Source of the DNA: Clostridia bacterium
GTDB taxonomy: Bacteria; Bacillota; Clostridia; Christensenellales; Aristaeellaceae
Assembly (NCBI GenBank): GCA_017460395.1
Contig: JAFUBA010000111.1
Location: forward strand, 1-42,150
DNA: 42,150 bases
Direction: 5' to 3'
Below, piece by piece: positions 1 to 42,150 of this stretch. A model generated the notes under the pieces. The model searched no databases. It saw only the letters and a program-made list of their open reading frames with translations, and was not told the DNA's origin. How positions within the stretch are numbered: position 1 is the stretch's first letter; each line of letters opens with the position of its first letter. The translations under genes and the position numbers were made by a program.

Positions 1-56
1 GGATCACGTTCTACAAAAAAGAGGTCTAAAGGTGCTACATAAAAGATCGCATCATG
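1..56 (+). other. Window edge, probable 3' end of an unseen gene
   Basis: In the third frame the first codons read ITFYKKEV and then stop at 30-32 (TAA). This could be the tail of a gene lying left of the window, because a strong terminator-like hairpin follows directly. Eight codons are too few to name a family. If it is a gene end, the gene upstream was not OppC running directly into oppD, which bears on the broken state of oppD. Confidence 0.3.
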
Positions 57-97
57 AAACCAGGGGATGTCTCACTTGCCGACATCCCCTGGTTTTG
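57..97 (+). terminator. Intrinsic terminator-like hairpin before the broken oppD
   Basis: A perfect 15-bp stem (57-71 with 81-95) closes a 9-nt loop, and the 3' arm ends in TTTT. It is a strong candidate terminator for a gene left of the window. It lies only about 40 bp before the first codons that look like OppD, where the missing N-terminal half of OppD should be. Confidence 0.7.
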
Positions 98-109
98 GTA
101 CGCTTCTGG

Positions 110-137
110 TTGTCCTTTGATAGGATGACTTTATAGA
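110..137 (+). promoter_or_regulatory. Weak candidate promoter before the oppD fragment
   Basis: TTGTCC at 110-115 and TATAGA at 132-137 are 16 bp apart. This is only a moderate match to the sigma-A consensus and could be chance. It would drive a transcript of the truncated oppD and the intact oppF. Confidence 0.25.
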
Positions 138-958
138 TACGTCCCGGAAAAATCACCGGAGGGCGTATCCTGCTGGGCGGAAATGATCTGACCGGCCTGA
201 CAATTCGGCAGTACCAACGAATCCGCGGCTCGGAAATTGCCATGATCTTCCAGGAGCCGATGACCAGCCTTGATCCGCTGATGGCCTGTGGCCGTCAGAT
301 CGAGGAGGCCATCCGTGCACACGAGCGGCTGCCCCGCGCAGAACTGAAGCGCCGTGCCATTGAGGCCATCCGCAAGGTTGGCATTCCGATGCCGGAGAAG
401 GTCTACGCGGACATTCCCTCACAGCTCTCCGGCGGCATGCGCCAGCGGATCATGATCGCCATGGCGCTGGCGTGCCACCCAAGGCTTCTGATCTGCGATG
501 AGCCGACCACAGCGCTGGACGTCACGATCCAGGCGCAGATCCTCCGCCTGATCCGCCGCCTGCGCAATGAGACCGGGACGGCAGTCATCTTCATCAGCCA
601 CGACATGGGCGTCATCTCCGAGACGGCCGACCGCGTTGCAGTCATGTACGCGGGCGAGATCGTGGAGGAAGCAGACGTTAAAACGATGTTTGAAAGCCCG
701 GCCCATCCCTATGCGGTCGGCCTGCAGAAGGCGATCCCGCAGTCAGGGCATCATCAGGAGGCACTGCACGACATTCCGGGCAGCGTGCCTATGCTGAATG
801 CACTGCCGGAAGGCTGCCTGTTCCATCCGCGCTGTCCCTACGCAGAGCCGCGCTGCAGGGCAGAGCATCCGGAGCTCTTTGACAGCGATGGACACCGCTG
901 CCGCTGCTTTAGAAGTGCTGGTCATTCTGCCGGCGAGCGAGGGGAGGGCATATCATGA
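137..958 (+). CDS. Oligopeptide ABC transporter ATPase OppD, 5'-truncated
   Basis: This is the OppD/DppD subunit, one of the two ATPases that power peptide import at the membrane. OppD-like codons begin at about 137 (PGKITGG, then IRGSEIAMIFQEPMTSLDP with the Q-loop). They continue through the LSGGMRQR signature, Walker B LLICDEPTTALD, the H-loop (ISHD) and the C-terminal oligopeptide-binding extension with its Cys-rich FHPRCPYAEPRC segment. What is missing is the first 60 or so residues, including Walker A; an in-frame TAG lies at 134-136. The first ATG is at 242 and has no good ribosome site. Without Walker A this copy should not bind ATP normally, so it is either a decayed gene or a junction error in the assembly. 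It overlaps oppF by 4 bp (ATGA), as in an intact operon. Confidence 0.8.
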   Translation: MRPGKITGGRILLGGNDLTGLTIRQYQRIRGSEIAMIFQEPMTSLDPLMACGRQIEEAIRAHERLPRAELKRRAIEAIRKVGIPMPEKVYADIPSQLSGGMRQRIMIAMALACHPRLLICDEPTTALDVTIQAQILRLIRRLRNETGTAVIFISHDMGVISETADRVAVMYAGEIVEEADVKTMFESPAHPYAVGLQKAIPQSGHHQEALHDIPGSVPMLNALPEGCLFHPRCPYAEPRCRAEHPELFDSDGHRCRCFRSAGHSAGERGEGIS

Positions 959-1959
959 GCGAACCGATCCTGCGCGTCAGGAACCTGAAAAAGTACTACA
1001 AGAGCGGCTCTATGTTTGGCAAGAAGGAAACGGTCCGCGCCGTGGATGGTGTCAGCTTTGAACTGAACCATGGCGAGACGCTGGCCATCGTCGGCGAGAG
1101 CGGATGCGGGAAATCCACGGCCGTGAAGGCGCTGATCCGCATCGTGGAGCCGACCGACGGGGAAATTCTTCTGGAGGGAGAGGACTTTCGTACACTCTCG
1201 GGCGCGAAGCTGCAGGCTGCACGCCGGAATATCAAGATGATTTTCCAGGATCCCTACTCCTCGCTCAATCCCAGAATGACCGTCAGAGACATTATTGCTG
1301 AACCCATCGATATCGACCATGCATGGAAGACCAGGCAGGAGCGGGAGGAGATTGTGCTCAATACCATGCAGGAGGTGGGGCTGGATCCTTCCTATGCCGA
1401 CCGCTACCCGCATGAGTTTTCCGGCGGGCAGCGACAGCGAATCGGAATTGCACGGGCGATCATCCAGCGACCGAAGGTGGTGATCTGCGATGAGCCGGTC
1501 TCTGCACTGGACGTCAGCATTCAGGCGAAGATTATCAACCTTCTGCGGGAAATTCAGCGCAAACAGGATATTTCCTACATCTTTATATCCCACGACCTGG
1601 GTGTGGTGGAGCACATTGCGAATCGCATTCTGGTGATGTACCTCGGGCACGTCGTGGAGGAGGGACGAACGGAGGATATTTTTGCACATCCCGCGCATCC
1701 GTATACGCGTCTTCTGCTCAACAGTATTCCGAAGATCGGAAAGCCGACCGATGACGAGAGCGTATTACTGGAGGGGGACCTGCCAAGCCCCGCAAATCCT
1801 CCGCATGGCTGCGTCTTCCATACGCGCTGCCCGTATGCCGAGGCGCGGTGCAGCCAGGACGCACCGGGCATGAAGACCATTGACGGCATTCACAGGTGCG
1901 CGTGCTTCCTGGATACATCTGCTGACATATCCCATGCAGATTTGGCGATGAATTCGTGA
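955..1959 (+). CDS. Oligopeptide ABC transporter ATPase OppF
   Basis: This is the second ATPase of the peptide importer, 334 residues, full length for OppF/DppF. Walker A GESGCGKS is at residues 47-54, the Q-loop is MIFQDPYSSLNP, the signature is FSGGQRQRIGIARA, Walker B is VVICDEPVSALD, and the H-loop is FISHD. The C-terminal extension carries FHTRCPYAEARC, the Cys-rich element of the oligopeptide/dipeptide family. The gene starts inside the oppD stop (ATGA). No permease (oppB, oppC) or binding protein gene is in the window, and its partner OppD is broken here, so the transporter may not work as encoded, unless the damage is an assembly artefact. Confidence 0.93.
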   Translation: MSEPILRVRNLKKYYKSGSMFGKKETVRAVDGVSFELNHGETLAIVGESGCGKSTAVKALIRIVEPTDGEILLEGEDFRTLSGAKLQAARRNIKMIFQDPYSSLNPRMTVRDIIAEPIDIDHAWKTRQEREEIVLNTMQEVGLDPSYADRYPHEFSGGQRQRIGIARAIIQRPKVVICDEPVSALDVSIQAKIINLLREIQRKQDISYIFISHDLGVVEHIANRILVMYLGHVVEEGRTEDIFAHPAHPYTRLLLNSIPKIGKPTDDESVLLEGDLPSPANPPHGCVFHTRCPYAEARCSQDAPGMKTIDGIHRCACFLDTSADISHADLAMNS

Positions 1960-1994
1960 CCGTCAGCGAAAAACAAGAGGAAAGAGGCATTACC

Positions 1995-3080
1995 ATGGAA
2001 TTTGACAGAGCGGCCGTTGAAAAGGATTTTCGCGAACGCATCAAAACGCTCTCCAGCACTTTCGGACCCTCCGGATTTGAGGAGGAGGTCGTGGAGGAGG
2101 TGCGAAAGGAACTGTCTGCCACAGACTTTGAGCTTTCGGATGACCTCATGCTGAACCTGATTGCCCACAAGAAGGGCAGGAAACCGGGCAAGCTCCTGGT
2201 GGCTGCGCATACAGATGAAATCGGCCTCATCGTGCGTCACATCGACAGGAAAGGCTTTCTGTGGTTTGAAACGCTGGGCGGCATCGCGCCGCAGCAGTTC
2301 TTCGGAAAACACGTGATCGTGAGAACCGAAGAGGGAAAACACATCGACGGCATCGTCAACTATGTGAAGCCCGGGCGTCCGCAGCGCGCACCGGAACTGC
2401 CAAAGGACGTGCACGGCTTCTTCATTGAGGTCGGCGCGGAATCCTACGAGGAAGTGCGCGAGATGGGGATCGAGGAGGGTGCCCCGGTCAGCATCGATTA
2501 TCCCGTCATCAACCTGGGCAGGCACCGTCTGGGCGGCAAGGCGCTGGACGACAGGGCACTGGTCTTCATTCTGGAGGAAGTGGTGAAGCTGTTTGACGGC
2601 CGTGACGACATTCCGGACTTCTATGCCGCATTCACCAGTCAGGAGGAGGTCGGCGCGAGAGGCGCGATCGTCGCAGCTCAGAAGATTCAGCCGGATGTTG
2701 TCGTCGCGCTGGACATGAGCCTTGCCACCGACATTCCGCATGTGCCGGAATCTGAATATGTCAACGAGCTGGGCAAGGGCACTTCCATCAAAATCATGGA
2801 CAAGCTGGGTGCCGGCGTGCAGGGCCTGATCGCCAACCGGCAGGTCGTGAAGGACATGAAGTCTGCCGCGAAAAAACATGACATTCCGTACCAGATCGAG
2901 GCATATGCGGCCGGCGCGACCGACGCAAGTTTTGTTCAGACGCTGAATCATGGCACCCGCGCTGGTGGCATTCAGATTCCCATGCGCTATGTACACAGCT
3001 ATGAAGTGGTGGACGTGCGCGATGTGGTGGATACGGTGGAGCTGCTCTACCGCTACATTGAGCAGCTGACGATAGAATAA
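1995..3080 (+). CDS. M42 family metallopeptidase (aminopeptidase)
   Basis: This is a co-catalytic metal aminopeptidase of the M42 family (PepA/YsdC/FrvX type) that trims peptides in the cytoplasm. The metal and catalytic residues are all visible: AAHTDEIGL (His and Asp), LGGKALDDR (Asp), TSQEEVGARGA (Glu-Glu), ALDMS (Asp) and the C-terminal RYVHSYEVVD (His). I chose ATG 1995 because AGAGGAAAGAGG lies 7 nt upstream. A GTG at 1956 overlapping the oppF stop would add 13 residues of poor character. Its place right after oppDF fits digestion of imported peptides, and it probably shares their transcript. Confidence 0.92.
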   Translation: MEFDRAAVEKDFRERIKTLSSTFGPSGFEEEVVEEVRKELSATDFELSDDLMLNLIAHKKGRKPGKLLVAAHTDEIGLIVRHIDRKGFLWFETLGGIAPQQFFGKHVIVRTEEGKHIDGIVNYVKPGRPQRAPELPKDVHGFFIEVGAESYEEVREMGIEEGAPVSIDYPVINLGRHRLGGKALDDRALVFILEEVVKLFDGRDDIPDFYAAFTSQEEVGARGAIVAAQKIQPDVVVALDMSLATDIPHVPESEYVNELGKGTSIKIMDKLGAGVQGLIANRQVVKDMKSAAKKHDIPYQIEAYAAGATDASFVQTLNHGTRAGGIQIPMRYVHSYEVVDVRDVVDTVELLYRYIEQLTIE

Positions 3081-3276
3081 CGCACCAGCTGGTTCAGGGA
3101 GCTTCGGCACCTTATGCTCCGTGTTTCCGCCCCACCCCGTGATTCGAACAGAGGAAGGGGCATTCGCTTGTGTGAAGCGCACAGTCGGAGTAGAATGGCC
3201 GCAGGATCATTCCGCCAGACGGGCAGATGAACGTGGCCGCATATCACATTGCTTTATACTTGTGGCACCTGATATA
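3081..3276. other. Intergenic stretch with no gene seen
   Basis: Between the M42 peptidase and the terminator at 3277 I see no convincing reading frame. A weak stem (GGAGC...GCTCC, about 3099-3122) and a TTGCTT...TATAGC pair near 3249-3278 are present, but neither is strong enough to call. Confidence 0.4.
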
Positions 3277-3307
3277 GCCGGGCAGGATTGACCTGCCTGG
3301 CTTTTTT
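3277..3307 (+). terminator. Intrinsic terminator after the opp/M42 operon
   Basis: A 10-bp stem (GCCGGGCAGG with CCTGCCTGGC, one G-U pair) with a 5-nt loop is followed by six T residues. It should end transcripts from oppDF and the M42 peptidase before the methyltransferase gene. Confidence 0.8.
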
Positions 3308-3360
3308 GGAAGCGTCAGTTCATTCCGCTTGCTGCTTTTTGATGTGAAAGGGGCCTCAGT

Positions 3361-4224
3361 ATGTACTCCGGAGATGCTGTCTTCTATGATGCATTTCAAA
3401 GCTTTTGCGGCATCGGCGCAGATGTGGAGCTCATCCGCCGGCTGATCCCGGACAGCGCACGGGACGTGTGTGAGATTGCCTGCGGGACGGGAAGAATTCT
3501 TCTGTCGCTGAGAAGGCCGGGTCTCACGCTCACGGGGCTGGACCTTTCGGAGGACATGCTGAAGGTGGCAAGAAAGAAGGACCCGTCCGTCAGATGGCTG
3601 CAGGCCGACATGCAGTGCCTCCCGGATCTTGGCCCCTTTGACTTTATCATCTGTGGCTACAATTCGATTCAGCACGTGATGGAGAATGCAGGGGTCAGGA
3701 GCTTTCTTCGCGGCGCGCGGGAAAACCTTCGGGAGGGCGGCCTTCTCTATCTGGATCTGTACAATCCGCGTGAGTGGCTGAAAAGGGAGGAGGACCCATA
3801 CGCCGCGGAATATACGCCTGGCGGCAGGCTTTCAGAACCTTTGGATGATGATGCCACGATGCGCTTCCGGGTGCCGCCGTTTCTGTGCGGAGAGCAGGCG
3901 ATTGTGCTCTATGAGAGCCAGTGGACCGATGAGGCGAATATGATCCGGCACATCACCTACGAGTACTATGAGATGGACAGGGACGTGTATGACCGCGGCG
4001 ATCTCAGATACCTGTACACGCAGAAGCAGCACCCTGAGGTGGAACGTTTCCTGCTTGCGGAGAACTATGAGATGCGTGAATTCCTCCCAGGGGAAATGGA
4101 AGAGATGATCCTGGATTGCGGCTTTCAGATAGAAAAGCGTTTTGGAGAGTATGACGGCAGCGATTATGCCAGGAATTCCACCAAGCAGATCTATCTTCTA
4201 AGACGTGCGCAACAAAAGGCCTGA
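3361..4224 (+). CDS. Class I SAM-dependent methyltransferase
   Basis: This is a 287-residue protein with the Rossmann-like methyltransferase fold. Motif I is VCEIACGTGRI (about residues 36-46), followed by the acidic motif II LTGLDLSEDML, ADMQCL (motif III) and FDFIICGYNSIQHV (motif IV region). The second half has an insert of aromatic and acidic residues seen in Methyltransf_25-type enzymes of unknown substrate. The start ATG is preceded by GTGAAAGGGGCC at good spacing. It stands alone between a terminator and the pta promoter, so context gives no substrate. Confidence 0.85.
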   Translation: MYSGDAVFYDAFQSFCGIGADVELIRRLIPDSARDVCEIACGTGRILLSLRRPGLTLTGLDLSEDMLKVARKKDPSVRWLQADMQCLPDLGPFDFIICGYNSIQHVMENAGVRSFLRGARENLREGGLLYLDLYNPREWLKREEDPYAAEYTPGGRLSEPLDDDATMRFRVPPFLCGEQAIVLYESQWTDEANMIRHITYEYYEMDRDVYDRGDLRYLYTQKQHPEVERFLLAENYEMREFLPGEMEEMILDCGFQIEKRFGEYDGSDYARNSTKQIYLLRRAQQKA

Positions 4225-4240
4225 AGGAATGAAAAACGGT

Positions 4241-4269
4241 TTGACTCAAAGGGCAAAGTTCGGTAGAAT
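4241..4269 (+). promoter_or_regulatory. Sigma-A promoter for pta-ackA
   Basis: TTGACT (4241-4246), a 17-bp spacer and TAGAAT (4264-4269) make a near-consensus promoter directly after the methyltransferase stop codon. It predicts a 5' leader of about 175 nt before pta. Confidence 0.8.
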
Positions 4270-4275
4270 ACCGGG

Positions 4276-4452
4276 GGTCAGGGAATCCGGCGATGCCGAA
4301 GGCCCATGCCGGATTTCATCGTTTGGCTCAGTGCGTGTCCAGGTCCGGTCTTTTCCGGATGAGGACAGACACGAACAGGTACAATCACCGGGCACTGCAT
4401 AAAGGCATTCCGAAAGGGTATGACAACAAGGGTAACGAAGGAGGAATTTCCC
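4276..4452 (+). other. Leader of pta with two hairpins
   Basis: The leader holds an 8-bp perfect stem (AATCCGGC...GCCGGATT, 4288-4319) with a 16-nt loop. A second small stem (TCCGG...CCGGA) lies near 4351-4363. Neither is followed by a U run, so no attenuator is evident. I could not match it to a named riboswitch. Confidence 0.4.
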
Positions 4453-5454
4453 ATGTCTGTGATTGAGAAGATCAAGGCAAAGGCAAAGGAAAATGTAAAG
4501 CACATCGTGCTGGCCGAGGGCGATGAACCCCGCACGGTCCAGGCGGCTGCAAAGATTGTGGCCGAGGGACTTGCCAAAATCACCCTGGTGGGCAAGGAAG
4601 AGAGCATCCGCAAGGTGGCTGCTGAGACCAACACGGATCTGACGGGTGTGGCCGTTGTGGATCCTGAGACCTGCGAAAAGTCTCCCGCATATGCTGAGAA
4701 GCTCTGCGAGCTCCGTCAGAAGAAGGGCATGACGCTTGAACAGGCCACAGATCTGGTCTATCACAACACCCTGTATTTCGCCACCATGATGCTGAAGATG
4801 GACGATGCGGACGGCCTGGTGGCCGGCGCCATCAACTCCACCGGCAATGTGCTGCGCCCCGCCCTGCAGATCATCAAGACGGCCCCCGGCATCTCCACCG
4901 TGTCCAGCTGCTTCATCATGGAGCTGCCCACGAAGGAATACGGCAATGACGGCGTCATGCTCTTCGGCGACTGCGCTGTGAACATTGAGCCGAACGCGGA
5001 TGAGCTGGCTGCCATCGCGATTGCCACTGCCAGGACCAGCCGCGAGCTTCTCTCCACCGAGCCCAAGGTTGCCATGCTGTCCTTCTCCACCAAGGGAAGC
5101 GCCAAGCATGAGGTGGTCACCCGCGTTCAGGAAGCCACTGCAAAGGCACATGAGCTGGCGCCCGACATTCTCCTTGACGGCGAACTGCAGGCCGATGCCG
5201 CTCTCGTGGAAACCGTGGCCAATCTGAAGGCACCGGGCTCTCCCGTGGCCGGCAAGCAGCCCAACGTCCTGATCTTCCCGAACCTTGGCGCCGGCAACAT
5301 CGGCTACAAGCTCGTGCAGCGTCTGGCCGGTGCAAAGGCCATCGGACCCATCATCCAGGGCCTTGCAAAGCCTGTCAACGATCTGTCCCGCGGCTGCAAC
5401 GTGGAGGAGATCGTAAACACCGTCGCAGCCGTGGCCGTGAAGGCACAGGGCTGA
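4453..5454 (+). CDS. Phosphate acetyltransferase (phosphotransacetylase)
   Basis: This enzyme interconverts acetyl-CoA plus phosphate and acetyl phosphate plus CoA, the first step of acetate formation. The protein is 333 residues, the size of the short, single-domain bacterial Pta. Recognisable segments are HIVLAEGDEPRTVQAA near the start, AGAINSTGNVLRPALQIIKT, and LSFSTKGSAKH, which line the CoA and phosphate site. ATG 4453 is chosen because GAAGGAGGAA lies just upstream; the ATG at 4420 has no such site and would add 11 unrelated residues. It is followed by ackA, so both fermentation enzymes are co-transcribed. Confidence 0.96.
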   Translation: MSVIEKIKAKAKENVKHIVLAEGDEPRTVQAAAKIVAEGLAKITLVGKEESIRKVAAETNTDLTGVAVVDPETCEKSPAYAEKLCELRQKKGMTLEQATDLVYHNTLYFATMMLKMDDADGLVAGAINSTGNVLRPALQIIKTAPGISTVSSCFIMELPTKEYGNDGVMLFGDCAVNIEPNADELAAIAIATARTSRELLSTEPKVAMLSFSTKGSAKHEVVTRVQEATAKAHELAPDILLDGELQADAALVETVANLKAPGSPVAGKQPNVLIFPNLGAGNIGYKLVQRLAGAKAIGPIIQGLAKPVNDLSRGCNVEEIVNTVAAVAVKAQG

Positions 5455-5503
5455 GAAGCCGGTTTTGATCTGAACTGCAGGAATCAAAAGATAAAGGGGG
5501 ATA

Positions 5504-5529
5504 GCCGGAACCGCGGGCGCGGTTCCGGC
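5504..5529 (+). promoter_or_regulatory. Hairpin between the ackA Shine-Dalgarno and its AUG
   Basis: A perfect 11-bp GC-rich stem (5504-5514 with 5519-5529, tetraloop GGGC) lies between AAGGGGG (5494-5500) and the ackA ATG (5538). The linear distance of 37 nt is far too long for initiation, but with the stem folded the distance drops to about 11 nt. This suggests that the hairpin is part of the ribosome binding site. A looser 7-bp repeat (TTTTGAT...ATCAAAA, 5463-5489) lies just before it. Confidence 0.6.
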
Positions 5530-5537
5530 GCATCAAA

Positions 5538-6755
5538 ATGAAAATTCTGGTTGTCAATGCCGGCTCTTCCTCACTCAAGTATCAGCTCATCGACATGGAT
5601 GGCGAAGTGCTCCTGGCCAAGGGCCTGGTGGAGCGCATCGGCATTGAGGGCGGCCACCTCAAGCAGACGGTGACCCTGCCCGGTGCAAGCAAGAAAGTGG
5701 TGGAGATCACCCATCCCGTGGCCGATCACGTGGAAGCCACCCAGATGATGCTCAATGCGCTGCAGGATCCCGAGAACGGGGCCATCAAGAGCGTGGTGGA
5801 AATCGGCGCTGTGGGCCATCGCGTGCTGCATGGCGGCACCAAGTTCTCCGCCTCCGTGGTCATCAACGATGCTGTCAAGGATGCCATCCGCGAGTGCATC
5901 CCGCTCGGACCGCTCCACAATCCTGCCAACCTCATGGGCATCGAGGCCTGCGAGAAGGTCATGCCCACCACCCCGCAGGTGGCCGTGTTCGACACTGCAT
6001 TCCATCAGACCATGCCGCCCAAGGCTTATATGTATGGTGTGCCGAAGAAGTATGCCACCGAGATGGGCGTGAGAAAGTACGGCTTCCATGGCACCAGCCA
6101 CAGGTATGTGTCCAAGCGCGTGTGCGAGTTCCTGGGCATCAGCCCCCTCGGACAGCGGATCATCATCTGCCATCTGGGCAACGGCTCCAGTCTGAGCGCC
6201 GTGGTGGACGGAAAGTGCGTGGATACCTCCATGGGCCTGACGCCCCTGGACGGCCTGCTGATGGGTACCCGCTGTGGCACACTGGATCCGGCCGTGGTGC
6301 AGTTCATCGCAAACAATGAGAACATGACCGTCGATGAAGTGCTCACCATGATGAACAAGAAGTCCGGTCTCCTCGGCATCTCCGGCAAGTCCAGCGATAT
6401 GCGCGACATTGATGCCCTGGCAGATCAGTATGACGGCGATGCCATGCTGGCCCGCGACATGCTGGTGTACGGCATCAAGAAGTACATCGGAAGCTATGCT
6501 GCCGCCATGGGTGGTGTGGACCTGATTGTCTTCACGGCCGGTATCGGCGAAAACAATGGCGCCCTGCGCGAGCGCGTGATGAGCGACATGGAGTTCCTTG
6601 GCGCCAAGCTGGATCATTCCAAGAATGCAGCCTGCGCTGACGGCAAGGCCACCGAGTGCGTCGTGTCCACGGACGATTCCAGGGTCAAGATTCTGGTGAT
6701 CCCGACCAACGAAGAGATCATGATCGCAAGGGATACACTGGATCTGGTCAGCTGA
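5538..6755 (+). CDS. Acetate kinase
   Basis: AckA converts acetyl phosphate and ADP to acetate and ATP, giving the ATP yield of acetate fermentation. It has 405 residues, the standard length. Family signatures are present in order: ILVVNAGSSSLKYQ at the N-terminus (phosphate site), GHRVLHGG, VFDTAFHQTMP, YGFHGTSHRYVS (second AckA signature, catalytic His), ICHLGNGSS and FTAGIGENN near the C-terminus. The start is fixed by the conserved N-terminus even though no Shine-Dalgarno lies at normal distance. pta is 83 bp upstream in the same operon. Confidence 0.97.
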   Translation: MKILVVNAGSSSLKYQLIDMDGEVLLAKGLVERIGIEGGHLKQTVTLPGASKKVVEITHPVADHVEATQMMLNALQDPENGAIKSVVEIGAVGHRVLHGGTKFSASVVINDAVKDAIRECIPLGPLHNPANLMGIEACEKVMPTTPQVAVFDTAFHQTMPPKAYMYGVPKKYATEMGVRKYGFHGTSHRYVSKRVCEFLGISPLGQRIIICHLGNGSSLSAVVDGKCVDTSMGLTPLDGLLMGTRCGTLDPAVVQFIANNENMTVDEVLTMMNKKSGLLGISGKSSDMRDIDALADQYDGDAMLARDMLVYGIKKYIGSYAAAMGGVDLIVFTAGIGENNGALRERVMSDMEFLGAKLDHSKNAACADGKATECVVSTDDSRVKILVIPTNEEIMIARDTLDLVS

Positions 6756-6770
6756 GAAGGCCCAGGGGAT

Positions 6771-6791
6771 GATTTTGGGCGGTCCAAAATC
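6771..6791 (+). terminator. Possible weak terminator after ackA
   Basis: A perfect 8-bp stem (GATTTTGG, loop GCGGT, CCAAAATC) lies 15 bp after the ackA stop. No U run follows, so it may only stabilise the 3' end of the mRNA. Confidence 0.35.
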
Positions 6792-6812
6792 TGCAGCCTG
6801 TGGAATATTCAG

Positions 6813-6841
6813 TTGACAAAATATGGTGGGGTCCGTATAAT
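6813..6841 (+). promoter_or_regulatory. Consensus sigma-A promoter for yceD-rpmF
   Basis: TTGACA (6813-6818), a 17-bp spacer and TATAAT (6836-6841) match the sigma-A consensus exactly. It lies 32 bp before the yceD start, so a strong, probably constitutive promoter with a short leader is expected. Confidence 0.92.
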
Positions 6842-6872
6842 ACCCCACGGTCACGGGGAAGGGTGACGAAAG

Positions 6873-7379
6873 ATGGATGTATTGGAATGCACGCGCAATC
6901 CAGGGACATCTTTTCACTTCGAGCTGGAGCAGGCCATTGCTCCTCAGGACATTCTCGGAGAGACGGTTCGGTTTGACATTGCAAGGCTGGAGGGCTCCAT
7001 GGAGGCCGATGATCTGGGCAATGTGACGCTGGAAGGGACTCTTCGTGTCCGGGCTCATGCCCTGTGCGCCAACTGTCTTCGCGAAACGTGGACGGATGAG
7101 GAAGCCTCTTTCCAGGAAACATTTCTCAGGGACGGCGATCCGGAGGATGACGAGATCTTTGCCTATTCAGGGCATGTCATCGACCTGGAAAAAATGGTGA
7201 TGTCCTATGCTGTCTTGAATTTGCCGATGAGATTTGTGTGCGGACCGGCATGCCCGGGCATCGCAGAATTTCAGACGGCTGATTTCTCGGAGACGTCATG
7301 CCAGAAGGAAACGCCTGGTCAGCGTCCTTTTGCGGCATTACAAGAACTGCTCGGACAACAGGGAGAAGAGAAACCGTGA
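6873..7379 (+). CDS. DUF177 (YceD) family protein
   Basis: This 168-residue protein belongs to the DUF177/YceD family, which almost always precedes the gene for ribosomal protein L32 and has been linked to rRNA processing or 23S rRNA levels. It shows the family's paired cysteine sites: ALCANCLRE near the middle and VCGPACPGI in the C-terminal third. The middle is acidic, with GDPEDDEIFAYSG typical of the family. The Shine-Dalgarno is AAGGGTGACGAAAG just before the ATG. rpmF follows 92 bp later. The biochemical role of the family is not settled. Confidence 0.88.
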   Translation: MDVLECTRNPGTSFHFELEQAIAPQDILGETVRFDIARLEGSMEADDLGNVTLEGTLRVRAHALCANCLRETWTDEEASFQETFLRDGDPEDDEIFAYSGHVIDLEKMVMSYAVLNLPMRFVCGPACPGIAEFQTADFSETSCQKETPGQRPFAALQELLGQQGEEKP

Positions 7380-7471
7380 GACGTTTTTCAGGCATATGAC
7401 CCGGGCAGGTCACGGCTGATCAGGAATGAGATCTGGGTTCCCAATCGAACCGTGGATGAGGAGGTGTGAGT

Positions 7472-7666
7472 ATGGCTCTTCCGAAGGGAAAAATTTCCAA
7501 AGCACGCAAGCACAGCCGTCGTGCAAACTGGAAGCTGGAGGCCCCCACGCTGGTGGAATGCCCCAGGTGCCACAGCAAGATGCTGGCCCATCATGTCTGC
7601 AAGACCTGTGGATATTATAAGGGCAAGCAGGTTGTCTACATTGATGAAGAAAAAGAAGGCGCATAA
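7472..7666 (+). CDS. 50S ribosomal protein L32
   Basis: L32 is a small zinc-ribbon protein of the large subunit. The 64-residue product starts MALPKGKISKARKH, rich in basic residues, then has CPRCH and CKTCGYY, the two CxxC knuckles that hold zinc. ATG 7472 is chosen over the in-frame GTG at 7466 because the GAGGAGG site is 7 nt upstream and family members begin at this point. It shares the yceD promoter. All four zinc cysteines are present, so this is the zinc-binding form of L32. Confidence 0.97.
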   Translation: MALPKGKISKARKHSRRANWKLEAPTLVECPRCHSKMLAHHVCKTCGYYKGKQVVYIDEEKEGA

Positions 7667-7677
7667 GCTCATCTGAG

Positions 7678-7859
7678 AAAAGAGGAGTACGCCCAGGAGC
7701 CACCCAGAGAGAACCGTTCCCCGGCTGAAAGACGGTTTGCGGCAGACAGGGCGGAAGGTCGCTTTTCGAGAGCGGACAGTGAATTCATGAACTGTCCCGG
7801 TGCACTCGATATCGTGCAAATGAGGCGGGATCTTCCCGTAAATCAAGGTGGTACCACGG
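7678..7859 (+). ncRNA. T-box leader, valine-specific (valS)
   Basis: The leader shows stem I landmarks in order: GAGTAC (AGUA/S-turn), AGAGAG in the distal bulge, a stem AACCGT...ACGGTT with GCTGAAAG between its arms, and a specifier loop GAAGGTCGC in which GTC at 7758-7760 is a valine codon. The conserved T-box sequence AAGGTGGTACCACGG is at 7845-7859, where uncharged tRNA pairs with the bulge to stabilise the antiterminator. This regulates valS by the charging state of tRNA-Val, as known for T-box genes. The exact 5' end was not determined, and no promoter was assigned between rpmF and the leader. Confidence 0.93.
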
Positions 7860-7916
7860 AACCAGTCCGTCCTTTGAAGACTGAGGTCTTAAAAGGACAG
7901 ACTGGTTCTTTTTCTT
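7860..7916 (+). terminator. T-box regulated terminator
   Basis: The sequence AACCAGTC pairs with GACTGGTT, with an inner stem of TCCTTT-GAAGAC and GTCTT-AAAAGGA, followed by CTTTTTCTT. It is the conditional terminator of the valine T-box; it is disrupted when uncharged tRNA-Val stabilises the antiterminator. Confidence 0.9.
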
Positions 7917-7928
7917 GGGGAGGACAGC

Positions 7929-8150
7929 ATGGACAGTACATGGAGCAGTATGGTCCTTTCAAGGCTCCTGACACCCTGGACACTCATGGTGTTTGTGGGT
8001 GCGCTTCTGGCCTACACATCGGACAGATGGGCTGAGCTGCTGCTCACCCGGATGAAAAAGGGGAAGAAGGAAACGGTCAGCAACTGCCTCAAGGCGATCG
8101 CCATCGCGCTGGCCGTGATCGGATGTGTCTGCCTGATGATGTTCACCTGA
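7929..8150 (+). CDS. Small membrane protein between the T-box and valS
   Basis: I do not recognise this 73-residue protein. It has two hydrophobic segments, LMVFVGALLAY (about residues 19-29, with flanking hydrophobics) and AIAIALAVIGCVCLMMF at the very C-terminus. A basic stretch, RMKKGKKE, lies between them and would face the cytoplasm. It has a good ribosome site (GGGGAGGAC) and starts 12 bp after the T-box terminator, so it is transcribed only when that terminator is read through. valS begins about 60 bp later. Placement implies control by valine tRNA charging; its function is unknown. Confidence 0.72.
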   Translation: MDSTWSSMVLSRLLTPWTLMVFVGALLAYTSDRWAELLLTRMKKGKKETVSNCLKAIAIALAVIGCVCLMMFT

Positions 8151-8209
8151 AGGGGCAAAGGTGCCTGTTTGACAGAGGAAAGAGATAAGACGAAAGGGAG
8201 ATGATCATC

Positions 8210-10945
8210 GTGGACGAGGAAAAGAGCACAAAGACACTGGAGATGGACACGAAATATAATCCTCAGGCCATTGAAACGGAGCTGTATGAAGCGTGGGAGA
8301 AATCCGGCGCGTTTGTAGCGCACCGCGTGGAAGGGAAAAAGCCCTTTACCATCGTGATGCCTCCGCCCAATATCACGGGACAGCTGCACATGGGCCATGC
8401 CATGGACTGCACGCTGCAGGATGCGGCCATCCGCTATCACAGGATGCGCGGTGAGCCCACGCTGTGGCTGCCCGGCACCGACCATGCCGCCATCGCCACC
8501 GAGGTCAAGATCGTGGATGCGATGCGCAAGGAAGGCCTGACCAAGGAAGGCATCGGGCGCGAAAAATTCCTGGAGCGTGCATGGGCCTGGAAGGAAACCT
8601 ACGGCAACCGTATCACGCAGCAGCAGCGCCGCATGGGCTCCTCCTGCGACTGGAGCCGCGAGCGCTTCACGATGGACGAGGGCTGCTCAAGGGCCGTGCG
8701 CGAAGTGTTCTGTAACCTCTATGACAAGGGCCTCATCTACCGCGGCAGCCGCCTGGTGAACTGGTGCCCCTGCTGTAACACCTCTCTTTCTGATGCTGAG
8801 GTGGAATATGAGGAGAAGGACGGCAACTTCTGGCACATTCTCTATCCCGTGAAGGAGACAGGGGAACTGCTGGAGCTGGCCACCACGCGTCCCGAGACCA
8901 TGCTGGGCGATACGGCCGTCGCCATCAATGCGGAGGACCCGCGCTATCAGCACCTGCATGGATGTCATGTGATGCTGCCGCTCGTGGACCGCGAGATCCC
9001 GATCGTCTGCGACGAGCACGCCGACATGACCAAGGGAACGGGCGTGGTGAAGATCACCCCCGCCCATGACCCCAATGACTATGAGGTGGGCCAGCGCCAC
9101 GACCTTGAGATCATTCGTGTCTTTACCTTCGACGGCCACATGACCGGCGCGAAGGAAAAGGCGGAGAACGATGAGCTGTTTGCCAGCGGCAAGGCAGCCG
9201 TGGGCGAGGCGAAGGTGCTGGACTGCGGCAAGTATGCCGGCATGACGACCATGGAGGCCAGAAAGGCCATCGTGGAAGACCTGAAGGCACTGGGCCTGAT
9301 GGGCAAGATCGAACCGCTCAAGCACGAGGTGGGCACCTGCTATCGCTGCCACAGCGTGGTGGAGCCGATGGTTTCCAGGCAGTGGTTTGTGAAGATGGAG
9401 CCCCTGGCAAAGCCCGCCATCGAGGCGGTCAGAAGCGGAAAGACGGAGTTTGTGCCGGAGCGCTTTGCCAAGACCTACATGAACTGGATGGAGAACATCC
9501 GCGACTGGTGCATCTCCCGTCATCTCTGGTGGGGCCACAGGATCCCCGCCTGGTACTGCGACGACTGCGGCGAGACCATCGTGTCAAGGGAAGATCCCAC
9601 CGTGTGCCCCAAGTGCGGCGGCCATCACCTGGTGCAGGACGAGGAAGTGCTGGATACCTGGTTCTCCAGCGCGCTCTGGCCCTTCTCGACCCTCGGATGG
9701 CCGGATGAGACGGAAGACCTGAAGTACTTCTATCCCACCACGATGCTGGTGACCGGCTACGACATCATCTTCTTCTGGGTGGCCAGGATGATCTTCTCTG
9801 GCATTGAGCAGATGGGCGAGACACCCTTCAAGACGGTGCTGATCCATGGTCTTGTGCGCGATGAGCTGGGCAGAAAGATGTCCAAGTCCCTGGGCAACGG
9901 CGTGGATCCCCTGGAGGTCATTGACCAGTACGGCGCGGATGCGCTGCGCTTCTCCCTCCTCATGGGCGTGAGCCCGGGCAACGATACCCGCTATTCCACC
10001 GAGAAGGTGGAGGCTGCCCGGAACTTTGCCAACAAGGTCTGGAACGCCAGCCACTTCGTGCTCATGAACGTCACGGAGCGCCACGAGATCAGGAATGAAC
10101 TTCTGACACCTGCGGACAAGTGGATTCTCACCAGGTTCCAGGATGCCATCAGGGACATGACCAGCCACAACGAGGAAGGCGATTTTGGCCTGAGCGCCAG
10201 CAGAATCTATGATTTTGCATGGAGTGAATTCTGCGACTGGTACATCGAACTGGCCAAGCCCTGGCTGTTTGGCGAGGACGGAGAACAGAAGCAGAACGTG
10301 CAGGCGGTCCTCCTTTATGTGCTGGAAGGCCTCCTGAAGCTGCTGCATCCCTTCATGCCGTTCCTGACCGAGCAGGTCTATCACTATCTGCCCGGAAGCG
10401 AAGGCTTCCTGATGCTGAAAAACTGGCCCGAGACCGTGGAAGCTTACGACTTCCAGCGTGAAGAAGGCGAGATGGAGGGCATCATGGAGGTCATCCGCGC
10501 CGTGCGTAACCTCCGCGCCGAGATGAACGTGCCGGCCGGCAAGCGCACCAGGATGATGTTCAGGGCCAACGAGGGCTGGGCGGATACCCTGTCCCATGCT
10601 TCCATCTATTTCCAGCGCCTGGCAGGTGCCACCGAGACCAGCCTGATTGCGGACGCCTCAGCCATCGGAGAAAAGGTGGTCAGCGCTGTGTCCAGGGCCG
10701 GCGAGATCTATATTCCGCTTGGGGACCTGGTGGACTTTGAAAAGGAGATCAAGCGCCTGAACAAGGAGCGGGAGAACCTGGAGAAGGAGATCGAGCGGGC
10801 AGGTGCCAAGCTGAATAATCCCGGCTTCCTCAACAAGGCACCGGAGCAGCTGGTCCGGCAGGAAAAGGAGAAGCTGGAGAGCAACGTGAAAAAGCTCGAG
10901 TCCATCAGGACAAGGATTGCGGAGCTGGAGAGCGATCTGAAGTAA
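8210..10945 (+). CDS. Valine--tRNA ligase
   Basis: ValS charges tRNA-Val and edits misactivated threonine. The protein has about 911 residues. It shows PPPNITGQLHMGHAMD with the HIGH-type motif (about residue 60), the editing domain motif TTRPETMLGDTAVAI, and KMSKS at about residue 556. A tRNA-binding anticodon domain follows, and the last 70 residues are a charged coiled coil (FEKEIKRLNKERENLEKEIE). Start choice: ATG 8201 touches the AAAGGGAG Shine-Dalgarno, so GTG 8210 with 9-nt spacing is more likely. The family N-terminus proper begins near 8243 (MDTKYNPQAIE). It is controlled by the T-box leader upstream. Confidence 0.97.
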   Translation: MDEEKSTKTLEMDTKYNPQAIETELYEAWEKSGAFVAHRVEGKKPFTIVMPPPNITGQLHMGHAMDCTLQDAAIRYHRMRGEPTLWLPGTDHAAIATEVKIVDAMRKEGLTKEGIGREKFLERAWAWKETYGNRITQQQRRMGSSCDWSRERFTMDEGCSRAVREVFCNLYDKGLIYRGSRLVNWCPCCNTSLSDAEVEYEEKDGNFWHILYPVKETGELLELATTRPETMLGDTAVAINAEDPRYQHLHGCHVMLPLVDREIPIVCDEHADMTKGTGVVKITPAHDPNDYEVGQRHDLEIIRVFTFDGHMTGAKEKAENDELFASGKAAVGEAKVLDCGKYAGMTTMEARKAIVEDLKALGLMGKIEPLKHEVGTCYRCHSVVEPMVSRQWFVKMEPLAKPAIEAVRSGKTEFVPERFAKTYMNWMENIRDWCISRHLWWGHRIPAWYCDDCGETIVSREDPTVCPKCGGHHLVQDEEVLDTWFSSALWPFSTLGWPDETEDLKYFYPTTMLVTGYDIIFFWVARMIFSGIEQMGETPFKTVLIHGLVRDELGRKMSKSLGNGVDPLEVIDQYGADALRFSLLMGVSPGNDTRYSTEKVEAARNFANKVWNASHFVLMNVTERHEIRNELLTPADKWILTRFQDAIRDMTSHNEEGDFGLSASRIYDFAWSEFCDWYIELAKPWLFGEDGEQKQNVQAVLLYVLEGLLKLLHPFMPFLTEQVYHYLPGSEGFLMLKNWPETVEAYDFQREEGEMEGIMEVIRAVRNLRAEMNVPAGKRTRMMFRANEGWADTLSHASIYFQRLAGATETSLIADASAIGEKVVSAVSRAGEIYIPLGDLVDFEKEIKRLNKERENLEKEIERAGAKLNNPGFLNKAPEQLVRQEKEKLESNVKKLESIRTRIAELESDLK

Positions 10946-10979
10946 TTTCGCAGTTCAGGATGAAAGACAATCATTCACG

Positions 10980-11010
10980 CACGGGGATGCCTGTGGCATC
11001 CCCGTGTTTT
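10980..11010 (+). terminator. Intrinsic terminator after valS
   Basis: A perfect 12-bp stem (CACGGGGATGCC with GGCATCCCCGTG), 3-nt loop and TTTT tail end the valS transcript. It ends only 13 bp before the rsmH start, so rsmH relies on read-through or on a promoter hidden in this short gap. Confidence 0.88.
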
Positions 11011-11023
11011 CAGGAGAGGGATC

Positions 11024-11971
11024 ATGGAATTTCATCATGTGCCTGTACTGTTTCAGGAAGTCATGGAATGGATGCAGGTGAAACCGGATGGGGTATATCT
11101 TGACGGGACGCTGGGCGGCGGCGGACACAGCGAGGGGATGCTGAAGGCCTCCGGGGGAAAGGCGACACTGTACGGCATCGACCGGGATCCGAAGGCACTG
11201 GAGGCAGCAGGCAGAAGACTTGGGGCATATCCCGGCTTTCATGCGATCCCCGGGAATTTCCATGATGCGGCCGGGCTCCTCAGGGCTTCCGGCGTCGAAA
11301 GACTGGACGGGGCACTTCTGGACCTCGGCGTTTCATCGCCGCAACTGGACGAGGCGGAACGCGGTTTTTCCTACCACGATGATGCACCGCTGGACATGCG
11401 GATGAATCCGGAGGATCCCCTGACGGCCGCCGATATCGTGAATACGTTTTCCAAGGATGAACTGAACCGGATCCTGCGCGATTATGGCGAGGAAAAATGG
11501 AGCGCGAGGATCGCGGAGATGATCCTGGAGCGGAGGAAGACGGCGCCGCTTGTGACGACGATGGATCTTGTGAAGTGCGTGGACGCCGCGATCCCGAAGG
11601 CCGTGCGCAGAAAAGACGAGGGACACCCGGCGAGGCGCACGTTCCAGGCGATCCGGATCGCGGTGAACGATGAGCTGGATCCCCTGGACCGGGCGGTGGA
11701 GGATATCGTGGATATGCTGAAGCCCGGCGGACGCATGCTGGTTATCACCTTCCATTCTCTGGAGGACAGGATCGTCAAGCGGTGCTTTCAGCGCCTGCAG
11801 CACCCGTGCATCTGTCCGCCCAAAGCTCCGATCTGCACCTGCGGGCGCAGACAGAAGGTGAAGATCCTGGGCGGAGGCGTCATCGCGCCGACGACAGAGG
11901 AGATAGAGGCGAACGTGCGGGCGAGAAGCGCCAAACTGCGGGTGGCAGAGAGGGTGGCGGCAGATGAGTGA
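11024..11971 (+). CDS. 16S rRNA (cytosine1402-N4)-methyltransferase RsmH (MraW)
   Basis: RsmH methylates N4 of C1402 in the decoding centre of 16S rRNA. The 315-residue product has the SAM site LDGTLGGGGHSEGML and GIDRDPKAL. It also has LLDLGVSSPQLDEAERGF, PLDMRMN, TFSKDELNRILRDYGEEKW and ITFHSLEDRIVK, all hallmarks of the family. GGAGAGGG precedes the ATG. It overlaps rsmI, whose product methylates the same nucleotide on the ribose. In most Firmicutes rsmH follows mraZ in the dcw cluster, but here it is about 10 kb away from mraZ. Confidence 0.97.
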   Translation: MEFHHVPVLFQEVMEWMQVKPDGVYLDGTLGGGGHSEGMLKASGGKATLYGIDRDPKALEAAGRRLGAYPGFHAIPGNFHDAAGLLRASGVERLDGALLDLGVSSPQLDEAERGFSYHDDAPLDMRMNPEDPLTAADIVNTFSKDELNRILRDYGEEKWSARIAEMILERRKTAPLVTTMDLVKCVDAAIPKAVRRKDEGHPARRTFQAIRIAVNDELDPLDRAVEDIVDMLKPGGRMLVITFHSLEDRIVKRCFQRLQHPCICPPKAPICTCGRRQKVKILGGGVIAPTTEEIEANVRARSAKLRVAERVAADE

Positions 11972-12866
11972 ATGCATGAATCAGCCAAAGAGGATTCCTT
12001 CCTTGTTTGTTGTGGCCACGCCGATCGGGAACCTGCAGGATTTTTCCCCGAGGGCGATCGAGACGCTGCGAAATGTCGGTTTTATTGCCGCCGAGGATAC
12101 CCGCAACACCATGAAGCTGTGCCAGGTCTTTGACATTCACACGCCCCTCATTGCCTGCCATATGCACAATGAGGACGTGAAGGGCAGGGAGATGGCGGAG
12201 AAGATGGAGCGGGAAGGGGTGGACGCCGCCCTGGTGACGGATGCGGGGACGCCCTGCATCTCGGATCCCGGCAATCTGTTCGTGCACGCCTGCCTTGAAA
12301 AAGGGTTCCCGGTGCTGCCGATTCCCGGCTGCTGTGCCGGTGTGTCTGCGCTGTCCGTCTCCGGCTTCGATGCCAGGGAATGGACCTTCTACGGCTTTCT
12401 TCCAAGGGAGAAAAAGGAACTGAAGGAAAAGCTGCTGAAGATGGCACAGGGAACCCGGATCGCGGTGGTGCACGAGTCACCCTTTCGGGTCAAGCATCTC
12501 ATGGAGGTCCTGAGTGAAGTCCTGCCGGGGACGCAGGTCTCTGCGTCCTGTGATCTGACAAAGCTTCATGAGCTGACGATTCGGGGCGGGGCAGGGGAGG
12601 TCCTTCAGGCACTTATATCCAATCCCAAGTCCGAAAAGGGTGAGTACTGTCTCGTGTTCGATTTTGGAAGCCCTGAGGAAGAGAAGGCAGATGAACAGCC
12701 GTCCGGGCGCGCCGGTACCATCGAGGAGCGGCTCTGCGCGTGCATTCTGGAGGGACTTTCCATGCACGAGGCACAGGAGCGGCTGATCGAGGCGGGCGAA
12801 AAGAAGAATGCGGTCAAAAGCGCTGCGATCCAGGTCAAGCGTCGGATGCAGGAGGTCTTTGCCTGA
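11964..12866 (+). CDS. 16S rRNA (cytidine1402-2'-O)-methyltransferase RsmI
   Basis: RsmI adds the 2'-O-methyl to C1402 of 16S rRNA, the partner of the RsmH mark. It has 300 residues. Motifs of the tetrapyrrole-methylase-like fold are clear: VVATPIGNLQDFSPRA, AAEDTRNT, VTDAGTPCISDPG, PIPGCCAGVSALSVSG and FYGFLPREKKE. The start overlaps the rsmH stop by 8 bp, so the two rRNA methylases are translationally coupled. The C-terminal 60 residues form the helical HTH-like extension common in the family. Confidence 0.95.
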   Translation: MSECMNQPKRIPSLFVVATPIGNLQDFSPRAIETLRNVGFIAAEDTRNTMKLCQVFDIHTPLIACHMHNEDVKGREMAEKMEREGVDAALVTDAGTPCISDPGNLFVHACLEKGFPVLPIPGCCAGVSALSVSGFDAREWTFYGFLPREKKELKEKLLKMAQGTRIAVVHESPFRVKHLMEVLSEVLPGTQVSASCDLTKLHELTIRGGAGEVLQALISNPKSEKGEYCLVFDFGSPEEEKADEQPSGRAGTIEERLCACILEGLSMHEAQERLIEAGEKKNAVKSAAIQVKRRMQEVFA

Positions 12867-12896
12867 TGTCCCAGGGCCTCGGGCATGCATGAAAAT

Positions 12897-12920
12897 GGGA
12901 CACATCCCGGGATCTGTCCC
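12897..12920 (+). promoter_or_regulatory. Inverted repeat just upstream of the degV promoter
   Basis: GGGACA and TGTCCC flank a 12-bp centre that itself contains the palindrome ATCCCGGGAT (12904-12913). No T run follows, so it is a poor terminator. It ends 7 bp before the -35 box of the next gene and could be an operator or the 3' structure of rsmI mRNA. Confidence 0.35.
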
Positions 12921-12927
12921 AAATGTC

Positions 12928-12956
12928 TTGCACATGGTGTGAGATTTCCTTAATAT
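12928..12956 (+). promoter_or_regulatory. Candidate sigma-A promoter for the DegV gene
   Basis: TTGCAC (12928-12933), 17-bp spacer, TAATAT (12951-12956). Good spacing and two conserved boxes; the leader to the DegV start is about 85 nt. Confidence 0.6.
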
Positions 12957-13049
12957 TTTGCCGTTCAAAAAGAGCAATGTATGCGGAGTCGCCCGCAGAT
13001 AAACCTATGCGGGGTGCAGGGCTTCGCAGGCAGAAAGGATCTAGACACC

Positions 13050-13934
13050 ATGGCGTATCAGCTTTCATGTTCTTCCAGCTGCGATCTGTCGCTGGAGCAT
13101 CTGCGCAGGAGAAATATTGAGTACATTCCGTTCCACTATCAGATGGACGGAAAGGACCTTCTGGACGATCTGGGCCAGACCATTCCGTATCCGGATTTTT
13201 ACAAGGCGATGGAGAATGGCGCAGACACCCGCACCTCACAGATCAATCAGGATGAATATGAAAAGTTTTTCACTTCCTTCCTGGAAAAGGGCATTGATGT
13301 GCTTCACGTGGATCTGTCCACCGGTATCTCCGGTACCGTCAATGCCGCGAGACTGGCAAGGGATGCCGTGAAGGAAAAGTTCCCGGAGCGGGAAGTGATC
13401 GTGGTCGATTCACTCGCAGCCTCCTCGGGCTTTGGCCTGCTCATGGATGCGATCGCAGACCGCAGGGACGAGGGGATGAGCATCCAGGAGGCAGCACAGT
13501 GGGCTGAGGACAACAAGCTGTATGTGCACCACTGGTTCTTCTCCACAGACCTGAAGTTCTACATCAAGGGCGGGCGTGTCAGCAAGACCGCCGGCGTGGT
13601 GGGAACCCTGCTCAACATCTGCCCCCTGCTCAACGTGGATTATCTTGGCCGGCTGATTCCGCGCGACAAGATCCGCACGAAGAAAAAGGTGATCCGTGAG
13701 ATCGTCCGGCGGATGGAGCAGCATGCGCAGAACGGGCTGCAGTATGATGGAAAGTGCTATATTTCAAACAGCGCCTGCTATGAGGATGCGAAGGAAGTCG
13801 CGGACCTCATTGAGGCGAACTTCCCGAACATGAAGGGCAAGGTCCTGATCAATTCCATCGGATCTCTGATCGGGAGCCATACGGGCCCCGGCACGGTGGC
13901 ACTGTTCTTCATGGGCGACAAGAGGGTAGACTGA
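13050..13934 (+). CDS. DegV family fatty-acid-binding protein
   Basis: DegV proteins bind a long-chain fatty acid in a buried pocket; in some Firmicutes members (FakB) present the fatty acid to the kinase FakA. This 294-residue copy begins MAYQLSCSSSCDLSLE and has the signature VDLSTGISGTVNAARLA around the lipid head-group site. It also has VDSLAASSGFGLL and FYIKGGRVSK, and IGSLIGSHTGPGTVALFF at the end, where the His-Thr pair is typical. ATG 13050 has AGAAAGGA upstream; earlier starts would add residues not seen in the family. No FakA-like kinase gene is in the window, so a role in fatty acid phosphorylation is only an option. Confidence 0.92.
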   Translation: MAYQLSCSSSCDLSLEHLRRRNIEYIPFHYQMDGKDLLDDLGQTIPYPDFYKAMENGADTRTSQINQDEYEKFFTSFLEKGIDVLHVDLSTGISGTVNAARLARDAVKEKFPEREVIVVDSLAASSGFGLLMDAIADRRDEGMSIQEAAQWAEDNKLYVHHWFFSTDLKFYIKGGRVSKTAGVVGTLLNICPLLNVDYLGRLIPRDKIRTKKKVIREIVRRMEQHAQNGLQYDGKCYISNSACYEDAKEVADLIEANFPNMKGKVLINSIGSLIGSHTGPGTVALFFMGDKRVD

Positions 13935-13938
13935 AAGA

Positions 13939-13971
13939 CAAGGGCAGCGGCAGGACCGTGTGCCCTTTTTT
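13939..13971 (+). terminator. Intrinsic terminator after the DegV gene
   Basis: AAGGGC pairs with GCCCTT across a 16-nt loop and runs into TTTT. The stem is short, so strength is moderate. Confidence 0.6.
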
Positions 13972-13978
13972 CATCATC

Positions 13979-14007
13979 TTGATTTCAGATCCTGAAACAG
14001 ATATACT
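13979..14007 (+). promoter_or_regulatory. Sigma-A promoter for the yicC-remA-gmk-rpoZ-coaBC operon
   Basis: TTGATT (13979-13984), 17-bp spacer, TATACT (14002-14007), directly after the DegV terminator. It is the only good promoter seen before the run of five close genes from yicC to coaBC. Confidence 0.72.
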
Positions 14008-14094
14008 TTCATCGCAGCTCGCATGACCCGGATGTGATGCCTGAATGCAGATGCTGCATGGGAACACGATATGAGAGAGGTGTCAGCTGGACAT

Positions 14095-14967
14095 ATGCGG
14101 AGCATGACCGGTTTCGGACACGGCTACAGGGAAGAAAACGGATGGAGCGTGACCATTGATCTCAAGAGCGTCAACCATCGTTTTCTGGATCTGTCCCTCA
14201 GACTTCCGAAGGAACAGCTGTTTCTCGAGGAAATGCTGAGAAAATCGATCGCGGAGAGCATCTCCCGCGGTCATGTTGAGGTATATGTGACCATCCTCTC
14301 CAGCAATGGCGGCGGGATGGATGTGATCGTGGACCAGGGGCTGGCAGAAAAGCTGTATGGTGCGGCAGAGGAGATCGGCAGGCTCCTGAAGACAGACCAG
14401 GACGTGACCGTGTCCAGAATCATGGGCATGGAAGGTGTCCTTCAGCTGGTCCCGCACAGCCTTGATCAGGACCTGATCGGGCGGCTGTGCCGAGGGGCCG
14501 TGGAGGAGGCGCTCGGGCAGATCCTGCATATGCGCGAAATTGAGGGAGCGGCGCTGAGGAAAGACCTGGAAGGGCAGCTGGAAGGCTGCGAGCAAATCCG
14601 GGATGCACTGGCAGCGCGCGCACCGAAGGTCACAGAGGAATTCGGGCAGAAGCTGCAGGCGAGACTTGCGCGGGTGAACATAGAGCCCGTCGAGCCGCAG
14701 CGCCTGGCGCAGGAAATTGCGATCCTGGCAGACAAACTGTCTGTGGATGAGGAGCTGGCACGGCTTGAGAGCCACTTCCGGCAGATGAGATCCTACCTGG
14801 ATGTCAGGGGCGAGATCGGGAAGAAGATGGATTTCCTGATTCAGGAGATGAACAGGGAAGCGAATACCACCGGCTCAAAATGCAGCGATGCCGAGATGTC
14901 CCGAATGGTGGTGGAGCTCAAATCACGCATCGAAAAGATGCGCGAGCAGGTCCAGAACGTGGAATAA
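14095..14967 (+). CDS. YicC family endoribonuclease
   Basis: YicC proteins are stress-linked endoribonucleases; the E. coli member cuts the small RNA RyhB. The 290-residue product shows the family N-terminus MRSMTGFGHGYRE and DLKSVNHRFLDLSLRLP. It ends with the DUF1732 domain: EINIE-like VNIEPVEPQRLAQEIAILADK, DVRGEIGKKMDFLIQEMNRE and ANTTGSKCSDAEMSRMVVELK. Start at ATG 14095 is chosen to match the family; an ATG at 14071 would add eight residues. In Firmicutes this gene sits upstream of remA and gmk, as here. Confidence 0.93.
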   Translation: MRSMTGFGHGYREENGWSVTIDLKSVNHRFLDLSLRLPKEQLFLEEMLRKSIAESISRGHVEVYVTILSSNGGGMDVIVDQGLAEKLYGAAEEIGRLLKTDQDVTVSRIMGMEGVLQLVPHSLDQDLIGRLCRGAVEEALGQILHMREIEGAALRKDLEGQLEGCEQIRDALAARAPKVTEEFGQKLQARLARVNIEPVEPQRLAQEIAILADKLSVDEELARLESHFRQMRSYLDVRGEIGKKMDFLIQEMNREANTTGSKCSDAEMSRMVVELKSRIEKMREQVQNVE

Positions 14968-15005
14968 GCAGTCCGGAAGAAGAGAGAATGGGGCGGGTGA
15001 GACGG

Positions 15006-15302
15006 ATGCAGCTGGTGAACGTGGGCTATGGCAACATGGTGGCCGTGAACCGGCTTCTGGCCGTTGTTTCGCCGGATTCTTCGCCGGTGCGGCGCCTGGT
15101 GCAGGAAGTGCGGGAGCAGAAAAAGGTCATTGACGTCACCATGGGCAGGAGAACACGCTCTGTCCTGATCATGGATTCCGGGCACATCGTGCTGTCGCCC
15201 CTGTCCAGCGAGACGCTGGCCGCGAGGGTAGAGCAGCAGGGAAAGCAGGAAGCACTTCAAGCGCCTGTTTTGGAGGAGCAAGCTGCCAGGATGCCTGAAT
15301 AA
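15006..15302 (+). CDS. Extracellular matrix regulator RemA (DUF370)
   Basis: RemA of Bacillus is a DNA-binding activator of matrix and osmoprotection genes that forms ring-shaped oligomers; many Clostridia that make no known matrix also carry it. The core matches the family closely: MQLVNVGYGNMVAVNRLLA, VSPDSSPVRRLVQE, DVTMGRRTRSVLIMDSGHIVLSPL. The protein has 98 residues from ATG 15006; an in-frame ATG at 14988 is also possible. The last 30 residues are Gln/Ala-rich and go beyond the usual end. It lies 38 bp after yicC and 37 bp before gmk. Confidence 0.9.
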   Translation: MQLVNVGYGNMVAVNRLLAVVSPDSSPVRRLVQEVREQKKVIDVTMGRRTRSVLIMDSGHIVLSPLSSETLAARVEQQGKQEALQAPVLEEQAARMPE

Positions 15303-15339
15303 CCGGAACAGATTTTTCTTGGAATAGAAAGGCAAGAGG

Positions 15340-15942
15340 ATGCAGACAGTTCAGAAGGGAATGCTGATCATTGTCTCCGGCCCCTCGGGTGTCGGAAAGG
15401 GAACACTGGTATCAAGACTGCTTGAGGAAGACAAAACCTGCTGCTTTTCCGTCAGCTGCACCACCAGGAACCCAAGGGAAGGCGAAATCCCGGATGTGCA
15501 TTATCACTATATTTCCAGGGAAGAGTTTGACAGAAGGGTGCAACTTGATGCCTTTCTTGAGCACGCCACGGTGCATGGCAACAGCTACGGGACACTGAAA
15601 TCTGAAGTGGAAGCAATGATCCAGGACGGCAAAAACGTGGTCCTGGATATCGATCCGCAGGGCGCCCGGATGGTCAAGGGACAGAGGCCGGATGCTGTGT
15701 CCATCTTCATTCTGCCGCCGTCGTTCACTGAGCTCAGGAAACGCCTTGAGGGGAGACACACAGAGACCCCGGAGGAGGTTGAGCGGAGATTCCACAATGC
15801 GCGCGGCGAGATTGCCCAGATGCATCTGTATGACTACCTGATCATCAACGACCAGCTGGATGAAGCATATGAACTTCTCAGAAGCATTGTGGAGGCGGAA
15901 AAGCACCGCAGCGCACATTACTGTCCTGTCATTCCGGAGTAA
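15340..15942 (+). CDS. Guanylate kinase
   Basis: Gmk phosphorylates GMP to GDP. The 200-residue protein has the P-loop IVSGPSGVGKGTLVSRLL (about residues 10-27) and the GMP-binding signature SVSCTTRNPREGEIPDVHYHYIS. It also has FLEHATVHGNSYGT, VVLDIDPQGARMVK and the lid region RHTETPEEVERR. GAAAGGCAAGAGG precedes the ATG. Its position between remA and rpoZ is the standard Firmicutes order. Confidence 0.97.
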   Translation: MQTVQKGMLIIVSGPSGVGKGTLVSRLLEEDKTCCFSVSCTTRNPREGEIPDVHYHYISREEFDRRVQLDAFLEHATVHGNSYGTLKSEVEAMIQDGKNVVLDIDPQGARMVKGQRPDAVSIFILPPSFTELRKRLEGRHTETPEEVERRFHNARGEIAQMHLYDYLIINDQLDEAYELLRSIVEAEKHRSAHYCPVIPE

Positions 15943-16027
15943 ACCTTCGGTGATTTCCTGATTTTTCCAGACATTTTCCGGGAACCGGTATTGATATAAG
16001 ATCGATTTTTTCAAGGAGGAAACCAAT

Positions 16028-16264
16028 ATGTCCATCGTCGAACCGAATGTCCTTGAACTGCTCAATCATGCAGACTCCCGCTACACCCTGGTGGTGGAAG
16101 CATCCAAGCGTGGCCGTCAGCTGGTGGCCGGCGCACAGCCTCTGACCGATACCGCCGGCATGAAGCCCCTGGGCATTGCCGTGGAGGAGATCGACCGGGG
16201 TCTTGTGACCTATGAGAAGAACAAGGAAGCCCTGGAAGAGGATGACCTGCGGGGTGTGAAGTAA
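16028..16264 (+). CDS. RNA polymerase omega subunit
   Basis: Omega helps fold and stabilise the beta-prime subunit of RNA polymerase. The 78-residue protein has the family core RYTLVVEASKRGRQLVAG and KPLGIAVEEIDRGLVTY. A very strong ribosome site (AAGGAGGAAACC) precedes the ATG. The stop codon abuts the coaBC start with no gap. Confidence 0.93.
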   Translation: MSIVEPNVLELLNHADSRYTLVVEASKRGRQLVAGAQPLTDTAGMKPLGIAVEEIDRGLVTYEKNKEALEEDDLRGVK

Positions 16265-17479
16265 ATGGTGAAGTCGCTGGAGGGAAAAACGATCGTCCTG
16301 GGGGTCACGGGCGGCATCGCGGCGTTTAAGAGCGTGGAGGTTGTCTCCAAGCTCAGAAAGCTCGGCGCCGAGGTCCATGTGATCATGACAAAAAATGCCA
16401 CGGAGTTTGTGGCGCCTTTGTCTTTCACCACCCTGGCCGGATACCCGACGGTCGTTGACACCTTCGAGAGAGAGGACACATGGGATGTGGCCCATGTGTC
16501 TCTGGCCAAAAAGGCAGACCTGTTTGTGGTCGCACCTGCGACGGCCAACATCATCAGCAAGATGCGTACGGGTCTTGCCGATGACATGCTCTCCACCACC
16601 CTGCTTGCCACCAAGGCACCTGTCCTGATTGCACCTGCCATGAACACCGGCATGCTCACGCACCCCGCCACCCAGGAAAACCTGAAGGCACTCGAGGAAA
16701 GAGGCGTTCTCATTGTGGGGCCGGAGGGCGGCTTCCTTGCCTGCGGCGACGAGGGGCAGGGGAGGATGAGTGAGCCCGAACAGATTGTGGAGAGGATCTG
16801 TCAGATCCTTCAGACAAAGCAGGATCTTCTCGGCAAGCGCGTGCTGGTGACGGCCGGCGGCACGAGGGAGTATATCGATCCTGTTCGGTTCATCGGAAAC
16901 GAGTCCTCCGGCAAGATGGGTTTTGCACTGGCCGAGGCAGCCATGAAGCGCGGCGCCACGGTGACGCTGATCAAGGGAAGTACGACGGCGGCAGAGCCTG
17001 TGGTCTCAGAAAAGGTGGACGTGGTATCCACCATGGATCTGAAGGATGCGATGCTCGCACGGGCACCGCAGCAGGATATCATCATCCAGGCAGCAGCCCC
17101 TGCGGATTTCCGGATGGAGCATCCGTCAGAGCAGAAGATCAAGAAACAGGCCGGGGAGGCACTGGAACTTCGTCTGGTGGAAAATCCGGACATTGCAAGA
17201 CTGGTTGGCGAGCAAAAAAAGGACGGACAGATCCTGGTGGGCTTTGCCGCCGAGACAGAGCATGTCAATGAGTATGCCCGGGAGAAGCTGAAAAAGAAGA
17301 ACCTGGACATGATCGTGGCAAACAATGTCACCCAGGAGGGTGCAGGCTTCCACGTCGACACAAACATTGCCACACTGATTACAGATACCTCCTTTACAGA
17401 GCTGCCCCTGATGACAAAAAAAGAACTGGCCCATGTGATTCTGGACCAGATCGTGGAGCTCATGAAGACAACTGAATGA
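16265..17479 (+). CDS. Bifunctional phosphopantothenoylcysteine decarboxylase/synthase CoaBC
   Basis: CoaBC joins cysteine to 4'-phosphopantothenate and then decarboxylates the product, two steps of coenzyme A synthesis. The CoaC half (about residues 1-180) shows GVTGGIAAFKSVEVVSKL, VAHVSLAKKADLFVVAPATAN, the PAMNTGM substrate clamp and the flap Cys in GFLACGDEGQGRM. The CoaB half shows VTAGGTREYIDPVRFIGNES, SSGKMG, AAAPADFRM and the KIKK lysines near residue 290. The ATG directly follows the rpoZ stop, with the ribosome site inside rpoZ. Length (404) is normal. Confidence 0.96.
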   Translation: MVKSLEGKTIVLGVTGGIAAFKSVEVVSKLRKLGAEVHVIMTKNATEFVAPLSFTTLAGYPTVVDTFEREDTWDVAHVSLAKKADLFVVAPATANIISKMRTGLADDMLSTTLLATKAPVLIAPAMNTGMLTHPATQENLKALEERGVLIVGPEGGFLACGDEGQGRMSEPEQIVERICQILQTKQDLLGKRVLVTAGGTREYIDPVRFIGNESSGKMGFALAEAAMKRGATVTLIKGSTTAAEPVVSEKVDVVSTMDLKDAMLARAPQQDIIIQAAAPADFRMEHPSEQKIKKQAGEALELRLVENPDIARLVGEQKKDGQILVGFAAETEHVNEYAREKLKKKNLDMIVANNVTQEGAGFHVDTNIATLITDTSFTELPLMTKKELAHVILDQIVELMKTTE

Positions 17480-17484
17480 AACAG

Positions 17485-17512
17485 GCCCGGGCCATAAGCG
17501 TATGGCCCGGGC
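17485..17512. terminator. Bidirectional terminator between coaBC and rsfS
   Basis: A perfect 11-bp stem (GCCCGGGCCAT with ATGGCCCGGGC) with a 6-nt loop lies between two convergent genes. The + strand 3' side has only a weak T run (CTTTAT); on the - strand the stem is followed by TGTTTCATT. It probably serves both directions. Confidence 0.7.
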
Positions 17513-17530
17513 TGCTTTATACATTGGATC

Positions 17531-17926
17531 TTACTCTTCCTCAAGAAAAGGCAGCTCCAGCTGGTTGGTGCCGTTGTCCCAGAGCCGCTCCAGATTGTAG
17601 AAGCGGCGCTCCTCCTGGCTGAAGATGTGGACAAGAATCCGGCCGTAGTCCATGACGATCCAGCGGGCTTCGTTCTGTCCCTCGATGCGGCGAAGCTCGA
17701 GACCGAGCTCGGCCATGCGGTCATCCACATCGTCCGCCATGGCTTTCACCAGATTGGTATTCCGGCCGGTGGCAATGACCATGTAGTCACAGATCACCGT
17801 CAGCTCGGAGACATTGAGGGCAACGATGTTGGAGCCCTTCTTCTGGTCAAGGACCTTTGCGATCTCAATGGCCAGATCCCTGTCGGTCATGGTGGGTTCC
17901 TGGTTCAAGGCAGCCTGATCAATCAT
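17531..17926 (-). CDS. Ribosomal silencing factor RsfS
   Basis: RsfS (DUF143) binds ribosomal protein L14 and blocks subunit joining when nutrients are short. The 131-residue protein shows DRDLAIEIAKVLDQKKGSNIV and VSELTVICDYMVIATGRN. The conserved tail EGQNEARWIVMDYGRILVHIF ends with FYNLERLW. The start ATG has AAAGGGGA 8 nt upstream. It follows nadD-yqeK on the same strand with a 76-bp gap, the usual neighbour in Firmicutes. That gap holds a LacI-type palindrome and short repeats. Confidence 0.95.
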   Translation of the reverse strand: MIDQAALNQEPTMTDRDLAIEIAKVLDQKKGSNIVALNVSELTVICDYMVIATGRNTNLVKAMADDVDDRMAELGLELRRIEGQNEARWIVMDYGRILVHIFSQEERRFYNLERLWDNGTNQLELPFLEEE

Positions 17927-17954
17927 AGTGAATCCCCTTTCAGTGTTTTATTCA

Positions 17955-17966
17955 GGAAACGTTTCC
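17955..17966. promoter_or_regulatory. Operator-like palindrome GGAAACGTTTCC
   Basis: A perfect 12-bp palindrome with a central CG lies 29 bp upstream of the rsfS start codon. GAAACGTTTC is the shape of LacI/GalR-family operators and resembles, but does not fully match, the catabolite response element of CcpA. No regulator gene of that family is in the window. Confidence 0.35.
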
Positions 17967-17972
17967 ATACTC

Positions 17973-18007
17973 ATTCGTTTATTCGGTTATTTGGATATTC
18001 GGTTATT
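17973..18007. repeat. Three copies of ATTCG(G/T)TTATT
   Basis: ATTCGTTTATT (17973-17983), ATTCGGTTATT (17981-17991) and ATTCGGTTATT (17997-18007) lie between nadD-yqeK and rsfS; the last copy overlaps the nadD-yqeK stop. The last two have a 16-bp period. Function unknown; it could be a short slippage product or a binding array. Confidence 0.6.
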
Positions 18008-19205
18008 CTTTTGACATGGCTTTCTGTACCTCCGGAAGGGTCCTGAGCCACTCCATGGTCCGAAGGGACTGGGGGTGCAGGGCATCCTTGCCGGATTTTA
18101 CATAGGCAGCAGTTCCCTCCAGCGAGGCCAGCATGGCACGCTCCAGGGAGAGCGGGGCGAGAAGCCGGATCTTATTCAGCGTTGGATAGCTCGCGCGGGT
18201 GGGCTCGATCTTGTCGGCCAGGAAGACCACCATGTCCAGCTTTGTCATGCCGACCTTTCCCGTGGTATGGGCCGAGATCGCACGAAGGATGTCCGGATCC
18301 TCGATTCCGTATGTCTCGGCCGCCACATAGGCACCGGCGATGGAATGGAGAAGGGCACCGCTGGACATGATCAGCGTATCTGCGGTCAGGGAATGCTCTT
18401 GGCAGATCTCCTGCATGCGCTTGAGGGGCATGCATTTGCAGCAGTCATGAAGCAGTGCCGCGATTTCCGCCTGGATCGGATTCACCTGATGGTTCCTGGC
18501 AAGGTTCCTGGCGGTCCATGCCACGGAAAGAGTGTGGGCAAACCGTTTCACGGTCAGGGCTTCAAACAGTAAAGGAAACCAGGTCTGGCTCTGCGAGATC
18601 CGAAGCGGAGCACCGTACATGCCGCTGGCACCGCAGTATTCCAGCACCGGGACTGGCACAAGGTCGCAGTCCTTCTGCAGGGCCAGGGCCTCACGCACCG
18701 CGGTGGAGGAGATATTCGTCAGATCCATCGGGATCATTTTGATCCTGGCGCCAAGATGACAGAGCCGTTTTCTCTCGGCTGTCACCTCATCCCCGCTGGC
18801 ACTGATCCTCGGACAGCACAGAAAGGTGCACATCTCAATGACCTTCTCATACTTGTACCAGTGCTGAATCTGCAGGAGCGTGTCGGCGCCGATGATGAAA
18901 AACAGTTCACTTTTGGGATATGCCTTTTTCAGGTCCTGGAGCGTATCGTATGTATAGGTGATACCCTCCCGGTCCAGCTCCATTCGGCAGGGCTCGAAAT
19001 CCGGATGGCCCGCGATCGCGGCACACAGCATGCGCCACCGGTCCTCCCCGGGAGCAATATCTGTCTTATGTGGCGGCTGTCCGTCAGGAAGGAACAGTAC
19101 CCGATCCAGATGGGCAAATTCCATGGCCTTCTCTGCCATGAGGATGTGCCCTGAATGAATAGGATTGAAGGTTCCGCCCAGGATGCCGATCCGCTGCTTA
19201 GCCAA
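18003..19205 (-). CDS. Fused nicotinate-nucleotide adenylyltransferase NadD and YqeK HD hydrolase
   Basis: The N-terminal half (about 200 residues) is NadD, which makes deamido-NAD from nicotinate mononucleotide and ATP. It has RIGILGGTFNPIHSGH (nucleotidyltransferase HxGH), PHKTDI, FIIGADTL and the ISSTAVREAL motif. The C-terminal half is an HD-domain hydrolase of the YqeK type, which splits Ap4A in relatives: RFAHTLSVAWTA, AALLHDCCKCM, HSIAGAYVA and VVFLADKIEP. In Bacillus these are two adjacent genes; here they are one frame of 400 codons. Start: TTG at 19205, because GGGAGGGGG (19212-19220) lies 6 nt before it and gives the normal NadD N-terminus. The ATG at 19274 overlaps a TATAAT box. 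Confidence 0.92.
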   Translation of the reverse strand: MAKQRIGILGGTFNPIHSGHILMAEKAMEFAHLDRVLFLPDGQPPHKTDIAPGEDRWRMLCAAIAGHPDFEPCRMELDREGITYTYDTLQDLKKAYPKSELFFIIGADTLLQIQHWYKYEKVIEMCTFLCCPRISASGDEVTAERKRLCHLGARIKMIPMDLTNISSTAVREALALQKDCDLVPVPVLEYCGASGMYGAPLRISQSQTWFPLLFEALTVKRFAHTLSVAWTARNLARNHQVNPIQAEIAALLHDCCKCMPLKRMQEICQEHSLTADTLIMSSGALLHSIAGAYVAAETYGIEDPDILRAISAHTTGKVGMTKLDMVVFLADKIEPTRASYPTLNKIRLLAPLSLERAMLASLEGTAAYVKSGKDALHPQSLRTMEWLRTLPEVQKAMSKE

Positions 19206-19272
19206 AGGAAGCCCCCTCCCTGTGAAAAATCCGTCTGGGGCATGAAAGAAAACATCCGCTTGTATCGGTTTC

Positions 19273-19278
19273 ATTATA
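19273..19278 (-). promoter_or_regulatory. Candidate -10 box for nadD-yqeK
   Basis: TATAAT on the - strand at 19278-19273 lies about 70 nt before the TTG start. The -35 region is poor. The match overlaps the ATG at 19274, which argues against that ATG as the real start codon. Confidence 0.4.
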
Positions 19279-19395
19279 GCGGATTTTTCCATTGAAAGAA
19301 AGGGAGAAAGCAAAGAGAATCTGCATCGCAGATGCAGCAGACGAGCGGATTTCCAGGAAAGATGTGAAGAAAAAGGGCAGAATACCTGCAGTAGC

Positions 19396-19423
19396 TTGAC
19401 AAGGATGCATTCGTCTGTATAAT
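19396..19423 (+). promoter_or_regulatory. Sigma-A promoter for the zinc-ribbon/phosphoesterase pair
   Basis: TTGACA (19396-19401), 16-bp spacer, TATAAT (19418-19423): both boxes match consensus exactly. Transcription would start near 19430, about 235 nt before the first gene. Confidence 0.85.
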
Positions 19424-19663
19424 CCACTTCGCTAAGCGTCACAGCGCTTCATTGCAGAATGGACGGTGCAGCGCGCTGACCTTAAAGGTGGAATGATACA
19501 TTCAGGAGCTGTTTGATGATATAACAAAGATCCCGGGAAAGGACCTTTCACTCGGGATCTCACATAGGAAAATGAACACGTTTTTTTACGTGCCTGAGAT
19601 TTTGAGTGCAGTCTGTGAAGGGCTGCTCCTGTCAGTGAAAGAGTATGTAAGGAGGACATCCTG
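19424..19663 (+). ncRNA. Long structured leader of unknown class
   Basis: About 235 nt separate the promoter from the next start codon, with no reading frame of note. It contains AGATCCCG (19528-19535) pairing with CGGGATCT, with GAAAGG/CCTTTC nested inside, and then a small CACG...CGTG stem with a T-rich loop. It may be a regulatory leader or a small RNA. It does not match T-box, tRNA, SRP or other RNA classes that I can recognise by eye. Confidence 0.4.
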
Positions 19664-20089
19664 ATGAAACTGGTTCTTTGCCCCCGCTGCGAACTGAACT
19701 ATATGGCCGAGACGGACAAATACTGCAAGGTATGCATGCAGGAAATGTACGGAATGGGACAGAAGGATGAGGTGGAACTCTGCTCCATCTGCAACGAAAA
19801 CCCTGTGATTCCCGGAAAAGATGTATGTCTCATGTGTCTCAAAGAAATGAACAATCAGACGGGACGTACTGACACGGATCTGGAGAATGACCGCGGGACG
19901 GATGCCCTGGATGATATGGAAGGCATGGACTCTGTGACCAGCATGGATGAGATCATCCCGGACATGGAAGATGAGCGGCAGGGCTTCGGTGACGGGGCAG
20001 ATGGCGATCTCTCCTACGAGTCCGTCCGCGAGAGCGAGGAAGAAGAGGAAGACGACGATCTGACAGATGACGGCACCGGCCGTGAGTGA
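19664..20089 (+). CDS. Zinc-ribbon protein with acidic disordered tail
   Basis: I cannot name this 141-residue protein. The first 65 residues hold four CxxC pairs: LCPRC, YCKVC, LCSIC and CLMC, enough to bind two zinc ions. The remaining 75 residues are strongly acidic and low in hydrophobics, ending in a run of Glu and Asp (EEEEEDDD), so probably disordered. GGAGGACATCCTG precedes the ATG. It lies 42 bp before a metallophosphoesterase and shares a promoter and a long leader with it. Zinc ribbons with acidic tails often bind nucleic acid or basic proteins, but that is only a guess. Confidence 0.85.
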   Translation: MKLVLCPRCELNYMAETDKYCKVCMQEMYGMGQKDEVELCSICNENPVIPGKDVCLMCLKEMNNQTGRTDTDLENDRGTDALDDMEGMDSVTSMDEIIPDMEDERQGFGDGADGDLSYESVRESEEEEEDDDLTDDGTGRE

Positions 20090-20131
20090 TTTGACAGTGT
20101 CTGCCGGGCGCACAGGGAGAAGGGAGAAGAG

Positions 20132-20866
20132 ATGAGTGTTTTTGTCATCGCTGATCTGCATTTGCCGGGCGGACAGGATAAAAATATGGATGTCTTTGGC
20201 GATCACTGGGTGAGGCACTTCGAGAAAATCTCAGAGGACTGGCAGGAGCGTGTCAGCGAGGAGGACACAGTGCTGATTCCAGGGGATATCTCCTGGGCCA
20301 TGAACCTGGATGATGCCAGAGCAGATCTGGAAAGCATAGGCAGTTTGCCGGGGAAGAAGATTCTGATCCGGGGGAACCATGATTTCTGGTGGTCCTCCAT
20401 TTCCAGAATTCGCTCCATGATGCCGCCGAATATGTTTGCCCTGCAGTATGATGCCCTGGATATGGGAACGTTTGTGGTCTGCGGAACCCGGGGATGGGTG
20501 TTTCCCGGGAGCCGTCCGGAAATTCTGGGCGGGGAGAAGGTCAGGGCAGACGATGAAAAGATCTACCGCAGAGAGCTGCTGCGGATGCAGATGTCTCTGG
20601 ATGAAGCGAGGAAGAAGCAGCTTTCCGGAGACAAGCGAAAGCCGCTTGTGGTGATGACGCACTATCCGCCTTTGGATATTTCCCACACAAGGACAGAGGT
20701 GACGGACCTGATGGAGAGCTACCGCGTGCATTCCGTGGTCTACGGGCATCTGCATGGAAATGGCATCGGTGCCGGGTTTCAGGGAAAGCTGAGGGGCGTG
20801 AGATATTATCTGACCTCCTGTGACTCGCTGGGCTTTCGCTTGATGGAGCTTCCGCTGCCGGTGTGA
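20132..20866 (+). CDS. Metallophosphoesterase
   Basis: This is a calcineurin-like phosphoesterase of 244 residues with the full two-metal motif set: FVIADLHL (DxH), LIPGDISWAMN (GDxxW), LIRGNHDFWW (GNHD), MTHYPP and VYGHLHGNG (GHxH). It probably acts on a phosphodiester or phosphomonoester in the cytoplasm; the substrate is not evident. No signal peptide is present. AAGGGAGAAGAG precedes the ATG. It is the second gene of a two-gene unit with the zinc-ribbon protein and is followed by a strong terminator. Confidence 0.88.
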   Translation: MSVFVIADLHLPGGQDKNMDVFGDHWVRHFEKISEDWQERVSEEDTVLIPGDISWAMNLDDARADLESIGSLPGKKILIRGNHDFWWSSISRIRSMMPPNMFALQYDALDMGTFVVCGTRGWVFPGSRPEILGGEKVRADDEKIYRRELLRMQMSLDEARKKQLSGDKRKPLVVMTHYPPLDISHTRTEVTDLMESYRVHSVVYGHLHGNGIGAGFQGKLRGVRYYLTSCDSLGFRLMELPLPV

Positions 20867-20894
20867 TGCAAAAACAGCCAACAGAATCGTTTTC

Positions 20895-20924
20895 GAGACA
20901 GTCAAGAAGGACTGTCTCTTTTTT
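20895..20924 (+). terminator. Intrinsic terminator after the metallophosphoesterase
   Basis: A perfect 9-bp stem (GAGACAGTC with GACTGTCTC), 6-nt loop and six T residues. Confidence 0.92.
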
Positions 20925-21237
20925 GCGTGTGGGCGGGCCGAAGATGGAGGGTGAGATCCGTGCCCGGAAAAGGTCTGGGGGATCAGAGATCCATTCTAGA
21001 TCCTTGTGAAAACACGTATCGCTGAGAAAAAAGAAAAACCCACATTAATTTCTCTGAAATTCTGATTGCTCTTTTTCTGCTTTTTTCAACTTTTTTTGAC
21101 AGGAAGGCCTGTGAAGAAAATGTGGGTGATACTGCCACTTATCCCCACAAGATATGTTCTGCGAAAACGCTGATTTTTTCTGAGCGCTCGCGAATGAAAT
21201 ATTTCAGAAATAATACAGAAACAGTTTATTAAATATT
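20925..21237. other. AT-rich gap before mraZ
   Basis: About 310 bp without a gene. From about 21020 it is rich in A and T runs. A 9-bp inverted repeat, ACCCACATT (21038-21046) and AATGTGGGT (21119-21127), flanks a pyrimidine-rich stretch with three poly-T tracts. A TTATCCCCACA element near 21139 resembles a DnaA box but is one base too long. I see no origin genes nearby. Confidence 0.5.
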
Positions 21238-21267
21238 TTGACATATTTGTCATAAATGTGACACAAT
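21238..21267 (+). promoter_or_regulatory. Candidate mraZ promoter with overlapping palindrome
   Basis: TTGACA (21238-21243), 18-bp spacer, CACAAT (21262-21267). The -10 box is weak. A perfect palindrome TGACATATTTGTCA (21239-21252) overlaps the -35 box, and a further TGTGACA half-site follows at 21257, which suggests a repressor or activator site. Confidence 0.5.
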
Positions 21268-21384
21268 ACAGCAACAAAAAAATCAAAATTGTGCGATCCA
21301 GAAAAAAGCAGGGCGCAAAAATGGCCTTGCAGAGAAAAATCAGGTGGGGTAAAATGTCAGAGTCGTCCTGAAATCGGGCAGTTA

Positions 21385-21414
21385 GTGGTGAAAGGTGGGA
21401 GAATCTCGGTGGAG
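21385..21414 (+). promoter_or_regulatory. Candidate MraZ boxes over the mraZ ribosome site
   Basis: GTGGTG (21385), GTGGGA (21395) and GTGGAG (21409) form GTGG-type repeats, the first two exactly 10 bp apart. MraZ proteins are known to bind TGGG-type direct repeats with about 10-bp spacing upstream of their own gene. Here the repeats cover the Shine-Dalgarno (GGTGGGAG) and the GTG start itself. A further GTGGGG lies at 21344. Confidence 0.4.
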
Positions 21415-21921
21415 GGTACAACCAGATCGCAGACCGGTTCTCCTGCGTATGATTTTACCGGTTGGTATGCACATTCACTGGATGCCAAGGGACGTATGGT
21501 TGTTCCCCAGGCGTTTCGGGAGCAGCTGGGAGAGAGATTCTGTGTCGCTCCGGCCCACGATTTTCAGTCCATCGCGCTCTATCCCACGGATGCATGGTAC
21601 GAGGCGAGGGCACGATATGAGCGTTTGAGCGGCGTGCAGCCGGCAGTGCTTCTGTATCTTGATCTCTTTAATGCTCTGTCTTTTCGCGATCAGGAGTGTG
21701 ACAGTCAGGGAAGAGTACTCCTCCCCTTGAAAATCAGGCAGACCATCCTCGGCGAGGAAAGGGATGTCGAGATTACGGGCGCCAAGAACTACGTGAGAAT
21801 CATCTCCAGCGTGAAGAGCCAGACGCAGGTGGCAGATTTCTTCGAACATCTGCAGGATACACTGAACCTGATTGCGGAGCTGGAAAGAGAAAAGCAGGGG
21901 AAAGCACCCTCTGTGGACTGA
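21409..21921 (+). CDS. Transcriptional regulator MraZ
   Basis: MraZ is the first gene of the division and cell wall cluster and represses it through TGGG-type repeats. The protein has two AbrB-like halves with the family signatures SLDAKGRMVVPQAFREQL and DSQGRVLLPLKIRQ. GTG 21409 is chosen because GGTGGGAG lies 7 nt upstream; the product is 170 residues, longer than the usual 143 or so. The excess is about 15 residues before the first domain and a C-terminal helix (LNLIAELEREKQGK). The rsmH gene that normally follows is absent here and lies at 11024 instead. Confidence 0.92.
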   Translation: MEGTTRSQTGSPAYDFTGWYAHSLDAKGRMVVPQAFREQLGERFCVAPAHDFQSIALYPTDAWYEARARYERLSGVQPAVLLYLDLFNALSFRDQECDSQGRVLLPLKIRQTILGEERDVEITGAKNYVRIISSVKSQTQVADFFEHLQDTLNLIAELEREKQGKAPSVD

Positions 21922-22293
21922 AAAGACAGACACTAACAAGCATATATTCTGCGATTCCGTGTCCGGCAAAGTGAGGACACGGAATTGCCATCACTATGAA
22001 TGAACCGTTTCATGCATTTGCTGTTATATGAATTTTCGATCAGAGAGAAATTGCTGTTACTGAACATGCTATCAATGAAATCATTTTCAATATAGAAGAG
22101 ACGTTACTTCACATCTTTCAGAATCGTCATGCGTGGCATGCTGATCTGTGTGCGGCGATGCTGACGAAATATCCATGCTCTATGCTGTGGTTCCCAGATA
22201 GCTGTCTGCGAAAAGTGCAGAAGACTGCCGGGGAACCGCATTGTTTCCTGAAAAAGAACATAGATCCACTCCGATGGGGAAAGAAGGCAGCTT
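21922..22293. other. 372-bp non-coding gap between mraZ and ftsL
   Basis: I see no convincing gene here. A perfect 11-bp stem (ATTCCGTGTCC, 10-nt loop, GGACACGGAAT; 21954-21985) lies 32 bp after mraZ, without a T run. The middle is AT-rich (about 22000-22110) with a TGAAATCATTTTCA palindrome near 22077. The gap occupies the place where rsmH sits in most relatives. Confidence 0.5.
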
Positions 22294-22887
22294 ATGGCAG
22301 TGAATGCAGGCATCCGCGGGAGATCCTCCAGACTGGCCAACTCGGCAGGAAGGTTTTCGGGCGTTTTTCGCAGAGAAAAAAGCAACTGGGGCTATATGGA
22401 AGAACCCCATGCATCCGGGCCCCGGATCACCTGCTCCGTTGTGTTCCCGGAGGTTTCGCCTTCCATGGATCCGGTGTATACTGCTTCAGGCGGCCTTGGC
22501 TACCGCATGGAAGAGAAAAGGCGCAGGCAGATGGAAGAGCGCGAGCATCGTGAGAAGCCGGTCAGCAAAAAGGGACTGGACCGGTGGATCCTGCATCTGG
22601 TGCTGTTTGCCATTCTGGCTGTGACGCTTGTGATCATGGTTTCCACAGGACTCAGGATCTTCTCTGAAATGCGCGAAATTGATAACATGAATACGCGCTA
22701 TCAGGTGCGCTCAGCGGACTGCGAGCGCCTGAACGCAGAACTCAAGGATACCAGAGAACAGATGCGTGTGAGTCTTGCGGCAGTAGATCTTGGGATGATC
22801 AGCAGCAAGGATCAGGGAGAGACAGAACTGACCGTGCCAAGCAGTGTCAGGAGTCTGCCCAAGGATCTCGAAGGACTGATGCCATGA
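22294..22887 (+). CDS. FtsL-like septum protein
   Basis: The 197-residue protein has a basic and acidic cytoplasmic part of about 95 residues and then one membrane helix (WILHLVLFAILAVTLVIMV). A helical periplasmic part (MREIDNMNTRYQVRSADCERLNAELKDTREQM) has coiled-coil character. This layout, between mraZ and murE, is that of FtsL, which joins FtsB and DivIB in the divisome. FtsL sequences are too variable to be sure by eye, and the long N-terminal region is unusual. The ribosome site is GAAGGCAGCTT before ATG 22294. Confidence 0.65.
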   Translation: MAVNAGIRGRSSRLANSAGRFSGVFRREKSNWGYMEEPHASGPRITCSVVFPEVSPSMDPVYTASGGLGYRMEEKRRRQMEEREHREKPVSKKGLDRWILHLVLFAILAVTLVIMVSTGLRIFSEMREIDNMNTRYQVRSADCERLNAELKDTREQMRVSLAAVDLGMISSKDQGETELTVPSSVRSLPKDLEGLMP

Positions 22888-22921
22888 CCTTGTCATATAA
22901 GAAGTATTGCAGGTGAAATAT

Positions 22922-24430
22922 ATGAAGCTGAAGGAATTATATCCGGAAGTCCCGTATATTCTGGAGTCCAGAGGTGATTTGGACACGGAATTCAACGCGG
23001 TGGTGGACTCTTCCAGGACAAAATCGGACCGAGGCATCTTCTTCTGCGTCAACGGCGCCAGATTTGATGCCCATGATTTTGCGCCGGAAGCGGTGAAAAA
23101 CGGCTGTGTGGCGCTGGTCGTCGAACGTTTTGTGGACGAGGTGGATGTGCCGCAGCTGCTGGTATCTGATGTGCGTGCGGCGATGGCCAGGATCTGTGCC
23201 ACCTTCTACGGGTGGCCGTCCCGGAAGATGAAGATGATCGGCATCACCGGCACCAAGGGGAAGACCACCACCAGCTATATGTGCAAGGCGATCTTTGAGG
23301 CCGCGGGCTATACCGTCGGGCTGATCGGAACGACGGGGACGATCATCGGGGACAGAAAAATCGCCAGCCATCTGACCACGCCAGACCCGGTAGAACTCCA
23401 GAAGATGCTCCATGACATGGTGGAGGCAGGGGTGGAGGTCGTCTGCATGGAGGTCAGCGCCCATGCCATCGACATGCACCGTCTGGACGGCATGGTCTTC
23501 GATGTGGGCTGCTACACAAATCTTTCTCAGGACCATCTGGATTATTTCCATACGATGGATCGTTATTTTGAGTGCAAAAAAAGCTTCTTTACCTCCGGTC
23601 AGGTGCTCAACGCCACGGTGAACGGGGACGATGAGACCGCAAAGAAGCTGGAGGCCGAGCTCGACATGCCGCACATCAGCTATGGCATTGTGGCGCCATC
23701 GGACGTGTTTGCAAAGAACATCGAGCGTTCCGAGAACGGCACGAACTTCGATATTCTTCTGCATTCCATGAATAACGTGCACATCGAGCTCCCCATGTCC
23801 GGGTCATTCAGCATCTACAATGCCCTGGCCGCGGCATCGGTGGCGATGATCCTCGGCGTACCCTCCGACAAGATTGCATCTGGCCTGGACAATATGCGGG
23901 CCGTTCCCGGCCGCATTGAGATGCTGCAGACCGGCACGCCCTACAAAGTCATCCTTGACTATTCTCATTCTCCGGACGCGCTCAAGAACATCCTGCAGAC
24001 GGTGAAGGAATTCACGAAAAACCGCGTGATTGTGCTGTTTGGCTGCGGCGGCGACCGCGATCACGGGAAACGTCCGATGATGGGCAGCATCGCAGGCCGC
24101 ATGGCGGACTACTGCATCCTGACCAGCGACAATCCCCGCTCCGAGGATCCCAGGGCGATTCTTGATTCCATTGAGGAGGGCATCCGGCCGACCGGAAGTC
24201 CCTACGTGGTCATCGAGAACCGCAGGGAAGCGATCCGCTATGCGCTCAACATCGGCCGGGAGGGCGACGTCATCATCCTGGCCGGAAAGGGACACGAGAC
24301 ATACCAGGAGATCCAGGGTGTGAAATATCCCTTCGATGAGAAGGTGGTCGTGCAGGAGCTTCTGCAGGAGCAGAAGGCCCTGAATGCCATCCGCGAGACA
24401 GAGTGCAGGGACGCGTCTGCAAACAGCTGA
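22922..24430 (+). CDS. UDP-MurNAc-tripeptide synthetase MurE
   Basis: MurE adds the third residue to the UDP-MurNAc-dipeptide in peptidoglycan synthesis. The 502-residue protein has the ATP site GITGTKGKTTTSYM, TTPDPVELQKML, EVSAHAIDMHRLDG, SQDHLDYFHTMDRYF, DYSHSPDALKNIL and GCGGDRDHGKRPMMG. The motif SDNPRSEDP carries DNPR, the marker of enzymes that add meso-diaminopimelate rather than lysine. ATG 22922 has GCAGGTG 7 nt upstream; a TTG at 22907 is less likely. There is no ftsI/spoVD gene before it and no murF after it, unlike the usual cluster. Confidence 0.96.
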   Translation: MKLKELYPEVPYILESRGDLDTEFNAVVDSSRTKSDRGIFFCVNGARFDAHDFAPEAVKNGCVALVVERFVDEVDVPQLLVSDVRAAMARICATFYGWPSRKMKMIGITGTKGKTTTSYMCKAIFEAAGYTVGLIGTTGTIIGDRKIASHLTTPDPVELQKMLHDMVEAGVEVVCMEVSAHAIDMHRLDGMVFDVGCYTNLSQDHLDYFHTMDRYFECKKSFFTSGQVLNATVNGDDETAKKLEAELDMPHISYGIVAPSDVFAKNIERSENGTNFDILLHSMNNVHIELPMSGSFSIYNALAAASVAMILGVPSDKIASGLDNMRAVPGRIEMLQTGTPYKVILDYSHSPDALKNILQTVKEFTKNRVIVLFGCGGDRDHGKRPMMGSIAGRMADYCILTSDNPRSEDPRAILDSIEEGIRPTGSPYVVIENRREAIRYALNIGREGDVIILAGKGHETYQEIQGVKYPFDEKVVVQELLQEQKALNAIRETECRDASANS

Positions 24431-24505
24431 CACGGGGAGGACGCGCGGCCAATGGCCGTGACCTTTCCATGAAACCCCAAAGGCGAGAAGACGGAGGAAG
24501 CAAAG

Positions 24506-25528
24506 ATGAACATGTTCAGACTGTGTCTGAGCCTTGTCCTGTCCTGGGCCATGGTTCTCTTGATGGGAAAACACGTGGTGAATGCCCTGCATAAGCTGCA
24601 TTTTGGGCAGACGATCTATGAGCTTGGACCGCAGTCGCACATGAAAAAGCAGGGGACACCCGTCATGGGCGGACTCATGTTTGCTGCCTCCACGGTGGTA
24701 TGCACGATCGTCGGGCATCAGGGTGCCTTCCAGGGCATCTGTGATTTTTCGATCGCCCTGATTCTCTGCGCTCTTCTCTCCATGGCTGTGGGCTTCGGGG
24801 ATGATTACATCAAGGCCGTCAAAAAGCGGCATGAAGGCCTGACGCCCAAGCAGAAGATCCTGGGCCAGTGCCTCGTGGGTCTGCTCTTTTCCGTGTACTG
24901 CTATGTGCATCCCCAGGTGGGCTCAAAGATTATGATTCCCTTCACAAGCGCCACCCTCGACCTTGGCATCTTCTATATTCCTGTGATGTTCCTGCTCATC
25001 ATCTTCATGGTCAACAGCAGCAACCTCCAGGACGGCCTGGACGGCCTTCTGTCCTCCGTAAGCGCCGTGGGCGCTGCGGGATTTGCCGTGATCGCGTTCA
25101 TTCTGGCCTATGCGGCCACAGGTGATGCGCGGTCCAATCTTCTGACCCTTGCAGCCTTTGCGCTGGCCCTTTGCGGCGGTGTGGCCGGTTTTCTTCGCTT
25201 TAACCGCTTCCCGGCTCAGACCTTCATGGGCGATACCGGGTCCATGTTCATTGGCGGCGCCATGGTGAGTCTTGCCATGCTTATGCGCCAGCCGCTGCTG
25301 CTCCTCCTGATCTGCTTTACCCCCATCATGTCCTCCATGAGCGTGATCATTCAGCGTACCTACTTTAAGATCACCCACGGCAAGCGGATTTTCAGAATGT
25401 CACCGATCCATCACCATTTTGAGCTCAAGGGATACAAGGAGACGCAGATCGTCTCCATGTATGCGTGCATGACCGGCGTGCTGACCATGGTGGCTGTCCT
25501 GAGTGTCCTGGGCAATCTTGCGTGGTAA
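24506..25528 (+). CDS. Phospho-MurNAc-pentapeptide transferase MraY
   Basis: MraY moves phospho-MurNAc-pentapeptide onto undecaprenyl phosphate to form lipid I at the membrane. The 340-residue protein is strongly hydrophobic with about ten helices. It carries KKQGTPVMGGLMF, VGFGDDYIK (Asp-Asp), NSSNLQDGLDGL (active Asp), PAQTFMGDTGSMFIGGA and the HHH motif in SPIHHHFELKGY. The usual NAVNLTDGLDGL is NSSNLQDGLDGL here, a mild variation. ACGGAGGAAGC precedes the ATG. murD follows 18 bp later. Confidence 0.96.
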   Translation: MNMFRLCLSLVLSWAMVLLMGKHVVNALHKLHFGQTIYELGPQSHMKKQGTPVMGGLMFAASTVVCTIVGHQGAFQGICDFSIALILCALLSMAVGFGDDYIKAVKKRHEGLTPKQKILGQCLVGLLFSVYCYVHPQVGSKIMIPFTSATLDLGIFYIPVMFLLIIFMVNSSNLQDGLDGLLSSVSAVGAAGFAVIAFILAYAATGDARSNLLTLAAFALALCGGVAGFLRFNRFPAQTFMGDTGSMFIGGAMVSLAMLMRQPLLLLLICFTPIMSSMSVIIQRTYFKITHGKRIFRMSPIHHHFELKGYKETQIVSMYACMTGVLTMVAVLSVLGNLAW

Positions 25529-25546
25529 GAGCAGGGGAGATATGTC

Positions 25547-26956
<1,410 letters not shown>

Positions 26957-26999
26957 AGGGTCCTGGGCATGCCGAGCAGACTGAATGGAGGTGGCCGGC

Positions 27000-28214
27000 G
27001 TGAGTCCGCAGTATGCAGCGGATGAGCAGGGTGCAAAAAGGCAGCCTGCAAGAAAAAAGAGGATGAACACAGCGGGGCAACCTTCGTTTCGTCTTTTTCA
27101 GCGAATAAGCAGGAAGCAGGAGGAGGTCAGCCGCAGTCTGGACTGGCAGACGGACGGATACCAGCCGGGCACGGTGGAAATGCAGTCACTCGGAGAGATT
27201 CCGAAGGGTGACAGCCAGAGCTACAGAGTGTTCACCAGCGAGATGCAGGGTACCTTCTCCGGGGCCCTGGACCCGGAACTGCAGAAGGTGATTGACGGGC
27301 GGGAGCCGAGTCTTCTGGACCACAAGGGAGGCTTCTGGGCTCAGATGCCCGAGCCGGACACAAAGACCCATCAGCCAAAGGGTGGCAGCACAGGGGAAGC
27401 GATCGCCGGCAACACTGAGGAAAAGCCGGAGCACGCAGAGGAGGCTGAAAATCCTCTGCGGCGAATTGCGCGCCGGGCCGTGCGGCCCGTACTGGCTGTC
27501 GCGGCATCCGCAGCTGTCGTGATCGGCATGTGGCTCATCCTCAATTATGTGATCCTGGGCGTACAGTTGGTGGTTGCAGACGGCAACAGCCGTATCCCGG
27601 AAAGTGAAGTGGTTGCCCTCTCCGGCGTCAGCCCCGGGATGAGTATGCTTCTGATGAAGGATGATCAGGTGAAGGCCAATATCCGGCAGAATCGGTACCT
27701 GACCGTGAGCAGCATTGAGAAAGACATTGCGAATCACAAGGTGATTCTTCACGTGCATGAGCGAGATCATGAGGCATACTTCCGCTACTGCGGTATCACC
27801 TATGTGATGGACAGAAGAGGGATGATCCTCGAGGATTCCATCGATGTCAGGACCGTGCCCAACATGATGAAGATCGAGGGACTGGAGGATGTGCAGGACT
27901 GCAGGGTCGGAAATCGTCTGAGCCTGAGAAATCCATCTCAGATGGAAGCGCTCATGGATCTTCTTCTGCAGCTTCGTGTGATGAGCCTTCAGGATTCGGT
28001 GTCTGAGATTTATATCAAGGACATCTCCAACATGTCGCTGCTGCTCAAGAATGGATATTCTGTCCGGATTGGAGATGCGGAGCGGATCCATGCAAAGCTC
28101 AGGGCCATGACGCTTGCGATGGATGAACTCCAAAAGGAAAACAAGCAGGGCGGCACCATCGATGTGACAAAGCCGGAGCAGCCCACCTGGCTGCCGGACT
28201 ACACAGAGGCCTGA
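27000..28214 (+). CDS. Cell division protein DivIB/FtsQ, long N-terminal form
   Basis: DivIB/FtsQ is a single-span divisome protein that stabilises FtsL-FtsB. The 404-residue product has a cytoplasmic part of about 160 residues rich in charge and Gln/Pro. One membrane helix follows (PVLAVAASAAVVIGMWLILNY), then a POTRA-like region (VVADGNSRIPESEVVALSGVS, MSMLLMKDD) and the beta domain. Start: GTG 27000, because GGAGG (26987-26991) is 8 nt before it; an ATG at 26985 overlaps that site. The long N-terminal region is several times that of typical DivIB. ftsA and ftsZ follow, the normal order. Confidence 0.85.
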   Translation: MSPQYAADEQGAKRQPARKKRMNTAGQPSFRLFQRISRKQEEVSRSLDWQTDGYQPGTVEMQSLGEIPKGDSQSYRVFTSEMQGTFSGALDPELQKVIDGREPSLLDHKGGFWAQMPEPDTKTHQPKGGSTGEAIAGNTEEKPEHAEEAENPLRRIARRAVRPVLAVAASAAVVIGMWLILNYVILGVQLVVADGNSRIPESEVVALSGVSPGMSMLLMKDDQVKANIRQNRYLTVSSIEKDIANHKVILHVHERDHEAYFRYCGITYVMDRRGMILEDSIDVRTVPNMMKIEGLEDVQDCRVGNRLSLRNPSQMEALMDLLLQLRVMSLQDSVSEIYIKDISNMSLLLKNGYSVRIGDAERIHAKLRAMTLAMDELQKENKQGGTIDVTKPEQPTWLPDYTEA

Positions 28215-28286
28215 GAGGCGGACTCTCGTATACTGAAAGCGCCGGGAAGGGACCCATGCCGGCACAAGGAGCAGAAAGAAACATGC

Positions 28287-28315
28287 TTGCAACGTTTGTC
28301 AAATATCTGTATAAT
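28287..28315 (+). promoter_or_regulatory. Sigma-A promoter for ftsA-ftsZ
   Basis: TTGCAA (28287-28292), 17-bp spacer, TATAAT (28310-28315). This gives ftsAZ its own start about 57 nt before the ftsA codon, separate from the mur genes. Confidence 0.82.
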
Positions 28316-28371
28316 CGAGCAAGTGCCGGATTTTCATCCGACACTGCGGGAATTTGGAGGAATGCAGGAGT

Positions 28372-29595
28372 ATGAAAACCACGACGATTGCGGCCATAGA
28401 TTTTGGCACAAGCAAGATTGTCACCTTGGTGGCGGAGCACAGTTCTACAGTCCGCCTCGATGTCGTTGGGTCAGGACTCGCTTCCTATGACGGTTTCCTG
28501 CATGATGGCTGGAATAATCCCGGAAATCTCAATGACAGGATCCTCGCATCCATTCAGGATGCGGAAAAACAGCTGAAGGAATCAAAGCACGTCAAGGGCT
28601 CAAAACAGCTGCATAATATCAACGTGGGTGTGCCTGCTGCATTTTCCAGAGTGTATGCCACCCAGGCGCATATTCAGCTCAAGGGTGCAGATCCTCAGGT
28701 GACCGAGGAATCCATCCGTGAGATTTTCGCTGTGGCTCAGCAGAATCTGGCGCCGACCATGGGATACATTATCCATTCCGCGCCTGCCTGGTTCAGTCTG
28801 GACAACGGGAGAAAGATGATCCAGCCCGGCAATCACAAGGGAAGAGAGCTGTCTGCACTGATCTCCTATGTGGTGGCTGACCGGAACTTCGTGGATGACA
28901 TCAGTGCACGCCTGGGCAATCTGGGCTACCGCGTGGACGGCTTCTACTCCTCTGCTGCCGGTGAAGCAAAGTGCTTCCTGCCTGAGGAGGACAGGGACCG
29001 CACATGCGTCCTGATTGATATGGGCTATCTGAACACCACCGTGATGGTGGCAGAGGGCGATGCCATTATCTATATGGATACCATTGAGCTGGGCGGCGGC
29101 AATATTGCGGCTAATCTGGCGATGGAGCTGGGGATCCCGCTGAGCGAGGCGGAGGAAAAGATCAAGCGGCAGTATATCTTCGGCATCGACAGCGAGAACC
29201 GTCCCTATGAGCTGCCGGGCAGCGACGGGAACAAGCCGAGATCGTTCTCGCGCATTGAAGTCACCGACATCATCTGCCCTGTGGTGGATGAGATCGCAGC
29301 CCAGATCCTCAATCGTCTCGATGACAGCGGCATTACGCTGCACAGCGGCTCGAAGGTCTACCTGACAGGCGGCGGTCTCTGCTTCAATGCAGGCGGAAAA
29401 GATTACCTTTCAGCCCGTCTGAACAGGACCGTGCGTGAGGTGCAGAAGCAGAACACCAGCTCTGCCGGCCACAACTATTCCAGCGCCCTGGGTCTCATGG
29501 ACCTGATTGTGGAAACCGTCACCACGAGCCAGCAGAAGCGGGCCAATTCCAATGCTTTGACCAGATTTTTCAGAAATCTGTTTGAGATGAACTGA
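28372..29595 (+). CDS. Cell division protein FtsA (divergent)
   Basis: FtsA is an actin-like ATPase that ties FtsZ filaments to the membrane. The 407-residue protein has the phosphate-1 motif [16 protein letters not shown] and a SHS2-like insert (about residues 80-165). It also has phosphate-2 [34 protein letters not shown] and the adenosine motif [10 protein letters not shown]. The last residues [13 protein letters not shown] form an amphipathic helix like the FtsA membrane-targeting tail. Several motifs differ from the common FtsA, so this is a divergent branch. ATG 28372 is chosen for the [12 protein letters not shown] start; GGAGGAA lies about 11 nt upstream. Confidence 0.88.
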
Positions 29596-29632
29596 TTTTC
29601 TTGGATTTCAACAAGGTGGGAGGACACGTACC

Positions 29633-31084
29633 GTGATTGAATTTCAGAACGACGAGACGACCGGCTTTGCGTCAATCAAAGTGGTTGGATGTGGCGGCGG
29701 TGGTAGCAATTCTGTCAGCCGCATGGTGGAAGCCGGCCTTCAGGGCGTGGAATTTATCTGCATCAATACGGACAAACAGGCACTGGGCCAGACGAATTCA
29801 GCGGTTCAGATTCAGATCGGCGAGAAGCTGACCAAAGGTCTGGGTGCAGGGGCGGTTCCGGAGGTCGGTCGTCGTGCTGCAGAGGAGAGCCGTGAGGAGA
29901 TTGCCAGAGCGCTGCAGGGCGCGGACCTGGTGTTTGTGACGGCAGGTATGGGCGGCGGAACAGGTACCGGCGCAGCTCCCATTGTGGCAGAGGTTGCCAG
30001 GGACATCGGTGCCCTGACCATTGCCGTGGTCACCAAGCCCTTTACCTTTGAGGGAAAACAGAGGGCACGGAACGCGGAAGCCGGCATCGCCGATCTGAAG
30101 CAGCGGGTGGACACCCTCGTGGTGATCCCCAATGACCGTCTCCTTCAGGTCGTCAGCAAGGGCACGAGCATGATGGAAGCCTTCCGCACGGCAGATGAAG
30201 TGCTGCGCCAGGGCATTCAGGGCATTTCCGACCTGATCGCTGTCCCTGCGCTGATCAACCTCGACTTTGCCGATGTGCGGACCGTCATGGAAAACGGCGG
30301 CATGGCCCGCATGGGTATCGGCGTGGGCACCGGCGAAAACCGGATGGTGGAGGCAGCCAACGAAGCGATCTCCAGCCCGCTGCTTGACACCAAGATTGAT
30401 GGCGCCCATGCGGTGCTCATCAACGTGTCCGGCGGTCCCGATATTTCCATCATGGATATCAACGAGGCGGCCAACAAGGTGATGGAAGCCGCGGATCCTG
30501 ATGCAAACATCATTTTCGGTGCAGGCATTGATGAGAACCTGAAGGATGAGGTCCGCATCACCGTCATCGCCACCGGCTTTGAAAAGACCCCCTTCCCGCC
30601 CCGTGAGCCTGCGCGCAAGCCCAGGGAGCAGGAGAAGGACCGTCTGTACGGACCGGATACCGCCTATGGCTCCACCGGCTCCTATTCCAGTTTCTCCGCT
30701 GCACCCCGGGAGATCACGCAGTCCTACACGCCTGCGACGCCCACTGTGGAGGATACCACAGCGCCGTACTACTCCGCGCAGCGCCAGTCCATCGGCGTGC
30801 CCGGATCGAATCAGCAGGCAGCGTTTCAGGCGGGTCTGAATTATCAGCAGCAGCTTCAGGCACAGCAGTCGCAGCCGCTTCAGCAGGCGCCGCAGAACAG
30901 CTATGGCCAGCCGCAGCTCTTCTCCCAGCCGATTCAGCAACCCTATCAGCCCACGTTTGGATCTTCCCAGCCTATGCAGCCTGTGAATAACGCACCGGCG
31001 CAGGGACAGCAACAGATGAACGATTCATCCGCGATGGAGCGGGATGTTCACGGCGTGCCGGCTTTCCTGAGAAGGAAAAAGTAA
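29633..31084 (+). CDS. Cell division protein FtsZ
   Basis: FtsZ is the tubulin-like GTPase that forms the division ring. Motifs: [26 protein letters not shown], the tubulin signature [10 protein letters not shown] (residues 107-116), NDRLLQVV and the synergy-loop region [14 protein letters not shown]. The C-terminal linker (about residues 335-465) is long and rich in Gln, Pro and Ser, and the end [13 protein letters not shown] is the conserved partner-binding peptide. The GTG start has GGGAGGAC about 9 nt upstream. It is 483 residues, longer than the usual 380 or so because of the linker. Confidence 0.97.
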
Positions 31085-31090
31085 GTGATA

Positions 31091-31117
31091 AGCAAGGCAG
31101 TGCTGCCTTGCTTTTTA
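31091..31117 (+). terminator. Intrinsic terminator after ftsZ
   Basis: A 10-bp perfect stem (AGCAAGGCAG with CTGCCTTGCT), 2-nt gap and a T run. It ends the division cluster. Confidence 0.9.
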
Positions 31118-31203
31118 TTCTGTCCGGTGAATAAGGCTTTTTCATGCTGAATTCATGGGGGTATATCAGAATCAGATCATATCATTTGACTAGAGGTGGA
31201 ATC

Positions 31204-32700
31204 ATGGCAATGCGCCGAATACTGACTGGCATGCTCTGCATGCTGGTGCTGCTCGCCGGGTGTGCGGTGGGCGAGGCTGAGGAATTTATCATGGCAGGTT
31301 TTGATCCCTCGGATGCCGGACATGTGTGGGATGACAATCTCTTTTTCCTGAGAAGGGAGGAGATGACCGGAGACAAATTCCAGTTCCGGCAGTTTGAAGA
31401 TGAAGATGAGTGGACACGCGCTAAATCAGACTATCTCAAGGGCGTGGACCTTCCGGATGTCCTCTTCAAGGCGGAGCTGACTACGGCAGAAACACAGAAG
31501 CTGTATGATGCCGGTGTCCTGATTGATCTGAAGCCCTATCTCAGCGAGTATGCGCCAAATCTTTCAAAGCTCCTCCAGGAGCACCCGGAGTATGAGAAGG
31601 CGATCACCCTGCCGGACGGCGCCATCGTGGCCCTCCCGCAGATCCATTCCATGCAGTCAAACAATGCCCTGTGGATCAATTCCACCTGGCTGAAGCGGCT
31701 GAACATGGAGGCGCCGACGACGGCAGAGGAACTGACGCAGGTGCTGCGCGCCTTCAAGAATCAGGATCCCAACCGCAACGGCAAAAATGATGAGATCCCG
31801 CTCACCTTCACCGGCATGTGGGACCTTCGCTTCCTGGCGCATGCTTTCGGGTTCGTGGGAAACGACTATTACCTGGAAGTGAGAGACGGAAAGCTGATTT
31901 CGGATATTCAGCAGGACGGCTACAGGGATTTCCTGCAGTGGCTCCATCAGCTGTGGGAGGAAGGCCTGATCGATCACAATGGGTTTGTCTCCCTCGATTC
32001 CACCCGTCAGATTACGGATAACAACGCGACCATCACCTATGGGTGCGTGTTTGGCCCCACGATCCTGAACCTGCTGCCCGCAGGGGTGATCAAGGAGTAC
32101 GACGTGGTTCTGCCGCTGACATCCGAGCGGGGACAGGTATACCGCAATTTCCTGGGGGACGTGATCCGGGGCACATTTGCCATCACGTCAAAGTGCAAGA
32201 ATCCAGGAGAAATGCTCAGCTGGGTGGATTATCTCTACTCCTCCGAGGGCTGCTTCCTTGCCTCCGCAGGGCGGCTTCATGATGAGTATGAAGTGACCAG
32301 CGAAGGCACGTGGTACTGGGTGGACGATGTGCAGACAGTGCAGAATTCCATCCTCAAGGATGTGACCATAACGGAAGGTGCCTCGATGCCGCTGCTGCTC
32401 ACAGATGACTATGAGCTGAACTTTGATGATGAGACCACGAGGAACGCGGTGAAGCAGCTGAGCGAGCTCAGGACATATGCCGTGGAGCCGTATCCGCTGG
32501 TGTATCTGACAGAGGAGGAAACCGCGGTGATCTCCTCCATCTGGCCGGACATTGCCACCCTCTGCGAGACGGGTCTTACCTGGTTTGTGACGGGTGATGT
32601 AGCGATCAGTGACGAAACCTGGGCCGATTTCCAGACACAGATCGCGGAAAGCGGCATGGACAGGATCATCAGTATATTTGAAACGGCACTGGAAAGATAA
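31204..32700 (+). CDS. Extracellular solute-binding lipoprotein (sugar ABC type)
   Basis: This 498-residue protein is of the family-1 extracellular solute-binding type (LplA/YtcQ-like). The N-terminus is a lipoprotein signal: MRR, a hydrophobic stretch and LLAGC, with the Cys as the lipidated residue. The acidic loop DPNRNGKNDEIPLTF resembles the calcium-binding motif common in this family, which mostly binds oligosaccharides. ATG 31204 has AGAGGTGG upstream; an ATG at 31144 would put a non-signal stretch first. No permease genes follow; instead a galactokinase-like gene begins 17 bp later, so it may serve a permease elsewhere. Confidence 0.85.
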   Translation: MAMRRILTGMLCMLVLLAGCAVGEAEEFIMAGFDPSDAGHVWDDNLFFLRREEMTGDKFQFRQFEDEDEWTRAKSDYLKGVDLPDVLFKAELTTAETQKLYDAGVLIDLKPYLSEYAPNLSKLLQEHPEYEKAITLPDGAIVALPQIHSMQSNNALWINSTWLKRLNMEAPTTAEELTQVLRAFKNQDPNRNGKNDEIPLTFTGMWDLRFLAHAFGFVGNDYYLEVRDGKLISDIQQDGYRDFLQWLHQLWEEGLIDHNGFVSLDSTRQITDNNATITYGCVFGPTILNLLPAGVIKEYDVVLPLTSERGQVYRNFLGDVIRGTFAITSKCKNPGEMLSWVDYLYSSEGCFLASAGRLHDEYEVTSEGTWYWVDDVQTVQNSILKDVTITEGASMPLLLTDDYELNFDDETTRNAVKQLSELRTYAVEPYPLVYLTEEETAVISSIWPDIATLCETGLTWFVTGDVAISDETWADFQTQIAESGMDRIISIFETALER

Positions 32701-32717
32701 TTGTTGAGGTGGTAGAC

Positions 32718-34001
32718 ATGAATCAGTATGCATCTCTCAAGGTCGGTTTGACCCAGCCGGAAGCGGTGGAACAGCTGAAGTATCTCTACGGAAGCCAGGA
32801 GGGGACGCTTGTCCGCCAGGCAGCCAGGTATGCAGGGCTTTTGGACAGACATGAGGAGCTGTTTCATGCACAGTCCCCTGTCCATCTGATCTCAGCACCC
32901 GGACGTATGGAGATCGGAGGAAACCATACGGACCATAACAGGGGCAAGGTGCTGGCGGCATCCGCAAGCCTGGATACGCTTGCGGCCGTGACCAAAAGGG
33001 ATGACACGCTGGTACACCTTCATTCCGAAGGATATGCCCCGATCTGCATCGATCTGAGCGATCTGGAAAAGCACACCGAGGAGGAGGGCACCACGGCTTC
33101 GCTCATCCGCGGCGTGGCAGCCGGCATGGCCAGGGCCGGGTACAAGGTGGGCGGCTTTGACGCAGTGGTCACCTCTAGTGTGGTGTCTGGAAGCGGTCTC
33201 AGTTCCTCGGCTGCCTTTGAGGTGATGGTCTGCGCCATCCTGGATCGGCTCTATAATGACGGCAATATGGATTTCAAGGAGAGCGCAAAGATCTCACAGT
33301 TTGCAGAGAACGTCTACTTCGGGAAGCCCTCCGGCCTGCTCGACCAGATGGCATCGGCCGCGGGCGGCCTGGTCGGTATCGACTTCAAGGATGAGGATCC
33401 GGTCGTGACGAGACTCGCCTTCGACTTCCAGAAGAAAAGCTATTATCTGGTGGTCGTGGCCACGGGCGGTTCCCATGCGGACCTGACCGATTACTATGCC
33501 TCCATCCCCACGGAGATGAAGCAGGTGGCAGCGTGCCTTGGACAGCAGGTCCTCCGGCAGATCCGGCCCGAGGAATTTGATCAGGCAATCCCCACGCTTC
33601 GCGCAAAGGTGTCCGACAGGGCAATCCTTCGTGCAAAGCATTTCTACCATGAGAACGAGCGGGTGGACCGCCAGATCCAGGCACTGCAGGAAGAAAACCT
33701 GCCGAAGTTCTTTGAGGCAATCACGGAGAGCGGCTATTCCTCCTTCATGTATCTGCAGAATGTGTATGCCGATCCGACAAAGGATCAGAGCCTGTCCGTG
33801 GCACTTGCACTTGCCGAGGAACAGCTGCAAGGGAAGGGTGCCTGGAGAATTCATGGCGGCGGCTTTGCGGGCACCACACTGAACTTTGTGTCGGAAAACG
33901 ATCTGAACGCGTTCGTCCGAAAGATGGAAGCGGTCTTCGGGGAAGGTTCCTGCCACATTCTGAATATTCGCCCCGTGGGTGCCTACGAACTGAAACTGTA
34001 A
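32718..34001 (+). CDS. Galactokinase-like GHMP kinase
   Basis: The 427-residue protein belongs to the GHMP kinase family and resembles galactokinases of Clostridia. The sugar signature is SAPGRMEIGGNHTDHN (about residues 59-74), the ATP motif is SGSGLSSSAAFEV, the catalytic Asp lies in PSGLLDQMASA, and the C-terminal motif is HGGGFAGTT. In classic galactokinase the first motif reads GEHTDYN; here Asn replaces the Glu that binds the sugar. This occurs in a paralogous clostridial branch, so the sugar may not be galactose. ATG 32718 has GAGGTGG 5 nt upstream. It forms an operon with the binding lipoprotein before it. Confidence 0.85.
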   Translation: MNQYASLKVGLTQPEAVEQLKYLYGSQEGTLVRQAARYAGLLDRHEELFHAQSPVHLISAPGRMEIGGNHTDHNRGKVLAASASLDTLAAVTKRDDTLVHLHSEGYAPICIDLSDLEKHTEEEGTTASLIRGVAAGMARAGYKVGGFDAVVTSSVVSGSGLSSSAAFEVMVCAILDRLYNDGNMDFKESAKISQFAENVYFGKPSGLLDQMASAAGGLVGIDFKDEDPVVTRLAFDFQKKSYYLVVVATGGSHADLTDYYASIPTEMKQVAACLGQQVLRQIRPEEFDQAIPTLRAKVSDRAILRAKHFYHENERVDRQIQALQEENLPKFFEAITESGYSSFMYLQNVYADPTKDQSLSVALALAEEQLQGKGAWRIHGGGFAGTTLNFVSENDLNAFVRKMEAVFGEGSCHILNIRPVGAYELKL

Positions 34002-34016
34002 GCTTGAAAGCATGAA

Positions 34017-34050
34017 AATGCGCCCGGCCGGGAAACCGGCCGGGCGCATT
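34017..34050. terminator. Bidirectional terminator between galK and the 5'-nucleotidase
   Basis: A perfect 15-bp GC-rich stem (34017-34031 with 34036-34050) has a GAAA tetraloop. On the - strand TTTTC follows the stem, a good terminator for the 5'-nucleotidase gene. On the + strand no T run follows, but the stem still stabilises galK mRNA. Confidence 0.9.
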
Positions 34051-34064
34051 CATGATACCAGGAA

Positions 34065-35732
34065 TCAGCGAATCTGGGTTTCAGATCCACGGGGCTGACC
34101 GTAGGCTTCTGCGGTGATGGTTCCGTCAAGAACCTCGCTCACAAACTGCATGACGGTCTCATCCATCGGGATGCCGGTGTCGAAGGAGCTGGTGCTTCTT
34201 CCGAACACGTTGTAGGTGTCGCCGCCGGCAGAGCAGAAGTTGTTGGTCACCACAGCATAGGTGGCTGCAGGATCAAAGGCTTCGCCATTGATGGCGGTGA
34301 TGGTGACACGCTGGATGGACTTGGGAGCATAGTAGGTGGTCTCTTTGCCGTCAAGGATGTACAGGTCGCCCTGGTCATACGCCTTGGTGGTGTCGAGGGT
34401 GTAGGTGATGCCGCTGGTCTGGGGATAACCGCCGATGGCCTCGGGCGTGCAATAGGTGGATGCTTCGAGGGCCTCCAGCAGCTCTTCGCCGGTCACATAC
34501 ACGACAGCAACGGTGTTGCCAAAGGGCAGCACGGTGTTGATCATGTTCATGGTGATGTCGCCGGCTTCGATGGTGGCACGGATGCCGCCGCCGTTGGTGA
34601 TGCCGACCACATGGTTGGGCTCAGCCTGCTCAATGCCACCTTCCTTGAGCACGCTCCAGACCATGGCGTCGCAGATCAGATCGCCCAGGTTGGTTTCCTC
34701 GGTGCGGTTGCCGGGATCGCGCTCGCCGTTGAGGACGACTTCGGTCTTGGCAAACACAGCGCCGTACTTGGCTTCCACTTCGTCCACAATTGCCTTGGCC
34801 TGAGCAAGCACTGCTTCGTCCTGAGCAAGGCCTTCGGTAGCCACCAGGAAGTGATCTTCGATGGCCTTGGTGGCATTGTCGATGACCACAACACCGATGT
34901 TGGCAAACTTGGTGCCGGTGGACTGGATGGGCTCGCCGTTTTCACCGGCGGTCATGACAGTGTGGGAATGGCCGTCCAGGAGGATATCGGCGCCTTCGAT
35001 GTGATTCCACAGGTCGATGGAGCGATAGCCGTTGGGGGCAGACTCGGCATCCACGCCAAGGTGGGTCAGGCCGACCACGACATCAGCTTCTGCCTTGAGG
35101 GCATCAATCTGAGCCTGTGCACAGGTGTACAGATCGCCAAAGGTCACAAAGGAGATTTCCTTGATCAGTCCGGGATTGACCTTGGTGGCAGTCTCGGGCG
35201 TTTCCATGCCGAAGAAGCCAACCTTGAGGCCGGAGGGGGTAGTGATGACGGTGGAACCATCATAGATGGAAGCGCCGGTTTCATCCACGATCACGTCTGC
35301 GCAGACGACCTTGAACTGAGCCTTGGACAGGTTGTCCAGAAGCTGAGCATAGCCAAAGTCGAATTCGTGGTTGCCCAGGGTGATCACATCGTATCCGGCA
35401 GCATTCATCAGTTCAACGGCAGACAGCCCCTTGCTGGTGCTGACATAGGTTGTGCCCTGAGAAAAGTCACCGGCATCAGCCACGATGACGTCAGCGCCAA
35501 GGGCCTGGAACTGGGCCTTGAGTGCGGCGATGTAGGCATAGCCTTCCACGGCACCGTGCACGTCATTGGAGTGCAGGATCACGGTTTTTCCAGAGTAGTC
35601 ACTGGCAAGCTCGGTCACGAACTTGGCCTGCTCGGCGTACTCTTCTCCGGACAGATCCGCCATAGCAAAGCTCATGGAGAAGACCATGAGAAGCGCCATG
35701 ACAAGAGCCATCAAGCGACGGGAGTTCCTCAT
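34065..35732 (-). CDS. Secreted 5'-nucleotidase / 2',3'-cyclic phosphodiesterase family protein
   Basis: This is an extracellular enzyme of the 5'-nucleotidase (UshA/YfkN) family that frees phosphate and nucleosides. A signal peptide is clear at the start: MRNSRR, a hydrophobic run and FAMA. The metallophosphoesterase part has ILHSNDVHGAVEG, VIVADAGDFSQGTT, LGNHEFDFGYAQL, GLTHLGVD and LLDGHSHT. The C-terminal nucleotide-binding domain has GITNGGGIRATIEAGDIT, LPFGNTVAVVYVTGEELLEAL and SAGGDTYNVFG. ATG 35732 has AGGAGG upstream at about 10 nt. No C-terminal anchor or sorting motif is present, so it is probably released. It has 555 residues. Confidence 0.95.
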   Translation of the reverse strand: MRNSRRLMALVMALLMVFSMSFAMADLSGEEYAEQAKFVTELASDYSGKTVILHSNDVHGAVEGYAYIAALKAQFQALGADVIVADAGDFSQGTTYVSTSKGLSAVELMNAAGYDVITLGNHEFDFGYAQLLDNLSKAQFKVVCADVIVDETGASIYDGSTVITTPSGLKVGFFGMETPETATKVNPGLIKEISFVTFGDLYTCAQAQIDALKAEADVVVGLTHLGVDAESAPNGYRSIDLWNHIEGADILLDGHSHTVMTAGENGEPIQSTGTKFANIGVVVIDNATKAIEDHFLVATEGLAQDEAVLAQAKAIVDEVEAKYGAVFAKTEVVLNGERDPGNRTEETNLGDLICDAMVWSVLKEGGIEQAEPNHVVGITNGGGIRATIEAGDITMNMINTVLPFGNTVAVVYVTGEELLEALEASTYCTPEAIGGYPQTSGITYTLDTTKAYDQGDLYILDGKETTYYAPKSIQRVTITAINGEAFDPAATYAVVTNNFCSAGGDTYNVFGRSTSSFDTGIPMDETVMQFVSEVLDGTITAEAYGQPRGSETQIR

Positions 35733-35919
35733 GCGAATCAAACCTCCTGTGTCATTGGATATAGGTAGTAGAGAGTGGAAAGAAGCAAGACAGATCTTGC
35801 GATCTGACTGGAAAAAGAATAGCTCAATTGCCATGAAAAAACAAGAAGACGAAGAAGGACGGGCACCAGATGACGTACGAAACGTACCGAAGCCGAAGAA
35901 GCAATTTTCGTAGGACCCC
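35733..35919. other. Divergent gap between 5'-nucleotidase and tRNA-Pro
   Basis: The stretch carries the leader of the 5'-nucleotidase on the - strand and the start of the tRNA promoter on the + strand. A CAGATC...GATCTG stem near 35798-35813 is the only structure I noted. No convincing - strand promoter was found. Confidence 0.3.
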
Positions 35920-35947
35920 TTGACAGAAAACTGCCTGGTGATATAAT
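35920..35947 (+). promoter_or_regulatory. Sigma-A promoter for tRNA-Pro
   Basis: TTGACA (35920-35925), 16-bp spacer, TATAAT (35942-35947): both boxes are exact consensus, as expected for a stable RNA gene. The tRNA begins about 24 nt after the likely start site. Confidence 0.9.
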
Positions 35948-35977
35948 ACTGCATGTTCCGTGAGGAACGGAAGATAT

Positions 35978-36051
35978 CTGGGTGTGGCGCAGTTTGGTAG
36001 CGTGCCTGAATGGGGTTCAGGAGGCCGGAAGTTCAAGTCTTCTCACCCAGA
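35978..36051 (+). tRNA. tRNA-Pro (anticodon GGG)
   Basis: The sequence folds as a cloverleaf: acceptor CTGGGTG with CACCCAG, D arm GCGC/GCGT with loop AGTTTGGTA, anticodon stem CCTGA/TCAGG with loop ATGGGGT (anticodon GGG, reading CCC and CCU), 5-nt variable loop, and T arm GGAAG-TTCAAGT-CTTCT. The 3' CCA is not encoded. It is flanked by its own promoter and a strong terminator. Confidence 0.95.
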
Positions 36052-36056
36052 CGCTG

Positions 36057-36092
36057 AAATATCTCAGGGCAATAGCCCTGAGATATTTTTTT
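36057..36092 (+). terminator. Intrinsic terminator after tRNA-Pro
   Basis: A 14-bp perfect stem (AAATATCTCAGGGC with GCCCTGAGATATTT), loop AATA, and a T run of seven. Confidence 0.94.
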
Positions 36093-36127
36093 AGAAAAAT
36101 CGGAGCTCTTGGGCGAGGTGAGTAAGC

Positions 36128-36718
36128 ATGTATGCATTTATCGAGGGCACGGTCTGCGAGAAGGGAAACGGACTGCTGGTGCTTGAGGCCGGCGGCGTTG
36201 GCTATCTCCTGCAGTGCTCCATGACAACACTCTCCGCAGTTCCCGCCATCGGCGAGAAAATGAAGTGCCATACATATCTCAGTGTCCGTGAAGATGCCAT
36301 GGATCTGTATGGATTTGCATCTAAAGACGAAAAGAAGATGTTTCTTTCCCTCACCGGTATTTCGGGTGTAGGCGCAAAGATGGCCCTTTCCATTCTTGGT
36401 ACCATGAATCTGCAGGATCTGTCCATGGCCATCATGATGGAAGATACGGCCTCCCTTTGCCGGGCACCGGGCGTGGGAAAGAAGATTGCACAGAGAATCA
36501 TCATGGAGCTGAAGGACAAGACCGCGGCTGCCACGGTGACAAGTGGCGGTACGGCCCCTGCAGCGGGCGGCACATCGGATCCCCTCGGGGAGGCACTGGA
36601 AGCCATGATTGCCCTGGGGTATACTTCACAGGAAGCAGCCAGTGCACTGAAGAACGTCAAGGCAGACACGGCAGAAGATATGGTCCGTCTTGCGCTCCGC
36701 GCCATGGCGGGCACCTGA
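36128..36718 (+). CDS. Holliday junction DNA helicase subunit RuvA
   Basis: RuvA binds four-way DNA junctions and loads the RuvB motor. The 196-residue protein has the OB-fold N-domain (MYAFIEGTVCEKGNG, VGYLLQCS) and YLSVREDAMDLYGFAS. The two HhH motifs are LTGISGVGAKMALSIL and CRAPGVGKKIAQRIIMELKD. The C-terminal UBA-like domain is EALEAMIALGYTSQEAASAL. GGGCGAGGTGAG precedes the ATG. ruvB and queA follow, the common Firmicutes group. Confidence 0.96.
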   Translation: MYAFIEGTVCEKGNGLLVLEAGGVGYLLQCSMTTLSAVPAIGEKMKCHTYLSVREDAMDLYGFASKDEKKMFLSLTGISGVGAKMALSILGTMNLQDLSMAIMMEDTASLCRAPGVGKKIAQRIIMELKDKTAAATVTSGGTAPAAGGTSDPLGEALEAMIALGYTSQEAASALKNVKADTAEDMVRLALRAMAGT

Positions 36719-36789
36719 TGTACTTGGAAGACTGCCAGAGGGGCAGAGAACAGTGACCACGGAGTGGGAGCGACGGACAAGGAGGTACC

Positions 36790-37812
36790 ATGGAAGACGA
36801 ACGGGTTGTATCTGCAGTGATACAAGGGGATGACGCTGCGCTGGAAAACAGCCTGCGCCCGCATAATCTTTCTGAGTATGTCGGTCAGGAGGCTGTAAAG
36901 AGCAGTCTGAAGATTTACATTGAAGCCGCACTGAAGCGGCATGAACCGCTGGATCATATCCTGCTCTATGGACCGCCAGGCCTTGGCAAAACCACGCTGG
37001 CATCCATCGTTGCGGCAGAAATGGGGCAGAATATCCGCGTCACATCCGGCCCTGCCATTGAGCGCCCCGGTGATCTGGCATCTATTCTTGCAAATCTCGG
37101 CGAGAATGATGTGCTGTTCATCGATGAGATTCACAGACTGTCCAGGTCTGTGGAGGAAGTGCTCTATCCTGCCATGGAGGACTTCGCCATCGACATCATG
37201 CTGGGCAAGGGTCCGACGGCGCGATCCATGCGTGTGGCCGTGCCGCATTTCACACTGGTGGGCGCCACCACCAGGGCGGGTCTTCTCTCTGCGCCTCTGC
37301 GCGACCGATTCGGGATCATCTACAGGCTCGAAATGTATCAGCCGGAGGAGCTGGCAAAGATCCTGACGAGGTCTGCAGGCATCCTGAAGGTGAAGGAAAC
37401 GAAGCCGGAGGGTATGCTGGAGCTGGCCAGGCGCAGCCGCGGCACGCCGAGAATCGCAAACCGCATGCTGAAGCGTGCCAGAGACTTTGCAGAGGTGAGG
37501 GGAAACGGCACAATCACCAAGGAGATTGCGGATCAGGCACTGACCATGGAGGGCGTGGACAATCTGGGCCTTGATAAGACAGACCGAACGATGCTGGAGA
37601 CCATGATGGACAAGTTTGGCGGGGGCCCTGTGGGCCTTGACACGCTGGCTGCCACCACGGGAGAGGACGCCACGACCATCGAGGACGTGTATGAACCGTA
37701 CCTCATGCAGCTCGGGTTCATCCTTCGCACGCCGAGGGGCAGAATCTGCACGGAAGCGGCCTGGAAGCACATGAACCGCATCATGCCTGCAGGTGCACAG
37801 ACATCGATCTGA
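36790..37812 (+). CDS. Holliday junction DNA helicase subunit RuvB
   Basis: RuvB is the AAA+ motor that drives branch migration. The 340-residue protein has Walker [17 protein letters not shown], Walker [36 protein letters not shown] (sensor 1 and arginine finger) and the sensor 2 and winged-helix part [25 protein letters not shown]-type [15 protein letters not shown] lies at the end. GACAAGGAGGTACC precedes the ATG. Confidence 0.97.
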
Positions 37813-37842
37813 ATCTGAAGACGGGTAAAGTGGTGAAAACGC

Positions 37843-38862
37843 GTGAAGACATCTGATTTCGATTATGAACTTCCGGAGAGTCTGATTGCACAGACTCCAG
37901 TGGAACCGCGGGACAGCTCCCGTATGATGGTGGTGCACCGGGATCTGGGAACACGGGAGGACCGGCACTTTTATGATTTGCCGGAGTATCTTCGTGCCGG
38001 CGATGTGCTGGTGATCAATGAGACGAAGGTCATCCCCGCACGTCTTCTCGGGATCAAGGAGGAAACCGGGATACCGGTGGAAGTGCTTCTGCTCAAGCGG
38101 GAGAATGCGACCGACTGGGAAGCACTGGTGAAGCCCGGACGCAGACTGAAGCCGGGAACGATGTGCTCGTTTGGAGACGGACGGCTCAGATGCGAAATCC
38201 TGGATACGGTCCAGGAAACTGGCGGCAGAAAGATCCGGTTTTCCTACAAAGGTGTTTTCGAAGAAATCCTGGATGAACTCGGCGAGATGCCGCTTCCGCC
38301 CTATATTCATGAGCATCTCGAAGACAGGAACCGCTACCAGACGGTATATGCAAAGCAGGAAGGATCTGCGGCAGCACCGACGGCCGGGCTGCACTTTACC
38401 CCGGAGCTGATGGAAAAGATCAGGAACATGGGTGTTGAGATCGTGCCCGTCCTCCTGCATGTCGGGCTTGGCACGTTCAGGCCGGTTCAGGTGAACGATG
38501 TGGAAGAACACCACATGCATTCTGAATTCTACCAGGTGACGCAGGAGGCCGCGGAAAAAATCAACCAGAGAAAGGGAAGACTGATCTGCGTGGGTACCAC
38601 CAGTGTGCGGACGATCGAGACGGTGGCGGACGCGGAAGGAAAGATCCATGCGGGTAGCGGGGATACGGCGATCTTTATCAAGCCCGGCGTGAAAATCAAA
38701 GCGGTGGAGGGGCTGATCACCAATTTCCATCTCCCGCAGTCGACACTGCTTATGCTGGTATCGACACTCATGGGACGGGAGAATGCTCTGGATGCCTACC
38801 GGGATGCAGTGGAGAAGAAGTACAGGTTTTTCTCCTTCGGAGATGCCATGCTGATTCTCTGA
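37843..38862 (+). CDS. tRNA preQ1(34) S-adenosylmethionine ribosyltransferase-isomerase QueA
   Basis: QueA transfers and isomerises the ribose of SAM to form epoxyqueuosine in tRNA. The 339-residue protein has [43 protein letters not shown] and [46 protein letters not shown] [13 protein letters not shown] and [17 protein letters not shown] follow. The start is GTG 37843, matching the family N-terminus; AAAGTGGTGA lies upstream. The usual next gene tgt is absent; instead there is a non-coding gap and a restriction-modification locus. Confidence 0.96.
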
Positions 38863-39246
38863 TTCGTGAAGAAATTGGACAGGCTCCATGGGGCTATATA
38901 GAACAGCAGAAACGAGCAGGCAGAGACGCATGCTCGTTTCTTCGCATATGCTCGCAGGCCATCTCTGCTCTTTCCAGATCTCTCCGAGAACGGGTATACA
39001 TCGTGTGAAGCCTGATCGGAATTGTACTCGGTGCACACAACCAGATGGCAGGTGTCCAGAAATCATTGAAAAGATACCTCGGCACCAGTGAATCTTCTCC
39101 AAGTCCAGATGTCTTTGCAGCATGGACACGCTTACAGGTATTCAGGTATTTTCTGTTCCTGTTGGCGGGCCATTTATTCGTATGCCCATGCGGAACATAT
39201 CTCCTTCATCAGCACGAGATGATACAGATGGGTTTATAATAATTCA
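38863..39246. other. Non-coding junction between queA and the hsd locus
   Basis: About 380 bp with no gene that I can support. After the hairpin at 38908 it holds GTGTCCA (39052) and TGGACAC (39122) as a 7-bp inverted repeat about 70 bp apart. AT content rises toward the hsd genes. This may be the edge of a transferred segment, but no integrase, direct repeat or IS end was seen. Confidence 0.45.
38908..38941 (+). terminator. Terminator-like hairpin after queA
   Basis: A perfect 11-bp stem (AGAAACGAGCA with TGCTCGTTTCT) with a 12-nt loop. T residues lie in the 3' arm but no clear run follows, so strength is uncertain. Confidence 0.55.
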
Positions 39247-39275
39247 TTGAATCCCACAGTGAAATCTTGTAAAAT
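39247..39275 (+). promoter_or_regulatory. Candidate promoter for hsdM-hsdS
   Basis: TTGAAT (39247-39252), 17-bp spacer, TAAAAT (39270-39275). It implies a leader of about 130 nt that contains an AACCTG...CAGGTT repeat. Confidence 0.55.
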
Positions 39276-39410
39276 GTCAAACGGTTTATCGAGTCAATCG
39301 AATATCTCGCGTAGCGGGTTTCTGCACTGCTTGAGGAAAGAGCAGAACCTGCAAACCAGATGCCTACAGGTTGCTGCATACTGCGTGTAATATTGATGGA
39401 GGGCAAGAGA

Positions 39411-40988
39411 ATGCCGGTGGACACCAGAAAAGAACAGGAACGGGACGAACTGCACCGAGCAATTTGGGCTATAGCTGATGATCTTCGCGGTGCTGTAGAT
39501 GGCTGGGATTTTAAGAACTATGTGCTCGTCACGATGTTCTATCGCTACATTTCTGAAAACCTGACTGCGTACATCAATGAGGGTGAGCATGAAGCTGGCA
39601 ACACAGATTTTGACTATGCTCAGATGTCAGATGCGGACGCCGAGGAAGCAAGGCAGGGGCTGGTAGAGGAAAAGGGCTTCTTCATCCTGCCCAGTGAGCT
39701 CTTCTGCAATGTACGGGCAAGTGCAGCACAGAATGAAAACCTGAATGAGAACCTGGAACGAGTCTTCCGACATATCGAAGATTCAGCAAAGGGCAGTCAG
39801 TCAGAAGGCGACTTTGCGGGCCTGTTTGATGATTTCGACGTGAACAGCAACAAGCTCGGAAGCACTGTGGCCAAGCGCAACGAGCGTCTGACCAAGTTGC
39901 TCGATGGCATTGCATCCATGAATCTCGGTTCCGTGAAAGACCACGAGATAGATGCCTTCGGTGACGCATATGAGTATCTCATGACAATGTATGCCTCCAA
40001 TGCTGGCAAGTCCGGTGGAGAGTTCTTCACGCCGGCAGATATTTCTGTGTTGCTGACGCGCCTCGGTACTGTGGGCAAGACTAAGATCAATAAGGTGTAT
40101 GATCCGGCGTGTGGCAGCGGATCTCTATTATTAAAAGTGGAGTCAGTTTTGGGCAAGGACGCGGTGGTAAATGGCTTTTTCGGTCAGGAAATAAACATCA
40201 CCACCTACAACCTTTGCCGCATCAACATGTTCCTCCACGATATTGGGTTTGAAAAATTCGATATTGCGTGTGAAGATACGCTTACAAATCCACAGCACTG
40301 GGATGACGAACCTTTTGAACTGATCGTTTCAAATCCACCGTATTCTATCAAATGGGCCGGCGATGATAACCCGATCCTGATCAATGATCCCAGGTTTTCT
40401 CCGGCGGGCGTGCTAGCGCCAAAGAGTAAGGCAGATATGGCCTTTATTATGCACTCGCTGTCATGGCTTGCTCCGAATGGCACAGCTGCGATTGTCTGCT
40501 TTCCGGGCATCATGTATCGTGGCGGAGCAGAGCAGAAGATCCGGAAATATTTGGTGGACAATAACTTTGTTGACTGTGTCATACAGCTCCCGAGCAACTT
40601 GTTTTTCGGGACCTCTATTGCTACGTGTATCATGGTCCTGAAGCGTGGCAAAGCTGACAACAAGATTCTATTCATTGATGCCACCAACCAATGTGTGAAG
40701 GTGACGAACAACAACAAGCTCCTGCCGGAACATATTGATACCATCGTGAATGCATTTGCTGACCGCAAGGATATCGACTATCTCTGCCGACTGGTAGATT
40801 ATGATGGGGTTAAGGAACAGAACTACAACCTTTCTGTTTCCACTTATGTGGAGCAGGAGGATACCAGGGAGAAAATCGATATTGTAAAGCTTAATGCTGA
40901 GATAAAGGAAATCGTCGCTCGTGAGCAGGTTCTCCGTGATGAAATTGATAAGATAATTGCAGAGATCGAAGGAGGGCAAGACGCATGA
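39411..40988 (+). CDS. Type I restriction-modification system methylase subunit HsdM
   Basis: HsdM is the adenine-N6 methylase subunit that, with HsdS, marks the host's sites. The 525-residue protein has the N-terminal helical HsdM domain (ELHRAIWAIADDLRG, YVLVTMFYRYISENL). Then come GGEFFTPADISVLLTRL, SAM motif I YDPACGSGSLLL, GQEINITTYNLCRINMFLHDI and the catalytic NPPY at residues 308-311. Length and motifs place it with M.EcoR124I (type IC). ATG 39411 has GGAGGG 8 nt upstream. It overlaps hsdS by 4 bp (ATGA). No hsdR is in the window; it would be expected to the right. Confidence 0.95.
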   Translation: MPVDTRKEQERDELHRAIWAIADDLRGAVDGWDFKNYVLVTMFYRYISENLTAYINEGEHEAGNTDFDYAQMSDADAEEARQGLVEEKGFFILPSELFCNVRASAAQNENLNENLERVFRHIEDSAKGSQSEGDFAGLFDDFDVNSNKLGSTVAKRNERLTKLLDGIASMNLGSVKDHEIDAFGDAYEYLMTMYASNAGKSGGEFFTPADISVLLTRLGTVGKTKINKVYDPACGSGSLLLKVESVLGKDAVVNGFFGQEINITTYNLCRINMFLHDIGFEKFDIACEDTLTNPQHWDDEPFELIVSNPPYSIKWAGDDNPILINDPRFSPAGVLAPKSKADMAFIMHSLSWLAPNGTAAIVCFPGIMYRGGAEQKIRKYLVDNNFVDCVIQLPSNLFFGTSIATCIMVLKRGKADNKILFIDATNQCVKVTNNNKLLPEHIDTIVNAFADRKDIDYLCRLVDYDGVKEQNYNLSVSTYVEQEDTREKIDIVKLNAEIKEIVAREQVLRDEIDKIIAEIEGGQDA

Positions 40989-42150
40989 GCAAATTGGATG
41001 ATTTGATTACTGAACTGTGCCCTAATGGTGTTGAATATAGCAGATTGGTTGATGTATGTGATGATATTATTGTACCAATGAGGGATAGACCAAAGGATCT
41101 TACTGGACCTATTCCGTGGTGTCGTATTGAGGATAAGGAAGGGCAATACTTTAATGGATCTTTGTCGGAGTTAGGCGTTACAGAAGAAACGATAAAGAAA
41201 ATGAATTTAAAGGTTTTTCCTACCGGAACGGTTATTTGCTCATGTAGTGCCTCTATAGGCGCATATGCAATCAATACTCAGCCATTGATAACAAACCAAA
41301 CCTTCATAGGGTTGGTTTGTGGCACAAGGTTGTATAACAAGTATCTCCTGCATTATATGGAAACTCAAACGGCATATTTATTGTCACAGGCATCTACAGG
41401 AACTATTCCTTACATATCACGTAAGAAGTTTGAAGAAATGGCGGTTCCTGTACCTCCTATTGAGGTGCAGCGTGAAATTGTCCGGATTCTTGACACTTTC
41501 ACAGAGCTTACAGCAGAGCTTACAGCAGAGCTTACAGCAAGGAAGCAGCAGTACGAGTATTATCGGAATGAAATCCTAAGTTTTGATAATAAGGTTGAAA
41601 AGCGTTCCTTGTCTGAAATTGCCAATGTTTTTCGCGGTGAATATATTACCAAGAAAGATTCTACCCCGGGCAGTATACCTGTGATATTAGGCGGTCAGGA
41701 ACCGGCTTATTACATAAATAAGGCAAACCATGAAGGTGAGATAGTTGTTATTGCTCGAAGTGGCGCATCAGCCGGATTTGTTTCATACTGGAATGAACCA
41801 ATTTATGTTACGGATGGCTTTGGGTATGAAGCAAGAAGTGATGTTGTAATTTCCAAATACCTGTACTATGTGCTCAAACACTTAGAACCGGAATTAAATG
41901 ACATGAAGCGTGGTGCCGGAGTGCCTCACGTCAGTGGAGAAATGCTTGGAAGGGTTGAACTACCTGTACCACCGATTGAAGTGCAAAAGAGACTTGTAGA
42001 TGTTTTAGATAACTTCGACGCTATTTGTTCTGACCTGAACATTGGCCTTCCTGCCGAAATAGAAGCCCGTCAAAAACAATATGAATATTACAGAGATTTG
42101 CTATTGACATTCATTGAAAAAGGCAACACAATATTGACAGACAGACAGAC
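40985..42150 (+). CDS. Type I restriction-modification specificity subunit HsdS (3' end cut by window)
   Basis: HsdS chooses the DNA target of the type I enzyme. The frame is open from ATG 40985 to the end of the window (388 codons). Two target-recognition domains are seen, each followed by a conserved spacer helix. The first spacer begins PVPPIEVQREIVRILDTFTE and has three TAEL-type repeats before ARKQQYEYYRNEIL. The second begins PVPPIEVQKRLVDVLDNFDA and ends with ARQKQYEYYRDLLL. This layout is that of EcoR124-family (type IC) HsdS. The stop codon is not in the window, but the distal conserved region is nearly complete. The gene is clearly AT-richer than its neighbours up to queA, a sign of transfer. 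Confidence 0.93.
   Translation, partial: MSKLDDLITELCPNGVEYSRLVDVCDDIIVPMRDRPKDLTGPIPWCRIEDKEGQYFNGSLSELGVTEETIKKMNLKVFPTGTVICSCSASIGAYAINTQPLITNQTFIGLVCGTRLYNKYLLHYMETQTAYLLSQASTGTIPYISRKKFEEMAVPVPPIEVQREIVRILDTFTELTAELTAELTARKQQYEYYRNEILSFDNKVEKRSLSEIANVFRGEYITKKDSTPGSIPVILGGQEPAYYINKANHEGEIVVIARSGASAGFVSYWNEPIYVTDGFGYEARSDVVISKYLYYVLKHLEPELNDMKRGAGVPHVSGEMLGRVELPVPPIEVQKRLVDVLDNFDAICSDLNIGLPAEIEARQKQYEYYRDLLLTFIEKGNTILTDRQ
41504..41539 (+). repeat. Three perfect 12-bp TAEL-coding repeats in hsdS
   Basis: GAGCTTACAGCA occurs three times without a mismatch (41504-41515, 41516-41527, 41528-41539), coding ELTA three times in the central helix of HsdS. In EcoR124 two versus three copies of the equivalent repeat change the spacer of the recognition site by one base pair. 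The tract can gain or lose copies in frame by slippage or unequal crossing over. Confidence 0.97.
42136..42150 (+). repeat. GACA tetranucleotide tract at the window edge
   Basis: GACA is repeated 3.75 times (15 bases) up to the last base of the window, within the 3' part of the hsdS frame. Its full length is not visible. Tetranucleotide tracts inside reading frames can cause frame-shifting phase variation; alternatively the window or contig may simply break in a simple repeat. Confidence 0.75.

Follow-up and report, generated by a model that had tools for sequence, protein, structure and literature searches.

Which part of a Type I restriction-modification system could vary when its specificity gene, hsdS, carries a short in-frame repeat and then reaches the end of its contig in another repeat? 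The question is raised by contig C67, which was analysed whole (the window, 42,150 bases) and which comes from a genome of 4.30 Mb in 247 contigs. An initial reading of the letters, below called the original prediction, had pointed to a 12-bp repeat located between two target-recognition domains (TRDs) of hsdS, and we followed both repeats through the source genome, related loci, protein homologues, and structure models.

Results

The window ends within a Type IC hsdS gene

The window closes with hsdM and hsdS, which overlap by the four bases ATGA, and hsdS runs into the contig end (Table 1). The system is Type IC (EcoR124-type), given the HsdM_N and N6_Mtase domains of HsdM and the EcoR124_C domain of an HsdR encoded on a second contig, C136, whose adjacency to C67 we infer. 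The AlphaFold2 model of the window HsdS (mean pLDDT 82.4, pTM 0.61) places the 12-bp repeat inside a single helix, residues 159-198. When nine genomes of the genus were searched with HsdS, only weak partial matches, in two genomes, were found outside the genome of origin.

Table 1 Features of the window end and of contig C136
Feature	Position	Strand	Evidence or remark
hsdM, methyltransferase subunit, 542 aa	39360..40988	+	N6_Mtase 372.9 bits, HsdM_N 75.6 bits
hsdS, 388 codons up to the window end, frame still open	40985..42150	+	two Methylase_S stretches, E 6.6e-46
TRD1 and first conserved region of hsdS	41027..41533	+	Methylase_S match PF01420, 83.3 bits
12-bp spacer repeat, 3.2 perfect copies	41502..41539	+	Tandem Repeats Finder; within predicted helix 159-198
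TRD2 of hsdS	41591..42067	+	Methylase_S match, 77.7 bits
Second conserved helix, residues 331-374	41975..42106	+	AlphaFold2 model of P0001; conserved-region profile match
Start of (GACA)n tract, cut by the contig end	42136..42150	+	Tandem Repeats Finder
GACA repeats	C136 (L010) 1-21		one variant unit, TACA
hsdR, 1053 aa	C136 616-3777		EcoR124_C 239.6 bits, HSDR_N

The same genome has a second Type I locus (L011, G000:C97:12000-25000, 1509-10428, minus strand). It contains hsdM, hsdR, and four specificity open reading frames (193, 395, 199, and 386 aa), among which lies a Phage_integrase-type recombinase (341 aa). The copies have direct repeats between them, and the locus looks like a recombination-type specificity switch.

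The 12-bp repeat has the length of the EcoR124I spacer

Among the 25 Tandem Repeats Finder rows of the window the 12-bp repeat scores highest (76, with 100% matches), and the three ELTA units at 41504-41539 encode HsdS residues 174-185. These results confirm the three perfect repeats in the central helix of HsdS that the original prediction had described, in an open frame with two Methylase_S stretches. They also bear out its assignment of the protein to the Type IC HsdS subunits having an EcoR124-type 12-bp spacer repeat. The spacer of 7 bp that it had tied to three TAEL units is the less probable one. EcoR124I has two 12-bp repeats and a gap of 6 bp, whereas EcoR124II has three and a gap of 7 bp (PMC3874165, available part). 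Read in the EcoR124 register, the window HsdS has only two full TAEL units (F-TEL-TAEL-TAEL-TA-R), and its repeat zone (FTELTAELTAELTARKQQY) aligns without gaps to that of 7bst (FTALTAELTAELNMRKKQY), the best chain by sequence, with 16 residues between F and QY in both. Note that the title of this entry reads EcoR124I-Ocr whereas its molecule name reads EcoR124II. Because the spacer of the window HsdS equals that of two-repeat EcoR124I in length in a gapless alignment, a 6-like gap (N6) is expected and would be a better prediction than N7.

The window HsdM was used to scan a contig set covering 84,980 species, which gave at least 587 stretches, 459 of them encoding relatives. The best 80 loci were kept (HsdM 78-88% identical); being the nearest relatives, they are no measure of prevalence. 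Spacers, taken as the stretch between LD.F and QY, could be measured in 72 genes, those of the window and 71 of these loci (seven of the 80 gave no conserved-region match, eight gave one, and two gave no spacer). The lengths were always a multiple of four: 8, 12, 16, 20, and 24 residues in 2, 3, 34, 32, and 1 genes, respectively. Among the 72 genes plus 121 proteins, 18 pairs differed in spacer length although TRD1 and TRD2 were each 80% or more identical. Where the two TRDs were nearly identical (96-100%), the differences were of whole units, P0083 having one TAEL (12 residues), P0032 and P0038 two (16), and P0045 three (20). Likewise, L074 has two units (16 residues) and L089 three (20) with near-identical TRD1 and TRD2; the clearest of these examples reach 99-100% identity. 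As such relatives carry one, two, or three TAEL units, sequence comparison makes gain and loss of units, and with it a spacing switch, well supported in relatives from species other than that of the window. The in-frame change of copy number put forward in the original prediction thus has its counterpart in these genes, the unit number differing among relatives rather than being equal in all. At the DNA level, 45 genes from the 80 loci and the window had at least two exact TAEL units, and all copies were identical in 40 of them. Units were identical in 89.6% of 77 within-gene pairs versus 24.3% of 5488 between-gene pairs, and hence the units of each gene are homogenised to an extent greater than chance.

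The DNA around the repeat (41474-41539) also gave matches of 62-67 bp to hsdS genes on plasmids of Enterococcus, Lactococcus, and Escherichia, at 88.7-94.0% identity (best 20 of 38 rows), and the rest of that query had no match in those plasmid genes. TRD exchange may have a crossover point in the TAEL region.

The GACA tract at the window end probably leads into a third TRD

The TAEL repeat had been ranked as the best candidate for a variable system in the window, a place it loses to the tract at the window edge, into which hsdS runs and which would gate a third TRD (TRD3). The final 15 bases of the window are GACA repeats, the only perfect repeat there with a unit of 2-8 nt, at least three copies, and at least 14 nt. 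The sequence GACAGACAGACA is present at two places in the whole genome, where C67 ends and where C136 (locus L010) starts; the latter contig opens with GACATACAGACAGACAGACAGG. Past the C136 tract a 198-codon stretch of one frame spans a third Methylase_S domain (83.4 bits) and ends in a stop at 597, and the other two frames stop at 26 and 31. About 18-19 nt beyond the hsdS stop lies hsdR, which has its own AAGGAGG sequence. C67 and C136 are therefore likely to be neighbours broken at one tract, a join supported by the resulting order hsdM-hsdS-hsdR and by the 77% identity of the C136 TRD3 to that of locus L028. The TACA variant unit at the C136 end could slow slippage. Imperfect units similar to this variant were also seen around the tract of L021.

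The tract and third TRD occur together in related loci

Short tandem repeats following TRD2 were present in 36 of the 80 nearest hsdM loci, with the units GACA (31), GAGCA (3), AATGC (1), and AG (1). The tract thus lies within the hsdS frame, with a frame-dependent read-out, at both contig ends (given the putative join) and in these 36 loci. Its position is nearly fixed, beginning 56-58 nt after the start of the conserved-region codon motif in 34 loci, 62 nt in L086, and 70 nt in L021; the longest tract has 35.5 units (L058). In the same loci the sequence ahead of hsdM, 532,102 bases in total, was free of perfect repeats that have a unit of 2, 4, or 5 nt and span 14 nt or more. Seven of the 36 tract contigs end inside the tract, and those of L038 and L043 end 14 and 61 nt past it. 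Assemblies break at the tract inside hsdS in 7 of the 80 related contigs and in the window, which makes it easy for genes of this kind to be entered as truncated ones.

Loci with 700 nt or more of readable sequence beyond the last conserved region were sorted by the number of conserved regions. The tract was present in 26 of 28 loci having three such regions, none of 23 having two, and neither of two having one (Fisher p = 1.5e-12 for three versus two, a value that is too small given that the loci are related). The two exceptions were L035, which is in frame and has its tract reduced to one TDRQ, and L094, which has a half-S gene plus a two-TRD gene. Within the first 600 nt after the L094 hsdM there is a free one-TRD hsdS with LEAE repeats, which precedes the two-TRD hsdS. 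This half-S shares 120 of 181 residues with the TRD3 of the window genome and is the same TRD in the form of an independent half-S. L043 is possibly a rearranged hsdS: its GACA tract (14029-14074) lies past a conserved region, about 3.4 kb separates its two conserved regions, and no frame stays open beyond the tract.

The unit at this point is not always GACA. L086 has (AG)20 at 12836-12875 in its place, the protein P0119 has ER repeats, and P0044 and P0106 have TDGR/TDG-type repeats, and therefore this one place has seen several changes of unit. Outside the Firmicutes, Fusobacterium vincentii SB055 (Fusobacteriota) has 35 copies of AAGC (SKQA) at the same point of a three-TRD, out-of-frame gene. 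This was the best match in the plasmid collection and the one that was examined; against the three-TRD protein P0002, plasmid and phage records (1178 and 10, respectively) gave matches that were all below 60% identity. The tract/TRD3 anatomy was also found in cultured strains of Faecalibacterium prausnitzii, F. hattorii, Ruminococcus turbiniformis, Yanshouia hominis, Criibacterium bergeronii, Peptostreptococcus anaerobius, and Lachnoanaerobaculum.

Within the family of the source organism, a plain search for (GACA)5 matched 5 of 308 genomes, and none of the five tracts read, one per matched genome, was followed by a TRD3 frame. Note that one of these tracts (L100) ends its contig and another (L099) had just 10 nt upstream, and that the genome of the latter (G113), which was read in part, has more matches than the L099 tract explains. 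Given these counts, the system in the family is sporadic or masked where assemblies break, if not both. Another genus of the family has (GACA)12.75 at L098 1501-1551 after a 368-codon open frame, which, to judge by a motif, looks like an adenine methyltransferase.

TRD3 is conserved as protein even when out of frame

Frames were compared in the 27 loci readable for at least 500 nt past the tract (L043 was left out). All 27 had one long open frame of 189-217 codons after the tract, opening into a third TRD. Relative to the second conserved region this frame was in frame in 7 loci, +1 in 11, and +2 in 9, a split that fits tract lengths random modulo 3 (p = 0.64). The 54 other frames were closed almost at once, 53 stopping within seven codons and one after 20, versus 47% stopping within seven codons at 7698 control positions in TRD2. 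TRD3 was open in all 20 out-of-frame loci, and in 16 pairs of such loci its differences fell at codon positions 1, 2, and 3 in the ratio 718:461:1713. As third positions carry most of the differences, the TRD3 protein sequence is conserved even though the assembled genes have it out of frame. An HsdR relative, 65-83% identical to the HsdR of C136, follows TRD3 in 26 of 27 loci, the contig of L023 ending first. The distance from the hsdS stop to hsdR is 12-42 nt in 20 of the 26 and 322-922 nt in the other six.

Both states of one gene are present among known proteins

When the window HsdS was used as query, 119 of the best 120 homologues (of 7998 candidates) had at least 560 aa. Of these 120, 103 contained SRAEQ (AGCAG x3), 12 TDRQ (GACA x3), and five neither, and the linker [KR]L.Q[YF]VF was found in 115. 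Because ranking by score favours three-TRD proteins, these 120 say nothing on frequency. Fourteen groups of proteins were identical save for the repeat number, one group spanning 1 to 7 units. In the 83 listed proteins with three measured spacers, the first spacer was 16 (47 proteins) or 20 residues (36), and the second and third were 20 in all.

For a second search the first 427 residues of a gene of one such group served as query, and the best 120 of 7997 matches were considered. Among these, the P0019 group comprised 13 proteins of 614-644 aa that share an identical 417-aa core and are read through the tract. P0130 (442 aa, 26 member sequences) has one core mismatch versus this group and ends in the tract. 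Hence, the read-through and terminated states of one gene are both present in public data. TRDs are also exchanged, P0122 having the P0019-group core with a different TRD3, and one TRD type is found at position 2 in the window HsdS and at position 3 in P0002.

P0002 has three Methylase_S stretches in one frame. Its model (mean pLDDT 75.4, pTM 0.44) shows a linker helix at 414-428 followed by TRD3 and its helices; at this pTM the predicted structure leaves the pairing of TRD3 unfixed. We rejected the notion that the tract forms one long helix between TRD2 and TRD3, since in the same model pLDDT is below 50 at 396-412 and a loop begins at 403.

Discussion

These data suggest a switch in which tract length decides how many TRDs are made. 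With TRD3 out of frame, translation would stop a few codons past the tract and give an ordinary HsdS, in which TRD1 is paired with TRD2. With TRD3 in frame, TRD3 and its own helical region would be joined through the TDRQ-coded linker and could pair with TRD1 or TRD2, such that HsdM would methylate one or more further motifs. The TAEL number would set the gap for those pairings that use the first helix. For the window we hold it likely that the Type IC hsdS with its 12-bp repeats runs into the tract and on into C136, that slippage would toggle a two-TRD and a three-TRD HsdS, and that gain or loss of 12-bp units would shift the gap of the TRD1-TRD2 target. Slippage in the strain itself, the join of the two contigs at one tract, and an added or changed specificity of the three-TRD form are the steps we infer. 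With somewhat less confidence, though still on the favourable side, we propose that these genes form a recurrent Type I class, seen chiefly in gut Firmicutes and once in Fusobacteriota. In this class a repeat at a fixed point after TRD2 would gate a third TRD, the next stretch stops both other frames, and TAEL number independently sets spacing, so that one gene could give a two-dimensional set of motifs.

It could be argued that only the TAEL repeat matters, as in the spacing switch of EcoR124I and EcoR124II, and that the GACA tract and TRD3 are a decaying leftover. The mechanism is known (PMC3874165, available part), and the homogenised units and the changes of unit number between near-identical TRDs fit it. 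A decaying leftover, however, would hardly have TRD3 open in 20 of 20 out-of-frame loci with differences mostly at third codon positions, nor would the tract recur at one place with different units or full three-TRD proteins be common among the 120 listed homologues, and we consider this reading unlikely. About equally improbable is an on/off switch, in which the protein with three TRDs lacks activity or poisons the enzyme and an in-frame tract turns off methylation and restriction. An added domain could indeed hinder assembly, and the three-TRD state is the rarer one (7 of 27), but chance by itself would give one in three. Yet TRD3 is conserved as protein and exchanged between genes, and the three-TRD protein JHP1422 is active (PMC3936762, available part).

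Two further readings are ranked low. Tract length might instead set hsdR output, in-frame reading coupling hsdR translation to hsdS and out-of-frame reading ending about 570-650 nt earlier and lowering it. The short hsdS-hsdR distances in C136 and in 20 of 26 loci would allow coupling, whereas the long ones in the other six would not favour it, nor does the AAGGAGG sequence of the C136 hsdR; moreover, coupling leaves the conserved TRD in between unexplained, and we hold the idea to be very unlikely. Least probable of all, with barely any weight, is re-initiation, in which the out-of-frame TRD3 is translated alone as a half-S homodimer that reads a palindromic target. One-TRD S proteins can act as homodimers (PMC3874165, available part), the TRD3 of JHP1422 alone is a one-TRD precedent (PMC3936762, available part), and L094 has the free half-S like the TRD3 of the window genome ahead of its two-TRD hsdS. 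However, the TRD3 frame has its first start codon, a TTG, at L010:70, where TRD3 begins, with no ribosome site seen, and the linker valine codon is GTG in some relatives but GTA or GTT in others.

The gating of a third TRD by slippage can be set against known systems, for which the parts of the cited papers available to us are the basis. EcoR124I and EcoR124II share the repeat unit, its location within the first conserved helix, and the in-frame unit change (PMC3874165); the window spacer has the length of that of EcoR124I and the C136 HsdR has EcoR124_C. They have two TRDs, however, and the available text describes no frameshifting tract, whereas the window hsdS runs on into a GACA tract and, probably, a third TRD. 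NgoAV of Neisseria gonorrhoeae combines a 4-residue spacer repeat (LEAT) and a frameshifting poly-G in one hsdS, both altering the motif (PMC6789123). The NgoAV frameshift cuts HsdS short near residue 201, between the TRDs, and so selects half-S or full S (PMC6789123). The window hsdS is not of this type, its tract following TRD2 and its conserved region, so that the protein is already complete with two TRDs and would gain a third. JHP1422/JHP1423 of Helicobacter pylori J99 has three consecutive TRDs and gives two methylation motifs with one HsdM. JHP1422 methylates AAGN5CTT and AAGN6TAAAG, TRD1+TRD3 and TRD2+TRD3 each being active (PMC3936762). There, in contrast, TRD2 and TRD3 are identical and alleles change by recombination, and the portion at hand describes no slippage tract gating TRD3 (PMC3936762).

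Simple-sequence-repeat hsdS genes of REBASE (phasevarions) have a tract in the hsdS frame with slippage expected, but no third-TRD gate is described in the available part of that paper (PMC7394358). According to an earlier survey cited there, 7.9% of hsdS genes carry simple repeats, and that survey may include some of the genes discussed here. Recombination at flanking repeats, rather than slippage frameshift, also lets TRDs of hsdS change position and increase from two to three (PMC3077401, available part). The same source gives a Mycoplasma agalactiae gene with three TRDs, for which recombination was proposed as the origin. Each element, the spacer repeat, the frameshifting tract, and the three-TRD HsdS, thus has a precedent. 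We found none for a tract gating a third TRD in the accessible portions of the open-licence literature, and within these the combination appears new.

The methylation slippage switches in the literature consulted, as far as its text was available, have a tract that turns the enzyme on or off or chooses a half-size HsdS. If the proposed switch is correct, slippage here adds a DNA-reading domain while the basic enzyme stays whole, and within a clone a cell could have one methylation motif or several and still keep the system.
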